Source: Nitrospina sp. (GTDB lineage: Bacteria; Nitrospinota; Nitrospinia; Nitrospinales; JACRGP01). From it: DNA of 64,000 nucleotides. Each line of letters begins with the position of its first letter. Positions within the stretch are counted from its first letter, which is position 1. The translations under genes and the position numbers were made by a program. This document shows, piece by piece, positions 1-64,000 of this stretch. The stretch is taken from positions 50,100-114,099 of the forward strand of contig JACAVV010000012.1 of assembly GCA_024648695.1 (NCBI GenBank), in the 5' to 3' direction. Under the pieces are notes generated by a model. That model saw nothing but the letters and a program-made list of their open reading frames with translations. It was not told the origin of the DNA and ran no database searches.

Positions 1-438
1 GATTTGGAAGCTAATGAAGGTGGCGGCATTGGATCCGACTCGGATGAAGAACTGAATTTAGCCTTTGATGCAAATGAAGAGGGCTATGAAACGCCTTCTC
101 TTTCTCTGGAAGACCTTGAAAACGAGGATAATGAAATTGGCCTGGATCTGGACTCTGGACAAGATGATATTAGTTTGGATCTGGATGACGATTTAAATCT
201 GGACAGTTCGGACCTTGGTTTAGATGGGCTCCAGGACGATGACTTGGGACTAGACTCAGGAGATTTCCAAAATCTCGGTGATGATAACGAAATTAGCCTG
301 GATCTTGATGATGATTTGGGACTCGACCTTGAAGATTCCGATGTCTCCATTGATCTGGACAGTTCGGATTCCGATATTTCGCTGGATCTTGATGACATCA
401 AACTTGAGATGGAAGATCCTGACGAGCCAAAATCATAA
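1..438 (+). CDS. C-terminal fragment of an acidic Leu/Asp repeat protein
   Basis: The reading frame is open from the first base and ends at TAA 436-438, so this is the tail of a gene that begins outside the window. The visible 145 residues are almost entirely Asp, Glu, Leu, Ser and Gly in short repeats of the type LDLDDDLGLD, followed by a short end (MEDPDEPKS). There is no membrane segment or recognisable domain. Tails like this occur on zinc-ribbon, FimV-like and gliding or chemotaxis-associated proteins, but the diagnostic N-terminal part is missing. Function is not assigned. The opposite strand is also open over much of this stretch, which is a by-product of the repetitive GA-rich coding sequence. 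Confidence 0.75.
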   Translation, partial: DLEANEGGGIGSDSDEELNLAFDANEEGYETPSLSLEDLENEDNEIGLDLDSGQDDISLDLDDDLNLDSSDLGLDGLQDDDLGLDSGDFQNLGDDNEISLDLDDDLGLDLEDSDVSIDLDSSDSDISLDLDDIKLEMEDPDEPKS

Positions 439-702
439 GCACACCTTCCTTATACCCCCCACCTGTCTCTTTTTAGCAGAAATATAGAGTTTTTCTTATT
501 TTCCTGTTAAGAATTTGCTAAAATACCCTCCCGCTCAACCAAAAAATAATTACTATCACTTCGATTTGCGACACCCGATCAAAAGCTTTGAAAAGCCACT
601 TCAAATTCAATTATGATATTCACTTGCAGTTTCTTGAGTGCACCCTGATCCTTCTTCGGGCCGCTTCTTTGACTGTTCATGGTCGAGTAAGAGATTTTCT
701 TT

Positions 703-1167
703 ATGAATCTTGAAATAGCTAGTGTATTGCGCAGGTTTTTCGCGCTCTTTATAGATATTTTAATTTTAGAAACCCTTGGAGCACTTATTACCATCCCATT
801 ACAAAACAAACTGATGCTGGAACCCGATGAAATTTTTCAGCAATTATTAGGAGGATTGGAAGACTCCAATAAATTATTAAGCTTTTTTTTGTTATACTCT
901 ACGGTCTTGATGTTACTGTGGGGATTTTATTTTGTAATTTTCAGCGCATATTCGGGTCAGACACCAGGGAAAAAAGTTTTGGGACTCAAGATTGTCCAAT
1001 CCAACGGAGAAGCTTTGAATGGCTCCATAGCAGTCAATCGATTTTTCAGCTTCACCCTTTCGGCCTCCTGTTTGTTTTTGGGATTTCTCTGGGCATTATT
1101 TAGTAAAAACAGGCAAACCTGGCACGATAAGTTGTCGGGCACTGTTGTCATAAAAGATCATTCATAA
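703..1167 (+). CDS. RDD family membrane protein
   Basis: A 154-residue protein with the RDD architecture. An N-terminal helix carries the Arg-Arg...Asp signature (VLRRFFALFIDILIL). A central hydrophobic helix follows (about residues 62-87). The motif SGQTPGKKVLGLKIV is a family hallmark, and two hydrophobic segments close with the typical WHDKLSGTVVI ending. RDD proteins are inner-membrane proteins, usually of unknown role; some have been linked to ion or osmotic adaptation. ATG start, 264 bases after the preceding gene, with no obvious strong ribosome-binding site. It lies 34 bases upstream of the aminotransferase gene, so the two could be cotranscribed. Confidence 0.85.
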   Translation: MNLEIASVLRRFFALFIDILILETLGALITIPLQNKLMLEPDEIFQQLLGGLEDSNKLLSFFLLYSTVLMLLWGFYFVIFSAYSGQTPGKKVLGLKIVQSNGEALNGSIAVNRFFSFTLSASCLFLGFLWALFSKNRQTWHDKLSGTVVIKDHS

Positions 1168-1201
1168 ACTACATTTTTAATTTTTTTATAGGAAGCAAAC
1201 G

Positions 1202-2347
1202 ATGAAAAAAAGATATTTATTAGCGCCGGGTCCTACGCCCGTTCCAGAACATGTCGCATTGGCCATGGCGACGCCCATGATTCATCACAGAACCCCGCAG
1301 TTCAGCAAGATTTTCGCTGAAGCCGCGCAATTGGCAAAGTACATGTTTCAAACGGAACAGGATGTCCTCATCCTGGCTTCGACGGGTACCGGAGCGATGG
1401 AAAGCTGTGTCACGAATTTGTTTTCTCCGGGTGACAAGTTACTGGTCATCAACGGCGGAAAATTCGGTGAACGTTGGGGAAAGATTGGCGAAACCTATGG
1501 AATGGAAATTGTTTGGCACAATGTCGACTGGGGACAGGCCGCAGATCCGAAAAAGATTAAGGAAATTCTGGATGGCGATCCGGACATCCGGGCTGTAATG
1601 GTACAAGCTTGCGAAACCTCGACCACGGTTGCACACCCTATTGAAGAGTTGGCGAAACTGACTCGCGACCGCGATAACTGTTTACTGGTGGTGGATGGTA
1701 TTACCGGAGTGGGTGTTTTCGAATTGCCTATGGACAAATGGGGCATTGATGCCCTGGTTACAGGTTCACAAAAGGCCCTGGCCTTACCTCCCGGTTTGGC
1801 TATGGTGGCCTTGAGTGAAAAAGCATGGGCCCGTGCCGACGAATCGAAATGTCCGAAGTTTTATTTCGACTTAAAGAAAGAACGTAAAAACCTTGCCAAC
1901 GATACCTCCGCTTACACTCCCGCAGTTTCTTTAGTGACGGGTTTGCTGGAAGTGTTGAAAGGGTTCAAGGAAGAAGGCATTGAAAATGTTCACAAACGGC
2001 ACAATCGTCTAGCCCGTGCCACTCGCGCAGGAGGCAAAGCCCTGGGACTGCAAATGATCGCTCCGGATTCGCCTGCGGACAGCACCACCGGTTTTTTCGT
2101 TCCGGAAGGAATTGACGGTGCAAAATTTGTAAAAACCCTGCGGGACGAATTTGGTGTCACTATGGCTGGCGGACAGGATCAGTGGAAAGGAAAAATTTTC
2201 CGGGTCGCGCATCTCGGTTATTTCGACACCTTCGATATCATCCTCGCCATGTCCGCTGTCGAAATGGCTTTGAAAAAGTTTGGGCACAACGTCCAGTTGG
2301 GTAAGGGCGTTGCCGCCGCCCAGGAAATTTTACTGGAAGCCTATTAA
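1202..2347 (+). CDS. Class V aminotransferase (alanine-glyoxylate / serine-pyruvate / phosphoserine type)
   Basis: A 381-residue PLP enzyme of fold type I. It opens with RYLLAPGPTPVPEHV, typical of the AGXT/serine-pyruvate aminotransferase subgroup. Also visible are the substrate-binding HHRTPQF segment, the DGITGVGVFE segment with the PLP-binding Asp, and the Schiff-base lysine in VTGSQKALALPPG. The start is an ATG preceded by AGGA. The next gene is serA, about 100 bases downstream on the same strand. Enzymes of this subgroup replace SerC as phosphoserine aminotransferase in several lineages, so a role in serine synthesis beside SerA is plausible. Glyoxylate transamination is the alternative. 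The family is certain; the exact substrate is inferred. Confidence 0.9.
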   Translation: MKKRYLLAPGPTPVPEHVALAMATPMIHHRTPQFSKIFAEAAQLAKYMFQTEQDVLILASTGTGAMESCVTNLFSPGDKLLVINGGKFGERWGKIGETYGMEIVWHNVDWGQAADPKKIKEILDGDPDIRAVMVQACETSTTVAHPIEELAKLTRDRDNCLLVVDGITGVGVFELPMDKWGIDALVTGSQKALALPPGLAMVALSEKAWARADESKCPKFYFDLKKERKNLANDTSAYTPAVSLVTGLLEVLKGFKEEGIENVHKRHNRLARATRAGGKALGLQMIAPDSPADSTTGFFVPEGIDGAKFVKTLRDEFGVTMAGGQDQWKGKIFRVAHLGYFDTFDIILAMSAVEMALKKFGHNVQLGKGVAAAQEILLEAY

Positions 2348-2445
2348 GCTATATTGTGGGTCAAACTTTTTTATCAATAAACTTTTAAACAATTTATGCT
2401 GAGATCCCTGAATCCAATCACGGGTTTCAGCTTTGGAGTGTGGGA

Positions 2446-4023
2446 ATGAAAATTCTTGTAAGTGATAACTTATCCCCGGTCGGGGTGGAAATACTTAAAA
2501 AGGAAAGCGGTATTGATGTCGATGTTAAAACAGGAATGTCCGAGGAAGAACTGATCCAGACTATTCCGGAATACGATGGACTCATCGTTCGAAGCGCCAC
2601 AAAAGTTAGAGCCGATATCATAGAAGCGGCGACAAATTTGAAAGTCATCGGCCGTGCTGGAATCGGTGTCGATAACATCGATTTGGAAGCGGCGGGCAAA
2701 AAAGGAATCATCGTTATGAATGCGCCCGATGGAAATGTCATTACCACCGGAGAACACGCTATGGCGCTAATGATGTCCATGTCGCGCAATATTCCGGGAG
2801 CCAATCAGTCGGTAAAGAATAAGACCTGGTCACCCAAAACATTCATGGGAGTTGAACTGTTCAATAAAACTCTTGGAATCATTGGCCTCGGACGAATCGG
2901 TTCGGTCGTTGCCGAGCGCGCCAAAGGATTTCAAATGAAAATCGTTGTCTACGACCCCTATGTTTCCGATGAGCATGCCAAAAACCTTGGTGTCGAACGG
3001 GTGGAATTGAAGGAACTTTTGGGAAGGGCCGATTATATTTCCCTTCACACGCCAAAAATGGATGGCAAAGCCCTGATTGGCAAGGAAGAATTCGCGGTCA
3101 TGAAAAAAGGTGTTCGCATTATCAACTGCGCCCGGGGGGGGTTGATTGATGAAGATGCGTTAGTTGAGGCAATTAAAGATAAAACCGTTGCCCAGGCGGC
3201 TTTGGATGTTTATGCTACGGAACCGGTTCCCACCGACAGCCCTCTGCTTGAATTGGATGAAGTGATTTGTACACCGCACCTTGGAGCTTCCACTGAAGAA
3301 GCCCAGGAAAAAGTTGCGGTTGCGGTTTGCGACCAGATGATTGATTTTCTGAAATATGGCTCCATTCGAAATGCCGTCAACATGCCGTCTATCGATGCGG
3401 AATTGCTGAAGCAACTCAAACCCCTGCTGGAGCTGGGGGAAAATATGGGGAAACTCCTGTCCCAATTGATTGATGATCCTATAAAAAAGGTCAATATTCA
3501 ATATAATGGAGAGGTTGCCGATTTGGATGTAAAGGCGGTGAGTATTTCTATTCTAAAGGGCTTGTTCGCACGAACCATTGAAGGCATCAATATGGTCAAT
3601 GCGCCCTATATTGCCAAAGAAAGGGATATCCCGGTCCAGGAGACGAAAACCACAGAGGTGGAGGATTACACCAGTACCGTTCGGGTCCATGTAACCACTC
3701 AAAGTGGAGAGCAGGATATCACGGGATCCATTTTTGGAAAGCAGGACGCCCGAATCGTCAAGATAAACGAGTATGCTTTCGAGGCGGTGTTCTCCAAATA
3801 CATGCTGGTTTTAACCAACACCGATTTGCCTGGGGTTATAGGCAACCTGGGAAATATACTTGGAAAGAACAACATCAACATTGCCGGTTTCCATTTGGGC
3901 CGATTGAGTGAGAAAGGCAAGGCAGTGGCCGTTGTCAACATCGACTCGCAACCCAATAGTGAAACCCTGCGGGAATTGCGGGACACCCCCAACATTCTCA
4001 GCGTCCACTCTGTAATTCTGTAA
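2446..4023 (+). CDS. serA: D-3-phosphoglycerate dehydrogenase
   Basis: The first enzyme of the phosphorylated serine pathway, oxidising 3-phosphoglycerate with NAD. About 525 residues, the long SerA form. The N-terminal catalytic domain has RAGIGVDNID and the NAD-binding GLGRIGSVVAERA motif. The active-site region includes INCARGGLIDE and the catalytic His in CTPHLGAST. An allosteric substrate-binding domain follows (about residues 320-450), then a C-terminal ACT domain (about 455-525, NTDLPGVIGNLGNILG). I chose the ATG at 2446 because GGAG lies seven bases upstream; a GTG at 2440 is in frame. A strong hairpin terminator follows the stop directly. Feedback control by serine through the ACT domain is expected from the family. 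Confidence 0.96.
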   Translation: MKILVSDNLSPVGVEILKKESGIDVDVKTGMSEEELIQTIPEYDGLIVRSATKVRADIIEAATNLKVIGRAGIGVDNIDLEAAGKKGIIVMNAPDGNVITTGEHAMALMMSMSRNIPGANQSVKNKTWSPKTFMGVELFNKTLGIIGLGRIGSVVAERAKGFQMKIVVYDPYVSDEHAKNLGVERVELKELLGRADYISLHTPKMDGKALIGKEEFAVMKKGVRIINCARGGLIDEDALVEAIKDKTVAQAALDVYATEPVPTDSPLLELDEVICTPHLGASTEEAQEKVAVAVCDQMIDFLKYGSIRNAVNMPSIDAELLKQLKPLLELGENMGKLLSQLIDDPIKKVNIQYNGEVADLDVKAVSISILKGLFARTIEGINMVNAPYIAKERDIPVQETKTTEVEDYTSTVRVHVTTQSGEQDITGSIFGKQDARIVKINEYAFEAVFSKYMLVLTNTDLPGVIGNLGNILGKNNINIAGFHLGRLSEKGKAVAVVNIDSQPNSETLRELRDTPNILSVHSVIL

Positions 4024-4062
4024 AAAAAATCCCCTCTCCTGCATGGGAGAGGGGATTTTTTC
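4024..4062. terminator. Bidirectional Rho-independent terminator
   Basis: A perfect 9-bp GC-rich stem (4031-4039 with 4046-4054) and a 6-base loop, flanked by an A-run on the left and a T-run on the right. It lies between the convergent serA (+) and parvulin (-) genes and can serve both. Confidence 0.92.
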
Positions 4063-4083
4063 ATTCTGTTTTTCAAACCCAAA

Positions 4084-4650
4084 TCAAGTGGTTTTTTCCT
4101 CTGCCTTCTCCTCGGGTTTTTCATACTTTTCACCAAACACCATGGCGATGATCTCATTGATCACCTCAACGCCTAAAATATTATAAACCGTATTGGCCGA
4201 TTTAAAATGTGGGCTGGTGAACAGACTCAACACTTTTTTACTGGTGTAGCCCAGCATCATGAACTCATGAGCATAGTTTTCGGCCACCAGCCGCAAGGTT
4301 TTTTCATCTGCATCTTCATCCCCGGTGGGAGGTCCGGCGTTGGGATCCACATCTTCCTTGATTTCATAAACATAAATCAAATGCCAGCCAAACTCGGTTT
4401 TAACGGGTCCAACCACTTCCCCTTCTTCAGCGGTGAATGCGGCCACCTCAAAAGGCCGGACCATGGCTCCTTTACCGAACCAACCCAGGTCACCACCGCG
4501 TTTTTTCGAAGGGCATTCACTGTATTCTTCTGCCTTTTGGCTAAAATCAGCCCCATCTTCAATTTCCTGTTTAATTTGCTCAGCGAGTTCCTTGGTTCCA
4601 ACCAGAATATGTCTGGCTTGAACTTTTTTAACTTTTCTATCTGATGGCAT
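4084..4650 (-). CDS. Parvulin-type peptidyl-prolyl isomerase with C-terminal extension
   Basis: 188 residues. Residues about 10-95 form a rotamase (parvulin) domain: the VQARHILVGT strand, the ECPSKKRGGDLGWFGKG loop, the conserved PFE..AF.....GEVVGPVKTEFGWHLI block. After an acidic linker comes a helical extension of about 55 residues containing AHEFMMLGYTSKKVLSLF and a Lys/Glu-rich end. There is no signal peptide, so this is probably a cytoplasmic isomerase, unlike the periplasmic SurA/PpiD forms. The extension is not part of the parvulin fold and its role is unknown. The gene is last in a long minus-strand block and is followed by a shared terminator. Confidence 0.88.
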   Translation of the reverse strand: MPSDRKVKKVQARHILVGTKELAEQIKQEIEDGADFSQKAEEYSECPSKKRGGDLGWFGKGAMVRPFEVAAFTAEEGEVVGPVKTEFGWHLIYVYEIKEDVDPNAGPPTGDEDADEKTLRLVAENYAHEFMMLGYTSKKVLSLFTSPHFKSANTVYNILGVEVINEIIAMVFGEKYEKPEEKAEEKTT

Positions 4651-4760
4651 GATACTTTCTCACCGGTTAATTAGCACTACATTCATAAAGTATATTAAAG
4701 GACAGACCCAATGAGGCTCTGGTTATATTAGTTAGATGGTAAAAATCGGAAAAAGGCCTA

Positions 4761-5522
4761 TCAATTTAACATTTTTTTGGACTTTTTCACCTTTTTCCCG
4801 GCAGGAGTCTCTACCTCCGTTTCTACTTCCAGTTTGGGTGTTTTATCCAGCAAATCCTTACCCAGTTTTTTCACATCTTTATAGCGCGTTTTCAGGACCT
4901 GATTCAAATTGGGGATAAATTTGTTCAGAGAGATCATCATATCGCTTTCCTTTTCCCCCAACTTTTCATCAATTTTGGCCCGTTTCGCTTCATCAAAATG
5001 ATAGGTGTAATTAAACAACGGGGCCTGTTCTTCTGCTTTTGAATCGTACTTATAAAAGGAAATTTGCAAACTTTTGTTATTCACACGAGGATCCAATTCA
5101 TAAGAATCTTCAATAAAGTATTTTTGATCCTCAAACTGGAAGTCTAACAGTTTGCTGTCCCTGGGAAACATTTCCATATAGTTGATGAAGCGTCCCGACT
5201 CAAACGAAAGATACGACTTGGGATTTTTCTGGCCGTAAGCCTTTGCTTCCAGGGCACGTTGTTTGATCAGAATCAACAACTCCTCCTGCATATCCGTCAC
5301 AAAGGACTTAACAACCGCCGTATCCGTTTCACTGAAGGGTTCCGTGTTCGGCAAGGCACTGAAGGTTTTGTTGAAATTGAACATGAAAGACAAGCGCTTG
5401 TTTTTTTCCGAATCGTACAAGGATAAAATCGCATTTTCACCTTCATGGAACGGATTCGTAAAGTAGAAATCCTCCAGGCGATAAGTGTGCTCGTAATCAT
5501 CTTCTTCAAAGCGAAAGGTCAT
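4761..5522 (-). CDS. Hypothetical protein with Lys-rich tail
   Basis: 253 residues, ATG start. I do not recognise a family. It is rich in aromatic and charged residues, probably mainly beta in the first 170 residues, with a helical segment near 180-235 and a basic tail (KKVKKSKKML). No signal peptide or membrane segment, so probably cytoplasmic. It lies between the parvulin and the first DUF1566 gene on the same strand, which suggests membership of the same transcription unit, but nothing in the sequence gives a function. Confidence 0.7.
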   Translation of the reverse strand: MTFRFEEDDYEHTYRLEDFYFTNPFHEGENAILSLYDSEKNKRLSFMFNFNKTFSALPNTEPFSETDTAVVKSFVTDMQEELLILIKQRALEAKAYGQKNPKSYLSFESGRFINYMEMFPRDSKLLDFQFEDQKYFIEDSYELDPRVNNKSLQISFYKYDSKAEEQAPLFNYTYHFDEAKRAKIDEKLGEKESDMMISLNKFIPNLNQVLKTRYKDVKKLGKDLLDKTPKLEVETEVETPAGKKVKKSKKMLN

Positions 5523-5615
5523 GATCGACCGTTGGCTCTCTTGTGGATTAATTTCTTTATAGGGTTCGATGACTGACCTCCTTTTCCTGTATCATAATTT
5601 GTGTTTGCAGGCGGA

Positions 5616-6047
5616 TCACTTGGGGTTGATATCTCTTACAGCTCGAATCGAGTCTTTACTGATATCTTCACGGTTATTGACGTTTTCATGGCCGTATCGA
5701 TAATAAAAAATGGCGGCGCCGTTATTAGGTCGAAGCGAATTAGTCCATGTGGTGTGTGCTCCTCCAGGAGAAAACGCCGAATCGATGTAGATTTCAAATC
5801 GGTCCATATCCCTGATGAATGAGTCCTCCAAAAAAAGGCTTTCCGCTTCTTTGAGCACGGGCATCCGCCAATCGTCATACCCTGCAAACTTTTTTTTGTT
5901 CAAATCTTTAATATAGTCCAGGGAATCATACCAATTCGTCCATTTACTTAAATCCTGAAAAGCATCTGTTTGCTTCCACATCAAATTGGTTTCCAGGTCA
6001 GTGACCGTACCATCGCCATTGTCCTTGAATCGTTTTTTCTTTTCCAA
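5616..6047 (-). CDS. DUF1566 (Lcl C-terminal domain) protein 1
   Basis: 143 residues, a single DUF1566 domain with almost nothing else. The family pattern is complete: NGDGTVTD, LMW, the paired tryptophans of the WTNW region, LNKKKFAGYDDWRMP, EAESLF, the TTW core and the closing IRAVRDI. DUF1566 is the C-terminal domain of the Legionella collagen-like adhesin Lcl and is thought to take a C-type-lectin-like fold. Here there is no signal peptide, so the protein is probably cytoplasmic. The start is TTG, supported by GGAGAAG about five bases upstream. This is the most distal gene of the array. Ligand unknown. Confidence 0.85.
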   Translation of the reverse strand: MEKKKRFKDNGDGTVTDLETNLMWKQTDAFQDLSKWTNWYDSLDYIKDLNKKKFAGYDDWRMPVLKEAESLFLEDSFIRDMDRFEIYIDSAFSPGGAHTTWTNSLRPNNGAAIFYYRYGHENVNNREDISKDSIRAVRDINPK

Positions 6048-6104
6048 CGTTACTTCTCCAAATATTTTCCAAATTTAATTCATGAAGGTTGTCTTTAAAA
6101 AAAA

Positions 6105-6557
6105 TCAAACCTCGTTTTCAATATCCCTTACGAAACGTGTTGCCCCGCGGGACACACGATAAATATCGTCGTACATCGTTGAACCTTTCCTGTAGCTGAA
6201 GCGAATAGCCTGAATCTTGTTTCTGACATCGCTTGTCCAGCACAAGAATCCAAATCCGGGAGGAAACACCGGAGGGATCGACGCATTTTGGCCCATATGG
6301 TCTTTATTGGAATACGTCTTCTGAAAAAGACTTTTAGCTTCTTCAGAAGTCGGCATTCGCCAATTTTTAAAACCACCGAAGAGCTTTTTATTCAATTGCA
6401 CAGCGTAGTCTCTGGTTTGAGTCCAACTCATCCAGGTTTTGGACATTTGCCAGGAATCTTCCTTGGACCAAATCAATTTCCGCCTGGTATCAATAATGGT
6501 ATCTCCATTATCCACAAAGCGGGAAGAATCGGTTGATGTTGAATTTGCGTCGTTCAC
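6105..6557 (-). CDS. DUF1566 protein 2
   Basis: 150 residues, one DUF1566 domain. The leading turn is shortened (NGDTIID where paralogs have NGDGTxxD), but LIWSKEDSW, LNKKLFGGFKNWRMP, EEAKSLF, a core CWTS and the closing FVRDI remain. No signal peptide. The annotated start is a GTG with no clear ribosome-binding site, so the true N-terminus is uncertain; the preceding residues are Ser/Thr/Asn-rich and need not be translated. It is separated from the next upstream gene by a 176-base gap that holds a dispersed palindromic repeat. Confidence 0.8.
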   Translation of the reverse strand: MNDANSTSTDSSRFVDNGDTIIDTRRKLIWSKEDSWQMSKTWMSWTQTRDYAVQLNKKLFGGFKNWRMPTSEEAKSLFQKTYSNKDHMGQNASIPPVFPPGFGFLCWTSDVRNKIQAIRFSYRKGSTMYDDIYRVSRGATRFVRDIENEV

Positions 6558-6622
6558 AGAATTTTTTTTGGTTAGGGTGGTTAAGAATATTTATCAAATA
6601 AAAATAATCCAAGTTCAGGTAG

Positions 6623-6690
6623 GACTTCGGCCGCATTTATTCCCCTCACCTTAATCCTATCCCTACGAGGGAGAAGGCGATTGCTATCCC
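6623..6690. repeat. Dispersed palindromic repeat, copy A
   Basis: A 68-base stretch starting with gacttcggccgcattt and containing cccctcaccttaatcc, matching 20308-20375 at roughly three of four positions with the same length and no obvious gaps. It lies in the gap between two DUF1566 genes. The core is of the type ctcacc...ctccc...gggag, a palindromic repeat style common in bacterial intergenic regions. Confidence 0.6.
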
Positions 6691-6733
6691 AAATTGAGCC
6701 TAAATAGTTTTTTTCCTAATTCCCGGAGCCGCC

Positions 6734-7639
6734 TCAGGCGTCACCTGACTCTGCAGGCTTGACCTCCCTGACGGCGCGGACGCCGTGGCTTCTCAAACCT
6801 TTCTTATGCCATTTATAATCTCCATTATAAAATTGGAAACGGACCGCAAGGGACTTATCATTTTTATTGAGTGTCTTGGTCCAGCATGTCGCTCCAGACC
6901 CCGGAGGAAACCCGGCAACCAGATATACCGTATCCCCATAAGCATCCGTGACGGGATTTGCAGGGTCACATATAGATTGAGCCTCTTTACGCGTTGGCAT
7001 TCTCCAATCATCGTAACCTGCTAACAAGGATTTATTCAGTTCAAGGCAATACACCTTGGCCTCTTCCCAGGTCACCCATTTATCCATATCGAGAAAAGAA
7101 TCATTTTTGTTCCACATCAAGCCCGTCTCGTTATCTGTCAAGGTACCGTCCCCATTATCCACAAACCGGAGTTTTTCTCTTTCAATATCCTGAGCCGTTT
7201 TGATATTTCGAACCGGCCGAACCCCGCTTGGGAACCCGTCATTTTCCTTAGCTAACCAATACTCATAATCGGATCTAAAATCATACCCCATAGCCGCTTT
7301 GGCGCCACGCGTTTCCGTCGTCCAGGTAGTGTACCCACAACCCGAAGGAAAGATAGGGTCCAGATGAATTTCACAGCCTTCGCGGTCGATATTACTCACT
7401 TCAAGATCAAACAAACTTTTGGCGTCGTTTCCATTGGGTATCCTCCAATTGCTGTAGCCACCGAACTTTTGCTTATTCAATTCCTGGACATATTCATTCG
7501 CCTGGTGCCAACTGACCAAATGCCCCAGATTCAACCAGGAGTCGTTTTTCATCCACATTAAATTGCTCAGATGATCCGTGATGGTTCCATCATTATGATC
7601 TTCGAATCGATATTTAGTGGAAATTTTTTCCATGTTCAC
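6734..7639 (-). CDS. Tandem two-domain DUF1566 protein
   Basis: 301 residues with two complete DUF1566 domains in tandem, about residues 11-150 and 158-295. Domain 1 has HNDGTITD, LMWMKNDSW, LNKQKFGGYSNWRIP and TTWTTETRG. Domain 2 has NGDGTLTD, LMWNKNDSF, LNKSLLAGYDDWRMP, CWTKTL and GVRAVREV. The two domains are clearly paralogous but diverged, so the duplication is not recent. There is no signal peptide or membrane segment. Start codon is GTG with an in-frame ATG two codons later. It is the only gene in the array with a duplicated domain, and sits seven bases downstream of protein 4. Confidence 0.87.
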   Translation of the reverse strand: MNMEKISTKYRFEDHNDGTITDHLSNLMWMKNDSWLNLGHLVSWHQANEYVQELNKQKFGGYSNWRIPNGNDAKSLFDLEVSNIDREGCEIHLDPIFPSGCGYTTWTTETRGAKAAMGYDFRSDYEYWLAKENDGFPSGVRPVRNIKTAQDIEREKLRFVDNGDGTLTDNETGLMWNKNDSFLDMDKWVTWEEAKVYCLELNKSLLAGYDDWRMPTRKEAQSICDPANPVTDAYGDTVYLVAGFPPGSGATCWTKTLNKNDKSLAVRFQFYNGDYKWHKKGLRSHGVRAVREVKPAESGDA

Positions 7640-7646
7640 ACCATTC

Positions 7647-8123
7647 CTATCTTCTTCGTTTTTTCATCTTATCCTGGGAGTGAGGATCTTTTCTGCATAA
7701 GCGAACCGCACCAAACGTATATTCATCTGCGTTGGCCAGTTGGCCTGTAGAAAAATCGAACCGTGGTCTCCGTGTAGAAGTATCACCTGCCAGCCAGATG
7801 GTTTTAAAACCGCCTTCGGGGAAGGTTTTATCAATGTGTAATAGGGTTCCCGATTTTCCAGGGTTTTCAAAGGATTCATCGAACAGGGTTTGTGCTTCTT
7901 CCGTGGTCGCCAGACGCCAGTCGTTGAAACCGCCAATTGATCGGATATTCTTTTTATCGGCGTATTCTCTGGATTCGTGCCAATTAAAAAACTTGCCTTT
8001 ATCCTGCCAGGAATCCTTTTTCATCCAATAAATCTGGGTCACCTTATCGAAAACCACAAAAGGCCCCTTTTCAACAAACCGCTTGTCTTCTTGTTTCTCA
8101 GGAACTTGTGAAACTTCATTCAT
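7647..8123 (-). CDS. Divergent DUF1566 protein 4
   Basis: 158 residues. A DUF1566 domain that has lost the NGDGTxTD opening (it reads EKGPFVVFD) but keeps IYWMKKDSW, the FNW segment, GGFNDWRLATTEEAQTLF, a core IWLAG and the closing AVRLCRKD. A short charged tail follows. ATG start with AAGG about eight bases upstream. Its stop lies seven bases before the next gene, so the two are very likely cotranscribed. It is the most diverged copy in the array and may have changed or lost its ligand site. Confidence 0.8.
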   Translation of the reverse strand: MNEVSQVPEKQEDKRFVEKGPFVVFDKVTQIYWMKKDSWQDKGKFFNWHESREYADKKNIRSIGGFNDWRLATTEEAQTLFDESFENPGKSGTLLHIDKTFPEGGFKTIWLAGDTSTRRPRFDFSTGQLANADEYTFGAVRLCRKDPHSQDKMKKRRR

Positions 8124-8203
8124 AAAATCAACCTTTTATTTTAAGGGCCGGCGATAAGCCAATCCCCATTGACCTCGATGGAATGCCTGCAAAGAATTGA
8201 CCG

Positions 8204-8422
8204 TCAATCTCCTGTATACCCGATTTCCACATTGCCTTTTTCAACATCGACAATAATAGGCACCATATGCTGGCCATTCGAGTACTCCAACATCGTCTCA
8301 AGTGCTTTCGGATCTTTATCGACATTGACGTAAAGAAATGATTTACATTGCTTCTTAAAATCGGCTCTGGCTTTTTGGGTGTGGGGGCAATCGTCTTTGC
8401 CAAAAATCATGTAATGGCTCAT
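8204..8422 (-). CDS. Small glutaredoxin-like protein
   Basis: 72 residues with a thioredoxin-fold glutaredoxin pattern: strand YMIFGKDDCP, active site CPHT at about residues 12-15, helix TQKARADF, strand SFLYVNVDKD, then the cis-proline segment HMVPIIV and the short end EIGYTGD. Only one Cys is in the active-site motif, so it would be of monothiol type; another Cys is at about residue 26. Cytoplasmic, expected to handle glutathione-linked or mixed disulfides. It lies in the middle of the DUF1566 array. The stop is a TGA, and the same frame stays open for about 20 codons beyond it (see findings). Confidence 0.8.
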   Translation of the reverse strand: MSHYMIFGKDDCPHTQKARADFKKQCKSFLYVNVDKDPKALETMLEYSNGQHMVPIIVDVEKGNVEIGYTGD

Positions 8423-8462
8423 ATATTATCTCCAATTCAAAAACTGTAGCCTAAGGTTACTA

Positions 8463-9110
8463 TCAACCATCAAACTTTTTGGATTCCTTTCTCCATTCAG
8501 GTTCCCACTCTTCCTTAATCTCATCCCGAACCAGGCGTACATGAGAGTATTCATTATCCTTATGTTCCCAGACATCATTTCCAGTGACATAACTGAACTT
8601 CATAGCGTATTGCTGATAATCCGGTTTTTCCTCATAAGTCCAGGTATTGTGACCACCGCCGGATTCGAACAAAGGATCAATATGCAATTCTGCGCCATCC
8701 TTATCGGTATTGGTTTTGTGAAAAGAGAACATGGTTTTAGCATCCTCAAATCCCGGCAAACGCCAATCATCGAACCCCGCGTATTTGCGATCATTTAATT
8801 CTTCACAAAAATCCAATGCTTCGAACCAATTGATTCCATAATTGAATTCTTTATAAGAGTCGGTTTTCATCCACATGATATTGTGCATGGAATCACTGAT
8901 GGTTCCATCTCCATTATCGATGTATTGCGGAACATCGGGTTCGGCGACCTCATCTTCCTCCTCCTCTTCGCCCCAGTCGTCGTCACCGATCCATTCATCG
9001 ATATCATAAATATCGTCTTCCTCATCATACGAATCATCCAGGTCTTCCCGAGCAAGGGATTCCAACTCTTCTTCAGATTCAGATTCTTTTTTCAGTTCCT
9101 CATCCGACAT
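8463..9110 (-). CDS. DUF1566 protein with acidic N-terminal region
   Basis: 215 residues from the ATG at 9110, which has CAGGAG about six bases upstream; an in-frame TTG lies five codons earlier. Residues 1-65 are a very acidic, probably disordered tail dominated by Glu and Asp. A full DUF1566 domain follows: NGDGTISD, IMWMKTDSY, the INWFEA segment, LNDRKYAGFDDWRLP, HNTWTYEE and HVRLVRDE. No signal peptide. Acidic low-complexity N-terminal regions also occur in several other proteins of this block (TPR, coiled-coil and NHL proteins). Confidence 0.86.
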   Translation of the reverse strand: MSDEELKKESESEEELESLAREDLDDSYDEEDDIYDIDEWIGDDDWGEEEEEDEVAEPDVPQYIDNGDGTISDSMHNIMWMKTDSYKEFNYGINWFEALDFCEELNDRKYAGFDDWRLPGFEDAKTMFSFHKTNTDKDGAELHIDPLFESGGGHNTWTYEEKPDYQQYAMKFSYVTGNDVWEHKDNEYSHVRLVRDEIKEEWEPEWRKESKKFDG

Positions 9111-9164
9111 AATCGGCTCCTGCAAAAAAGCGTTATATAAAGTTATCTTTTGGGTCGTATCGAA

Positions 9165-9602
9165 TTATAAATCGCGCACCAACCGAACCGACGTTCCGGT
9201 CGTTGACACTTGCTGATCGACACAAATTTCTTTTCCCGAAGGGTAATAACATTTCCAGGCATAAGAATCATAACGGGTTTCCGAGGTCCACAAACTCCAT
9301 TCCCCACCCGGTTGGTAATTAGCCACATTGCGTTTGGGTTTTGGAGGAAGCCTCAAAAACATTTCCCCGTAAATCTGTTTATGGCCCAGCAAATCGCGCA
9401 GTTCACTTTTGGTTGGCAAGCGCCAATCGTCAAACCCCAGATACTTTTGTTCATTACAAGCTTTGGCGTATGCCACCGCTTCATCCCAATTCAACCACTT
9501 TCCCAGCTCCTGACGGGAATCTTTTTGTGCCCACATCAAATCGTTTTCAATATCGGTGATGGTACCATCATCGTTTTCTTTAAAATTCTCGTCTGAAGCC
9601 AC
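9165..9602 (-). CDS. DUF1566 protein 6
   Basis: A DUF1566 domain: NDDGTITD, LMWAQKDSR, LNWDEA, CNEQKYLGFDDWRLPTKSEL, SLWTSETRYDS and SVRLVRDL. The frame is open to 9653, but the GTG at 9602 has AAAAGGA at ideal spacing and places the start just ahead of the domain, as in the paralogs. I therefore prefer a 145-residue product; the longer form (162 residues) would only add an unconserved hydrophobic stretch. A proline/lysine-rich insert (LPPKPKRN) replaces the acidic loop seen in the other copies. No signal peptide with this start. Confidence 0.82.
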   Translation of the reverse strand: MASDENFKENDDGTITDIENDLMWAQKDSRQELGKWLNWDEAVAYAKACNEQKYLGFDDWRLPTKSELRDLLGHKQIYGEMFLRLPPKPKRNVANYQPGGEWSLWTSETRYDSYAWKCYYPSGKEICVDQQVSTTGTSVRLVRDL

Positions 9603-9653
9603 CTTGATTCCTTTTAGAAAGTGTTGACCATTTACAATAAACATGAAACCCAA

Positions 9654-10091
9654 AAAAATGATCTTAAAAAATCAATGGATTCCTTTTTAGAGTTTCATTA
9701 GGGTGATGGATTTTCACAAAACCCCGTCAAATAAAAAGCTGGCCCAAAAAATAAAAACACCCTAATCCCATTCTCATTCAATTATTACATTTTAATGGCA
9801 AATGAGACGTGAATTGAGAGTGTTTCGTACCACCCAATTAAAATAATCTAATTAATTTTCTATCAATCTTATGCTTTCATAATGGCAGTAACCCGAACCA
9901 AATTCGGCTGTGGGATCTCGCAACTAAAAAGCATTTTTTAAGATACGTTTAATTGTAAGCATTTCCTAAAGCCTACCACCCAAGGACCCAATTTTCAAGG
10001 TTTTTCAAAGCCAATCGGACTTAATATGAAAACCTTCCCAACCCAATTCAACAAAAGGCAAATCGATCCGGATTCCTTTTAAAATTACATT
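9654..10091. other. AT-rich intergenic gap inside the DUF1566 array
   Basis: No convincing gene is seen in these 438 bases. They hold an inverted repeat with 9-bp arms (cattagggtg at 9696-9705 and caccctaat at 9758-9766) separated by about 50 bases, and a long AT-rich tract. The gap probably contains the promoter for the downstream (lower-coordinate) part of the array, but no promoter can be named with confidence. Confidence 0.5.
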
Positions 10092-10601
10092 CTATCGCCA
10101 TGATCCCGGTTTACTGGCGGCCACCTTGGTCGGAGGCACTTTTTTGGGCAAATCTTTAGTTTCACCATCACTCCGAACCAAACGAACACTGGTATTCATG
10201 GTATTATCAACTTCCTGATGCCCACCCGTTCCGCTATTGTAAGAAAACACATACGCTGTGATTTTACCTCGAGTATTACTCGTCCAGGTATCAAATCCGC
10301 CCCCCTCTGGAAAAACGGGATTCAAATGAATATCCATGTCATACTTATCCTTGATCATGGATTCTGGTTCATACAAAGTCAATGCCTCCTGTTTGGTTGG
10401 CAAACGCCAATCCGAATAGCCAGCAAACTTTTCGTTATTTTTTTTATCTATATATTTTTGAACTGTAATCCTCTGGGAGGAATAGAACGCAACAAATTGA
10501 TTTAAATCCTGAAAGGAATCGTTTTTGATCCACAAGAGGTTGGTTTGTGTATCTTTGATGGTCCCATCACCCATATCAATAAATCGTTGATCATTATCCA
10601 T
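10092..10601 (-). CDS. DUF1566 protein 7
   Basis: 169 residues, one DUF1566 domain: MGDGTIKD, LLWIKNDSF, NNEKFAGYSDWRLPTKQEALTLY, FDTWTSNTRG and TSVRLVRSD. The region between the first Trp and the FAGY motif is a few residues longer than in the other copies. A basic, proline-containing tail of about 20 residues ends the protein. ATG start with a GAGG-type ribosome-binding site. No signal peptide. It is preceded by the terminator of the secreted-protein gene, so it must have its own promoter or be read by leakage. Confidence 0.86.
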   Translation of the reverse strand: MDNDQRFIDMGDGTIKDTQTNLLWIKNDSFQDLNQFVAFYSSQRITVQKYIDKKNNEKFAGYSDWRLPTKQEALTLYEPESMIKDKYDMDIHLNPVFPEGGGFDTWTSNTRGKITAYVFSYNSGTGGHQEVDNTMNTSVRLVRSDGETKDLPKKVPPTKVAASKPGSWR

Positions 10602-10700
10602 ACTGAAAACCTCAAATAATCCTTGTTCGATATTTTTGGATGCATAAAATGAAAAGTTGCTTCAAAAAATATCAATTCGCTCACCCACAAAAAAGTCAAA

Positions 10701-10736
10701 AAAAAAGCTGGAAGGCCTGAGCCCTCCAGCTTTTTT
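10701..10736 (-). terminator. Rho-independent terminator
   Basis: A stem of about 9 bp (GCTGGA paired with TCCAGC, extended past one mismatch) is flanked by A6 and T6. On the minus strand it ends the gene at 10751-11242, 14 bases after its stop. Confidence 0.9.
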
Positions 10737-10750
10737 GATCAGGTAAAGTC

Positions 10751-11242
10751 TTATCGACCCAATTCGCCTGAATGGCCTAATACAGAACCGATTCCTCTTT
10801 CATGACCGAGCTCCATTCCATAACCAGGCTCGATGTAGGTACCAGGAACAACGTGGTCCAAGTGGTAATTGGACTGATACGTTTTTCCAGAACCGGGATC
10901 GATTTTCCAGTCATGGCGGTCAAAACGCTGACGTTGACAGTTAACAGAAACCTGTCCAGGACCTGCGTTTTTAAAAGTGGTTTTTTTGGCCATTGCATTG
11001 GTTTCATAACCCCCCGGAGGAATAGCTACTTTATAAACTTTTCCCCAAGAGTAGGCATGTGGGCCAATGTCAAATTCCAAAGTGGTCTCATCAGTTTCGC
11101 TGACGTTATAAGCGATCCAAGAGGCATTTTCACAAACTGAACTTTCACCAGCTTTCAAAACACTAACGTTAGCACTGGCTACAGAAACGAATGCCACAAC
11201 CGCAAATACCGCCACCAAACTTACAACGGCTTTTCTCAACAT
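10751..11242 (-). CDS. Secreted hypothetical protein
   Basis: 163 residues. A classic signal peptide spans residues 1-24 (Lys-Arg start, hydrophobic core, cleavage after SVASA). The mature part is about 140 residues, probably beta-rich, with two Cys (in SVCEN and NCQRQ) that may form a disulfide, and several His/Tyr/Gly-rich segments towards the C-terminus. I do not recognise the family. It has its own upstream AT-rich region of nearly 290 bases and its own strong terminator, so it is probably an independent and well-expressed monocistronic gene placed inside the DUF1566 block. Location is expected to be periplasmic or extracellular. Confidence 0.82.
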   Translation of the reverse strand: MLRKAVVSLVAVFAVVAFVSVASANVSVLKAGESSVCENASWIAYNVSETDETTLEFDIGPHAYSWGKVYKVAIPPGGYETNAMAKKTTFKNAGPGQVSVNCQRQRFDRHDWKIDPGSGKTYQSNYHLDHVVPGTYIEPGYGMELGHERGIGSVLGHSGELGR

Positions 11243-11531
11243 AGTCTCCCCCTTTCAGATTGGACATTGAGATGTGATACTTATAAAAACCTAAATTAAT
11301 ACTACCGAACTTCTAAATAAATATATTCAAAAGTTTTTTTAATAACACTATTAAACATTATAAGAGCTTTGCTAAAGCCCGAAATAAGATATGAACGGTC
11401 CGAACTTATCAAAACGCCCCATATAAGTCAAGAGTATTTTAATTTGATTTTGATCGAATTAATAACTCTTTATAATCCAATGGTTTTTATCTCTTTTTTG
11501 GAGCTTCGACTTTTGTTTTTTTTGCTTTCCT

Positions 11532-11927
11532 TCAAACTCTGAATTTCAAAGAGGTCAAACTAACGAGACTTTTGGAATTTCTAAGGAGTTTTTCACCCGC
11601 TTCTGAAATATCATTCACCACCAATTGCATACTCCTCAAATTCTTTAAATGCTGGGAGTTAGCCAAATAACCGGCGCCATCATCGCCTATATGGTTGGAA
11701 CGCAAATTCAGTGTTCGCAAATTCTCAAAAACAGGGGATTCCGCTATTGCTTTAGCACCCTCATCCCCAATATCGTTTTGGGACAAGTCCATGGCCCGTA
11801 CGGTGCGCAAGGATTCTTCCTTGGCCAAGGCACGAGCGCCCACCTCTCTGATAAATTTCGCCTTGAGATTCAAAATTTGCCCATCCGGACTCAATCCTAC
11901 TCGGATCAACTCCTTAATATCTGCCAT
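11532..11927 (-). CDS. Leucine-rich repeat protein, ribonuclease-inhibitor type
   Basis: 131 residues with about four repeats of roughly 28 residues in the LRR_RI style. The pattern is LRTVRAMDLSQNDIGDEGAKAIA, then LRTLNLRSNHIGDDGAGYLA, then LRSMQLVVNDISEAGEKLL, then an incomplete SLTSLKFRV. There is no signal peptide or capping cysteine cluster, so it is probably a small cytoplasmic scaffold for protein binding. ATG start. It lies in line with the TPR gene upstream and shares its strand with the whole DUF1566 block. The partner is unknown. Confidence 0.85.
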   Translation of the reverse strand: MADIKELIRVGLSPDGQILNLKAKFIREVGARALAKEESLRTVRAMDLSQNDIGDEGAKAIAESPVFENLRTLNLRSNHIGDDGAGYLANSQHLKNLRSMQLVVNDISEAGEKLLRNSKSLVSLTSLKFRV

Positions 11928-12005
11928 AATAACCTCAATTTCGCTTTATTCAACTAATAAATTTAACTGCATTTTGGCTGAAACAAAGAAAGCTGCTTCA
12001 CAAGA

Positions 12006-12839
12006 TCAGCCCAGACCCGGTATGTCCTTGGCTTCAAAACCATATTCATCGTAACTTTTCCAACCTTCAGCCAACATTTTTTTCCCCAATTTCAACATTA
12101 ACTGCGCGGCAGAATGATTGGGGTCAATCTCCAGCGTCTTTTTCAAATATTTTAAAGCCGTTTGGGCATCTTTAATTTCACTACCATATTTTTCAACCTG
12201 ACGCGCCTTGTCCAGCAAATCGGAGGCCCATTTGTAATAAATGTTACCTATTTGAAGCGGAGCATTCTTAGAAACGTATTCGACAATCTCTTCATCCGCT
12301 TTCAATTTTGGAAGCTCCCTGATTGCAGACTCATAATCCTCTAAAGGCACTTTATAATCATCATCATCAACCTGGGTTATGGTCGCTTTATCTTTATGGG
12401 CCGCCAACAGGCCGACAGAACTTTTAACTACATTAGAGGAAATTCCCTGAATCAATTGATGGTACCTTAACTCTCCAAGGCCAAAGTGGATGATGGAAGC
12501 ATATTCGCCATCCACATCATACTGAAGCGCATTTTCATATTCCATCTTGGCCGCTTCCAGATCGCCAATTTCCGAAAGCGCTTCTCCCAGGTTGTAATAA
12601 TGGATACAGTTTTCAGGATCCTCTTCAATCTGAGCCCGAAACACCTCGATCTGGGCCTCAATATCGAACTCCTCCTCTTCCTCCTCCTCATCTTCATATC
12701 CTTCAAGCTCTGCATCTTCACCTTCAGGACCGGTTTCGTTGGAGGTTTCGCCTTCCGCAGTTTCCTGCTCCTGAGAAGCTTCGTTTTCCTCTTCACCGGA
12801 ATCGGATTGAAGATCTGAATCCTGTTCGTTTTCTGCCAT
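12006..12839 (-). CDS. TPR protein with acidic N-terminal region
   Basis: 277 residues. Residues 1-62 are extremely acidic and probably disordered. Two or more tetratricopeptide repeats follow: NCIHYYNLGEALSEIGDLEAAKMEYENAL (about 75-105) and a related DGEYASIIHFGLGEL segment. A later repeat includes ALKYLKKTLEIDPNHSAAQLMLKLGKKML (about 230-260). No signal peptide. TPRs bind proteins; here the partner is unknown. It may be the assembly or adaptor protein of the surrounding block, but that is inference from position only. Confidence 0.84.
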   Translation of the reverse strand: MAENEQDSDLQSDSGEEENEASQEQETAEGETSNETGPEGEDAELEGYEDEEEEEEEFDIEAQIEVFRAQIEEDPENCIHYYNLGEALSEIGDLEAAKMEYENALQYDVDGEYASIIHFGLGELRYHQLIQGISSNVVKSSVGLLAAHKDKATITQVDDDDYKVPLEDYESAIRELPKLKADEEIVEYVSKNAPLQIGNIYYKWASDLLDKARQVEKYGSEIKDAQTALKYLKKTLEIDPNHSAAQLMLKLGKKMLAEGWKSYDEYGFEAKDIPGLG

Positions 12840-12925
12840 AATGATTGTTCTTGATTTATGAGTTATTGTTACTTAAGAAGTTTAATATGATTGCTGATAC
12901 GACCCATCTCGACCCGCGTGCCGGT

Positions 12926-13528
12926 TCATTCCGCATTTCTCACAGGACGAATCGCAGATAAAGACAGGGTCGTTCCGCCTTTGGTACTGGGATACGCTCT
13001 CCCGCGAATAAAGTTAAACGTCCAGGCCAGGGTTTCATTAAAATTTTCGCTCGACCAGATACAACAATGCGGATCCACGAAAATGGGATCCATATGAATC
13101 AGGTTCGCGGTCCAGTAATATTTCCATTGAATGGATTTGTTTTTGTCAAACAAGGTTGCCAACTCTTTACGTGTGGGCATACGCCAATCCCCATAACCTG
13201 CGAACTTTTCCTGGTTCAGTTTTTCAACGTATTCTTTCGAACTCTGCCAATTCAACCATTTTTTTAAAGCCTGGTAGGAATCTTTGATCGTCCACATCAA
13301 ACCTTCTTTCCTGTCTGTGACCGTTCCATCCTTATTATCCTGCCAACGGGAGGTATCCGACTGCGTTTGTTCAATGGGAATTTCCAGGTCCTCGGATTCG
13401 TTTCCCGGAACAAGAACATCCTCCGCGAATACGGGGGATCCGACGCATACGATCCACACACCAAAAAACACCGCCACCAGAAAAATATTCCGTCGAACAT
13501 TTTTGAGCCATTGTAATCGAGGGATCAC
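12926..13528 (-). CDS. Exported DUF1566 protein
   Basis: 200 residues. Unlike the other copies, it has an N-terminal signal sequence (about residues 1-36, with a hydrophobic core and a VFA-ED cleavage region). A short acidic linker is followed by a full DUF1566 domain: NKDGTVTD, LMWTIKDSY, LNWQSSKEYVEKLNQEKFAGYGDWRMP, then CCIWSSENF and the closing AIRPVRNAE. It is therefore predicted to act outside the cytoplasm. It sits between the TPR and NHL genes, 28 bases from the latter, in what looks like one transcription unit. Ligand unknown. Confidence 0.86.
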   Translation of the reverse strand: MIPRLQWLKNVRRNIFLVAVFFGVWIVCVGSPVFAEDVLVPGNESEDLEIPIEQTQSDTSRWQDNKDGTVTDRKEGLMWTIKDSYQALKKWLNWQSSKEYVEKLNQEKFAGYGDWRMPTRKELATLFDKNKSIQWKYYWTANLIHMDPIFVDPHCCIWSSENFNETLAWTFNFIRGRAYPSTKGGTTLSLSAIRPVRNAE

Positions 13529-13556
13529 TATTCCTTACCTTTCTAAAATACCCGCC

Positions 13557-14573
13557 CTACTCTTCAACGGGAGCCCAATCAGGTTCCCAGGAAAGGCAAA
13601 TGCCTGATGGATTCTTTAACTGCCCAGGCTCCCTGCCAATGCTTCCCCACCGCATCATGAATTCCATATTCGGATCCAGCTTTTGCAAACGATTGTTTAA
13701 AGTGTCGACTACAAAAATGAAACCATAGGGATCCATTGCCAGGTCCATAGGACAATTAAACTGCCCGTCCCGTTTGCCCGGCTCACCAAATGTAGATTCA
13801 AAGTTGCCTTCGATATCGAACACCTGCAACCGATTCTGGCTTTTTTCAGCAGTGATGATTTTTTCTTCAGGGCTTACAACCAATCCGTTAGGAAAATTCA
13901 ACCGTCCTTCTTCAAATCCGTATTCGCCAAACTTCGATACAAACTGACCGTCTTCGTTAAACACCTGAATCCGCTGGTTGTCCCGGTCGGCAACAAAAAT
14001 ATTGCCCTCCTTATCCAGAGCAACCCCTGCAGGAAACTTCATAAATCCATCAAAGTCACCCGCAAAACCGAATCCCATGAGAAAATCACCCTCATCGTCG
14101 AATCGTTTCATACAGTGATTGGACGTATCAGCCACCAACAAGGAGCCGCCGGTGGGATCCCAGGCCAGGCTTTCCGGCCAATAAAATTTTTCCTGTCCCC
14201 ATCCTTCGGAGCCAAACTGAAATATAAAGTTTCCATCCGGATCAAACTTTTGAATCCGATGGCACCCGGTATCGGCTACCCAGATACATCCCTCGGTATC
14301 CACAGCCACTCCCATAGGCGTTTTGAATTCGCCTCCCGAGTAAGGAGGTCGGGTGGACCGTGAAGGTTTCCCGAATTGCATGAGCAAATTACCGTTACCG
14401 TCAAATTTCTGAATCCGGTCATTACCGGTATCAGCCACCCAGACGAACAATTTGGAATGATCGACCTGGGGTATTTCCGGAAGTTCTTCGGGTAGTGTTT
14501 CCGATGAACTGATTTCAATTGTGCCCGTACTTTCTTCGGTAAGGGGTGGCGCTTCTTCTTTTTGTTCTTCCAT
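13557..14573 (-). CDS. NHL-repeat beta-propeller protein
   Basis: 338 residues. After an acidic N-terminal tail of about 38 residues there are about six NHL repeats. Examples are WVADTGNDRIQKFDGNGN, WVADTGCHRIQKFDPDGNF, VADTSNHCMKRFDDEGDF, VADRDNQRIQVFNEDGQF, AEKSQNRLQVFDIEGNF and VVDTLNNRLQKLDPNMEF. This gives a six-bladed propeller. There is no signal peptide, so it is probably cytoplasmic. Such propellers bind proteins, nucleic acids or ligands. It shares strand and close spacing with the exported DUF1566 gene downstream. Confidence 0.9.
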   Translation of the reverse strand: MEEQKEEAPPLTEESTGTIEISSSETLPEELPEIPQVDHSKLFVWVADTGNDRIQKFDGNGNLLMQFGKPSRSTRPPYSGGEFKTPMGVAVDTEGCIWVADTGCHRIQKFDPDGNFIFQFGSEGWGQEKFYWPESLAWDPTGGSLLVADTSNHCMKRFDDEGDFLMGFGFAGDFDGFMKFPAGVALDKEGNIFVADRDNQRIQVFNEDGQFVSKFGEYGFEEGRLNFPNGLVVSPEEKIITAEKSQNRLQVFDIEGNFESTFGEPGKRDGQFNCPMDLAMDPYGFIFVVDTLNNRLQKLDPNMEFMMRWGSIGREPGQLKNPSGICLSWEPDWAPVEE

Positions 14574-14834
14574 GGGTTTTCCTTATTTCAAAATCAGCAA
14601 GCGGCGGTTATCTATCCCGGGACTCAGCCACCGATTGACAGGTATCCTGGGTTTTCGGCCTTATCAGTTTTCAGAAGTACAGCCTGAACAGGCTTGAGTT
14701 TGGATCACCTGGAACGGCTAAGGGAGGGAAAATACCAGGCAAAAGAAAAACGCCTGCTAATAGACCCACAAGCGTTCTGAATCTGCTAAAGGTGCCGGGT
14801 CAAATTCTGGATTCAACCCAACACCTTACAAGTT

Positions 14835-15449
14835 TCAATTAACCATCAATCCTTTAACATCAAGAATCTGATATTCAAAATCACAAGCTTTTTGCAATTC
14901 CACAAGCCTTTCGTTCCAATGGGTCTGAAAGTTGTTCAAATTCTCCATATTGGGTTTTTTCTTCATCAATCCAACTTCCCGGTATAAAGGCTTCACAAGA
15001 TTCTTATGGATTTGCTGAACCACATTGCGGAGATGAACGATACAATCTTTCGTCACCAGTTCACGTGTCACACCGTCTACCTTTTCCAGCAGACGCAAAA
15101 ACTTCTGGATCGTGGTCAGGTGACTAAGGTAAGCTTCCGCCAGCTTATGGTCGTATTTCAAACCGCAGTCAATGTAACCGGGCATCAGAAACATTCCAAC
15201 ATTATGGTCGAATTTAACAGCAAGAGTGATCAATTTTTGCAGGTAATCAACCTCTCTTAAATCCTCCTCTTCCTCCTCACCTTCTTCCAATTCCTTGGCG
15301 GCTTTTTCTTTTTCCTTTTGCAGTTCTCTTTTTATTTTTTCCAATTCATTAAGATCGGAAAGAGGGTCATCTCCCATGGTGCTTTGAGCATCTGCCGAAG
15401 TTTGCTGATTTTCCTCGTCTTTATTGGCATCTGTATCTTGTTCGCTCAA
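14835..15449 (-). CDS. Hypothetical coiled-coil / helical protein
   Basis: 204 residues. Residues 1-30 are acidic and polar, then comes a predicted coiled coil (about 30-65, with EKIKRELQKEKEKAAKEL). An all-helical part of about 135 residues follows with no motif I recognise. No signal peptide. It is the first gene of the long minus-strand block and begins 290 bases from the divergent radical SAM gene, so a promoter for at least part of the block should lie in 15450-15739. The following gap (14574-14834) holds only a weak inverted repeat near 14790-14825 and no clear terminator. Function unknown. Confidence 0.75.
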   Translation of the reverse strand: MSEQDTDANKDEENQQTSADAQSTMGDDPLSDLNELEKIKRELQKEKEKAAKELEEGEEEEEDLREVDYLQKLITLAVKFDHNVGMFLMPGYIDCGLKYDHKLAEAYLSHLTTIQKFLRLLEKVDGVTRELVTKDCIVHLRNVVQQIHKNLVKPLYREVGLMKKKPNMENLNNFQTHWNERLVELQKACDFEYQILDVKGLMVN

Positions 15450-15739
15450 TGGACTGTCTCCTTAAAAACTTCAAAAATTAATATAATTATCGAACGGATC
15501 GAATGGCAGGGTTGTGAATAAGTATATTATCAACCCAAATTAGTGTCAAGTTAGACCGCGGGTGCCTCGTCCTGATAAATTATCGAAGAGATTATGGACT
15601 TCTTATATCACGAAAACGGGTTAAAAGGCAGATCCATTCACCGGCTTTTCCATTTTTTTATAGAATCCCCCCAAGTAAAATCATAGAATGAAATTGATAA
15701 TCTCTTTATTCATACACCTTCAGCTTTCGCGAGTCACCT

Positions 15740-17551
15740 GTGAAATCCGCCCTGATTTTTCCGCCGCAATGGTTTCCCAGTCAGCCTTATCTGGCCACAC
15801 CCACTTTGAAGGGTTATTTGCAAGCCCACGGCCACGAGGTCACGCAATTCGATTTTAATATCGATAGCTACGATTATTTTCTCTCGAAACCCTATTTGGA
15901 ACACTGCATTGAGACCATCCGTACGCGCCTGAATCAACCGGCCTATTCTGTGGAAGAAAAGGAAATCAAACAGGTCTACAGGCAGATTTTATCGGATTCG
16001 GATTATCTGGAAAGCATCCTGGAAGAAATTGAAGAAGCCAAATCCGTCCTCCGCAACGAAGATCTGTTCTTCCAGTTTGGTTTATATAAAGAAGCGTTCA
16101 CCACCCTCAAGGTGGCGATGAAACTCATTTCTTTTGCTCACCATCCGTCGCGCCTGGATCTGGAATCGTTCTACATGGCAGGGGCGCCGGAAGACAGCTT
16201 AATGGGGATTTTATCGGCAACCCAAGACGAAACGGGAAATCCGTACCTGCCTTTTTTCAGGGACCGTTTATTGCCGCAAACCGATTGGCAACAGTTTGGC
16301 CTTCTGGGCATCTCGATTATTCATATCGGACAGGTGATTCCTGGCTTAACTCTTGCGCGTTTGCTTCGCGACCAGTTTCCGGATTTGCATATCGTCATCG
16401 GTGGAAGTGTTTTCACTCGGCATGTGGACATCCTGCACAACAAGCAGTTGCTGTTTGAGAAAATTTTTCACAGCATTGTTGTATTCGAAGGAGAGCATCC
16501 ATTGGAACGGCTAATCGATGCTGTCAAGGAAGGTAAACCTTTATCAATGGTTCCCAACCTGGTTCATTTACAGGAAAACCAGGTGGTGCAAAACGAATCA
16601 GCCAAGTCATTGCCCTATGAACAGTTGCATCGTCCGGATTTCGACGATCTTGATTTAACAAAATATTTCATGCCCTTTCCGGTCCTTCCTTATATGTCCA
16701 GCCGGGGTTGCTACTGGGGAAAATGTACTTTTTGCACGCACAGCCATATTTACGATTCGTATTATCGCAAGGAAAATGAAACACGGGTCGCGGAAGAAAT
16801 TGATTACCTGGGTAAACGCTACCACACCAAATATTTCACTTTTTCCGACGAAGCGATTTCTCCAAACGCCTTTAGCCGCATGTCCTCCGCCATCTTGTCC
16901 AAATCGGTGGACATGAAGGCTTTAGGGATGATCAAGTTCGAATCGGGAAGCATTGAAAGTCCCGAACTGTTTGAGGAAATGTATCAAGCCGGATTCATCA
17001 TGCTGTTTTTCGGATTGGAAAGCGCAAATGACCGCGTGCTTTCGATAATCGACAAAGGATGTGATCAGGCAACGGAACGCCTGGTATTGGAACATAGTTC
17101 GAAGGCGGGAATCTGGAACCATCTCTATCTGTTTTTTGGCTTTCCTACTGAAGAACGGGAGGAAGCGGAAGACACGATCCAGTTCGTGCGCGACCTTGGG
17201 GAAATTGGCCGGGGCGAGGTCCATTCTGTCGGGCAATCCACTTTTACCCTGGAAAAGGACTCAGCCATTTTTCACGATCCCAGGAAATTCAAAATCGACA
17301 AGATTCACCAATCCCAGGAGCGGGACATGGCCATTATGTTTGAGTTCGATACCCAGGCGGGCATGCCGCGGGAAGAGATTATGGAGGTGTACGAAAACTT
17401 TAATGAAGTGATAGACAAAAATTTTCCTTCGGCCCGAATCTGGAAATTTCTTTCACGCGAACACTTTTTGTTGTACCTGGACCGCTTTGGCCGGGACGAA
17501 ATTCAGAAAATGGCCCAATCCCCTGAATTGGTGGCGGATGGAGAGGTTTAA
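15740..17551 (+). CDS. B12-binding-domain radical SAM protein
   Basis: 603 residues. The N-terminal half has a cobalamin-binding-like Rossmann region: ALIFPPQWFPSQPY at the start, and the GLLGISIIH, HIVIGGSVFT strands at about 190-225. The radical SAM domain begins near residue 315 with SSRGCYWGKCTFC, a spacing common in this subfamily, followed by FSDEAIS and FFGLESANDRVL. The substrate is unknown; members act in lipid, tetrapyrrole, hopanoid or natural-product chemistry. GTG start with a weak ribosome-binding site. Monocistronic or first gene of a three-gene plus-strand run. Confidence 0.9.
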   Translation: MKSALIFPPQWFPSQPYLATPTLKGYLQAHGHEVTQFDFNIDSYDYFLSKPYLEHCIETIRTRLNQPAYSVEEKEIKQVYRQILSDSDYLESILEEIEEAKSVLRNEDLFFQFGLYKEAFTTLKVAMKLISFAHHPSRLDLESFYMAGAPEDSLMGILSATQDETGNPYLPFFRDRLLPQTDWQQFGLLGISIIHIGQVIPGLTLARLLRDQFPDLHIVIGGSVFTRHVDILHNKQLLFEKIFHSIVVFEGEHPLERLIDAVKEGKPLSMVPNLVHLQENQVVQNESAKSLPYEQLHRPDFDDLDLTKYFMPFPVLPYMSSRGCYWGKCTFCTHSHIYDSYYRKENETRVAEEIDYLGKRYHTKYFTFSDEAISPNAFSRMSSAILSKSVDMKALGMIKFESGSIESPELFEEMYQAGFIMLFFGLESANDRVLSIIDKGCDQATERLVLEHSSKAGIWNHLYLFFGFPTEEREEAEDTIQFVRDLGEIGRGEVHSVGQSTFTLEKDSAIFHDPRKFKIDKIHQSQERDMAIMFEFDTQAGMPREEIMEVYENFNEVIDKNFPSARIWKFLSREHFLLYLDRFGRDEIQKMAQSPELVADGEV

Positions 17552-17731
17552 ATTTTAGTAAAATCATTAGAATTTGACAGCGATTTTTTAATCCCTTAGA
17601 ATCAGAATTAAACGAATAAATATTCCAAACCTTTTAATTATAAAAGGTTGACTGATTTGGATGGATATTTATCCAACTCGATATTGAAAAAATAATGTTA
17701 ATCCACATTATATTTAGAGGAGTGCACATCC

Positions 17732-18781
17732 ATGGGTGAAGGCGGCAACGAACCTGGCTTGATTAAAATGAAAATCCATCCGGAAATTCTGGAGGAACTC
17801 GGTGTCCGCGATCCCGAAGAGGTCAAGCGGGAACAAACCATTATGAAAATGGTTCGCCAACTCAAGAAGGAATTGAAAAACGACCCGGACAACCCGGACA
17901 AACTAATCGAATTGGCAACCCTTTATGTAGATGGCGGAAATTACGAAACCGCCATCAAGACACTCAAGGGTGTGATCAGTAACCATCCCAACATTGCTAA
18001 GGCCTACAAGGTTTTGGGAGCCGCCTATTGTTTGTTCAAGCACGAAGACGAAGCGATTCGCGAATTGAACCGTGCCGCGGAACTGGATCCGGAGGATGCG
18101 GAAAACTTTTTTAATTTGGGTGGCGTCTATTTGCTGAGGGACATGTATGGCGGTGCGGCGGATTGCTTTGAGAAGGTGATTGAACTGGATCCCACCGATG
18201 CCGTTGCTTACGCCAATCTGGCGGCCGCATACGATATGCAAAAAATGTATACTGAAGAAATTCGCATCCTCAAAAAAGTGTTGATGTTCAATCCAGAAGA
18301 TAAGGAGTTAAGAAGCGCCTTATCGACCGCGTATTTTAACGATGGGGATTTCGAAAGCGCTCTCAACGCTGCCCTTTGTGTTGTGGAACTGGATGATAAG
18401 GATCCTCAAGCCTACTGTAACCTGGGGAGCTGTTTCGGCGCACGCACGATGACCGAAGACGCTATCAATGCCTTTAAAAAATCCATTGAACTGGATCCGG
18501 AATTTTCCTTGCCGCACACCAACCTGGGTAGCATTTACGCTTCCATGGGAAGAGTGGAAGCCGCGATTAAAGAGTTCCGGCTGGCCACTTCTCTCAACAG
18601 TAGCGATGCCCTGGCCTGGCTCAACCTGTTCAATTGCCTGAAAGAACTTGGCAATATGGAAGAGGCGCAAGAGGCTTACAAGAAATATGAAGCGATCATG
18701 GCCGGTCCCAGACAGGCGGACACGGTGGACATGGCAGGAATACCTGGAGGTGTTTCCACGTCTGGAGATACAGTTTCCTGA
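17732..18781 (+). CDS. Tetratricopeptide-repeat protein
   Basis: 349 residues with about seven consecutive TPRs (roughly residues 55-325). The AELDPEDAENFFNLGGVYLL, IELDPTDAVAYANLAAAYDM and IELDPEFSLPHTNLGSIYASMG units are canonical. The first 50 residues form a charged helical lead. There is no signal peptide. ATG start preceded by AGAGGAG. It is followed closely by the MidA-like gene. It is expected to be a soluble protein-binding scaffold; no partner can be named from the sequence. Confidence 0.9.
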   Translation: MGEGGNEPGLIKMKIHPEILEELGVRDPEEVKREQTIMKMVRQLKKELKNDPDNPDKLIELATLYVDGGNYETAIKTLKGVISNHPNIAKAYKVLGAAYCLFKHEDEAIRELNRAAELDPEDAENFFNLGGVYLLRDMYGGAADCFEKVIELDPTDAVAYANLAAAYDMQKMYTEEIRILKKVLMFNPEDKELRSALSTAYFNDGDFESALNAALCVVELDDKDPQAYCNLGSCFGARTMTEDAINAFKKSIELDPEFSLPHTNLGSIYASMGRVEAAIKEFRLATSLNSSDALAWLNLFNCLKELGNMEEAQEAYKKYEAIMAGPRQADTVDMAGIPGGVSTSGDTVS

Positions 18782-18804
18782 TTTTCAGACACTGACCCCA
18801 TTCC

Positions 18805-20184
18805 ATGTCCCAGCCCCCCCCGCATTTGCTCCCCCTTGGGGACTACAAACCGTCTGACCAATGGGCCACCCACGTCAATGCGATTTTTTACGGGATACAA
18901 GGTCCAGGCATTCACAACCATTTCCAGACGTATGTGAGCCTGGACCATCGCTTGGCCCACGCGCTTGCGGACGAATACTTTCAAAATTTCGGAGAAGATC
19001 CCGGCACCACTCGTTTTATTCATGAATGGGGTGTGGGTAACGGCAATCTGGCCGCCTGCTTTCTCTCCCGGCTGAAAGAAATCGATACGGAAAATCGTGT
19101 CTACCCCAACATACGCTATCTCCTTTGCGATTATTCTGAAGAAATACTAAAAGGCGTCCGCAACAATCCGCGCCTGCAAGCGCATCAAGGTACCTTTTCC
19201 ACCGTGCGCGTGGATGCGGAATCCTTGAACTGCTTCAAGCCTGGACGGGCACACAAAATTATTTCCAACGAGATATGGGATGACCTGGCAACCAAGGTCC
19301 TGCTAAAACATGATGGGCTTTTGTTTGAGGAGTATCTGCAACCCTATCTGGATCCAGCCCTCATTCCAATGCCTGAAGAGGAGTTCCTGGCTCATTTCAA
19401 TGACCGGGACCTTGAGGTATTAAAATCCTGTCCCCCCTTTTTGCAGGCTATTCACTGGGAACGAGACTACCAAAAGGTGGACATCTCGGATTGGCCCTTT
19501 TCAGATACTCTCGAAGCCCATTTGAAGGGTATCGAAGAAGGCATACCCACCCCTGTCAACACCGGCGCGTTTGAAACCTTGAAACGGGCCAAAATTCAGC
19601 TCGCAGAAGATAATCTGGGTTACACGGGATTCGATTACGGCATGTTTTCATTCAGGGAATTGAATGCCCACGGCCGGCCTTATTTCAACCTGTACGGCGG
19701 CCAATACACCTTCATGGTCAATTTTGAATTGTTGGAAGCAGTGGGCAAGTCGCTTGGATTTCAAAATATCGAAAAGCAACTGCAACACGATTATGTGGGC
19801 AGGCATCTGGAAGACAAGGTGGTCAGTGTTCTGGAGTTGGTGCAATCGCACCCGCAGGCTCCGGAAATGCCTCCCTGGGATCAAGACGTTTTAATGCTTC
19901 GAACCCTGCATGCCTTGAACAACCAATATAAAAATCCATACCCACACAAAATGGAATACCCCATGATGGAGGGCACACCCAAAAAGCAACGCAAGCTGAT
20001 CAAGCAATTGCAAAAAACACTAAGCGCCACCGGTGTGCCGGATACTGTCGCTTATGTTACCTGGTCCGAAGTGATTTCCAGTTCTAAAAAACTCAGGCAA
20101 TTGGGCTACCGTGAAAAGGATTTGCAAAACGCCCTTAGCTTCCCCAACCAGCCCATCGCATTTTCCCGCATCCAGTTTAAATAA
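18805..20184 (+). CDS. MidA/NDUFAF7-like SAM-dependent methyltransferase homologue
   Basis: 459 residues. The layout matches the MidA family: an N-terminal NAIFYG segment, a SAM-binding glycine motif in HEWGVGNGNLAACFL, the acidic strand end YLLCDYSE, and the SNEIWDDLATKVL segment, where family members carry the ANEF-Asp motif. MidA proteins methylate an arginine of a respiratory complex I subunit in mitochondria; the bacterial role is less clear. The C-terminal half is diverged and longer than usual. It lies 23 bases after the TPR gene. Family assignment is probable; the substrate is not known. Confidence 0.7.
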   Translation: MSQPPPHLLPLGDYKPSDQWATHVNAIFYGIQGPGIHNHFQTYVSLDHRLAHALADEYFQNFGEDPGTTRFIHEWGVGNGNLAACFLSRLKEIDTENRVYPNIRYLLCDYSEEILKGVRNNPRLQAHQGTFSTVRVDAESLNCFKPGRAHKIISNEIWDDLATKVLLKHDGLLFEEYLQPYLDPALIPMPEEEFLAHFNDRDLEVLKSCPPFLQAIHWERDYQKVDISDWPFSDTLEAHLKGIEEGIPTPVNTGAFETLKRAKIQLAEDNLGYTGFDYGMFSFRELNAHGRPYFNLYGGQYTFMVNFELLEAVGKSLGFQNIEKQLQHDYVGRHLEDKVVSVLELVQSHPQAPEMPPWDQDVLMLRTLHALNNQYKNPYPHKMEYPMMEGTPKKQRKLIKQLQKTLSATGVPDTVAYVTWSEVISSSKKLRQLGYREKDLQNALSFPNQPIAFSRIQFK

Positions 20185-20218
20185 TCCTCACCTTTTACCG
20201 CCTGGGGAGAAGCCGAGA

Positions 20219-20393
20219 TTAGATAGCCCGAGTTATGGATAAGAAGGGGGAAACCCAAAAAGTCGTTTTAATTGGTCAAAGAATTTATTGAGGCCTCTAA
20301 ATTGTTGGCCTTCGGCCTCATTTATCCACCTCACCTTATTCCTCTCCTTCCAGGGGAGAGGGGGCTTCTTATCCACAACTTTGGTTAGATAGA
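20219..20393. repeat. Intergenic inverted-repeat element with dispersed-repeat copy B
   Basis: Between two convergent genes lies an element bounded by 15-bp inverted arms with one mismatch (20232-20246 and 20365-20379, gttatggataagaag and its complement). Its right half (20308-20375) is copy B of the repeat also seen at 6623-6690, with an internal CCTCTCC/GGAGAGG hairpin. It could act as a bidirectional terminator or be a small mobile palindromic element. Confidence 0.6.
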
Positions 20394-20394
20394 A

Positions 20395-21822
20395 TCACAT
20401 CCTGAAAGTAAGCATTGAACCAAGGTAGGTGATGTCTTTTCCGGGTGAGGTGTCTTTGATGAACTGACCGGCGTCGAAATAGACGAATGTTGCTTTGATG
20501 TCCAGGTAACGGTTAAAAATGTATTTGATCTCCAACTCCGGCTGAGTGCCTACATAACGGGCGCGACTCGGTCCGCTTCTATTCAAAAGCCCGCTCCCTA
20601 TAGAATAAATGCCGTCTTCCAAACTGTCGCGCCAGATGAATTGACTGCTGGCTGTTAGCGTCCAGTGTTTTCCCATTTTCAGGTTGATTCTGGGGTGAAG
20701 GTCGCGCTGGTTGATCAAACCGGATGCGGCGAGCTGGCTGATGTGCTTCCCCTTTGGGAAAAAGGGATTGAAGGAATTCAGTTCGTTGTCATTGGGGTCA
20801 TCATCTCCACTATACAAGTCTGCGCGCAAACTCAGTCGCAGTGAGACCGCGGGACTGAATCGAAATGTGTAGCCGGTATCAGAGGCCAGTGCGTAGGCGT
20901 GGATGTCTCCGTTCCCGAAGTCTCCGAACTGGTAGAGAAGCTCAAAGTTGTAATCCAGTTGGGAGATTTTTCCAAAGAGACGCGTGCCCAGGGTATGGCG
21001 AACCTCGTCGGCTGTGCCCTGGTTGAACGTCGCGTCGTTGCGGTGGTGGCCAAGGTAATACAGGTCGATGGAACCCGGTAGGTTCGCAGGCAGGGTATGC
21101 ACTCCGTACAAGCCCCAAAGGGTCTGGTCGTCGCTGGATTCGTCGTCGAAGTATCCTCGCTTTAAGTTGACGGGTCGGGCGCCGAACACGCGGGCATCCC
21201 ACCCGCCAGCGCGGAGGATTCCGGTCACGGCATCATGACTCAGGCGCATGTTGGGTCGCTCACGGTAGTTTAGAAACCGGCGCGATCCGAAAATAATTTC
21301 CTGCCGCCCGAATCGAACGGTTAACGATTTTTCTTTTTTCACGCCCAACACCTGCCAGTCGGAAAACGCTTGATGCAGGTCAAACCGGTCCTCATCCACC
21401 CCACGCGGTCCGCCGGAGCGGCCCGCTTCAATGCCACTCATGAACTGTACAAAAATCCGAAAGCGTTCCCCGGCATGGAAATCGCTGTGAAGTAGCCACC
21501 TCTGCAAATAGTAACCATCGTTGTCCTGAGGCCCGCGTCCCCAATTATTATTATCTATGAATTCGTAATGCTGGCGGGTTTCGGCGCCGAAGGAAAAAAA
21601 GGTGTCGCCACGTTTATTGAGAGGAATGTATTTAAGAGCATCGAACCATTCCGTCCGCTTCTTGGGATCTTTTAGAAAAGAATAATTTTCTTTGTAGCGC
21701 GATGCATTGAACGCGGGCCTATTATAATCTGGAGATTCATCTGCCTGGGCTTTTGCGCACGGAGTTAAAAGTAGTGCCGCTAGAACAAAAAACCAAAGTC
21801 TAAAATTCATTTTCTTTGACAT
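20395..21822 (-). CDS. Alginate-export-family outer-membrane porin
   Basis: 475 residues with a signal peptide (about 1-28, cleavage near AKAQADE). The mature protein resembles the alginate-export / AlgE-like beta-barrel family: FFSFGAETRQHYEF, YYLQRWLLHSDFHAGERFRIFVQF, the LTVRFGRQEIIFGSRRFL segment and alternating hydrophobic strands to the end, closing with an aromatic-poor LTFRM strand. About 18 strands would be expected. It is likely an outer-membrane channel for an anionic solute or polysaccharide; specificity cannot be told. Convergent with the MidA-like gene. Confidence 0.88.
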   Translation of the reverse strand: MSKKMNFRLWFFVLAALLLTPCAKAQADESPDYNRPAFNASRYKENYSFLKDPKKRTEWFDALKYIPLNKRGDTFFSFGAETRQHYEFIDNNNWGRGPQDNDGYYLQRWLLHSDFHAGERFRIFVQFMSGIEAGRSGGPRGVDEDRFDLHQAFSDWQVLGVKKEKSLTVRFGRQEIIFGSRRFLNYRERPNMRLSHDAVTGILRAGGWDARVFGARPVNLKRGYFDDESSDDQTLWGLYGVHTLPANLPGSIDLYYLGHHRNDATFNQGTADEVRHTLGTRLFGKISQLDYNFELLYQFGDFGNGDIHAYALASDTGYTFRFSPAVSLRLSLRADLYSGDDDPNDNELNSFNPFFPKGKHISQLAASGLINQRDLHPRINLKMGKHWTLTASSQFIWRDSLEDGIYSIGSGLLNRSGPSRARYVGTQPELEIKYIFNRYLDIKATFVYFDAGQFIKDTSPGKDITYLGSMLTFRM

Positions 21823-22912
21823 AAAATCCTTCTAAAAATTATCATTGATCTGATGAATTATAGATAACGATTACCCTGTAGATCACAGAGTCTTCTCCCC
21901 CTTAACAATAATCTTGGATCAAAGGGAAATAATTTTCAACTTTTCTAAATATAAAAACCAGGTTTATTTCCAGCGCAGAGTAGAGGGCCTTATCGGAATC
22001 CAATACTACCAAAAGTTTTTAATTTTTTAGCCTCTGTACGTTCCTGTACTATTTTCTAAGCCTTTAAAGATCAATTTCATAGCGAATATGTTAAAAACGT
22101 TCAGGACCAGTGAATGAACGGAACCCAATAGACTCCTCAAATCTATCGATCTGAAAATAAAAATCGTGAAATGATAGTATAAGGATTGAGGGTCCATCTC
22201 AGAATAATATAAGAAATATTGTTACGGTTGAAAATCCCTAAAACCATTAATAATAATTATTTACTAACGTTAGGAGGGTTAGGAAACAGCCGAAAATCAG
22301 TAAATCGTGGAGCGGCCCAAAGCTAGGATATCAAAACAAATGATGTGCTATAAGCTAAGCTTGATCGGGTTCTTTCATCCACCCTTTGAACCATTATTTT
22401 TTGGAGAACGTGGAATGAACACCTTCCCACTGGAAAAATTCAATCGCGGTTTTTCTATTATTTCCTTAGCCGTGAACCCAGTCATATGCTCTGAGGCACG
22501 ATTAAGGAAGGTTGCCCTTTCTTCAGCATCGAGACCGTAGATTCCCTACCCGGCCGATTCCAGAATCAGCTTATTTAGGTATAAAACCTCTTTTAATTGC
22601 TGTGGAAAAGACTCTGATTGAGAGTTGCTTTTTGAATCCGGTTTCATGGCTCTAGCGTGTTACTATTCAACATCAGAATCAACGAAAATTCGTTAATCCG
22701 CTATCCAGTCTATCTAAATTTCGTTATTAGCGAAAAATCGCATTAAACTATTGCCTCCACAGAACCCAAAACTCCTTAATTTTAAATAGCTTAACCCATA
22801 CTCTAAACTTTGGCACGAATTCTGCTCTACCCAGAATGAGTACAAACTATAGCGGTGCGATCAATATTATTGACCACCCTTTTTTAACAATACTAAATGA
22901 AGGAGAAACAAA
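21823..22912. other. Long AT-rich gap without a supported gene
   Basis: About 1.1 kb upstream of both the porin (-) and the isochorismatase (+). One open frame of 77 codons (22307-22540, +) exists, but it has no ribosome-binding site, and no recognisable domain or composition supports it. The base composition is clearly more AT-rich than the flanking genes, which together with the debris downstream suggests decayed or acquired DNA. Confidence 0.5.
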
Positions 22913-23605
22913 ATGGCACTTCCCAATCCAGGCATGCTGGTAGAAGCAGACAATACGGCCTTAGTCGTCACCGACCCGCAAAATGATTTTTTGAGTCCCC
23001 AAGGCGTGACTTGGGGAGTGGTGGGCGAGAGCGTTGAGGAAAACCACACAGTCAACAATATTGAAGCTCTTTTTAGGGCCGCAAAGGAAAACAACCTTCC
23101 CATTTTCATCTCACCTCATTACTACTACCCCACCGATCACGGCTGGAAATTCGAGGGAGCCCTTGAGAAACTGATGCATAGTATAAATATGTTTGACCGT
23201 AAAGGTCCTTTGAACCTTGAAGGTTTCAAAGGCTCAGGTCCCGATTGGTTAGAGCGTTACAAACCCTATATCGAAAGCGAAAATACCATAGTGGTGAATC
23301 CGCATAAGGTGTATGGACCAGAGACAAACGACCTCGTCCTGCAATTGCGAAAACGGGGAATCGACAAAGTCATTCTTGGGGGAATGTCGGCCAACCTCTG
23401 TGTCGAAAGCCACTTGAGGGAATTGCTGGAGCAGGGCTTTGAAGTTGCTGTGGTTAAGGATGCAACTGCCGCGGCAAAGGTTCCGGAGGGTAATGGATAT
23501 GATGCGGCCGTAACCAATTATCGTTTTCTAGCCAATACCGTTTGGTCCACTGAAGAGGCTGTGGCTTTAATTTCACAAGGGGAAACCAGAGCTACAGTAT
23601 CTTAA
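22913..23605 (+). CDS. Isochorismatase-family cysteine hydrolase
   Basis: 230 residues. The catalytic triad of the family is visible: Asp in VVTDPQNDFL (about residue 21), Lys in VVNPHKVYG (about 128), and the nucleophilic Cys in GGMSANLCVESH (about 163), with a cis-peptide before the helix. Members hydrolyse amides or ethers such as nicotinamide, ureidoacrylate or isochorismate. The substrate is not determined. ATG start with AAGGAG about eight bases upstream. The gene is an isolated unit in a poorly packed region, followed by non-coding debris and an OYE gene. Confidence 0.92.
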   Translation: MALPNPGMLVEADNTALVVTDPQNDFLSPQGVTWGVVGESVEENHTVNNIEALFRAAKENNLPIFISPHYYYPTDHGWKFEGALEKLMHSINMFDRKGPLNLEGFKGSGPDWLERYKPYIESENTIVVNPHKVYGPETNDLVLQLRKRGIDKVILGGMSANLCVESHLRELLEQGFEVAVVKDATAAAKVPEGNGYDAAVTNYRFLANTVWSTEEAVALISQGETRATVS

Positions 23606-23609
23606 AAAA

Positions 23610-23831
23610 CAACTGTTAATTGCCGGAGGAATTCGTTCCACCACAAACTTAAGAGAGAAAAATCAAATAAATACAGAAAAGTTTGAAGGCATCTCTTGCG
23701 CCTGTGCCGAATTATTTGGGGAGGACACCTCTGAATACGTATTAATCAAGGATAACTCCGTCCCAATAACCACAGGTCTTCCCAGTCTCAGTAATCTTCA
23801 AGACCAGAGAGTCAATTTCCTCATATTTTAA
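23610..23831 (+). pseudogene. Orphan open frame without start, possible gene remnant
   Basis: Directly after the isochorismatase stop, in another frame, 73 codons are open up to TAA 23829-23831. They contain protein-like segments such as ISCACAELFGEDTSEYVLIKD, but no ATG and no ribosome-binding site. I do not recognise the family. It could be a decayed small-enzyme fragment or chance. A C6/G6 hairpin (about 23844-23865) follows. Confidence 0.3.
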
Positions 23832-23898
23832 CATGTCAAGAGTCCCCCCACTTTATTGAGGGGGGCTTTGATAATATATATCCGAAAGGAGTTCAGTC

Positions 23899-23985
23899 AT
23901 GGCAAAGCATTTTATGGAGTTCGCGCTCAACGACAGCGTTCGAAAAGTTTAGAAACAGTACGGCCCCGCGCGTCAAACCAAAATA
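23899..23985 (+). pseudogene. Fragment of a pyridoxamine-phosphate-oxidase-like gene
   Basis: A good ribosome-binding site (AAAGGAG) precedes ATG 23899. The frame reads MAKHFMEFALNDSVRKV, then an in-frame TAG (23950-23952), then KQYGPARQ. This resembles the N-terminus of short PNPOx-like proteins, which typically read M-x-x-x-F-x-E-x-A-F-x-x-x-V-x-x-x-Q-x-x-x-G-S-R. Only about 30 codons remain. Assignment rests on motif memory and is tentative. Confidence 0.45.
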
Positions 23986-23998
23986 TGGAGAACCAATA

Positions 23999-25105
23999 AT
24001 GAATACTGAAACAGAATCAAAAAATTTGCTAAGTACTTTTCAACTGGGGGATCTTGAACTGAAAAACAGGGTGGTTTTGGCACCTATGACGAGAGCCCGT
24101 TCGGGAAAGGAGCGAATGGCGAATGATTTAATGGAAGAATATTATGCTCAAAGATCAACTGCAGGGCTCCTTATTACCGAGGCTACTGTAATTTCTAAAC
24201 AGGGAATCGGCTGGATCAATTCCCCAGGAATTTATAGGGAGGACCAGAGTAAGGCTTGGAAAAAAGTTACTCAGGCCGTTCATGACCGTGAGTCAATAAT
24301 TTTTTTACAATTGTGGCATACAGGTCGAGCCTCGCACAGTTCTTTCCATGATGGAGAACTGCCTGTTGCTCCTTCAGCGATAAAATTGAACGGAGAATAC
24401 ATACATACTCCACAGGGGAAGAAGGATCTCGAAATCCCTCGTGCACTCGATACAAGTGAAATACCCGCGATTGTTGAAGACTACAAAAAAGGAGCAAGAA
24501 GGGCTAAGGACGCGGGTTTTGATGGGGTAGAAATCCATAGCGCAAATGGATACCTCATAGATCAATTTCTGCAATCTAAAACTAATAAACGAACAGACAG
24601 TTATGGTGGAAGTTTAGAGAATCGTTGTCGATTTCTGTTTGAAATAGTGAAGGCAGTAACAGAAATCTGGCCAGCAAACAGGGTCGGAGTCCGAATCAGC
24701 CCCAATGGAAATTATAACGATATGGGTTCTGAAGATTATCGGGAAACATTCACCTATTTAGCCAGCCGACTGGACAAAATTGGATTGGCCTACCTTCATG
24801 TTATGGACGGGATTGCATTTGGTTTTCATGAACTTGGGGAACCAATGACGTTAAACGAATTTAGAGAAGTTTTTTCGGGACCAATTATAGGAAACTGTGG
24901 TTACACTCAGGAGACGGCAGAAATAGCTGTTAAAGAAAATAAAGCTGATTTGATAGCCTTTGGCCGTCCGTTTATCAGTAATCCCGATCTTGTAGATCGA
25001 TTCAGAAACGGTTGGCCTCTAGCCCAGGATGCTGATATTAGCTTGTGGTTTTCTTTTGAAAAGGAAGGTTACACCGATTTTAAATTTTATAATAATGGGT
25101 CGTAA
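23999..25105 (+). CDS. Old yellow enzyme / N-ethylmaleimide reductase-like flavoenzyme
   Basis: 368 residues, FMN-dependent ene-reductase of the NemA/OYE class. A TIM-barrel start reads LGDLELKNRVVLAPMTRARS. FMN and substrate residues sit in QLWHTGRASH and in GVEIHSANGYLIDQFLQ, and the barrel ends with GNCGYT and DLIAFGRPFISNPDLV. The HSAN motif carries the His and Asn that bind the substrate carbonyl. It reduces activated alkenes or nitro compounds with NAD(P)H. It sits downstream of a truncated flavin-type gene start in an AT-rich region, with adenine-rich codon use, which suggests transfer. ATG start. Confidence 0.93.
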   Translation: MNTETESKNLLSTFQLGDLELKNRVVLAPMTRARSGKERMANDLMEEYYAQRSTAGLLITEATVISKQGIGWINSPGIYREDQSKAWKKVTQAVHDRESIIFLQLWHTGRASHSSFHDGELPVAPSAIKLNGEYIHTPQGKKDLEIPRALDTSEIPAIVEDYKKGARRAKDAGFDGVEIHSANGYLIDQFLQSKTNKRTDSYGGSLENRCRFLFEIVKAVTEIWPANRVGVRISPNGNYNDMGSEDYRETFTYLASRLDKIGLAYLHVMDGIAFGFHELGEPMTLNEFREVFSGPIIGNCGYTQETAEIAVKENKADLIAFGRPFISNPDLVDRFRNGWPLAQDADISLWFSFEKEGYTDFKFYNNGS

Positions 25106-25687
25106 GAACTGGTAATTGTTGATTCATTACAAAGGACCTATGAGAGCGAGTTAATCCTCCTCCAGCTCCACCAACTCAGGCCAGGGTCTAAGGGAATCAC
25201 CCCGCAATCCATTATTATTTTTTTAAAATCAAATTATGATACAAAAAAATAAACGAATATTTAGTTAAAAAACTTATATAAACAACAGGAACCGGTTAAC
25301 CCATTCTCCTTCAAAGCCTCGGTCCATCTACACTTTTGTGGTAAAACCGACAAAGCAGTACCCATTACTATCTGAAATTATTAAAGTTTTTGTTCTTTGG
25401 CATTCCCGGTTTTCCACCCAAAAAACTATTTTTTTTCTGGAAATCAGAAGGTCAAAAAATCAATTATTTCAAAAGACTAATTGAAAACCTGTGTCGGGTT
25501 TCCCCTAAATGCGTAGTTTTCTCCAAGGATGAAAACTTTAAAGAAACCAATTCTCTTATTAGAGGGGAAGATTGGGCCTTTGCCTGAGATTACACTTGGG
25601 GAGTTTGTTTCACAGACAACTCTTGATTATCCATTATTCCGATGATTAGTTTTATCCACCTACTGTACCAATATCAACAGGTTTCAC
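25106..25687. other. AT-rich gap without a supported gene
   Basis: 580 bases between the OYE gene and the pentapeptide gene (convergent). One 65-codon open frame (25390-25587, +) is Phe/Lys-rich and lacks a ribosome-binding site, so I do not call it a gene. No terminator-grade hairpin was identified. Confidence 0.5.
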
Positions 25688-26107
25688 TCAATCGTCGTCG
25701 ATGCATTCCCAGGTGGTGTCAGAGGTCCATTCTATCTTGATATAATCCGGCAAACGGGTGTCTTTATCGAGGGTCGCCAAATCTATCTGGTCGCATGTCA
25801 GGTTTATTGCACCACTAAAGTCTGTTCCGCACAAATAGGCGTCAGTGAATTCTGCGCCTTCCAGGTCGGTATTGGATAAATTGGCTTCGCTCATGATGGC
25901 TCCTGTGAAATCCACATCGCATAACTTGGCGCCCTGAAAATTGGTGCGCAGGAGATACGCACTTGAAAAATCCGCGCCACGGAAATCGCCTTTACTGAGA
26001 TCCGCTCGCATCAGTTTGGCATTACACAGATCGATTCCCGCCGAGTCGGCTTTATTGGTTTCGACTTTATGTTTCAATTCCATCCATTCTGGTAGCATAA
26101 TACACAA
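25688..26107 (-). CDS. Pentapeptide-repeat protein
   Basis: 139 residues. From about residue 25 to 105 the sequence follows the A(D/N)LXX pattern: ADLSKGDFRGADFSSAYLLR, AKLCDVDFTGAIMSEANLSNTDLEGAEFTDAYLCGTDFSGA. About 16 pentapeptide units give a short right-handed quadrilateral beta-helix. An acidic end follows (TSDTTWECIDDD). No signal peptide; probably cytoplasmic. Some family members mimic DNA and bind gyrase, but most have unknown roles, and nothing here selects one. It is transcribed with the hypothetical gene upstream (41 bases apart). Confidence 0.9.
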   Translation of the reverse strand: MCIMLPEWMELKHKVETNKADSAGIDLCNAKLMRADLSKGDFRGADFSSAYLLRTNFQGAKLCDVDFTGAIMSEANLSNTDLEGAEFTDAYLCGTDFSGAINLTCDQIDLATLDKDTRLPDYIKIEWTSDTTWECIDDD

Positions 26108-26148
26108 TTCTCACAATCTGTTTTCAGAGTTAGCGGGTAGAGGTCGCA

Positions 26149-26619
26149 TCATTTTTCGTTATGCTTTTCCATCTCTCTCAACAGCTCATTGACCGTGTTT
26201 ACTGAGGTTATATTTTTAAAGGGAGACACCATGCCGACAAAGCTTGCACTGAGTGGTTCGCCACTTTCGCTCAGGATAATCATGCTGTTGACGTATTTTT
26301 CCTTGAACCAGGGAAGTGCCTTGCTATGAATGGGAGTGTTGAACTTCTCCACTTCAACATCCAGGGCGAACTTCCTTTTCAGAAAATCGCGCAATTCTTC
26401 GAGTTCCTCTTCATTCAAAAAATTGTTCGCCCGGCGTTGTAACCATCCCCGATCTTCTCCCGACTCCACCAGTTCGGAATAATCCGCTATCATATGGTGG
26501 CAGGGAATGAGGGGCTCATCCCGGAAATAGCAAACCCAATCAATACGAATATCTTTTTCTTCCAACTCCCCCATCAAGCGGGTCGCGGCAATTATGGAGT
26601 AGGGTCTATAAAGAACCAT
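26149..26619 (-). CDS. Hypothetical protein
   Basis: 156 residues, no known motif recognised. The sequence looks globular: alternating strand and helix character (IRIDWVCYF, then a Glu-rich helix NEEELEELRDFLKRKFAL), a possible beta strand in SMIILSESGEPLSASFVG, and a helical end. Two Cys in WVCYF and PCHHM. No signal peptide or membrane segment. Probably cotranscribed with the pentapeptide-repeat gene. Start at 26619, with upstream gene-poor sequence. Confidence 0.65.
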   Translation of the reverse strand: MVLYRPYSIIAATRLMGELEEKDIRIDWVCYFRDEPLIPCHHMIADYSELVESGEDRGWLQRRANNFLNEEELEELRDFLKRKFALDVEVEKFNTPIHSKALPWFKEKYVNSMIILSESGEPLSASFVGMVSPFKNITSVNTVNELLREMEKHNEK

Positions 26620-26777
26620 GAACGACAGGGTTTCCTTTTCCTGGCTTTTCCCTGAAACGGGACCTTCATTATCAAAAATTTAATAGCCTTTATTTTATCA
26701 CAACCCGTTGTTACCGGAGGCATTCAAATCTGATTTTCGGGGAACAGGGCATGGCCTTCTCCCCTCCCCAAACAAGC

Positions 26778-26912
26778 TTATCGGAAAAAAAGGGAAGCGA
26801 TATGCCATAAAAAGGAGGATCCGATCACGGCCAATCCGGCCAGGATGAGGATCAAATTGATTCTTGCTTTTTTGCGCTCTTCTTCGGTTAATTCTGGTTG
26901 AGGTTCTTCCAT
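26778..26912 (-). CDS. Small single-span membrane protein
   Basis: 44 residues. An acidic/polar N-terminal half (MEEPQPELTEEERKKARI) is followed by one hydrophobic span of about 20 residues (LILILAGLAVIGSSFLW) and a short Phe-Arg end. The layout (charged cytoplasmic end, then a TM helix) is typical of small membrane proteins. The ribosome-binding site is weak. There is a conflicting longer frame on the same strand without any domain, which I reject. Coding status is moderately supported by composition only; function unknown. Confidence 0.5.
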   Translation of the reverse strand: MEEPQPELTEEERKKARINLILILAGLAVIGSSFLWHIASLFFR

Positions 26913-27120
26913 GACACTGTCTTTTAAATAAGTTTAATCTCCCGATTCCACAGGTTGCCACCGCTTGAAACATCATTGGGTTACGCCTTGGAAACGGATT
27001 GTGCCACTGATTTTACAAAAAATGCAACTAAATGAAATCTAAAATTTCAGTGCCTTGCTGAAACGCCAGGCACAGCCATCAGCGTACCGTTTAATGAGAA
27101 TCAAAGATTGCCTGATCACT

Positions 27121-28107
27121 TCAATTTACATGTTTTCTGAGCTTGGGATTGATAGCTTCTCTTAAGCCTTCACCAAACAGGTTGAAGGCCAGCACCACAA
27201 ATAAAATGGTGAAGCCAGGAATGAATGTCAGCCAGGGGGCATCAAAAATGAAAGTTTTTCCATCGGCAAGAATATTGCCCCAAGTGGCATCTGGAGGTTG
27301 AACACCCAGTCCCAGGTAACTCAAGCTCGACTCCGTCAATATAGCAGTCGCCACACCCAGGGTGGCGGATACCAGAACCGGCGCGATGGCGTTGGGGACC
27401 ATATGAATAAAAATGATCCTCCATTCAGGAATGCTTTGCGAGCGTGCCGCAATCACATAGTCCTGTTCGCGGATAGACAGGAATTCAGCGCGAACAAACA
27501 GGGCGGTGCTCATCCAGCTGGTGAGGCCAATCACGATCATGATGTTATAGATGCTGGGCGGAAGTAATGCCACCACGGCCAGGATTAAAAAGAAGGTGGG
27601 AATACACAACATGATATTGATGATCCCGGTAATCAGGGTATCTACCGTAAGAAACCAGATTTTCACTCGGCCATAAAATCCTGCCAGTCCTCCCATGAAG
27701 ATTCCGACGGTCACAGAAATACCCACCGCAACAAAACCGATCGTCAGCGAAACAAAAGTACCTTCCAGCATTCGGGCGAACACGTCGCGTCCCAACTCAT
27801 CAGTTCCCAGCAGGTAAATACCAAAAAGAGGAGCATCCTCATCGGGAATAATACCCGGATCAAAGGAAGAAAACGGCGCCTTGAATTTTTGCGACAAACG
27901 AACCGCTTCAGGGTCAAACAGCACCACCCACTCTGTGAAAACTTTACCCAGCAAGGCCAGGAGAAAGAAAGCTCCAAGAAACACAAAACTGTACAGGGCG
28001 GATTTTTTGCGCTTGAACAAAATCCAATGTTCTTCGAATAAACCTACCGGTGGCGGCAGTTCATCATGATTTTCATTTGTTTGTAACGTTTGCGTTTCCA
28101 TTTCCAC
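27121..28107 (-). CDS. Oligopeptide/dipeptide ABC transporter permease (OppC/DppC type)
   Basis: 328 residues, second permease of a peptide-type ABC importer. An N-terminal cytoplasmic part (EEHWILFKRKKSALYSF) precedes the first TM helix; the OppC N-terminal domain is followed by about five more helices. The EAA-like loop is in IAARSQSIPEWRIIFIHMVPNAIAPVLV, and the end LAFNLFGEGLREAINPKLRK is diagnostic for the family. It starts one base from the stop of the OppB-type gene, so the two are coupled. No binding protein or ATPase gene is nearby. The substrate may be peptides, nickel or a sugar. Confidence 0.94.
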   Translation of the reverse strand: MEMETQTLQTNENHDELPPPVGLFEEHWILFKRKKSALYSFVFLGAFFLLALLGKVFTEWVVLFDPEAVRLSQKFKAPFSSFDPGIIPDEDAPLFGIYLLGTDELGRDVFARMLEGTFVSLTIGFVAVGISVTVGIFMGGLAGFYGRVKIWFLTVDTLITGIINIMLCIPTFFLILAVVALLPPSIYNIMIVIGLTSWMSTALFVRAEFLSIREQDYVIAARSQSIPEWRIIFIHMVPNAIAPVLVSATLGVATAILTESSLSYLGLGVQPPDATWGNILADGKTFIFDAPWLTFIPGFTILFVVLAFNLFGEGLREAINPKLRKHVN

Positions 28108-29067
28108 TCAAAGTTTGATTCTGGGGTCCACCACCGCGTACAGGATTTCAGACACCAAGGTGCCCGTCAAAACCAGAACAGCGGCAAAGAAGTTTAATGT
28201 TAAAGTGACCGGAAAATCACGCGCCATAATTGCATCATATCCCAGGCGTCCGATGCCGGGCCAGTTGAACACGGTTTCAAAGATAACCGATCCCCCTATC
28301 AACCCCGGAATCATCAGGCCAAACATAGTGATAAAGGGTAGCAACGCGTTGCGCAGGCCGTGCTTGTAAATCACCGCATCCTCAGGGAGCCCTTTGGCGC
28401 GGGCGGTACGAATGTAGTCCTGATGCAAAACTTCCAGCATCGAGGACTTTACAAAACGTGATAACCAGGCTACCCCTGCTAATGCGGCCATCAATCCGGG
28501 GATGGTGAGGTGCCAGATGCGGTCCATCGACTGAAACAGCCAGGAAGAATCTTCCAGCCCGAAGGTTCGAATTCCGGTTGCAGGCACGTTGAACGTTTTC
28601 ACCATAAAAATGATGACGATATAAGATAGAAAAAACCCTGGAATGGAAATAAGGGCATAGGACAAAAAAGTGCTGGTATGATCAAACACAGATCCTCTGC
28701 GCAATGCCGCCTGGACCCCCACAGGAAAAGCGAGGCACCAGGTGATGAATGTACTGATCAGAAACAACGGCAGGGAATTCAAAAACCGGTCCCAGATTTT
28801 CTGAAACACCGGTTGATTGTCCTTGAAGGAACGGAGCTCTCCGGTCGCCAAATCGCGAATCCAGTACAGGTATTGCGCATACAAGGGATCATCCAGATGA
28901 AAGGCGTCGCGTAAACGTTGGATATCTTCCGGCTTCATTCTCGGATTAGAAGGGTCGACGAGGCTGGGTTCACCAGGGGCAATGTGAACGATGGAATGAC
29001 AAAGGATAGACACAAAAAACAACAAAACCAACCGTGCACCGATTTTCTTGAGAATGAATTCTTTCAT
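28108..29067 (-). CDS. Oligopeptide/dipeptide ABC transporter permease (OppB/DppB type)
   Basis: 319 residues, first permease of the pair. It has the N-terminal helix [24 protein letters not shown], a large periplasmic loop with [19 protein letters not shown], then five helices. The EAA-like loop is [31 protein letters not shown], and the end VVDPRIKL is typical of OppB. The upstream gene is divergent (Nif3-like), with only about 100 bases between, so a promoter must lie there. See the OppC-type entry for the missing partners. Confidence 0.94.
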
Positions 29068-29167
29068 CAGGTAATGTTTGGAAAACCTTTAACTATTTGT
29101 ATGGAAAGCTCTTCGTGAGACCACATTGCTTTTGCCTTTTTACCGGGATTTCTTTTATACTCATTTT

Positions 29168-29917
29168 ATGGATATTATACAAGTCAGTCATCATCTGGAT
29201 CAATTACTGGATATACACGCTATTCAAGACTCGGGTAATGCCATGAATGGCCTGCAAGTCCAAAACACCGGAGAAATTCGCAAAGTGGGCCTCGCTGTAG
29301 ATGTCTGTTTCAAAACCCTGCAAATGGCCAAAGAAGAGGGATGCGATATGTTGTTCGTCCATCATGGATTGTTTTGGAGTGGACTGCAAGCGATTCGAGG
29401 TAGCTATTTTGAAAAGCTGTCGTTAATGATCCGCGAAAACATCGGACTCTATTCTGCACATATCCCTCTGGATATTCACCCAGTGCTCGGAAATAATAAA
29501 GCCTTGGCAGACCTCATCGGACTGGAACGCTTACAACCTTTTGGAGAGTATAAAGGTCAGAAAATTGGGCTCAAGGGCACACTTGTCTCTCAATCGGCGG
29601 AGAAGTTGGGAAAAATGCTGGAGCAACAGTTAGGCTCACCCGTCAAGGTGATAGGAAAGGGTCTTGTGCAAATGGTAGGCTTGGTCACAGGGGGAGCAGG
29701 TGATATGTTACGCGACGCCATTGCAGAAGGTCTGGACTGCTATATAACGGGAGAAGCCTCAGCCCATCATTTTCATGAGGCGGAGGAAGGAAATTGCGTT
29801 TTGATATTGGCGGGGCATTACGCCACAGAAACTGGTGGCGTTAAGGCGGTCGGTAGCCACCTGGAACAAACGTTTGGGTTGGAAACTATTTATCTGGACT
29901 ACCCGACCGGTATGTAG
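29168..29917 (+). CDS. Nif3-like dinuclear metal-centre protein
   Basis: 249 residues from the ATG at 29168; an upstream TTG in frame would add 14 unconserved residues. The family motifs are clear: GNAMNGLQVQN, then MLFVHHGLFWSG with the metal-binding His pair, AHIPLDIHPVLGNN, GEASAHHFHEA, LILAGHYATETGG and the end LDYPTGM. The family forms hexameric toroids with two metal ions and was once called GTP cyclohydrolase I type 2; a secure reaction is not known. Divergent from the OppBC genes. Its stop is 8 bases from the small convergent gene. Confidence 0.93.
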   Translation: MDIIQVSHHLDQLLDIHAIQDSGNAMNGLQVQNTGEIRKVGLAVDVCFKTLQMAKEEGCDMLFVHHGLFWSGLQAIRGSYFEKLSLMIRENIGLYSAHIPLDIHPVLGNNKALADLIGLERLQPFGEYKGQKIGLKGTLVSQSAEKLGKMLEQQLGSPVKVIGKGLVQMVGLVTGGAGDMLRDAIAEGLDCYITGEASAHHFHEAEEGNCVLILAGHYATETGGVKAVGSHLEQTFGLETIYLDYPTGM

Positions 29918-29925
29918 GTTTTCAT

Positions 29926-30054
29926 TTAGCGTCGCCTGGGATCTTCTTTTCTGATTTTTACAGGAATCGCCTGTTTTTCCGGACGAAAAATAAATCCTAA
30001 AATCATTAACAGAGCCATACCTATTCCAAATTCCATCACAGAGTCGATAGTCAT
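29926..30054 (-). CDS. Small single-span membrane protein next to the PCP_red gene
   Basis: 42 residues. A short N-terminus (MTIDSVMEF) is followed by one TM helix of about 16-18 residues (GIGMALLMILGFIF) and a basic tail rich in Lys and Arg (RPEKQAIPVKIRKEDPRRR). This fits an inside-positive orientation. The ATG is preceded by GGGAGA at good spacing, and the gene begins 13 bases after the stop of the PCP_red gene, so it is almost certainly cotranscribed with it. Function unknown; a membrane anchor or small subunit for the neighbouring protein is a guess. Confidence 0.72.
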   Translation of the reverse strand: MTIDSVMEFGIGMALLMILGFIFRPEKQAIPVKIRKEDPRRR

Positions 30055-30067
30055 TGTATCTCCCTTT

Positions 30068-30904
30068 TTAGAAAGTAAATCGATATTTTTCAAATAGTTC
30101 GAATGTTACTGTCGTCTCGCCTTCCTTGGACACCTGCTCTTCGATCCGCTTAATCGCCATATTGCGAACAAAAGGAATAGGAATCCTCATAACTTTTTTA
30201 GCCGCTTCTTCTGTCCAATTCAAGGAAAAATCGGGGACTTCATCCTTTTGTTGCTCATTTTCTACATCCCGCTGCTCATCCTCGGCAGTCACTTCCATGC
30301 CCATGGCTTTCTTTGCTGAGGCGGGCATGATGTTTGTGAACACTTCATCGATGATTCCGGCCGTCACCATTTTATCGCCTTGTTCGCGAGCTCTCGCTTC
30401 AATGGTTTGCTTCGCCATACCCCGAACAAAGGGCGGTACTTTTTCCATTTTTGCCAAAGCTTCCTTGTTCCAGGGCATGCCCATCGTCGGGGCGACGTCC
30501 ATGTAATTCTTGAATTTTCCGATAATATCTTCTTTTTTTTCAGTACGTTGCGCAAGGAAATCCTCGATCTCTTCAATCACTTCAACCTTGCGGGGACTCT
30601 CCGACATTTTCTTTTTCGCTTCATCGAAAGCCCCCATCGATAGCTCTTCAAAGCCAAACTGCTTGACCCTTTTAGACACGAGCATCATGGATTCATTACG
30701 GATTTCGGTGAGGAATTCTGAAGTCACCAACTTGTAACCCCGTTTCACACAGCGTTGCACCATCAGTTTTCGAATTCCGGGGCGCACGAATTCCGGAGCA
30801 TGCTTGACCCGCTCCCAAGCTTCAGGATCCCAACTCACTCCATTTTCCACCGCGTAAGGATGGTCTATTTCTTTTCCATTGATATCTTGACCGGCACTAA
30901 TCAT
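30068..30904 (-). CDS. Triple PCP_red (protochlorophyllide-reductase C-terminal) domain protein
   Basis: 278 residues with three copies of the small helical domain found at the C-terminus of the light-independent protochlorophyllide reductase B subunit. The copies are: about 24-70 (WDPEAWERVKHAPEFVRPGIRKLM), about 143-190 (WNKEALAKMEKVPPFVRGMAKQTIE) and about 226-275 (WTEEAAKKVMRIPIPFVRNMAIKRIE). Each has the signature W-x-x-E-A ... P-x-FVR. No catalytic subunit of chlorophyll synthesis is nearby, so its role is probably not chlorophyll synthesis but a scaffold or redox-protein partner. Cytoplasmic. Paired with a 42-residue membrane protein gene. Confidence 0.87.
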   Translation of the reverse strand: MISAGQDINGKEIDHPYAVENGVSWDPEAWERVKHAPEFVRPGIRKLMVQRCVKRGYKLVTSEFLTEIRNESMMLVSKRVKQFGFEELSMGAFDEAKKKMSESPRKVEVIEEIEDFLAQRTEKKEDIIGKFKNYMDVAPTMGMPWNKEALAKMEKVPPFVRGMAKQTIEARAREQGDKMVTAGIIDEVFTNIMPASAKKAMGMEVTAEDEQRDVENEQQKDEVPDFSLNWTEEAAKKVMRIPIPFVRNMAIKRIEEQVSKEGETTVTFELFEKYRFTF

Positions 30905-31093
30905 TTTTCTTTTCCAAATAAAATAATCAAATATTTATACTAGAATTATACTAAAAATGCCTCACCTTTTTCAAATTAACTTGATCCTGACGACAATGTC
31001 AATTAATTTGGAAACTTTTCGAAATACAGGGATTGTTGAAAACTTTAACTTTTGTACGATTTTTCAATGCTCCCGGAACAAGGAACAAAATTC

Positions 31094-34000
31094 ATGAAGC
31101 GAACACCTGTTATTTATTTTTTATTTTTTCTATCCGGAATCACCGCCCTGATTTACGAAATCATCTGGACACGCATGTTGACCCTTGTTTTCGGTCATAC
31201 GGTGTATTCGGTTTCTATTGTATTGGCCGCGTTCATGGCGGGTTTGGGATTTGGGAGTTACCTTTGGGGCCATTTGATTGATAACGCTTCGTCTTCCCAG
31301 GGGGAAAATTCTTCTGAAAGCGCACCCCAATCGCTATTGATTTACGGCTCGATTGAAATTGTTATCGGTGTTTGCGGGGCTGTGTTTTCCTTGTTATTCG
31401 CCAATTTTTCCAGCATCTATTCTTTGCTCCATTTGGCTTTGCCGGACTCGCAATTAGTGTTTAACGGAATCAAGGCGATTCTGGCTTTTGGCCTGATGTT
31501 CATTCCCACGACATTGATGGGCGCGACGTTACCGGTTATCAGCAAATATTATGTTACCCAGGACAAGGATCTTGAAAACCAGGTGGGTAGCCTTTATTTC
31601 CTGAACACATTGGGTGCCGCTGTGGGTTGTCTGACAACCGGATTCGTTTTGATTGAGGCAATCGGAGTCCTGCAAACAGCCTGGTTTGCCGCCATTTTGA
31701 ATCTTTTCATTGGGATCGGTGCCATCCGAACCTATCAGGAGACCCATCCCGGAAAAGCGCAATGGTTTTACATCCCCAAAATCAAAATCCCCAAATTCGA
31801 ACTCCATCGCGATGAATCGTTTTGGGTCCTTGCCAGTTTTGTATGCGGGTTCACAGCATTGGCTTATGAAGTATTATGGTCGCGTCTGCTGGTATTCAGT
31901 ATCTCCAGCACGGTGTATTCTTTTAGCATGATGCTGGCCGTCTTCCTGTTAGGGATTGCACTAGGAAGTTTGATCGCGGTCCCCTTGATGCGATGGGTCA
32001 AGGATTTGCGATCCCTGTTGGTATGGGTCCAGATCGGTATCGGGTTTTATATTATCGTTTCGTTATACTCTATGGAATCGCTGTTGTCTCCACCCTGGAA
32101 CAGCTACAACCTGCAAAACCCGGCACGTGCTTTTGGAATTTACTTTAAAGATTCTCTCATGCTGATGCTGATTCCCACCATCCTGTTAGGAATCAATTTC
32201 CCCGTGCTCATAAAAAACGCCGCCGGACACTTTGACCGCATTGGAAGAGGAACCGGAAAGGTTTATGGAAGCAATACACTTGGCGCCATTTTGGGGTCTC
32301 TGGTAGCCGGCTTCCTGCTTCTCCCATTGATCGGGGTGTGCTGGAGTTTATTGCTGGTTGCCACTCTAAACTTTGCACTGGGCGGAGTGCTACTCTTTCA
32401 AAGCAACCAATTCAACCCATCCCTGCGTAAAATGCTCGCCGGTGCCCTGGGAATTGTGATCATCGCAATCAATATCGGTGTTCCCAAGGATTTGCTGAAT
32501 CCGTTTTTCATGCGCGACAGTTCAGGCAAACGAAGCCTTAAAAAACTGCTCTTTTTCGAAGAGGGGATCACTGACACCGTGGCAATTTTCGAGGACAATT
32601 ACGGAATTCTGGATCCCAGCGCCAAGCGCCTCATAACCAACGGGGTATCGATGTCCGCTTCCAACCTGGTGGCCTCACGCTACATGAAACTGTTCGCCCA
32701 TGTCCCCATCATGTTGTCGGATCAACCGGACGAAGTATTGGTGATTTGTTTTGGTACAGGCCAAACGACAGGAGCCGCGGGGATTCAACCACGGGTGAAA
32801 TCTGTGGACAGCCTGGAGTTATCGCCGAGCGTTATCAATGGTGCCGGGGTGTTCAAAAATGAAAACCATGACGTGGTCAATCTGGAAAAAGTCCATATCG
32901 TTTTGCAGGACGGAAGGAACCACTTGCTCACCACCTCGAAACAATATGATGTGATCACCGGTGAACCGCCGCCTCCAAGAACCGCGTTCACGGTCAACCT
33001 CTACACCCGCGATTTTTATCGCCAGGTGCACAACCGGCTCAAACCCGGCGGTAAATTCGTGCAATGGATTCCTTTGCACAGCCAGAGCCTGGAGGAGGTG
33101 GAAATGCACCTAAAAACATTTCTGGCCGAATTTCCCCATGCTTTGGGTTGGATGTCGGTGGCGAATGAAGTTCTGCTCCTGGGCTCCGATCAACCCATCG
33201 AACTGGATTTTAAAAAATTGAAGAAGCAGTTTGAGGACCCTGTAGTGCGCAAGGCTATGGCAGATATCCACATAAATTCACCGCATGCCTTTCTGGCCAA
33301 CCTGTGGTACTTGGAGGACCAGATCACCGCTTTCGCCGCAGGGGCGAAAGAGATCACCGATAACCGGCCCTACATCGAATTCTATTTGAACTTTCCAGAT
33401 GTGATCAATTCTTCGGATATGGAACAACTGGTTCTTAGCCGCGCCTCCTTTGATGCGATCACCAAAAGGGTCACCAATCTATCGGGAGAAGACAAAAAAC
33501 GGTTCAAGGCCCATTATGAGGCTATGGACAAATATCAAAAAGGTGTTTTGTACAACAACCGGCACCAGCTTCTGGATGCCATTTCGATGGTGGAAGACAA
33601 CAACCTGTTCCGCTACCATTTGCAAGCTGAAACAGGGCAAATTCATCGGCTTGAAGAGCAGTTGAAACAAGATCCCAACAACCCAGACCTGATGCTCAAT
33701 CTGGGCCATGCCAATTTTCAGATTGGCAACCACGAAAAAAGCATGGAACTGTTGCAAAAGGTCCTGGAGAAAAATCCTAAGCAGAGTTACGCCAACCTCT
33801 ACATGGCATTCAATTTAATGGAAGTGGACCGGACGGCGGAAGCCAAACCCTATTTCGAAGCGGCGGTAAAAGTAGACCCCAGCCAGTTGCGCACCGTCAT
33901 GCAGGAGATGGCCCTCATCGACCTGTTGAAAGAGTTGTCCCAAAAACCGGACAGTCTCAGTTTGATCAATTCTGCGGCACAGTTTTATAATGTAAAAAAC

Positions 34001-34327
34001 CAGTTCAACAAATCCCTGGAATATTCCATGAAAGCTTTCCAAAAAGACCCCGTTAATTTAAGGGCTTTGCAAAGCATCGTGTTCAGTTACCGGGGATTGG
34101 GCAACATTCGCGAAGTGTTTGATTACGGCCGAAGATACGACTTGCTCAACCCCGATGACATTCATATTTCGTACATATTGGGGGAGGCCTATATGAAATC
34201 CCTTCGCTTCAAAAAAGCCATTCCCTTCTTTGAAAAAGTGATCAAGGCAGACGACTCTTATCGCAATGCACAAAAACTCTTGGAGGTTTGTAAAGAAAAA
34301 GCCAAAGCACTAAAGGCAAAAGCCTGA
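31094..34327 (+). CDS. Membrane spermidine-synthase-like / TPR fusion protein
   Basis: 1077 residues from ATG 31094, which has an AAGGA-type site; an upstream TTG in frame would add 14 residues. Residues about 1-475 hold about 12 transmembrane helices in two repeats; each half starts with a similar segment (GITALIYEIIWTRML and GFTALAYEVLWSRLL), showing internal duplication. Residues about 500-760 form a spermidine-synthase-like domain with the SAM-type motif VICFGTGQTTGA and the acidic VDSLELS. Then come about four or five TPRs (about 845-1070). Such fused proteins occur in many bacteria; the substrate is unknown. The next gene is convergent. Confidence 0.88.
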   Translation: MKRTPVIYFLFFLSGITALIYEIIWTRMLTLVFGHTVYSVSIVLAAFMAGLGFGSYLWGHLIDNASSSQGENSSESAPQSLLIYGSIEIVIGVCGAVFSLLFANFSSIYSLLHLALPDSQLVFNGIKAILAFGLMFIPTTLMGATLPVISKYYVTQDKDLENQVGSLYFLNTLGAAVGCLTTGFVLIEAIGVLQTAWFAAILNLFIGIGAIRTYQETHPGKAQWFYIPKIKIPKFELHRDESFWVLASFVCGFTALAYEVLWSRLLVFSISSTVYSFSMMLAVFLLGIALGSLIAVPLMRWVKDLRSLLVWVQIGIGFYIIVSLYSMESLLSPPWNSYNLQNPARAFGIYFKDSLMLMLIPTILLGINFPVLIKNAAGHFDRIGRGTGKVYGSNTLGAILGSLVAGFLLLPLIGVCWSLLLVATLNFALGGVLLFQSNQFNPSLRKMLAGALGIVIIAINIGVPKDLLNPFFMRDSSGKRSLKKLLFFEEGITDTVAIFEDNYGILDPSAKRLITNGVSMSASNLVASRYMKLFAHVPIMLSDQPDEVLVICFGTGQTTGAAGIQPRVKSVDSLELSPSVINGAGVFKNENHDVVNLEKVHIVLQDGRNHLLTTSKQYDVITGEPPPPRTAFTVNLYTRDFYRQVHNRLKPGGKFVQWIPLHSQSLEEVEMHLKTFLAEFPHALGWMSVANEVLLLGSDQPIELDFKKLKKQFEDPVVRKAMADIHINSPHAFLANLWYLEDQITAFAAGAKEITDNRPYIEFYLNFPDVINSSDMEQLVLSRASFDAITKRVTNLSGEDKKRFKAHYEAMDKYQKGVLYNNRHQLLDAISMVEDNNLFRYHLQAETGQIHRLEEQLKQDPNNPDLMLNLGHANFQIGNHEKSMELLQKVLEKNPKQSYANLYMAFNLMEVDRTAEAKPYFEAAVKVDPSQLRTVMQEMALIDLLKELSQKPDSLSLINSAAQFYNVKNQFNKSLEYSMKAFQKDPVNLRALQSIVFSYRGLGNIREVFDYGRRYDLLNPDDIHISYILGEAYMKSLRFKKAIPFFEKVIKADDSYRNAQKLLEVCKEKAKALKAKA

Positions 34328-34340
34328 TCTTGGCCCGCTG

Positions 34341-35450
34341 TCAGTTTTCATGAAGTGTTTGGGGGTTAACAGTAAATATGTGAACTTCCCTGGAATCAGG
34401 AAACTCTTTAATGATTTTGACCATGGTGTCAATATTTTCTTTAAACGCCTGGACCAAATCGCCGTCAAAATGGACCCATGAAAGTTTTTCGATTTCTGCC
34501 AGGGCATCATTAATATCCCAGGCTTGCTTATAAGGACGTTCGCTGGTAAGCGCATCAAAAACATCGCACAAGGCAACAATCCGTCCTTCAAGAGGAATGT
34601 CTTTACCCTTTTTTTTGTAAGGGTAGCCTGAACCATCCCAACGCTCATGGTGGTTCAGCGCGATGGACTCGGCCATCTGCATCAATCGTGAATTGCTTCC
34701 CGATAAGATTTGCGCCCCAATCAGAGCATGAGTTTTCATAATATCCCACTCTTCGCCATCCAATCGGGCGGGCTTCAGTAGAATGCGGTCGGGAATTCCA
34801 ATTTTTCCAACATCGTGCATGGGACTCGCGTTTAATAGCAGATGGCAGTCCTTTTCGTCCAGACCAATTATTTTGGCAAGCTCCGCACATAAATGGCCCA
34901 TTCGAATCACGTGCATTCCCGTCTCATTATCCCGGTATTCCGCGGCCCTTCCCAGGCGATGGACGATTTCCATTCTAGTGTCTTCCAACTCCCGGGTTCG
35001 TTCCTGGATTCCTTCTTCCAGGGTTTGGTTTTGGTCGCGAATATGGTTATGAAGCATTTTCCCTTCCAGCAAATTGCGAATACGGGTCACTCCTTCGGAC
35101 ACATCAAAGGGTTTCGGTAAAAAGTCCTTGGCTCCGGCTTTCAGGGCTTTTAAACGAATTCCATATTCCCGTTGTCCAGTCAAAATAATAACTGGCAAAA
35201 AATCATCCTTTATTTTAGTTTGGAGTTGCTCCAATATGTCGAAGCCATTGCAATTTGGCATTTTTAAATCCAGAAGAAGTAAATCCGGTTCATCCTCTTC
35301 AAAAAATTCCTTCACTTTCTGGCTATCGGTCAGATAAAAAACATTTTTAAACCCGCTTCCTTTCAAAAGGCGGGTAAAAATTTCTGCATTTCTTATATCG
35401 TCATCAACGATCAAAATTTTTGCTTCAAAAACACTATCCGTGATCATCAT
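34341..35450 (-). CDS. Response regulator with HD-GYP phosphodiesterase domain
   Basis: 369 residues. A receiver domain (about 8-128) has the phospho-acceptor Asp in LLLLDLKMPN and the Lys in LPKPF. A coiled linker leads to an HD-GYP domain (about 165-345): the HVIRMGHL lead, the HD pair in NASPMHDVGKIGIPD, then HHERWDGSGYPYKKKG (the GYP motif) and ALCDVFDALTSERPYKQ. RpfG-like proteins hydrolyse cyclic di-GMP; here the motif residues are intact. The sensor kinase is not adjacent. Convergent with the fusion gene, 13 bases apart. ATG start. Confidence 0.95.
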   Translation of the reverse strand: MMITDSVFEAKILIVDDDIRNAEIFTRLLKGSGFKNVFYLTDSQKVKEFFEEDEPDLLLLDLKMPNCNGFDILEQLQTKIKDDFLPVIILTGQREYGIRLKALKAGAKDFLPKPFDVSEGVTRIRNLLEGKMLHNHIRDQNQTLEEGIQERTRELEDTRMEIVHRLGRAAEYRDNETGMHVIRMGHLCAELAKIIGLDEKDCHLLLNASPMHDVGKIGIPDRILLKPARLDGEEWDIMKTHALIGAQILSGSNSRLMQMAESIALNHHERWDGSGYPYKKKGKDIPLEGRIVALCDVFDALTSERPYKQAWDINDALAEIEKLSWVHFDGDLVQAFKENIDTMVKIIKEFPDSREVHIFTVNPQTLHEN

Positions 35451-35637
35451 AATGACTCCCAGGCCCCCTATTTGGTGATGGGCAAAAACAAAATATTACA
35501 TAGAAATTCTATTTCCAGTTTAAAAGCAAAAAATTACCTTGTCAATTTAAAATACCAAGGATAACTACCTCAAAACTGGCAAATTTTGGAGAATATGATT
35601 GAAACTTCGATCAAAAACAACACTAAATAATTGAAAA

Positions 35638-36876
35638 TTATAGTTTTAGAATTTTTTTCAATTTCCCGGCAACTTGTACTATTAATTGCAGAATCTTATT
35701 CTTGAAATAGGCTTTTTTATCGAATAGGCGGTCGTGGGTTTCAAATAGTAATTTTGGAATGTCAAGTTTTTCCGGGCATCGAGGCAGGCAGTCACCGCAT
35801 TCCGTACATTTGAAAGCAAAATTTCCCGGAAACCAATGCCCCTGCCCTTCGAGCATGTTGTAACGAAACCGGCCGTATTCGGACATATCGTACGCTTCCA
35901 GCAAATTGCGAAACCGCAAGATTTCCGGGATGAGAATGTTTTCCGGGCAAGGCAAACATTCATCGCACAATGTGCATCGGTCTGCCAACGCCGAAAGGGG
36001 TGCATCCATTCCTGATTTCAATTCCTGAAAGGTCTCACTTTGATAAGATTCTCCGTTCAGAATCTTAAAGTTTTGCGCAAAGTGTTCCACTTCATGAATT
36101 CCCATACTCAAGGTGTGAATTCGAGGATGGCTTAGGCAAAAGCGGCCATTAAACTGAATGGCCGTTAAAGGGTCCGCCAGGGATCTGACTTTCTCGGAAG
36201 GACTCCACAACATACCGCCCTTTTCGTTCGGGGAAATGATGAACACACCCATGTCTTTTTTTTCGGCCAGTTCAATGGCAGGACGATTCCTTTGAAAGAA
36301 ATAATAGTAGTGCAAATTGATAAAACTGAACAAATCGGTTTCCATCGCTTTTAAAATAACATTCAAGGGACCGTGAGTGGAAAATCCTATATGACGAATG
36401 ATTCCCTCCTCCTTCATCCGATGCAAAGTTTCCACTGGACCTCCAGGAGCTGTAGACGCGGCCAGCCGTTCTTCATTATTAATTCCATGCCAACCATAAA
36501 GATCCAAATAATCCAGACGCAAAGCTGTCAATTGTTCTTCCACCAGTTTGCGAGTTTCATCGGCCGTCATGGGAGCGCCTTTGGTCATCATCTTGTAAGA
36601 GCTTCGCGGCACGTTGAGTTCTTCAAGCACTTTTCCATAAAGATGCTCGCTTTTCATATAACCATGAGCCGTTTCTATATGATTGATTCCAAGGTCCAAA
36701 GCCAAACGGGTGATCTCCATACAATTCTCAATAGACTCTTTTGGCAACCGGTTCCGTGGCGGGGTCCATCCCCGCTTAAACCGCATGCCCCCCAATGTTA
36801 TCACCGAAAGGGATTCCCCGGTTTTTCCAAAACGCCGGTATTCCATTGCAGGAAGATTTTTTAATTCTGTTATCAT
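35638..36876 (-). CDS. Aldo/keto reductase with C-terminal 4Fe-4S ferredoxin domain
   Basis: 412 residues. An aldo/keto reductase barrel occupies about 1-300. It reads YRRFGKTGESLSVITLGGMRF at the start and has the catalytic-region segment ETAHGYMKSEHLYGKVLEEL and the barrel loop GWHGIN. Two ferredoxin-type cysteine clusters follow: CTLCDECLPCP (about 305) and CTECGDCLPRCP (about 360), giving likely two 4Fe-4S clusters. This subfamily is widespread in anaerobes and probably couples AKR-type chemistry to ferredoxin; the substrate is unknown. The start (36876) lies about 145 bases from the divergent GT39 gene. Confidence 0.92.
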   Translation of the reverse strand: MITELKNLPAMEYRRFGKTGESLSVITLGGMRFKRGWTPPRNRLPKESIENCMEITRLALDLGINHIETAHGYMKSEHLYGKVLEELNVPRSSYKMMTKGAPMTADETRKLVEEQLTALRLDYLDLYGWHGINNEERLAASTAPGGPVETLHRMKEEGIIRHIGFSTHGPLNVILKAMETDLFSFINLHYYYFFQRNRPAIELAEKKDMGVFIISPNEKGGMLWSPSEKVRSLADPLTAIQFNGRFCLSHPRIHTLSMGIHEVEHFAQNFKILNGESYQSETFQELKSGMDAPLSALADRCTLCDECLPCPENILIPEILRFRNLLEAYDMSEYGRFRYNMLEGQGHWFPGNFAFKCTECGDCLPRCPEKLDIPKLLFETHDRLFDKKAYFKNKILQLIVQVAGKLKKILKL

Positions 36877-37022
36877 TTCATGAACTCAATTCAGGTTTGA
36901 TTGTGTTAGGCTCTGGTATTTTTTAGCAAATATTGTTTCATGCTAAAAAACAGGTTCAGCGGTGTCAATCCCTTTGCGGATTTAATATCAATCAATTGCA
37001 ATTCATTTCGGGAGTATTTTTG

Positions 37023-39002
37023 ATGCGTTTGTTCGCAGAACGCCCCTTCCTGAGTTCGTTTCTGCTCCTTTTTCTAGGCCTGGGAGTGCGAGCGGTTTAC
37101 CTGTGGCAGTTCCAGTCCAACCCCCTTTTTGACTACGTTCCAACGCAAGCCGACCACTATAATTTCGACAGGGCGGCGATCAGTTTTACTGAAGGCGACT
37201 GGTTAGTCAATGCTCCCAACAACAGTTACGCTCCCTTGTACAAGTATTTTTTGGGAATTTTATACTGGATTTTCGGAAGGGATTTTTTCTGGGTTTATGG
37301 CGTTCAATTTTTAATGGGAGCCCTGGCGGGGGTGATCCTTTTCTGGATCGGCAGGGAATGCTTTGGTGTCCTTGCAGGACTAGGAGCTTATTTTCTTTGG
37401 ACATTTTTTACAACGGAGATCATATACGAAGGAATCATTCTCCGTGCCGCCTTTATCGCTTTTTGGGGAATCGTTGCCTTTTATTTCCTGGTCCGATTAA
37501 AGTCCCGGCCGGGCAAGGGACTGCTAATCGTCTCGGCACTCTCTGTTTCATTGTTCATTCAAGGCCGACCCAATACCATTCTCTGCCTGCCCATCGTTTA
37601 CTGGTACCTTCATCAATACATCATTCCGGTATTTCAAAAGGAATCGCGCCGTCGATTCTGGTGGATTTTCAACGGCGTTTTATTTGGTTCCTTCATTCCT
37701 TTACTGATTCAATGCTACCTGGTACATGGCAAATTTGTTTTTTTCGATGCCAGTGGACCCCATACCTTCATGTCCGGAAACCTCATTCAATACTCCGGGG
37801 TCGGATTCGAACACGAACTGGTGGAAGGCTTCCGAAAAGATGACCGTCTCGGTTACCTTTCGAACATCAAGTACCTGGTCCAGCATATCTGGGAATTCCC
37901 CTGGGAATTTATAAAACTCTATTTTCGGAAAGTTTATTTTTTCCTCAACGATTTTGAAGCGCCGACCAACATTTCAGTCTACATTTACCGGGAATATTCG
38001 GGAGTTTTAAAGGGATTGATCAACCATTTCTCCTTCATTTCTGCTTTCGGTCTAGCAGGAATGCTTATAGCTTTCAGAAAAAAACAGGAAGCATTTTTGC
38101 TTTACGGATTCACAATCAGCCTCACGATTTCTGTAGTGCTTTTTCTCAATGAATCGCGTTACCGGATTCCGGTAGTGCCCTGGTTTGCCTTGTGGGGAGG
38201 CTATGCCATCAGCCAGATAATACAAACCTTGAAAGCAGGTAAAACCAAGTCTTTTGCAGGAACCCTGGGAGTCGTGGCCTTACTGATATATTGTTTCGCA
38301 GAACCGCAGGGCATGGTTCGCGTCCGGGCCAATGATTATGGCACGCTGGGCGCCGCGTTTCTGGAACGGGGAAATTCGGTCAAAGCTTTGGAAAGTTTGC
38401 AAAAGGCCGTAGTCATTCAACCGGAAAACCCACACACGCATCTCAACCTTGGGACCTTGCATGCCCAAAAAGGCCAATGGAAGGAAGCAGGCAATGAGTA
38501 TCTGCTGGCGGTGAAATTAGCTCCAGATTTATGGGAAGCTCAATTCAACCTGGGAATGCTCTATTCCAAAGTCGGAAACCATGCCGAGGCCAAACAGGCT
38601 TTTCAAAAGGCCCTGAAAGAAAATCCCAAAGACCCCAAATTGTGGAATCTATTGGCGATGGCCGAAGCCAGATTGAATCGCCCGCAAGAGGCCATACGTC
38701 TTCTGGAAAAATCCCGGGCTCTGGACCCCAATCATTCCCAGACCTACTTCCTGCTTGGAATCCAATACAGGCAAATGAATCAGTTGTCCAGGGCCAAAAT
38801 TTTTTTAAAAAAAGCAATTTCCCTCAACCCCAGGTCCGCCCAGGCGTATAATAATCTGGGGGTCACCTATCAAAAGTTGAATCAACTCGAAGAAGCCAGA
38901 CAAGCCTATGAACAAGCGGTGGCCCTTAAACCCGACTTTGAACCTTATTCCAAAAACCTGGAAGCAGTGAACTCGGTTTTAAGTTCGTCCCGTGCACCAT
39001 GA
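37023..39002 (+). CDS. GT39-like membrane glycosyltransferase with C-terminal TPR region
   Basis: 659 residues from ATG 37023, which has GGGAG upstream; the frame is open further but unconserved. Residues about 1-410 hold 10-12 TM helices of a GT-C fold: FDYVPTQADHYNFDRAA carries the aspartate region, followed by the N-P-N-N-S-Y-APLYKYFLG segment typical of PMT/ArnT-like proteins. About six TPRs occupy 440-655 (HTHLNLGTLHAQKGQWKEAG, YNNLGVTYQKLNQLEEAR). It is expected to transfer a sugar from a lipid carrier at the cytoplasmic membrane, with TPRs binding partners. The acceptor is not known. Confidence 0.88.
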   Translation: MRLFAERPFLSSFLLLFLGLGVRAVYLWQFQSNPLFDYVPTQADHYNFDRAAISFTEGDWLVNAPNNSYAPLYKYFLGILYWIFGRDFFWVYGVQFLMGALAGVILFWIGRECFGVLAGLGAYFLWTFFTTEIIYEGIILRAAFIAFWGIVAFYFLVRLKSRPGKGLLIVSALSVSLFIQGRPNTILCLPIVYWYLHQYIIPVFQKESRRRFWWIFNGVLFGSFIPLLIQCYLVHGKFVFFDASGPHTFMSGNLIQYSGVGFEHELVEGFRKDDRLGYLSNIKYLVQHIWEFPWEFIKLYFRKVYFFLNDFEAPTNISVYIYREYSGVLKGLINHFSFISAFGLAGMLIAFRKKQEAFLLYGFTISLTISVVLFLNESRYRIPVVPWFALWGGYAISQIIQTLKAGKTKSFAGTLGVVALLIYCFAEPQGMVRVRANDYGTLGAAFLERGNSVKALESLQKAVVIQPENPHTHLNLGTLHAQKGQWKEAGNEYLLAVKLAPDLWEAQFNLGMLYSKVGNHAEAKQAFQKALKENPKDPKLWNLLAMAEARLNRPQEAIRLLEKSRALDPNHSQTYFLLGIQYRQMNQLSRAKIFLKKAISLNPRSAQAYNNLGVTYQKLNQLEEARQAYEQAVALKPDFEPYSKNLEAVNSVLSSSRAP

Positions 39003-39143
39003 ATGATCGGATTTAAAATGTTACTGAATTATTGTATTATTCAATGACCGTTTATTTAGTTGACAGTTCGTGCCAATCTAAGTAGGATTTTTTATAAAGA
39101 CCGATCCAATTTCGCGTAATAATTGAATAATCATCCTAAGCCC

Positions 39144-39653
39144 ATGACAGAAAATCAGGAAATCCTTTATACCTTGTATAAAGGATCGGTGGAGTATTCC
39201 GGCCGCGTGTTTAATCATGGACAATGGACATTAAACAATCAGGTGCGGATAGACGCCAATATCATTGGGAAGAGTCACCACATTCAAATTCGCGGCGATG
39301 AAGAAAGTTTTACCGAATTCATCGCGTATCCGGAAAGCAGGCTACCGTCCAATCCTATGGACCAAATCCCTTTAAGGGTCGGGGATAGCCATGTCCGCGA
39401 ATTTTGTAATGCCTCCATCATGTATTGGGTGAACTTAAAAGTCATTGACCATTTGCTCGCGGATATGGATGCATTTGCCAAATATGTAGGTGAGGGCCAA
39501 TCTTCTGAATCACTGACTCATGGTTTTGGATCGCACGAGGCGTTTACGGGTATACTGATCAATTCAAAAACGAATCATTTTTACAGTATCCACACCTATC
39601 CCGAGCACAGTTTTTCTGTCTTGAGCAAAACTCATATATTTTGTCCGGACTAG
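39144..39653 (+). CDS. DUF2617-like protein, first gene of a PspA-type operon
   Basis: About 169 residues from ATG 39144; a TTG seven codons upstream is also possible. I compare it to DUF2617: a beta-rich protein with an early IIGKSHHIQIRG strand and a conserved end of the type H-x-YP-x-x-x-x-x-V-L-S (SIHTYPEHSFSVLSKT). No signal peptide. It starts a run of five tightly spaced plus-strand genes that ends with PspA and DUF4178. That neighbourhood supports the assignment, which from sequence alone is moderate. Confidence 0.65.
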   Translation: MTENQEILYTLYKGSVEYSGRVFNHGQWTLNNQVRIDANIIGKSHHIQIRGDEESFTEFIAYPESRLPSNPMDQIPLRVGDSHVREFCNASIMYWVNLKVIDHLLADMDAFAKYVGEGQSSESLTHGFGSHEAFTGILINSKTNHFYSIHTYPEHSFSVLSKTHIFCPD

Positions 39654-39662
39654 GGAGCGACT

Positions 39663-40025
39663 ATGTTCAAAAGAATTTATGATATTGCCCGTGCCAATTT
39701 TGAAGACCTGCTTTTGAAAAACAAAGACGCTGGTTCTACCTTTACGGACCCTGTCGACCCATTGAATGATACATACTATGAGCCACATAGCAGTTCGTCA
39801 ACACCACCCAAAGCCGATCCGCTGGCACAATATTACGCCAATCTGGAGTTGAGTCCGGGAGCCGACAGAAAAGCCGTCAAGTCTGCCTGGCGAAGGCTGA
39901 TGAAAAAGTATCACCCCGATTTGCATTCCCAGGATCCCGCAAAAAAAGAGGTTGCCGAAGAGCTGACACAAAAATTGACGGAAGCGTATCAAATACTGGA
40001 TAAAGAACTTTCCAAATCTGGATAA
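39663..40025 (+). CDS. J-domain (DnaJ-like) protein
   Basis: 120 residues. The C-terminal 65 residues are a J domain: YYANLELSPGADRKAVKSAWRRLMKKYHPDLH, with the HPD tripeptide that stimulates Hsp70 ATPase, then a final helix (ELTQKLTEAYQILDKEL). The N-terminal 50 residues are polar and unconserved. No G/F or zinc region, so it is a type III co-chaperone. It lies 9 bases after the DUF2617-like gene and 12 bases before the YbjN gene, inside the PspA operon. It may bring DnaK to the PspA assembly; that is inference. Confidence 0.9.
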   Translation: MFKRIYDIARANFEDLLLKNKDAGSTFTDPVDPLNDTYYEPHSSSSTPPKADPLAQYYANLELSPGADRKAVKSAWRRLMKKYHPDLHSQDPAKKEVAEELTQKLTEAYQILDKELSKSG

Positions 40026-40037
40026 AAAGGAGGAAGG

Positions 40038-40427
40038 ATGTCACACTTTGAAAAGGTGAAAAACTACATTTTGGAAATGGGGTTCACCCTGGATGTCGAA
40101 AATCAGGAAGAAGAACTTGTAATGATCAGCGATGAAGAACGGGGCATCAAAAATCTGGTGATCGATTGCGAAGACCCTATCCTTATCCTGGAACAAGTCA
40201 TTCTGTCCATGGAAAACGGCCCGGCGGAAGCTTACAAAAAGCTGATGCAATTCAACCGCACTCTGGTCCATGGAGCCTTCGCTCTGACAGATGACGGCAA
40301 AACCGTCATTTGGAGGGACACTTTGCAGTTGGAAAACCTGGACCATAACGAACTGGAAGGCAGTATTGATGCCCTCAGTTTGGCCATGGCTGAGTATGTG
40401 GATGACCTGATCGCATTGTCAAAATAA
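40038..40427 (+). CDS. YbjN / type III secretion chaperone-like domain protein
   Basis: 129 residues matching the YbjN family: an N-terminal helix (FEKVKNYILEMGF), a beta sheet (LVMISDEERGIKNLVIDCEDPILILEQVILS), then the helical LMQFNRTLVHGAFALTDDGKTVIWRDTLQLENLD signature and a final helix. Start ATG with AAGGAGGAAGG upstream. The fold is like CesT chaperones of type III secretion. Often linked to PspA-family genes. A role as a chaperone or partner of PspA is plausible. Confidence 0.86.
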   Translation: MSHFEKVKNYILEMGFTLDVENQEEELVMISDEERGIKNLVIDCEDPILILEQVILSMENGPAEAYKKLMQFNRTLVHGAFALTDDGKTVIWRDTLQLENLDHNELEGSIDALSLAMAEYVDDLIALSK

Positions 40428-40458
40428 ACCTGGAACCCTAATTTAAAGGAGCAATCTC

Positions 40459-41169
40459 ATGGCTGGAATTTTTTCCCGAATGTTTCGAGTGGGCCAGGCA
40501 GAGGCCCATTCCATTGTCGATAAATTTGAAGACCCTATTAAAATGACCGAACAAGGGATCCGCGATCTAAAAAAGGATTTGGCGGAATCCATGAAAAGCT
40601 TGGCGCAGGTCAAGGGAATAACGATTCGCATGCGTAATGAATCGGAAAATCACAAAAAAGCCGCCGCTGATTATGAAACCAAGGCAATGGCCTTATTACA
40701 AAAAGCACAGTCTGGAGCGATGGATATGGCCGATGCAGAACGTTTGGCCACCGAAGCCCTGTCGCGAAAAGAAGATTCCGGGAAAAATGCTGTTCGCGTT
40801 TCCCAGGAACTGGTGGCGCAGGAAAACATGGCCAATCAGCTACAAAAGAACGTCGATAAGCTACGAACCACCATCAACCGCTATGAAACCGACCTCGTGA
40901 CACTCCGTGCACGGGCCAAAACCGCCGCGGCTACTAAAAAACTTAATGCCCAAATTGCCAATGTCGATTCTGGCGGCACCATGGCCATGCTGGAAAAAAT
41001 GAAATCCAAAGTGGAAGAAGACGAATCTCTGGCCGCCGCCTACGGGGACATGGCGAATGCCAATACCACCATCGATGACCAGATTAATGACGCTTTGAAT
41101 TCCGGAGAGGCCTTACCTGCCGCATCTGACAATCTGGCCGCTTTAAAAGCCAAAATGGGATTGACTTGA
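40459..41169 (+). CDS. PspA/IM30 family membrane-remodelling protein
   Basis: 236 residues, predicted almost all helical. The N-terminal amphipathic region (FSRMFRVGQAEAHSIVDKFEDPIKMTEQGIRDLKKDL) is diagnostic of PspA/IM30 (Vipp1). Long coiled-coil hairpins follow (about 30-200). PspA binds stressed inner membrane and forms ESCRT-III-like polymers. The gene is fourth in a five-gene run; its stop overlaps the region of the DUF4178 gene start. Regulators such as PspF are not seen. Confidence 0.93.
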   Translation: MAGIFSRMFRVGQAEAHSIVDKFEDPIKMTEQGIRDLKKDLAESMKSLAQVKGITIRMRNESENHKKAAADYETKAMALLQKAQSGAMDMADAERLATEALSRKEDSGKNAVRVSQELVAQENMANQLQKNVDKLRTTINRYETDLVTLRARAKTAAATKKLNAQIANVDSGGTMAMLEKMKSKVEEDESLAAAYGDMANANTTIDDQINDALNSGEALPAASDNLAALKAKMGLT

Positions 41170-41171
41170 TC

Positions 41172-41720
41172 ATGATCTGGAATTTTTTCAAAAAAGATAA
41201 TGAAGAAGAAGACGATACCAATATCGATGATCTGGTTCTGTCCAAACTGAAACCAGGCTACCTTGTCGATTATGATATGAAGACCTTCAAGGTCATGAAA
41301 CGCAATCTCTATGTTTGGGAAGGCGGTGAACGGACCGATGAATGGGAGTTGAAACAAGGCGAGAAATCCTTCTTCCTGGAGCGGGAGGAGGATGATGGTG
41401 AGGTGGAATGGACCTTAAGCACCAAACATGAACTTGACGTTCTCGAAGGGGATATCGCCAATCATATAATCGAGCACGAAGATCCCCCGGAAGAAGTGGT
41501 GATGGATGGGAAAACCTACTATTTTGAGGAAGACGATATTGGTGAGTATTATGAGGGTGCCAGCAATTACCCCAAAGAGTTTGTTGCCTGGGATTACTAT
41601 GATGAGGAAGACCAAACCTTCCTTTCCATTGAGCAATGGGGAGAAACCAAGTTTGATCTGACGTTGGGATTTCCGGTTGAAGAGTACCAGTTCAGCAATA
41701 TTCTTCCCGGTACCTTGTAA
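41172..41720 (+). CDS. DUF4178 domain protein
   Basis: 182 residues from ATG 41172, two bases after the PspA stop. DUF4178 features are visible: LKPGYLVDYDMKTFKVMKRNLYVWEGG, the DEWELKQG segment, the beta strand SFFLEREEDDGEVEWTL and the aromatic-acidic block EFVAWDYYDEEDQTFLSIEQWGETKF. A family often found beside PspA, DUF350 and polyamine-type genes. The exact function is unknown. A strong terminator follows, marking the operon end. Confidence 0.83.
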   Translation: MIWNFFKKDNEEEDDTNIDDLVLSKLKPGYLVDYDMKTFKVMKRNLYVWEGGERTDEWELKQGEKSFFLEREEDDGEVEWTLSTKHELDVLEGDIANHIIEHEDPPEEVVMDGKTYYFEEDDIGEYYEGASNYPKEFVAWDYYDEEDQTFLSIEQWGETKFDLTLGFPVEEYQFSNILPGTL

Positions 41721-41744
41721 TCGTCGCCTTACAGGGTTAAAAGT

Positions 41745-41786
41745 AAAAAAGCAGGGTCCCTCCCTTCGGAGGCCCTGCTTTTTTTA
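41745..41786 (+). terminator. Rho-independent terminator of the PspA operon
   Basis: A GC-rich stem (GCAGGG with CCCTGC and CCTCC with GGAGG, one bulge) with a CTTC loop, flanked by A6 and T7. It follows the DUF4178 stop by about 25 bases. Confidence 0.93.
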
Positions 41787-41819
41787 TTGATTTGGGCATT
41801 CGCCAAAAAAAAGTTTTTT

Positions 41820-42980
41820 TTAATTCGTCAAGGGCGGAATCCACAAAGGAAAACGGCCTACACCCACCCGATCATTATTCGCGCCTACCGGAGAGTTATT
41901 GCTTGGATCAAAAACTGTGATTCCATAATACTTGTCTTCAAAGTCGAGTTCATGATAGACGATCTTGCTATCCCGCCAATCCGGAACCACGTGAGACGTC
42001 ACCCCCTCTTTGGTCACCTGAGTCAGGGTGGATCCGTCAATATCTATGATGTACAGATTTTGCGTTTGGCTGAACTTGGGAGCTTTGACCGAGTTTCGAT
42101 AATTCGGGTTCTCGATGGTAAATAATACCTGGGTCTTGTCGGGAGAGGGCGTGGGATCCCGTGCACCTACCACAGTGTCCGTGAAGTCAGCTGGAATTGA
42201 TCCGCCATCATAAACCAGCCGGTTGTTACTTCCATCGGTATTCATCACTCTCAGCGTTAAAAAGGATAAGGATTTATCCGGATCCACATCGACATTAAGA
42301 TAGGCCAATAAAGTGCCGTCTTGTGAAATCCCCACATCCACAACGCCAAATCTGGCATGCGTCAAAAACGACAACTCGGTTCCATCTGATTTAATCTTTG
42401 CCACCTGGGCACCGCCTCCAAACTGCTCTCTCTTGATTGTTTCCGTAGAAAAATAGAGGAAGCCGTCAGGATCCCAAACAATGCCTCCGTTTCCTGAAGA
42501 GAAAAAGTCGGGTACCAATTGCGCCTTGGTATTATTGACCAGGTCAAAAATTAAAATCTTGGAAACTACACTGTCCCGTGTATCCCGATAGGTCGCCGCA
42601 ATTTTTTTATGATCAAAAGAAACTGCCGTATGCTCATAAATACGTGCTTCTCCATCGGTGACCTGAGTCAGGTTTCCACCGTCCTCATCCATGACAAAAA
42701 TTTCATAATCGCCATCCCCCAACGGCGAGTTTCCAGAATCGCTTGGGAAAGAAGTGAACACGATCCTGGAGGTAGAAGGAATTCCGGTAAAGTCGGCGTG
42801 AAAATTAGCAGACTCCGAAACCCCAATCTGGGGCGGAGAGAATTGAGCAAAAACAATCCCCGGTAAGAATAGTGAATATGACAATATCAGGAACTTCAAT
42901 GAAGAAAGAAAATTGGGGACTTTGGAGTTCCAGTTTTTTGGAAACGTCAAAATCAACGGCATCATACGGTTTCCTTTCAA
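41820..42980 (-). CDS. Exported TolB/PD40-type beta-propeller protein
   Basis: 386 residues. A signal-type N-terminus with a hydrophobic core ends near residue 47 (VFAQFSPP). The rest has repeats of the WD40-like beta-propeller (PD40) sort, e.g. GDYEIFVMDEDGGNLTQVTDGEARIYEHTAVSFDHKKIAATY, the IYIIDIDGSTLTQVTKEG repeat, and DG or DPDG turns between strands. TolB-like propellers are periplasmic; a partner is not given. ATG start, with internal ATGs at codons 6 and 7 that may be the true start. Confidence 0.85.
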   Translation of the reverse strand: MKGNRMMPLILTFPKNWNSKVPNFLSSLKFLILSYSLFLPGIVFAQFSPPQIGVSESANFHADFTGIPSTSRIVFTSFPSDSGNSPLGDGDYEIFVMDEDGGNLTQVTDGEARIYEHTAVSFDHKKIAATYRDTRDSVVSKILIFDLVNNTKAQLVPDFFSSGNGGIVWDPDGFLYFSTETIKREQFGGGAQVAKIKSDGTELSFLTHARFGVVDVGISQDGTLLAYLNVDVDPDKSLSFLTLRVMNTDGSNNRLVYDGGSIPADFTDTVVGARDPTPSPDKTQVLFTIENPNYRNSVKAPKFSQTQNLYIIDIDGSTLTQVTKEGVTSHVVPDWRDSKIVYHELDFEDKYYGITVFDPSNNSPVGANNDRVGVGRFPLWIPPLTN

Positions 42981-43491
42981 TTTGAATTAATGTAAAACAA
43001 GACTTAAATTATATTTACTTCTTGATTCATTGTAAATAGAGAATATGCATTTTATTCAGGAAAATTTTCGTATATGCAATTTACACAATAAGATTTAGAA
43101 AAGCTTTTCCAGGAAATTTATTTCGCACAAAACCTGCCAAGGAAACCTATCATTAAATTTTGGCCCATCCAAATTAGAATTTATGGGAAAACAACGAGGT
43201 CCTTTTCGTCAAAAAACGGGCTTAAATCAACCCGTTTAGAGGTATGCTTTATAATATTTAAATCCATCTGTCCCCAGGTCTCTAAAATCACCCCTATTTT
43301 AAAAGGTTAATTAGGAGGCCATTACCCAACGCCTACAAAGCATTATTTTTTTTAAACCGTCAATATCCAATAAAATACCCCAAATGGGGTATTCCAATTT
43401 GTGGTTGAGGTCTTTATAATTTTTATACATTGCTTGATCACCTAGTTCTTATTTAAAAATACTTCTAATTCAATTTTCAAGGGGGCTGTTA
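42981..43491. promoter_or_regulatory. Gap between beta-propeller and curlin-like genes, with a palindrome
   Basis: 511 AT-rich bases between divergent genes. At 43374-43393 there is a perfect 8-bp inverted repeat with a 4-base spacer (aatacccc-aaat-ggggtatt), about 100 bases before the curlin-like start. This looks like an operator for a dimeric regulator, but no known consensus is matched. No other gene is seen. Confidence 0.45.
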
Positions 43492-44151
43492 ATGAAAAAA
43501 ATTGTTTACTATATAGCTTTTGGATCTGTTCTATTGATTGCCAACCAGGCTTTTGCGGCTGGCAACACAAGCTCTATGAATCAATCCGGTTCCAATAATA
43601 CAGGAATGATCGTTCAGGAAGGTGATAACAACAACGCAGAATCTATGACGGTTGGTGATGACAATATGGTGGATATTAATCAAAACGGGAACACAAATAA
43701 CGCCAATGTCGACCAGACCAACAACAACAATTCTGCCACCGTTGTTCAGGAAGGTGACGATAACGACGATGTCCTTGTTCAAGATGGTGACGATAACGAT
43801 TATGTCGGCAACCAGTTTGGTACCTCTAACGCCTCTTGGGGATTTCAAGATGGTGACGGGAATACCTATTACGTCAACCAGACTGGAAACGACAATATAG
43901 CCAACATTAATCAGATTGGAACCAATAACCATTCCATCTCCACACAAGATGGAGACATGAACAATGTTGATGTTCTTCAGGATGGGGATATGCATGATTC
44001 CGAGATTGAACAGTTCGGAAACATGAACGCCGCTACGGTAGAACAGTATGGCAATTTAAACGAATCCATGATTTACCAAACCGGCAACGAGGATACCAGT
44101 AACGTTTTTCAAAGCGGAACGGGTCACTCTTCTATGGTTTCCCAGCAGTAA
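43492..44151 (+). CDS. Curlin-repeat amyloid-like protein
   Basis: 219 residues. A signal peptide (about 1-23, cleavage after AFA) is followed by about nine tandem repeats of roughly 20 residues in the curlin style. Units contain N-x-G-x-x-N and V-x-Q or I-x-Q, e.g. MNQSGSNNTGMIVQEGDNNNAESM and VEQYGNLNESMIYQTGNED. Repeats are Asn/Gln/Gly/Asp-rich with two Trp/Tyr-containing units. CsgA-like proteins form extracellular amyloid fibres. None of csgB, csgD, csgE, csgF or csgG lies within the window, so export partners must be elsewhere. Strong terminator downstream. Confidence 0.88.
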   Translation: MKKIVYYIAFGSVLLIANQAFAAGNTSSMNQSGSNNTGMIVQEGDNNNAESMTVGDDNMVDINQNGNTNNANVDQTNNNNSATVVQEGDDNDDVLVQDGDDNDYVGNQFGTSNASWGFQDGDGNTYYVNQTGNDNIANINQIGTNNHSISTQDGDMNNVDVLQDGDMHDSEIEQFGNMNAATVEQYGNLNESMIYQTGNEDTSNVFQSGTGHSSMVSQQ

Positions 44152-44173
44152 AACAATAAGATCAGGTAAATTT

Positions 44174-44209
44174 AGGGGGATAGCCAATTAGGCTATCCCC
44201 CTTTTTTTG
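44174..44209 (+). terminator. Rho-independent terminator of the curlin-like gene
   Basis: A perfect 12-bp stem (AGGGGGATAGCC with GGCTATCCCCCT), loop AATTA, followed by T7. It lies about 25 bases after the curlin stop. Confidence 0.95.
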
Positions 44210-44367
44210 CCTGAAATCCAACCATTCCCTCCTGGTTCAGTCATCAAGAAATACCCAGAGACATTTTAATTTTTAAAAATGTTTAATTAAGCGGATAAAT
44301 AATTAGAATTTTACGCTACAGTTCGGCAAAGTTATATATTGGGAGAGTTTTAACTAAAGTCAGTCAG

Positions 44368-44895
44368 GTGCAAACCCGTATTAATGACTGGGTCCTGTAC
44401 TCGGAGATTTGCTCTGCCAAATGCGAGTTCGAGTGGGTGGACTTAAACAAAATCATTCAGCAAGTCATTGAAGACTTACAGGATTCCATCGAAAAAAAAT
44501 CTGCCCATATCGAATGCCATACCCTGCCTGTCATAAAAGGAGACCCCACCCTCTTGTATCATTTGTTTTCTAATTTAATTGATAACGGTCTAAAGTTTGG
44601 CAAACCTGGGGAATTCTCCGAGGTGATCCTGGACACTCTTTCGAAAAAAGGCGGGTATTGGAAAACTTCGGTGGCGGATCGGGGTATCGGACTCGAAAGC
44701 AAGTTCATTCCTAAAGTTTTTGCCCCCCTGTTTCGGTTGCATTCCGGTTCGGAGTTTCAAGGAAACGGATTCAGCCTTGCGCTTTGCAAAAAAATAATGA
44801 CCCACCACGGGGGACAAATTACTATAGATAGCCTGGTAAACAATGGGACGATGGTTATTCTCACCTTTCCCGAGAATCCCCTCGCCGGGCAATAA
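44368..44895 (+). pseudogene. Truncated sensor histidine kinase (HATPase region)
   Basis: 175 residues: the C-terminal end of a histidine kinase. It has the second half of the dimerisation helix (QTRINDWVLYSEI, resembling the end of HisKA domains), then an HATPase domain with N box LFSNLIDNGLKFG, G1 box VADRGIGLESKF, F box FAPLFRLHS and G2 box GNGFSLALCKKIM. The phospho-acceptor His is absent and the frame is closed by a stop about 60 bases before the GTG at 44368, with no ribosome-binding site. It is a remnant or a non-phosphorylating ATPase fragment. Confidence 0.7.
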
Positions 44896-44925
44896 ATCCG
44901 GAATTGGGTTAAATAAACTAGCCCT

Positions 44926-46983
44926 TTAACGAGGACTGGCGGCTATGTTCCCTCCATCAATGGTCAGTATACTTCCTGTGGTTTTTTCAGCCAAAGCAAG
45001 ATGAAGAAAACCTTCGGCAACATCCGTATCATAAACTTCCTGATTCAAAAGGTTGTTTTTGAAATAATCATCAGGTCGCAATCCGCGCGCCGCGGCCCGT
45101 TTTTCTATCACCTCTTCCGTAAATAATCCGGTTCGAATCCGGTCGGCGTTGATGGCATTGGAACGAATCCCCTCGCTCCCATAATCCAGGGCGTATTGCT
45201 TGGTTAACGCGACCAACGAGGCTTTGGGTAGCGCATAGGGACCAAAATCCTTTCCCGGATTGAAAGCGGCTTTCGACGCATTGAACAACAACACTCCGGG
45301 ACTCTGTTGCTTCAGAAACAAATCCACTGATCGGGACGCCAGTTCCTGATGGGCGAAGAAATTCAGATCGAAGCTTTTCCTGAGCATATCTGGAGCGATG
45401 TCCCCTATCCTGCCCTGCACTGCATTTCCGGCATTGGATATCAGGATATCCAATCCTCCAAATTCAGAAACCAGTTGCCGGAATGACTCTTCGATAGATT
45501 TAGGGTTCGAGACATCCACCACTTTACAACTGACTTTGGTCTTGTGTTTTTTCTGAATGGATTCCCTGGCCGTTTCCAATCTATCGGCATCGATGTCCAC
45601 CAGAAAAAGATTCGCGCCATTCTGGGCAAACAGGTGAGCGGTGGCCAATCCGATACCCGACGCGGCTCCTGTGATATAAACCACTTTGCCCTGCAATTTG
45701 GGAGGAGTGCTTTTTCCTAATTTGGCTTGCTCCAGCGACCAGTACTCCATATCGAACAAATCAAAATCTCCCAACGGTTTAAACTCGCCTATACTGAAAC
45801 TTTTATGAATAGTATCCAGTGTATGCTCATAAATGTCTGCCGAGATTCGAGTTTCTTTTGCCGTCTTCCCGATCGTCAATAAACCCAATCCAGCCACCAA
45901 CACAACTCTTGGCAAGCGGTCCAGTTCTTTGCGTTCAATTCCCTTAGACTCAACATTATTTTTAAAATACTGATGATAGGAATCCATGAATGCTCCCAGG
46001 GCCGACTCTACCTCTTCACGCAGGCGTTCCGGATCATTCAGATTCTGCGGGTTCACCAACAGGGGTTTCTGTTTGGTCCGTATTACGTGATCCGGGGTAG
46101 CAGTACCCACCTGCGACCAGATCGCGCATTCCCGGCTCGAAGCAAATTCTTTGGCCATTTTATTGGGACGATGGTGGACCAACCAGGACTGGCCCGACTC
46201 CTTTTCATACAAGCCTCTGAGGATAGGCGACAACTTACAAAGGATCTCCTCCTCGCTCATAGACGGAACTTTGCTTTGAGGTGTCAGAGGTTTCAATTGA
46301 TGTTTCGCAATATATTCCTCCGCTTTCGCCACCGCTTCAATATGATAGTCGTAACTCTCTTTGGCGGTTTCCCCGAACGTGAACAAACCGTGGTTTATCA
46401 GGACCAGGCCTTTCACCTTCGGATTCTTTTCATAAGCTTCGGCGGCGGCTTTCGCTAAGGCAAAACCAGGCATGATGTAGGAAACGATTCCGAGAAAATC
46501 ACCGAAAATTTCTTTGCACAATTCTGCGGCATTGGGTTGGTTGGCCAGAACCAGAATTGCATCCGCATGGGAATGGTCGACAAATTTGTGAGGCAAATAA
46601 GCGTGCAACAGGGTTTCTACTGACGGGTTGGGTGATTTGGAATCGAGCAAATTGATCCTTTGTTCATTGACCATATCCTCATCACTCAAGCTCGGCAATT
46701 CCCTGAGCTTCAATAAATTATCCAGCTTCACACCGGGAAGACCGGGCGGTTCAATGGTGTCCAGATCCCATCCGCTTCCCTTGACGAAAAGCAGGCGAAC
46801 CTCCTCGCCTACACGGTTATTAGCCGTGGATTTTACAGAAGTATTACCTCCGCCGTGCAGGACAAGCGCAGGATCCTGGCCAATCAAACGGGAGGTATAA
46901 ACTCTTAAAGCAAGGTCTTCCGAAACATCACTATATTTATCGATAGCCGCTTGAGCATCGGCATCACTCCATCTGTTTTGCAT
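44926..46983 (-). CDS. Bifunctional class II aldolase / short-chain dehydrogenase
   Basis: 685 residues. Residues about 1-410 form a class II (RhaD-like) aldolase domain with VLHGGGNTSVKS and the zinc site HSHADAILVLANQP and LVLINHGLFTFG. Residues about 430-685 form an SDR domain: the NAD motif GAASGIGLATA, NAGNAVQGR and the active-site pair YALPK (Y-x-x-x-K) after NASKAAF. In rhamnose and fucose pathways this fusion acts on sugar-phosphate or deoxy-sugar intermediates; here the sugar is unknown. An isolated gene without neighbours from the pathway. ATG start. Confidence 0.92.
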   Translation of the reverse strand: MQNRWSDADAQAAIDKYSDVSEDLALRVYTSRLIGQDPALVLHGGGNTSVKSTANNRVGEEVRLLFVKGSGWDLDTIEPPGLPGVKLDNLLKLRELPSLSDEDMVNEQRINLLDSKSPNPSVETLLHAYLPHKFVDHSHADAILVLANQPNAAELCKEIFGDFLGIVSYIMPGFALAKAAAEAYEKNPKVKGLVLINHGLFTFGETAKESYDYHIEAVAKAEEYIAKHQLKPLTPQSKVPSMSEEEILCKLSPILRGLYEKESGQSWLVHHRPNKMAKEFASSRECAIWSQVGTATPDHVIRTKQKPLLVNPQNLNDPERLREEVESALGAFMDSYHQYFKNNVESKGIERKELDRLPRVVLVAGLGLLTIGKTAKETRISADIYEHTLDTIHKSFSIGEFKPLGDFDLFDMEYWSLEQAKLGKSTPPKLQGKVVYITGAASGIGLATAHLFAQNGANLFLVDIDADRLETARESIQKKHKTKVSCKVVDVSNPKSIEESFRQLVSEFGGLDILISNAGNAVQGRIGDIAPDMLRKSFDLNFFAHQELASRSVDLFLKQQSPGVLLFNASKAAFNPGKDFGPYALPKASLVALTKQYALDYGSEGIRSNAINADRIRTGLFTEEVIEKRAAARGLRPDDYFKNNLLNQEVYDTDVAEGFLHLALAEKTTGSILTIDGGNIAASPR

Positions 46984-47071
46984 AGTATTTTTTTACCAAT
47001 TGGGGTTAATTATTAAAATTCAGGAAAGGGAATATTATAACCTAATAAAACGTGGCTTAAGGGAAGGAATT

Positions 47072-47809
47072 TTACAACTGCTCGGTGTAGCGCGCCACTT
47101 TTGTAACCACTTCCAGGAACCGGCCATAAAAAGCTTCGGCTTCTTCTGGAGACAAAACCTCTTGCGACTTTTTCAACTCCAAAGATTCATTCAATACAGA
47201 GGTATCCAAACCGATCAATTCTCCTGCTCTGCCGATCACCTCTTCCCTGGACGGCACCGTGTTTTCTGTCAAAGACAAAATCATTCTCAGCGTTGCCAAA
47301 AATTGGCCGGTGGAACGTGTGGCCTTTGCTATCAAGCCATTACCTGCGCTAGTCAGATAATGGCGTCTTAAACGCATCAACAGGTTTAAGGTTTCCTGCT
47401 GGCATCGCAACCGCAGAAACTGTTTATCTACCTCCAGGTGCTCCAGCACGTCCTGACCGACTAACACCTGATAGGATTCCTGCATGCTCAAAAACTTAAT
47501 AGGAAACACCTGAGTGGACGACTCGATCCCCGGCAAAGTCATGAATAATGGAGAAATCCCATAACGTCTGGATAATACCACAGGATCAAGAACCTTCTTC
47601 AAGGAAGACAGGTTGACATTTTCTAATACAATGAGCAGATTGATATCGCTCTTTCCAGGCTGAAAATCCGAACGCGCTCCGCTCCCGTAAAGAATAACCG
47701 ACTGCAAATTATCACCCAGCAGACTGCCAAGTTGTTCGGAAAATTCTTTAATCGAGGCTTGATGTTCACCTGGCAACTTTGTTTTCGATAAGTCTATTGA
47801 CGCTTGCAT
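47072..47809 (-). CDS. Nucleotidyltransferase-fold protein
   Basis: 245 residues from ATG 47809; the frame is open upstream but overlaps the radical SAM gene and carries no conserved residues there. Residues about 30-65 hold the MNT-type motif: VILYGSGARSDFQPGKSDINLLIVLEN. The GS and first Asp are present, but the second Asp of the D-x-D pair is Asn (SDIN), a form seen in other MNT-type proteins. A long helical C-terminal region follows. No HEPN partner gene is present next to it, so an MNT-HEPN toxin-antitoxin is not supported. Starts 23 bases after the rSAM stop. Confidence 0.8.
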   Translation of the reverse strand: MQASIDLSKTKLPGEHQASIKEFSEQLGSLLGDNLQSVILYGSGARSDFQPGKSDINLLIVLENVNLSSLKKVLDPVVLSRRYGISPLFMTLPGIESSTQVFPIKFLSMQESYQVLVGQDVLEHLEVDKQFLRLRCQQETLNLLMRLRRHYLTSAGNGLIAKATRSTGQFLATLRMILSLTENTVPSREEVIGRAGELIGLDTSVLNESLELKKSQEVLSPEEAEAFYGRFLEVVTKVARYTEQL

Positions 47810-47832
47810 AGGGGATCCTGAATTATCATATA

Positions 47833-48975
47833 CTACGTGGAAGTGGAAAGAGAGGTTTGCGAATCTTTTAACGCTCCCCCGTCTTTGGATGATGGCGATT
47901 GCCAGCACCCAGGGTCTTTCTGAAACGGATCGCCCGTCATGGCATAGGAAAGGCATTTCAATCCGCCCCGGCATAATTTATCGTAAAAACAACCCTGGCA
48001 CCCGTCGCTGGTGCGGGTCCGGTCCCTCAACTGTAAAAACTCCTCGCTGGTTTGATACAGCTTCGAAAGAGGTGTTTGCAAAACATTTCCAACTACAATG
48101 GGCATACGACGGCAGGGAAGTAAGTCCCCATTGGGCTGAATTGTGATCAAGCTGTCCCCGGCCGCACACTGGTAGGGTTTGCCATGCCCCACAAGAAATT
48201 GTAAAGCGCGGTGCATGGCAACTTGAGTTTTATTGAACCAGGCATTTTCGGATTCGTGCCGGGCTGATTCCATAACTTCAAAGTATTCCCGGGTCTCTTG
48301 AGGGTTTAAAGGTTCGGTTCCCGCATCGTGTCCGGATCCATTCGGAATGAAGCGGTCCGACCATATTTTAGACACTTTCAATTTGCGCCCAATGCGCGCG
48401 ACCTTGGGAAATTCACGGAAATTACCGCGATGGGCTGTAAAAGAAATCATGGTTGGAATCCCGACTCGAACCAGGGCTTTCAGAGCGGATACGGTTTGAT
48501 CGAAGTCTCCCTCCCCTCGAATGGAATCATGAACCTCTTTATCCCCTTCCATACTCACTTGAATGAAAGAAGGGTTCAGCGTTTTTAACCGTTGCGCCAT
48601 CTTCATATCGATGAAACTGCCATTGGTTAAAATCGCAAAACTGAATTGGTCCCGATTCTCCGCGAAAACTTCTAACAACCTCATAAAATCTTTATGAACG
48701 AAAGGTTCTCCACCGGTAATCGTGATGTGTCCTTTTAGCCCCCGCTTGTCATTTTGGATTCTCCAATCTGCCAGCAGGGTTTTGAATTGGTCCAGAATCT
48801 GTATCAAACCTTTAAAATTCAGTTCCTCTCCGCCATAGACTTCCTGATAACAGTGATTACAACGCAGGTTGCACCGTTCCGTGATGTGCCATTGAAACAG
48901 CAAACTTCCGGGAATGTAAGGACCGCCGCCACAAACCTCTTCAGAAATAAAGTTATTTTCGGTCAAAGGCATCAT
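47833..48975 (-). CDS. Radical SAM/SPASM peptide-modifying enzyme
   Basis: 380 residues. The start ATG at 48975 overlaps the stop of the upstream gene (ATGA), implying translational coupling. The longer frame upstream runs through the Gly/Cys-coding tail in another frame and is not real. The radical SAM motif is CNLRCNHC near residue 36, followed by the ITGGEPF segment. The C-terminal SPASM region has many Cys (CAAGDS, LLPCRRMP, GCQGCFYDKLC, GLKCLSY, GCW), so two extra 4Fe-4S clusters are likely. Such enzymes modify ribosomal peptides (thioethers, for example). The upstream gene encodes a Gly/Cys-rich tail. Confidence 0.9.
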   Translation of the reverse strand: MMPLTENNFISEEVCGGGPYIPGSLLFQWHITERCNLRCNHCYQEVYGGEELNFKGLIQILDQFKTLLADWRIQNDKRGLKGHITITGGEPFVHKDFMRLLEVFAENRDQFSFAILTNGSFIDMKMAQRLKTLNPSFIQVSMEGDKEVHDSIRGEGDFDQTVSALKALVRVGIPTMISFTAHRGNFREFPKVARIGRKLKVSKIWSDRFIPNGSGHDAGTEPLNPQETREYFEVMESARHESENAWFNKTQVAMHRALQFLVGHGKPYQCAAGDSLITIQPNGDLLPCRRMPIVVGNVLQTPLSKLYQTSEEFLQLRDRTRTSDGCQGCFYDKLCRGGLKCLSYAMTGDPFQKDPGCWQSPSSKDGGALKDSQTSLSTST

Positions 48976-49877
48976 CCGCCGCACCCTCCACATCCACCGC
49001 CACAACCGCCCCCGCCGCAACCACTTCCACTGCACCCTCCTCCCCCGCCACAGCCGCCGCAACCACCTCCCCAATAGTTGCTCTTGGAAAAAGCCTGATT
49101 GTAAGAGGAATAAAAAAGAGTGTTGGCTAAAAAGGCGGTTCCAAAAATGGCTACCGGCAATGCGGGATTAATTCCATCCGGCACTTTTCCAGTCTTCATT
49201 GAATTTTGTAACCATTCAAAATGCGATTGCAAGGCATCCAGATATTTCTTCCCAAGATTGGAAACTTTTTGATTCGGTTTAATGACAACAAAACAAAAAA
49301 TCACGGCAAGAATTAACAACACGACCAGAAAAAAAATAGGCCGGTCGTTGGAAATTCCCAGCAGAATTTTACTCACTCCCAATAAAAGGATCGCACCAAG
49401 GATAATCCAGGCCACTTTCCAGGCATGCGATTTTTGATCACGATCACGTATCAGATGAGATTTTTCCAAACGCGCATAATAAGGGTCCAGGATCTCATTG
49501 GCCTTGTTCATGAATCGTTTGTCTTTGAACAGGTCGGAGGTTTTGCGAAAAGACTTGAAAAAGTCCAGAACCAATATTTCCAACTGGCCGGAAACGTTTT
49601 GGCTAGAATGGGTGGCTTGCATTTCGGTACTTCTACCAGTATTTCGGCTTTCTAAGTGGTCATTAGACCAAAGGCTGAAAACGACGGTGCGAATAGCCGA
49701 TTCGGTACCGCGCATGGTGGCGATGGCAAGTGGATCAAACTCAGTCAAACTCGGCACGCGAAAACGCATCGTATCGTCGGAAGACCAAAACCGGCCTATG
49801 AAAAAAAGTACCAGCGTCGCTACGGTAAAGACGACCAGAAAGGTCGGCCCTGGAACCGATTCTATGAAATCAATCAT
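48972..49877 (-). CDS. TIGR04222-like membrane protein with Gly/Cys-rich C-terminal tail
   Basis: 301 residues from ATG 49877; upstream in-frame sequence is unconserved and overlaps purS on the other strand. The N-terminus (VPGPTFLVVFTVATLVLFFIGRFW) is the first TM helix, followed by FDPLAIATMRGTESAIRTVVFSLW, similar to the TIGR04222 signature. A pair of TM helices lies about 155-200. Residues about 270-301 are a tail of Gly and seven Cys, with CSGSGC in the middle. The tail lies directly before the radical SAM gene, suggesting it is the substrate. The tail's side of the membrane is not clear. Confidence 0.82.
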   Translation of the reverse strand: MIDFIESVPGPTFLVVFTVATLVLFFIGRFWSSDDTMRFRVPSLTEFDPLAIATMRGTESAIRTVVFSLWSNDHLESRNTGRSTEMQATHSSQNVSGQLEILVLDFFKSFRKTSDLFKDKRFMNKANEILDPYYARLEKSHLIRDRDQKSHAWKVAWIILGAILLLGVSKILLGISNDRPIFFLVVLLILAVIFCFVVIKPNQKVSNLGKKYLDALQSHFEWLQNSMKTGKVPDGINPALPVAIFGTAFLANTLFYSSYNQAFSKSNYWGGGCGGCGGGGGCSGSGCGGGGCGGGCGGCGG

Positions 49878-50052
49878 ACCGTTATTCCGTAATCTGAAGA
49901 GTATTGTTAATGAAATACCACAATCATTCCCACCAGTCAATATTAACAATAACTGTTTGAGAAATAGTTTTACTTTAACCCAAACCCCTGAAAATTCTGG
50001 TTCCGGGGAGTTTTTGTTGAAATCTGGAATATCTATGGTACCCTTCCACCCG

Positions 50053-50295
50053 ATGCTAGCCAAAGTTCACATTACTTTAAAAAACGGGGTCCTGGATCCT
50101 CAGGGCAAAGCGATTCATTCTGCCTTGAACCAATTAGGCTTTGAGGGAGTCTCCAACGTCAATTTGGGGAAATACCTGGAGATCACCCTGGATACCATGC
50201 CCGAGATGGAGGCCAAAAAAAAGGTCCGGGAGATGTGCGAAAAACTTCTGGCAAACACCGTCATCGAGTCCTATCAAATCACTCTGGTACCCTGA
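50053..50295 (+). CDS. purS: Phosphoribosylformylglycinamidine synthase, PurS subunit
   Basis: 80 residues from ATG 50053; a much longer frame upstream overlaps the opposite gene and is not real. MLAKVHITLKNGVLDPQGKAIHSAL is the typical PurS start, followed by the GFEGVSNVNLGKYLEI strand. PurS bridges PurQ and PurL in the FGAM synthase complex of organisms with small PurL. It starts the purS-purQ-purL-purF operon. Confidence 0.94.
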   Translation: MLAKVHITLKNGVLDPQGKAIHSALNQLGFEGVSNVNLGKYLEITLDTMPEMEAKKKVREMCEKLLANTVIESYQITLVP

Positions 50296-50324
50296 CCCCA
50301 ACCCGTTTTCCCAGGAATAATTGA

Positions 50325-51017
50325 ATGAATTGTGGTGTCGTAGTTTTTCCAGGATCTAATTGCGATCACGATGTCTACCATATTTTAAAGCATGTCTTTG
50401 GCCTGGAAACGAAATGGGTTTGGCATAAAGACCGGTCGCTGAAAGGATTCGATCTGGTGGTTCTCCCCGGGGGGTTTTCCTACGGCGATTATTTGCGGGC
50501 GGGTGCCATTGCGCGTTTTTCTCCCATTATGGATGCGGTAATCAATTACGCTGAAGGCGGTGGACGCTTGCTGGGAATTTGTAACGGGTTTCAGGTCCTG
50601 GTCGAATCCGGGTTGCTTCCAGGGGCATTAATGAGAAACCGCTCGCAAAAGTTCATATGCAAACCCGTTCACCTGCGATTGGAAAACCATGACACTCCAT
50701 TCACACTCGGAACCCAGTCAGGAGCGATCCTGAAAATCCCTGTCGCTCACGCAGAAGGCAACTACTTCGCAGACCCGGAAACTTTGAAAACCATGAACGA
50801 GCAGGGTCAAATCGTGTTTCGCTACTGCAATCCGGAAGGAACGGTTTCAGAAGAATCCAATCCTAACGGTTCTTCGGAGAACATTGCCGGAATTGCAAAC
50901 ACCCGTAAAAATGTCCTTGGCATGATGCCGCACCCGGAACGCTGTGCCGACCCCTTGTGGCGGGACCGCGATGGACAAGTTATCTTCAAGTCGCTGATCA
51001 AGTCATATTACTCCTGA
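50325..51017 (+). CDS. purQ: FGAM synthase glutaminase subunit PurQ
   Basis: 230 residues. A class I glutamine amidotransferase: [18 protein letters not shown] at the start, nucleophile Cys in [21 protein letters not shown], and the His-Glu pair in [11 protein letters not shown]. It supplies ammonia to PurL. ATG start with AGGA upstream. 12 bases before purL. Confidence 0.96.
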
Positions 51018-51029
51018 ACCTTTGACACT

Positions 51030-53264
51030 ATGGCCCATTTCAACTCAACCGAAATCACCCCAGAAATTGTAGCCGGCCACGGATTGAGTCCGGAAGAATA
51101 CCAGCACATTTTAAAGCTTTTGGGCCGAACTCCCAATATCACGGAACTTGGGATATTCAGTGTGATGTGGAGCGAACATTGCAGTTACAAAAGTTCGCGC
51201 CGGTTTCTCAAAACCCTGCCGACAGAAGGTCCGCGCGTGATTCAGGGACCTGGTGAAAACGCAGGTGTCGTAGATATCGGAGATGGCTTTGCGGCGGTGT
51301 TTAAAATTGAAAGCCACAACCACCCCTCCTTCATCGAACCGCGGCAAGGAGCGGCCACAGGAGTGGGAGGCATTTTACGCGATATCTTCACTATGGGTGC
51401 GCGTCCAATCGCTTTACTGGATTCTCTGAGATTCGGCGAAATCGATCATCCCAAAACCCCGTTTCTTCTGGAGGGGGTGGTGGACGGCATTTCCTTTTAT
51501 GGCAACTGCATCGGCGTGCCCACGGTTGGCGGCGAAGTTTATTTCGATGCCTGCTACAACGGCAACATTCTGGTGAACGTTTTTTGTCTAGGCCTGGTTA
51601 AATCGGACAAGGTGTTTTTGGGACAGGCGGCTGGACCCGGCAACGCGGTGATTTATGTCGGTTCAAAAACCGGCCGCGATGGTATTCACGGCGCCAGTTT
51701 GCTGGCGTCCTCCGAATTCGACGACACCACCGAAGAAAAACGGCCTACGGTCCAGGTGGGGGATCCCTTTACGGAAAAACTTCTATTAGAAGCAATGCTG
51801 GAAGCGATGAAGCAATCATGGATCGTTGGCATTCAGGACATGGGTGCGGCGGGTTTGACCTCCTCTTCCTTTGAAATGGCGGGGCGGTCCGGCACGGGCA
51901 TCCATTTGGACTTATCCAAAGTACCCCTGCGTGAAGAAGGCATGACGCCATACGAAATTCTTCTGTCGGAATCGCAGGAGCGCATGCTTCTGGTGGTTCA
52001 ACAAGGATTTGAACAGGCCGCCATCGATCTGTTCCAAAAATGGGACCTTGATACTGCTGTGGTCGGCAGGGTCATCGATGAGCCCATAGTCGAAATCGAA
52101 TTTGAAGGGGAAAACGCGGTCCGACTTCCGGTCCATCTTGTGGTCGATTCCTTTCCAAAGAAAGACAAACCCACACAAAAACCGGCGTACCTGGAAAAGG
52201 TCAACCAGCTCAATTTAACCCAATGCGCCCTGCCAGAGTCCTTTGGAGACGCTTTGAAGAAACTGGTAGCCAGCCCCAATATAGCCAGCAAACGTTTCAT
52301 TTACGAACAATATGACCATATGGTGCGCCTGAACACGTTGGTTTTGCCGGGATCCGACGCTTCTGTCCTGCGGGTACCTGACACGGAAAAAGCCCTGGCC
52401 ATTTCAGCCGACTGCAATAGCCGTTATTGTTACCTGGACCCTTTTCAGGGAGCACAAATTGCCGTGGCAGAAGGTTGCAGAAATGTCGTTTGTAGTGGCG
52501 CTCAGCCCATCGGTGTGACCAACTGCTTAAATTTTGGTAGTCCAGACAAGCCGGAAATTCTTTGGCAATTCGAGCAGGCCGTCGCTGGTATGGGAGACGC
52601 TTGTCGATTTTTCGAAATACCTGTGGTCAGTGGTAACGTAAGTTTTTATAATGAAACTAAAGGCGAAGCTATTTTTCCGACACCTACTATTTCTGTCGTG
52701 GGGTTACTGGACGATCAAAAACGCTTTTGCACGCAAGCGTTCAAGCAATCTGGAGACAGGATTGCAGTTTTGGGTTCCACCCTTGAGGAGTTGGGAGGCA
52801 GTGAATATTTAAACACCCTGTTGGGCCTCTGCGAAGGACCAATTCCGCAACTGAATTTAAAGGCAGAGAAAAAAGTCCAATCGCTTTGCCTGGAACTCAT
52901 TCGCAAAGGTTTGCTTTCATCCACCCACGATTGCTCGGAAGGTGGATTGGCCGTGGCCCTGACTGAATCATGTATTACCGGAGACGGGTTACCCATAGGT
53001 GCCCGGGTAGACCTCGATTCCACAATTCGTCCGGATGCTTTGTTGTTTGGAGAGTCGCAGTCAAGAATCGTCATCTCATTTAATAAAGAACATTTAGCAA
53101 GCATACAATCTTTGGCAAAAGAATACGGTGTCCCCATTTCCGTCGTGGGTGAAACCGGCGGGAATTCACTTTGCATTTCTATTCAGGGACAAGAATGTTT
53201 ACAAGAAGAGATCCATCAACTGAAACAACTCTACGAGGAATCACTAAAGCCTGATGGACGATAA
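51030..53264 (+). CDS. purL: FGAM synthase synthetase subunit PurL (small type)
   Basis: 744 residues, the size of the B. subtilis-type PurL that needs separate PurS and PurQ. Characteristic segments: [22 protein letters not shown], the ATP/FGAR site [24 protein letters not shown], the duplicated PurM-like half ([21 protein letters not shown]) and [11 protein letters not shown]. It catalyses the ATP-dependent amidation of FGAR. Its 3' end overlaps the purF start by 11 bases. Confidence 0.97.
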
Positions 53265-54660
53265 ATTTCATGATGAGTGTGGTGTCGTCGGCGTATTCGG
53301 TCATCCCGAAGCGGCCAACCTGGTGTACCTTGGCCTGTATGCCTTGCAACATCGGGGACAGGAAAGCGCCGGAATCGTTTCCAACGAAAACGGGATCATG
53401 CACCACGAGATTGGAATGGGCCTGGTTGCGGATGTGTTCAACACAGAGCGCCTGGGCCGATTGAAAGGTTTGTCGGCGATCGGACACAACCGCTACTCAA
53501 CTGAGGGAATAAGTGAAATTAAAAACGCCCAGCCCTGCCTTTCCCAATATTCCGGCGGTTCCCTGGCTTTAGCCCATAATGGCAATTTGGTCAATGCCAA
53601 AGAAATTCGTGACGAACTGGTTTCGGCGGGATCGATTTTTCAATCGACGAACGACAGCGAAGTCATTGTCCACCTTATCGCGCAATCCAAAAAAGTAAAT
53701 TTTCTGGACCGGGTAACGGATGCCTTATCTCAAATCCAGGGTGCGTTTTCGCTGGTGTTGATGCGGAACGATTCCTTGTATGCCGTGCGTGATCCTTACG
53801 GGTTTCGGCCCCTGTGTCTTGGCAAACTGGATGGTGCCTACGTGGTCGCTTCGGAATCCTGTGTCATGGACCTGATTGAAGCGGAATACCTGCGGGAAAT
53901 AGAACCGGGCGAGTTGCTTGAAATCGATGATAAAGGTATTCGCTCCTATTTTCCTTTTGAGAAAAAGCCTCCGAAATTCTGCGTATTTGAACACATTTAT
54001 TTCGCCCGTCCCGACAGCTATCAATTTGGGGGAGACGTATATAGCATCCGCAAGCAAATGGGCAAATGCCTGGCGCAAGAGTCCCCGGTCGATGCCGACC
54101 TGGTCGTGCCGGTACCCGATTCGGGAGTGCTGTCCGCCATCGGCTATTCAGAGGAGTCCGGGATTCCCTTTGAAATGGGACTGATCCGCAACCATTACGT
54201 CGGGCGCACATTTATTGAACCACAATCACAGATTCGTCATTTCGGCGTGAAGATAAAACTGAACGCGGTCCGCAAAGTGATCGAAGGCAAGCGCGTGGTG
54301 ATCATCGACGATTCCATCGTACGCGGAACCACCTCCAGAAAAATCGTCAAAATGTTGCGTGAGGTCGGTGCTCTGGAAGTGCATGTCCGGATCAGTTCGC
54401 CCCCTACACAGCATCCCTGTTTTTATGGCATCGATACACCGACCAAAGAAGAGTTGATCGCTTCCAAGAAAACCCTGGAAGACACGCGAAAATACATCAC
54501 CGCCGACACCCTCCATTACCTGACTCTCGACAAAATGATGGAAGTTTACAAAGAGCGTAAGGACCATTTCTGCAAAGCCTGTTTTGATGGAAACTATCCG
54601 GTCACCTTTCAAGACGAAGACGAAAAGCAAATGGACCTGTTCGCCGCAAAAGAGGAATAA
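53254..54660 (+). CDS. purF: Amidophosphoribosyltransferase
   Basis: 468 residues. An N-terminal nucleophile hydrolase: Cys at about residue 9 ([13 protein letters not shown]), exposed after removal of a short propeptide. The glutaminase region has [11 protein letters not shown] and GHNRYST; the phosphoribosyltransferase part has the PRPP loop [22 protein letters not shown] segment near the C-terminus is like the Fe-S-binding B. subtilis type. It makes phosphoribosylamine, the first purine step. It overlaps purL by 11 bases and is followed by a terminator. Confidence 0.97.
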
Positions 54661-54661
54661 T

Positions 54662-54684
54662 ACAGGCAACGCTTGCCTGTTTTC
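54662..54684 (+). terminator. Rho-independent terminator of the pur operon
   Basis: A perfect 8-bp stem (ACAGGCAA with TTGCCTGT), 3-base loop, then TTTTC. It lies directly after the purF stop. Confidence 0.85.
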
Positions 54685-54724
54685 ATCCCTCCAAAGATAA
54701 TCCACCAAATTTTTTTTCTTTAGC

Positions 54725-55621
54725 TCAACTCGTTTTGGTGTTTGATTCTAAAAAACTATTAATTGTTTTTTCCAGAATCGGACTAACAAGAGATTTGGCT
54801 TTCATCATGGCCCACATGTCCGAATTAATTCCCGGCAGTTCTCCCAGCTTATATACTTTTTTTGAAGAAATAGACTCATGGACTGTATTTTGTGGAAGGA
54901 TAGCAACGCAAAAATTTTTCTCCACTGCCAATCGAAGCAAAATCACATCATCCGCTTCGCCTATGATTTGCGGCACGATTTGATTTCTTTCCAGATAATC
55001 ATCGATTTCCAATCTCAGGTTACTGTGCTCGGTCAACCGGATCATAGGTTGTCCTGAGAGGGATTGAGGAAACCCTTTTTTTAGTTTGATAAAATCCTTC
55101 CCACCAACGGCGACAATTTTCCTGGGTTTCAATTTGAGGCTTTTTATTTTTCCTTTTTTAACGAGAGCCGGCCGATCACTCAGGATAATATCGAGATTAT
55201 TGTTTTCGAGAAAATAGATGAAATTATCAAGGGATCCTTCCGATACTTTAATGAGGATGGAGCGGTCCCTTAAAAGCGGCAAAATAAAATCATGAATGTG
55301 GCTTTTGGAAAGTGATGGCAGAACCCCGATTCGAACCAGGGTTTGTTTATTAGGGCTGGATTGCTTGACTGCCTTGACCATCTCTTCACTTTGAGAAAAA
55401 ATCCGGTTTGAATAATCGAAAACCATGTGCCCAATATCGTTCAAAACTAACTGACGCGTCTTCCTGTCAAAAAGCTTTTTCCCAAAAAACTCCTCCAAAA
55501 ACCTCAATTGCCCGCTAAGCCCGGAAGCAGTCAGATGAAGTTTTTTGCTGGCCTTCTTGATAGATCCTTCCTTGGCAATAATCCAGAAATAATAAAGCTG
55601 ATTAAAATTTAGGCGTGCCAC
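54725..55621 (-). CDS. LysR-family transcriptional regulator (NhaR-like)
   Basis: 298 residues. An N-terminal winged helix-turn-helix (LNFNQLYYFWIIAKEGSIKKASKKLHLTASGLSGQLRFLEEFFGKKLFDR) is followed by a linker helix and a periplasmic-binding-like effector domain. The opening is very close to the NhaR branch, whose members respond to sodium or act in polysaccharide control. It is convergent with purF and divergent from 55790; the target may be the divergent gene. The effector is unknown. Confidence 0.93.
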   Translation of the reverse strand: MARLNFNQLYYFWIIAKEGSIKKASKKLHLTASGLSGQLRFLEEFFGKKLFDRKTRQLVLNDIGHMVFDYSNRIFSQSEEMVKAVKQSSPNKQTLVRIGVLPSLSKSHIHDFILPLLRDRSILIKVSEGSLDNFIYFLENNNLDIILSDRPALVKKGKIKSLKLKPRKIVAVGGKDFIKLKKGFPQSLSGQPMIRLTEHSNLRLEIDDYLERNQIVPQIIGEADDVILLRLAVEKNFCVAILPQNTVHESISSKKVYKLGELPGINSDMWAMMKAKSLVSPILEKTINSFLESNTKTS

Positions 55622-55789
55622 ACTATCCTCCGCATCTTATGCCTTTGCAATCTGAAGCATAAATTTATAGTTCCATTTTATTTAATGTTAAACCCAAATA
55701 ATATCAAGTTTAAATGATACTCAAGTTTCTTTAGACTGTATATCAAATTAGAGTTGCATGATTAATAAAGATTTAGCTAAGGAACTCGT

Positions 55790-56278
55790 TTGCTTTTAAC
55801 CTTATTAAACGAAATAACCTCAAAGGGAACCTTTCTTGAAAAGGATTCCAGGATGTCGGCTGTAAAAAATGCCCTGGATCCAGATCAATTCGAATCGGAA
55901 TTAACGTCATTAGCGGCAGAAACCACAATAATCCTGGCCAAACAAATTATCGATGTGCGCCCGGAAAATCCAGAAACCCTTGAAAACGATTTGAGAGATT
56001 TTTTTCCTTTGGGTTACCTGACTGGATTTATTTTGCAAATTTTAAACTGGTCGGAGATTAAAGGAACCAAAGAAAGAACAGCCTTTTTAGAACTATCCAG
56101 TCAATTTATTTTTGGTAAAACCGCCGAGGATGTATCCCATAGGATTTTTGATCAATTAGTATCTCAAGAAAAACCTTTTCAAAAGGGAATCGAATCAGGA
56201 GGGATGGAAGCCCAAAATTTTCTTGACTCAAACGAAGAACCCAGGGGATTGAAAAACTACCTTGTCACCAAGATTTAA
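55790..56278 (+). CDS. Hypothetical protein
   Basis: 162 residues from a TTG at 55790 that has AAGGA at proper spacing; the first ATG (55853) lacks one. The sequence is polar, largely helical, with no signal peptide or TM helix. I do not recognise a family. It is divergent from the LysR gene and lies 27 bases upstream of the SH3 gene, so it may be cotranscribed with it and may be a LysR target. Confidence 0.6.
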   Translation: MLLTLLNEITSKGTFLEKDSRMSAVKNALDPDQFESELTSLAAETTIILAKQIIDVRPENPETLENDLRDFFPLGYLTGFILQILNWSEIKGTKERTAFLELSSQFIFGKTAEDVSHRIFDQLVSQEKPFQKGIESGGMEAQNFLDSNEEPRGLKNYLVTKI

Positions 56279-56305
56279 CAATCCGATTAAACAAAAACCG
56301 GCTAA

Positions 56306-56761
56306 ATGATAGTTCCGCGTTATATCAGTAAAAGCATCTGGTTGTTAATGTTTCTTTGGGTGTTTGTGCAAGAGGCAAATGCACTTTGTGTAAAAGCCCC
56401 AAAGGCAAACCTTCGTAGCGGACCGGGCACCAAATATCAAAAGCTGTGGCAAGTCTTTAAGTACATGCCCTTCAAGCGATTAAAGCGAAAGGGAAACTGG
56501 ATACAAGTCAAGGATGTCGATGGGGACCGATACTGGATTTACAAGGGGTTGGTAACCAGTTCTTACAAATGTGCAGTGGTAAAAAAGGAAAAGGTCAATT
56601 TGCGCAAGGGTCCCGGCACTAATTATAAGGTGGTCTCCTGGAGCCCCGTATCAAAATATTTTTCAATGAAGGTAGTGAGAACAAAAGGAAACTGGGTCAA
56701 GATCGTAGATTCGGTTGGGGATAAAGCCTGGGTTTATCGGCCCCTGATATGGATTCAATGA
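56306..56761 (+). CDS. Exported bacterial SH3-domain protein
   Basis: 151 residues with a signal peptide (about 1-26; cleavage near VQEANA). Two SH3_3 domains follow: residues about 27-85 (KAPKANLRSGPGTKYQKLWQVFKYMPFKRLKRKGNWIQVKDVDG) and about 90-150 (VVKKEKVNLRKGPGTNYKVVSW). Both have the typical LRxGPGT motif and W-x-x-V strands. SH3_3 domains bind cell-wall or protein ligands in the periplasm. Adjacent to a multihaem cytochrome gene. Confidence 0.92.
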   Translation: MIVPRYISKSIWLLMFLWVFVQEANALCVKAPKANLRSGPGTKYQKLWQVFKYMPFKRLKRKGNWIQVKDVDGDRYWIYKGLVTSSYKCAVVKKEKVNLRKGPGTNYKVVSWSPVSKYFSMKVVRTKGNWVKIVDSVGDKAWVYRPLIWIQ

Positions 56762-56823
56762 TTTCCTCAAACCACCCTTTCCGGATTTAAACCCTGTTTC
56801 ATTTTTTGAGAAAGGCGGTTTTA

Positions 56824-57735
56824 ATGTTTAAAACTTTAAACAAAGGCTTCTTAATATTGTTTCTATCATTATTTACATTTTTGATAGTAGAAGAAGATTC
56901 CTGGGCCAGAAAGAAAAAACCCAACAACTATAAGACTAAATATGTAGGAGCGGTAAAATGTAATGGGAGTTGTCACGATCCCTATTACCTAGCCTGGAAA
57001 AATTCTCCTCATGGCGGAACCTATAACCTATTAAAACCCGGAGTCCGGGAAGAAGCCAAAAAACGGGTCAAGCTGGATCCGCAAAAGGACTACACGACCT
57101 CTCCCCAGTGTTTGCGCTGTCATACCACGGGTTATCGACAAAAAGGCGGGTTCAAACCGGCCAACTCCAAAAAGCCATCCAAGATCGATCCCGAGGAGCC
57201 GAATAAGGAGCAGGTAGGATGTGAAATGTGCCATTCCGTTGCGGGTGGTTCCGAAATGCGTAAGGTGATGAAAAACACCAAAGGAGATTTTTCCAAAGCG
57301 GATTCTGAAAAATATGGCCAGCGTTGGGATTATGCCAATGTTTGTACCCGTTGTCACACGCATAAAAACACGCCGTTTCAACCTTCCGTTCACGACAAAT
57401 ACAAGTTTAATTTTGAGGAACGCAAGAAAAAGGTCCACCAAATCGATAAATACTGGTCAGAGGATAACCAGGACCAGAAACTCGAAAATAAAGACAAGCG
57501 TGCCAAGGAGGTAGCTCAGTCTGAAAAAACTCCTTTGGTGATCGAACATTGGAAAGTGAAGCAAAAGAAAAAAGGGCCCAAGCTTTACTTTAAAAGAAGC
57601 TCAAAACCCTTTAACAAAGTACGTTACAAGGAACGGAAAAAATTCAAAAAAGAGCATGGAAAAAAATATAAAAAATCCAAGGAATGGAAACAGTTTCTTG
57701 CTGAAAGGGAGTGGTTTAACTATAAGAAAGAATAA
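56824..57735 (+). CDS. Multihaem cytochrome c, c554-like, with Lys-rich tail
   Basis: 303 residues from ATG 56824, with AAAGG upstream. An N-terminal export signal or anchor (FLILFLSLFTFLIV) is followed by a cytochrome c region. Three canonical CXXCH haem sites (CLRCH, CEMCH, CTRCH) are present. The first candidate site reads CNGSCH, with three residues between the Cys (CX3CH). The last 130 residues are very basic, Lys/Glu-rich, without further haem sites. The family occurs in nitrogen-cycling bacteria. Periplasmic. Confidence 0.88.
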   Translation: MFKTLNKGFLILFLSLFTFLIVEEDSWARKKKPNNYKTKYVGAVKCNGSCHDPYYLAWKNSPHGGTYNLLKPGVREEAKKRVKLDPQKDYTTSPQCLRCHTTGYRQKGGFKPANSKKPSKIDPEEPNKEQVGCEMCHSVAGGSEMRKVMKNTKGDFSKADSEKYGQRWDYANVCTRCHTHKNTPFQPSVHDKYKFNFEERKKKVHQIDKYWSEDNQDQKLENKDKRAKEVAQSEKTPLVIEHWKVKQKKKGPKLYFKRSSKPFNKVRYKERKKFKKEHGKKYKKSKEWKQFLAEREWFNYKKE

Positions 57736-57782
57736 CTCTCCGCAAAGGTTTTAACTGTTTTCTTCAAAAAGGATTTTATTTA

Positions 57783-57813
57783 TAAGGACCACCTGTTTGG
57801 TGGTCCTTTTTTG
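57783..57813 (+). terminator. Rho-independent terminator
   Basis: A perfect 10-bp stem (AAGGACCACC with GGTGGTCCTT), 5-base loop and T-run. It lies about 50 bases after the cytochrome stop. Confidence 0.93.
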
Positions 57814-57841
57814 TTTGATTAAACGAAACGTCAAGCCTGAC

Positions 57842-58150
57842 TTAAAAAAAGCTACGGGAGATTTCCACAATCATCAATTTAGCCAGAAACCACAAAGCCA
57901 ATCCCACAGCCAATCCGGTTTGAATGGCCATCGCCATTAATGGCTGCTTGCTTTTTTTAGCATTCCAAAGCATTGCCCCACCCCAAACACCAAAGCAAAA
58001 ACTAAGAACGACTGGCAGTAAAAGGACCGGAGCGGCGGCCCATTGCCCCCAACCCTCGAATGAATTGACGTAAATCCTTAAAACAACAAATAACCCCAGG
58101 GGCAAGAGGCATAGGTATTTAAAAACTCTCCGTCCCCCTTTGTCCTTCAT
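57842..58150 (-). CDS. Small hypothetical membrane protein
   Basis: 102 residues with three predicted TM helices (about 9-30, 36-60 and 74-95). A basic N-terminus (MKDKGGRRVFK) suggests a cytoplasmic start. No family is recognised. Its ATG overlaps the stop of the YhaN-like gene (ATGA), so it is translationally coupled to it. It may anchor or assist the ATPase complex, but this is only positional. Confidence 0.75.
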   Translation of the reverse strand: MKDKGGRRVFKYLCLLPLGLFVVLRIYVNSFEGWGQWAAAPVLLLPVVLSFCFGVWGGAMLWNAKKSKQPLMAMAIQTGLAVGLALWFLAKLMIVEISRSFF

Positions 58151-60849
58151 ACCGATATCACTTTCGCGCCAATGGCCTCATAATCTTCTAAAGCATGCTG
58201 ATGGCAGGAGAGGATAATCACCTGACGGCTTTTAGCAAAGTCCGCTAAAACTTGCAGAGTTTTTTCGCGACGCTCATCATCAAAATTAACGAACAAGTCA
58301 TCCATAATTACGGGAAGGGGCTCACTGCTTTTTTCATATTCCTCAATGAATCCCAAACGCATGGCAAGATAAAGTTGCTCGCGGGTTCCTCGGCTCAACT
58401 GAGTGGATGTTTTGGATAAGCCGCTTCCGGTTTCAAAGGCAAAAATATCATCTGAATCAAAAAGCTTTTGCAACCGTTCATACTTTCCGCCTGTGATGCT
58501 CGAAAATACCTTTTCCGCCGAGCGGATCACTCCCGGTTGCCGCTCTTCTTCATATTTGCGCTTGGCTTTTTGCAATTGGTACAACGCGATTTGAGTGACC
58601 GCCCATTCTTTCGACACGAATTGTAAATCCTGCTTGCAGGATTCCAATTGCATTCGTTTCGATGCCAGGTCGTCGCTGGTCGCGAGACGGTGGATTTTGT
58701 TTTGAAGTTCCCCGATCTGCCGGTTGATCGTATCTCTTTCCTCCTGCAACAAATCCAGGCTTTCTTTCAATTGCTTCAGTTCCTGCTTGCATTGCTCGGG
58801 AGTGGTTGCTTTCAGATCTTTTATAAAGGTATCAAAACCCGCATCGCTTCCCACCCGGGATTGGATGTGGGTGTTTTGGTCTTCGATGTATTCTTTCAGT
58901 TTTTGCCTTTCCTCCCAAATAGGAAACTTGCGTTCGAAGTCCACCTCGTCCTTCAAACCAAGGTCCTGCAACCATTGCTTTTGCTGATCTCGTTGAGATT
59001 TCAACTCCTTATTCAGTTGATCCAAGCGACTCTTCAATTCCTGCAAACGTTTTTGAAGCAGTTTATCTTGCTCAAAACTTTTTTGAGATTCCCTGAATGC
59101 AATCTCAATTACCCTGATTGTTTTCAGCAAATCATTTGGCAAGCTTGAAAGATTCAGTACCCTAAAAACATTTTCCACAACATTGTTGATTTCGTCCAGC
59201 CAAAGCCTCATTTCGTTCCGGCGTTTTTCCTTAAGGTTTTTATCAGCAACGAGAGATTGCAAGGCCATAAAATCAGTTACAAATTCGCGGCATTGCCTGG
59301 GAGTCAGGATCCGTGGAATGCCCTTTTTTCGGATCCAGTCTTCCCAATCGGCATGAACCTTTTCCTGCTCTTGAACGCACCGCTCCAGTTGTGCTTTTAA
59401 ATGCTTTTCCAAAGCGTCCGGTTCGCCATCGGCTTTATGGCGAAAAAAAAGCAGGGACACCAACCCCAGAAAAATCAGGCTTCCCGCCAAGCCCATCAGA
59501 AGGGGATTGACAAATTCCCAACCCAGTCCAATCCCTGCCAGCCCCAACAGAGTAAGGACAGAAATCATCCAAACGGGTACGGTCGGCTTTCCAGCAACAT
59601 TTCTTGCCCATTGCTCGCGGTAATCATCCAGGCGTGCTTTGGACAGAGTCTGGTTTTCACGGGCTCGGCCCTGAATCTCTTCGGCGCTTTCAATTGCCGC
59701 CTTGTCTGCAGAGGAAAGATTTATAGAATCGATGCCTGCATCACCCTCTTCCAATCCTAATAGTGAGGCTTTCAATTGGACCTCTTCCTTGACCCTCAAT
59801 ATCTCATCATTTAACGCATCGCGTTCATTAAGGACCGTTTGAATTTGTCCCTCCTGATGGAACAAGTTTTCAACACAAGCTTCCAGATCAAGCAAATCGG
59901 CGTTCCAGTGCAGGTTCTCCATATCAACCTCAACCTGCCGGAGGTTCTTCTCTTCTTCCCGAATTTGTTTGTTCAATCGGTCCAGTTCGATTTTAAATCG
60001 AGTGGAGGTTTCCGAATCCTTTGCAGAAAACTCGGGAACGGTATCGAGTGATGCCAGCCGGGACTCCGCATCAACCCGATTCAGGTAATTGGGAAACAAA
60101 TCATGACGCATATCCCAAAGGGCTTTTTCGTTTTCCAGGCCCTTACAGGTTTCGTTCATAACATTCAAGGTTTCCTTCAGCCTGTTTTTTTCATCATGAT
60201 AGGAATCGAACAACAATATCTCGTCCTGCAAATCGCCGATTTCTTTTTCCAGGGACTGAATTTCGGACAATAGCACGGCGGCCTTTTGTGCGCTTCTACC
60301 CCTGGGCAGGAACAAAGATTCCCCCAGCTTGCGAAATTTCGACTCCACCCCTGCAAGCGACACCGAACCCAGGCCCAACCCCGCCCCATACACGCGGTTG
60401 GTGGTTTCTTCATCATTCAGCGAGTTGATGTCTTGCAGTTCGTCGAGGGTGACAGCGAAGATATTCTCAAATATTGTTTTGGAGGCGAAACCCAAAAAAG
60501 GATCCAGGGATTTTTCACGTTTGGCTGAATCATTTTCATTCAAAGGAGTGATGGTAAGAGCCCCCCCTTTGGCTCCGTCTTTTCGGTGGACAGACAGCAA
60601 TTCGCCATTCCTCAATTGACAGATCAAACTGCCGCGACACACACCGCCAATACGGGGGTCGTACAGATTGTATTTGGAGCTTGATCGCTTGTTAGGAAAG
60701 CCAAACAGGATTCTGCGAATGAATTCCAACAAAGTGGTTTTGCCGGATTCGTTGGGACCGTACAACACGTTGACGCCAGTGGTTAACCCAGAGACCGTTT
60801 TACCATCGAGTGTTCCAAAGGCTTCTATTTGTAACTCTTTTAAGCGCAC
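58147..60849 (-). CDS. YhaN-like AAA/SbcC-type ATPase with central membrane segments
   Basis: 900 residues. The N-terminal Walker A is GPNESGKTTLLEFI (about residue 33); a long coiled coil follows, then two hydrophobic helices in the middle (about 400-470: VPVWMISVLTLLGLAGIGLGW and PLLMGLAGSLIFLGL), then more coiled coil. The signature SRGTREQLYLAMRLG and Walker B VIMDDLFVNFDD are at the C-terminus. The SbcC/Rad50 zinc hook is absent and replaced by the membrane segments, as in the YhaN group. It pairs with the metallophosphoesterase upstream (16 bases). Confidence 0.92.
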   Translation of the reverse strand: MRLKELQIEAFGTLDGKTVSGLTTGVNVLYGPNESGKTTLLEFIRRILFGFPNKRSSSKYNLYDPRIGGVCRGSLICQLRNGELLSVHRKDGAKGGALTITPLNENDSAKREKSLDPFLGFASKTIFENIFAVTLDELQDINSLNDEETTNRVYGAGLGLGSVSLAGVESKFRKLGESLFLPRGRSAQKAAVLLSEIQSLEKEIGDLQDEILLFDSYHDEKNRLKETLNVMNETCKGLENEKALWDMRHDLFPNYLNRVDAESRLASLDTVPEFSAKDSETSTRFKIELDRLNKQIREEEKNLRQVEVDMENLHWNADLLDLEACVENLFHQEGQIQTVLNERDALNDEILRVKEEVQLKASLLGLEEGDAGIDSINLSSADKAAIESAEEIQGRARENQTLSKARLDDYREQWARNVAGKPTVPVWMISVLTLLGLAGIGLGWEFVNPLLMGLAGSLIFLGLVSLLFFRHKADGEPDALEKHLKAQLERCVQEQEKVHADWEDWIRKKGIPRILTPRQCREFVTDFMALQSLVADKNLKEKRRNEMRLWLDEINNVVENVFRVLNLSSLPNDLLKTIRVIEIAFRESQKSFEQDKLLQKRLQELKSRLDQLNKELKSQRDQQKQWLQDLGLKDEVDFERKFPIWEERQKLKEYIEDQNTHIQSRVGSDAGFDTFIKDLKATTPEQCKQELKQLKESLDLLQEERDTINRQIGELQNKIHRLATSDDLASKRMQLESCKQDLQFVSKEWAVTQIALYQLQKAKRKYEEERQPGVIRSAEKVFSSITGGKYERLQKLFDSDDIFAFETGSGLSKTSTQLSRGTREQLYLAMRLGFIEEYEKSSEPLPVIMDDLFVNFDDERREKTLQVLADFAKSRQVIILSCHQHALEDYEAIGAKVISV

Positions 60850-60865
60850 GAGAATTAAAGAAACT

Positions 60866-62125
60866 TTAAGGTGAGTCCTGTTCCAGCAGATGGTCCAGGG
60901 TTAAGTCGCGGGCCTTTGCCACAAGGTCGCGCAGGTCTTCCTTTGAAAGAGACGATACATACTCCTTGCCGCGCCAATCCTGAAACATTGACCGGAGGGG
61001 ACTTTCCAGTTCCTCCAACCGCTCCGGGGTTTCAAGTTCATCATAGACACTCAATACATCTGCTGTGAAATCGTGACCTTGTTTCAGGGATTCCAGGTCA
61101 TGTGGTCCAGCGGTTTCATCCAGGAGTAGTATCCATACCTTGATAGAGTCCGCTTTCAACCGACCTTCCAGTTCAGAATTTAAGTCATGCAGATTGTTTC
61201 CTTTTTGCAATTCGGCATGAACAGAGGTTCGCCCCATTAAAGTCAACTCGATAACAGCCGACCGGTTTTCCGCTACTGCCAGTAAATCCATCACCTTGTT
61301 CTGGCATTCCTGAACCACCTCTTCGATAGTGTTCACGCTGGCAATATCCAGTTGCTCCCGAAAATAGCGCAAGGAATCCGTTGCCTCAAACTGTATTTCC
61401 GGGGCCTGGTTTGCCTTTAACGTGACCAGGCAACACCCCTTCTCACCGGTCTCTCGACGATTCTTCGCCTGCGTGTTGCCGGAATAAACGATCGCGGGAT
61501 TGCGATCTCGAAGGATCTTGTGCCGATGGATATGGCCGAGCGCCCAATAATCCATTCCCTGCCCACATAGGTCTGCCAAATCGCACGGCGCGTAATTATC
61601 GTGTTCCGGTTCGTTACCAACCTGGCAATGCAACACCGAAACGCCGAATTCAGGATAATCATTTTTTGGAAACCGCACAGCCAGGTTTTCCCGGACCTCT
61701 CTAGTGGGAAAACTTATGCCATAAATTCGGGCCAGGGTCTTTCCATTTTTCTTTACCGAAATAGATTCTACATCAGGCCCGAACAGATGCACCCCTTCGG
61801 GCCATTGGATGGAGTGCGACCAGGTATCTGCCGGATCGTGGTTGCCCAAAGCGATGAAAGCCGGAATACCGGCGGAGGAAAGTTTTGCCAGGGAATCGCG
61901 AAACTTGAACTGGGCGTGCAGACTTTTTTCAGCCCCATCAAACACGTCTCCTGCCACTATCACCGCGTCCACTTTTTCCCTGAGAGCCAGGGCGACCACG
62001 TTTTCGAAGGCTTGTTGGGTAGATTGACGCAGGCATCCTCCCAGTTCGGGGTCTTTGAGCGACAGACCGACAAACGGACTGTCTATGTGTAAATCCGAGC
62101 AGTGAATGAATCGAAAACTATTCAA
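60866..62125 (-). CDS. YhaO-like (SbcD/Mre11) metallophosphoesterase
   Basis: 419 residues. Calcineurin-type phosphoesterase motifs: CSDLHIDSPF (D-x-H), VIVAGDVFDGAE (G-D-x-F-D), ALGNHDPADTW (G-N-H-D), LHCQVGN and ALGHIHRHKIL (G-H-x-H). The C-terminal 130 residues are helical and are the likely ATPase-binding part. It is a nuclease-type partner of YhaN-like ATPase, forming an SbcCD/Mre11-Rad50-like complex at the membrane. Cytoplasmic. Confidence 0.93.
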   Translation of the reverse strand: MNSFRFIHCSDLHIDSPFVGLSLKDPELGGCLRQSTQQAFENVVALALREKVDAVIVAGDVFDGAEKSLHAQFKFRDSLAKLSSAGIPAFIALGNHDPADTWSHSIQWPEGVHLFGPDVESISVKKNGKTLARIYGISFPTREVRENLAVRFPKNDYPEFGVSVLHCQVGNEPEHDNYAPCDLADLCGQGMDYWALGHIHRHKILRDRNPAIVYSGNTQAKNRRETGEKGCCLVTLKANQAPEIQFEATDSLRYFREQLDIASVNTIEEVVQECQNKVMDLLAVAENRSAVIELTLMGRTSVHAELQKGNNLHDLNSELEGRLKADSIKVWILLLDETAGPHDLESLKQGHDFTADVLSVYDELETPERLEELESPLRSMFQDWRGKEYVSSLSKEDLRDLVAKARDLTLDHLLEQDSP

Positions 62126-62163
62126 GAATCGACCCTCAAGAAAGTTTTAGAGAACGGCTTGTC

Positions 62164-63279
62164 TCATTTGCTGAGAATCTGGAGAATTTGTGGTCCCCAT
62201 TTGGCCCAATCCAAACGCTCTTCGGAAATGTACACCAGGCGATCTGAGGCCAACAATTCAATCTTGTTTTTGGGTTTTAAAATGAGTTCGTTTTCCGCTT
62301 GCCGTTTGATTCCAACCAAAGTTGCGGGGATATCCAATTGCAAAATGGCAATTTTTAACTGGCCCAGAGTCATTGGCACAGATTTTGGGTTCCATTCCCG
62401 AACCAGGGATCGGCTGATATAAAACTGAGTCCCCCCGGAATTGGAAGTCAATTCACTATACACTTTAAAAATTCCCTGGCTTTCCAGTTCCTGAACCAGT
62501 AGCCCCATCTGTAAATCGGTGGCACTGATTCCGCCATCAATGTGAAACAGGTTCAGGTTGTTCATAGTTTCTGAGCGTGTGCAGGAAATAACTGTGATTA
62601 CCCTATTCCAGTTCCTTTCAATAAGGGCCGCGGTTAAGGTATTTGTGTCGTCAACTCCCGGATCCAAATTTGATGCCAGGAGAAGACAGGCTTTTGCATG
62701 GGGAAGGTTAGCACGCTCCAAAGTTTCTAAAGCCGAAGGCAGTCCCATGATGAAACCGTCAATAGCGTCCGCAATCTGGTTCGGTATCTCGCGGTCGTTA
62801 TTGGGTAGATGCTGAGTGACGATCACCCGGGGCAGGTCTCTAAAATCCGGGCTGAAATCCAGTTCATGCAACAATTCCCTGATTTCTTCGTAGGAGGGGA
62901 CGTTGACGATGACCAGATGCCCCTCCCCATTGAAGGTTCCTTCCCCTTTCATTTTCCTTAGCCTCCTTTGCATGGCTTTTTCGACGATAATACCGGTGAA
63001 CACACCGAAGCACCCGATTCCAAACATGGAAGTCATCACGGTGACCAGGCGGCCCTGGAACGAATGTGCCGAAAAGTCGCCGTATCCTATGGTTGTCAGG
63101 GTGATGTAGGCCGTCCAGAGTCCATCCCAAAACGTAGCCCCCTCCTCGAACAAGGCGAAGACCATCGCGAAGACGAGGATCATACTGACGAGCATGGTTA
63201 ACAATACAAGAATATAGCGCCATTCGGGTTTAAGAATGGTTCGCCAGAACCGTTTTAAGAATTTGTATGGAAGTACCAT
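62164..63279 (-). CDS. Potassium channel with RCK (TrkA) domains
   Basis: 371 residues. Two TM helices (about 17-42 and 83-107) flank a pore loop with the selectivity filter TLTTIGYGDFS (about 60-72). A cytoplasmic RCK N domain follows: GHLVIVNVPSYEEI and ACLLLASNLDPGVDDTN. A TrkA-C-type domain (about 290-360) closes the protein. It may gate K+ flux in response to nucleotides or ions. It lies 38 bases upstream of the YhaO-like gene on the same strand. Confidence 0.94.
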   Translation of the reverse strand: MVLPYKFLKRFWRTILKPEWRYILVLLTMLVSMILVFAMVFALFEEGATFWDGLWTAYITLTTIGYGDFSAHSFQGRLVTVMTSMFGIGCFGVFTGIIVEKAMQRRLRKMKGEGTFNGEGHLVIVNVPSYEEIRELLHELDFSPDFRDLPRVIVTQHLPNNDREIPNQIADAIDGFIMGLPSALETLERANLPHAKACLLLASNLDPGVDDTNTLTAALIERNWNRVITVISCTRSETMNNLNLFHIDGGISATDLQMGLLVQELESQGIFKVYSELTSNSGGTQFYISRSLVREWNPKSVPMTLGQLKIAILQLDIPATLVGIKRQAENELILKPKNKIELLASDRLVYISEERLDWAKWGPQILQILSK

Positions 63280-63449
63280 TGTCGATTTTCCGAGAGCGTT
63301 CGCTTTTTCCGGAATATATCATCGTTTGTTTTGAGAGGAAAATCAATAAGCTTTCCAACGCTTCTCCCTCCAGGAGACTATTGACAGTTTCGTTCAAGTC
63401 CTATAGGGTATAAAAGATAGATTTTTTCAAAAATATCATTTGATTATTT

Positions 63450-64000
63450 ATGGCCTGTCGTACTTCATTTAAAATTGCCTTGATCATCGTCTTGCTTCCG
63501 GTAGCTTTAACCTTTTCCGGTTGTAGCAACGTGACCAACCCCCTTACCGAACTCAAGCAAAGTCTGGCCAATGAAAAGGAGTTTTCCATCATATTAAGCG
63601 ACATGATGGAAGAAGGTAACTTCTTTAAATCCTACTACCATCAGTATCAGGTAGACATTGGAGAGAATTCTTCCATCAAACCCTTTGTTGAGGTGAGCAA
63701 GGATTATTACCAAAGGCACATTCCATATCTGGGAATGGTTCTTCTCTCTAAAGGGGAAGACGGAAAGATCAAGAACACGCCGATGCCAAACGGTTATCAA
63801 TATGTTGGTAATCCCAAGTACGGTCATTGGAGAAACGATAGTTCCGGCAGTTTCTGGGAGTTCTACGGACAGTATATGTTGTTGTCCCAGGTAATGAACT
63901 GGGGGGGGTACGGCTTACGCCGCAACGATTACAATACTTTTGTTTCCTATAACACTTCGGGTCGGCCTTACTACGGGCCCAGCAATCAGTATGGGACGAA
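63450..64000 (+). CDS. Lipoprotein, N-terminal part only
   Basis: An ATG at 63450 opens a frame that runs off the window after 183 codons. The N-terminus has a lipoprotein signal with lipobox LTFSGC at about residues 20-25. The mature part contains YYHQYQVDIGENSSIKPFVEVSKDYYQRH, then is Gly/Tyr/Asn-rich. No family is recognised. The protein is expected to be membrane-anchored on the outer face. Confidence 0.82.
   Translation, partial: MACRTSFKIALIIVLLPVALTFSGCSNVTNPLTELKQSLANEKEFSIILSDMMEEGNFFKSYYHQYQVDIGENSSIKPFVEVSKDYYQRHIPYLGMVLLSKGEDGKIKNTPMPNGYQYVGNPKYGHWRNDSSGSFWEFYGQYMLLSQVMNWGGYGLRRNDYNTFVSYNTSGRPYYGPSNQYGT

Follow-up and report, generated by a model that had tools for sequence, protein, structure and literature searches.

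The question raised by this locus is whether a peptide-modifying enzyme has an integral membrane protein's tail as its substrate. The window, the whole stretch of DNA analysed, comprises 64,000 nucleotides from Nitrospina sp. On its minus strand, from 49877 to 47072, three genes lie head to tail and encode a TIGR04222-family membrane protein, a radical SAM (rSAM)/SPASM enzyme and a nucleotidyltransferase-fold protein. The membrane protein ends in a tail of Gly and Cys. The probable answer is that the enzyme post-translationally modifies this tail, making the membrane protein a RiPP-precursor analogue that is full-length and not excised.

The three genes and the tail

The membrane protein (48972..49877, minus strand, 301 aa) was assigned to TIGR04222 (near_uncomplex) using the NCBIfam model, which it matched with 87.9 bits against a curated cut-off of 43. 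Its plan was derived from hydropathy and a low-depth AlphaFold model, and consists of an N-terminal TM helix, a cytoplasmic winged-helix-like domain, a TM hairpin and a disordered Gly/Cys tail. The TM helices were placed at residues 10-38, 146-173 and 182-199. In the model, residues 239-263 form broken short helices and are followed by the disordered tail. A fold search with the model produced no significant match. Given three TM helices, the positive charges put the tail in the cytoplasm by positive-inside reasoning. This side is predicted and is not pressed here; the 239-257 stretch is mildly hydrophobic, and the tails of other TIGR04222 members have been put in the periplasm (PMC12452194).

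The original prediction described a TIGR04222 membrane protein with a Gly tail of about 32 residues holding seven Cys. The translation agrees. The last 32 residues, GGGCGGCGGGGGCSGSGCGGGGCGGGCGGCGG (48975..49070, minus strand), contain 7 Cys versus 1 in the other 269 residues, together with two Ser, and are the proposed substrate. All Gly codons (4/4) and Cys codons (2/2) are in use, and Tandem Repeats Finder detected no tandem repeat in the tail DNA. The tail is therefore a maintained protein sequence rather than a recent microsatellite, and a chance or microsatellite origin was ruled out. Alignment with the relatives' tails revealed that CGGC...GGGGCGG[G]CGGCGG is kept and that the tail end, GGGGCGG[G]CGGCGG, is strongly conserved.

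The tail stop overlaps the rSAM start by the predicted four bases, ATGA (48972..48975, minus strand). A ribosome-binding-like site, GGAGGG (48984..48989, minus strand), lies within the tail codons, 8 bases upstream of the rSAM ATG. The rSAM gene (47833..48975, minus strand) encodes the 380-aa enzyme proposed to modify the tail. Its expected classification as radical SAM/SPASM was confirmed with PF04055 (77.4 bits) and PF13186 (32.5 bits), both above the Pfam cut-offs. The CxxxCxxC of the radical SAM cluster (C35, C39, C42; 48850..48873, minus strand) and the seven Cys of the SPASM region (C270, C288, C326, C329, C335, C341, C357; 47905..48168, minus strand) are invariant in 6/6 aligned homologues. 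The radical SAM domain begins only about 25 residues into the enzyme, and neither the enzyme nor its neighbourhood gave a recognisable RRE domain.

The best NCBIfam models for the enzyme were rSAM_ACGX (TIGR04340), at 153.9 bits against a cut-off of 400, and SbtM (TIGR04082), at 143.9 bits against 350, which leaves the enzyme outside both families. By name, these nearest families act on peptides containing Cys-Gly (ACGX) or Cys/Sec (SbtM). The ACGX system resembles the present locus in that its substrate repeat contains Cys-Gly and its peptide gene lies directly upstream of the rSAM. It differs in that its presumed substrate is a small peptide rather than a membrane-protein tail, and the enzyme examined here falls far under its cut-off. 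SbtM is named for Cys/Sec (thio(seleno)oxazole) modification. The enzyme aligns only from position 201 of the SbtM model and thus lacks about 200 N-terminal residues that SbtM has. By sequence, the nearest solved structures are SkfB (6efn), PqqE and a CteB-type enzyme (5wgg). Sactisynthases and ranthisynthases such as SkfB and the CteB-type are likewise SPASM enzymes and join Cys sulfur to carbon, but they carry an N-terminal extension or RRE and act on small leader-core peptides.

The conserved third member (47072..47809, minus strand, 245 aa) follows after exactly the 23 bases predicted. Its nucleotidyltransferase fold was also borne out, with 23.0 bits to PF01909 against a cut-off of 21. 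Its structure model (pLDDT 77) gave ANT(4'') and AAD(9) as best Foldseek matches, with E values of 9e-5 to 5e-4 and a TM of about 0.5. An active nucleotidyltransferase would have a GS motif followed by [DE]x[DE]. In the GSGAR...SDIN motif (47639..47686, minus strand) D55 is kept, while the second Asp is replaced by N57 in 5/5 aligned homologues. Nucleotidyltransferase activity is doubtful because D-x-D reads D-x-N, and going by this motif the family may be a pseudoenzyme partner.

Co-occurrence of tail and enzyme

The first sample comprised 41 genomes, the window's genome and 40 relatives. TIGR04222 was found in 4/41, the window's genome and G006, G009 and G021, the latter three representing one genus of another family. 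The four TIGR04222 genomes have an rSAM match of at least 468 bits; the other 37/41 produced only background of about 105 bits or less. The same trio occurs in the same order in G006, G009 and G021. Identities to the window's proteins in these alignments are 34-37% for TIGR04222, 53-56% for the rSAM and 40-43% for the nucleotidyltransferase. A histidine kinase precedes the trio in these three genomes only, where full GAF-type kinases lie directly upstream. The window has a short histidine-kinase C-terminal fragment at 44368-44895.

The original prediction turned on whether tail and enzyme occur together in other genomes, and across the phylum they do. TIGR04222 was found in 5/77 genomes, the same 5/77 carry the rSAM, and the remaining 72/77 have neither. 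The rSAM scores exceed 450 bits in the five genomes, and the next best among the 77 is 139 bits. For independent genomes the odds of a 5/5 coincidence would be 1 in 20 million, but these genomes are not independent. The independent lineages behind the pattern are few, namely three genera in three families, plus G384, which is described below.

TIGR04222 and the rSAM are adjacent in 4/5 of these genomes and lie on separate contigs in one, G043, from another family of the class. G043 has the rSAM and nucleotidyltransferase genes on one contig and TIGR04222, with the tail GGCGGCSGCSSGCSSGCSSGCSSGCGGGCGGCG, on another. GC is near 0.48 on both contigs. This case is somewhat weaker because the bin is 6% contaminated and one contig could be foreign. 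The nucleotidyltransferase gene is linked to the rSAM in 5/5 genomes with rSAM and TIGR04222. It accompanies the rSAM in G043 as well, away from the tail gene, which ties it to the enzyme. A plasmid tblastn found no close relative of the rSAM (best 30%) and none of the TIGR04222 protein.

Related enzymes and related tails

The rSAM clade appeared once more among 387 broadly sampled genomes, in G384 (458 bits), a genome without a TIGR04222 match. Directly upstream of the G384 rSAM are two RiPP-like peptides of 56-58 aa with Gly/Cys ends (GGGGCGCGCG). The full sequences, MDEVTRDGKRAYAAPRVLATYSKEELEEAIRPHGAVDSYTNDGGGGCGCGCGCGCGAG and MERDFKKLYVKPMVLATYSKEELEETIKPHGSVDSYTDGGGGGCGCGCGGGSILQN, are alike in leader and tail, and the peptides end in DGGGGCGCGCGCGCGAG and DGGGGGCGCGCGGGSILQN. 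The cluster (L049:1-9400) has a RiPP-like look, with two rSAMs, an NTP_transf_5 protein (175.9 bits), ABC transporter genes and an S24/S26-like protein. In a maximum-likelihood tree, which leaves out the G021 enzyme, a branch with 100/99 support separates the tail-associated rSAMs, including that of G384, from the others. A single rSAM clade thus has two kinds of neighbour, small Gly/Cys-tailed peptides and a Gly/Cys-tailed membrane protein, and this is the strongest single argument for the tail as substrate. Together with the co-occurrence in three genera it supports the predicted substrate, and we infer that the rSAM acts on the tail, which stays attached and works in place.

A RiPP in the strict sense has a short leader precursor that is modified and cleaved. 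The 301-aa membrane protein does not fit this description, the trio includes no protease, and short precursors were found only at the sister locus in G384.

A search of G384's relatives and phylum yielded nothing further. Several other candidates were rejected. The enzymes of G077, G188 and G325 (about 230 bits) have no adjoining Gly/Cys-tail gene and fall outside the supported clade. A match on an Indioceanicola plasmid (L043) lies with a PqqD chaperone and two more rSAMs, and has no annotated Cys/Gly tail gene. A pattern scan of genome contigs with the rSAM, using patterns that were too narrow, returned only one distant Butyrivibrio rSAM with nif11-like peptides. At that locus (L013) two nif11-like leader peptides with Cys cores come after the rSAM.

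The tail type also occurs with an enzyme of another kind. TIGR04222 is a frequent neighbour of MNIO enzymes, and TIGR04222 tails have been proposed as MNIO substrates (Microb Genom 2025, PMC12452194). The main text of that survey does not name radical SAM as a TIGR04222 partner. In G338, a TIGR04222 protein with the tail GGGCGGCGTGWSGGCGCCSGSSGSSCGSGCSSGCGGGCGGGCGG overlaps an MNIO gene (PF05114, 242.9 bits) by ATGA. Ten Cys-tailed TIGR04222 loci were examined in G338's phylum (149 genomes), which is a different phylum from the window's. MNIO (DUF692) directly follows the tail gene in 8/10, several with the ATGA overlap. The other 2/10 (L064 and L066) are second TIGR04222 paralogues in G545 and G546 with no MNIO within about 1.4 kb; both genomes carry MNIO genes elsewhere. 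TIGR04222 matches without a Cys tail in this phylum, several of them truncated or marginal, have neither enzyme adjoining.

The MNIO loci and the present locus are alike in membrane-protein family, in Gly/Ser/Cys tail type, in gene order and often in the ATGA overlap with the following enzyme. They differ in that here the enzyme is a radical SAM/SPASM protein, unrelated to the iron oxidase MNIO, and a nucleotidyltransferase-fold gene is added. The Cys-containing low-complexity tail of the MNIO systems is present, but MNIO is found neither beside the gene nor elsewhere in the genome. PF05114 had no match in six rSAM-clade genomes, including the window's genome (G000), G006, G009, G021 and G043, and the MNIO genomes tested had nothing above about 117 bits for the rSAM clade. 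No description of an rSAM version of TIGR04222 tail modification was found in the open-licence literature searched, including under TIGR04340, ACGX and DUF2207 with radical SAM. The original prediction held that a membrane-protein tail would be an unusual target. This is qualified by the TIGR04222-MNIO pairing, which is known already, and by the proposal that other TIGR04222 tails undergo MNIO modification (PMC12452194); the novelty appears to lie in the rSAM version.

The reading that best survives beside modification of the tail, though we give it only a small share of the probability, is that the tail stays unmodified and its Cys bind a metal or Fe-S cluster directly. The rSAM would then modify a cofactor or another protein, and the membrane protein would be an anchor or metal donor. 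Cys/Gly tails alone can bind metals, the Cys-tailed L064 and L066 have no directly adjoining enzyme, and many TIGR04222 genes in the MNIO survey are without MNIO (PMC12452194). Against this, peptide-modifying enzymes of two unrelated families are found in the same place after the same tail type, the sister rSAM of G384 adjoins small peptides with that tail type, and a scan of the window found no other Gly/Cys-tailed ORF.

It is improbable that the true substrate is a small unannotated peptide and that the TIGR04222 protein, with a tail imitating that substrate, is a partner for immunity, export or sensing. The small precursors of G384, beside the same enzyme clade, favour such an arrangement. 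When the window and the relatives' neighbourhoods were scanned for C-termini rich in Gly/Cys/Ser, only the membrane-protein tail was found, at a threshold that also missed the G384 peptides. That the genes are chance neighbours and the tail low-complexity drift is very improbable, for although DUF2207-type proteins commonly have low-complexity Gly tails, this idea is opposed by the mixed synonymous codons, the conserved Cys spacing and the conserved trio, and is refuted in substance by the phylum counts, in which tail and enzyme co-occur even when unlinked.

Possible chemistry and role

If the tail is modified by the rSAM, the enzyme would reach it on the cytoplasmic side, where an oxygen-sensitive enzyme could work. 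With its full set of SPASM Cys, the rSAM might abstract hydrogen from a Gly C-alpha and join Gly to Cys sulfur in a thioether, or it might oxidise Cys. These products are guessed because Gly and Cys are nearly all that the tail contains. The nearest structures (SkfB, PqqE and CteB-type) and the place of Gly among known thioether acceptors (PMC8326336) make a Cys-to-Gly thioether possible. This remains a guess to which no sequence feature specifically points; oxidised Cys is a possible alternative product. The rSAM could also target other parts of the membrane protein. The nucleotidyltransferase-fold protein is a conserved partner and may serve in docking or in a second modification. MNIO enzymes make copper-binding bufferins, and by analogy the modified tail may bind a metal.

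RRE domains are winged-helix-like. A more elaborate and tentative proposal, which we regard as rather less likely to hold than not, is a membrane-tethered, non-cleaved RiPP-like system. The winged-helix-like domain of the membrane protein would be a recognition element in cis, and the rSAM would cross-link the tail. Such a system would have arisen by convergent recruitment, with either the rSAM replacing MNIO or the membrane protein replacing a small peptide.

If modification of the tail by the rSAM is correct, then MNIO and radical SAM/SPASM, enzyme classes that are chemically unrelated, were both recruited to act on one tail type in a single membrane-protein family. The modified tail, and not one chemistry, would then be under selection. 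Peptide-maturase rSAM chemistry would be extended beyond small precursors to an integral membrane protein's tail, and an rSAM clade so far without an assignment would gain a testable substrate. The comparison of rSAM with MNIO tails, and of membrane-anchored with free-peptide substrates, would be a natural route to what TIGR04222 proteins do.

Two further observations were made. The window encodes a secreted protein of Gln-, Gly- and Asn-rich curlin-like repeats at 43492-44151. In G362 (L061:6560-9561), a DUF2207/TIGR04222-like membrane protein has a Cys tail of the form (CHSA)n, and its gene overlaps that of a different rSAM/SPASM enzyme, extended at its N-terminus. This is a second, independent pair of membrane tail and rSAM.
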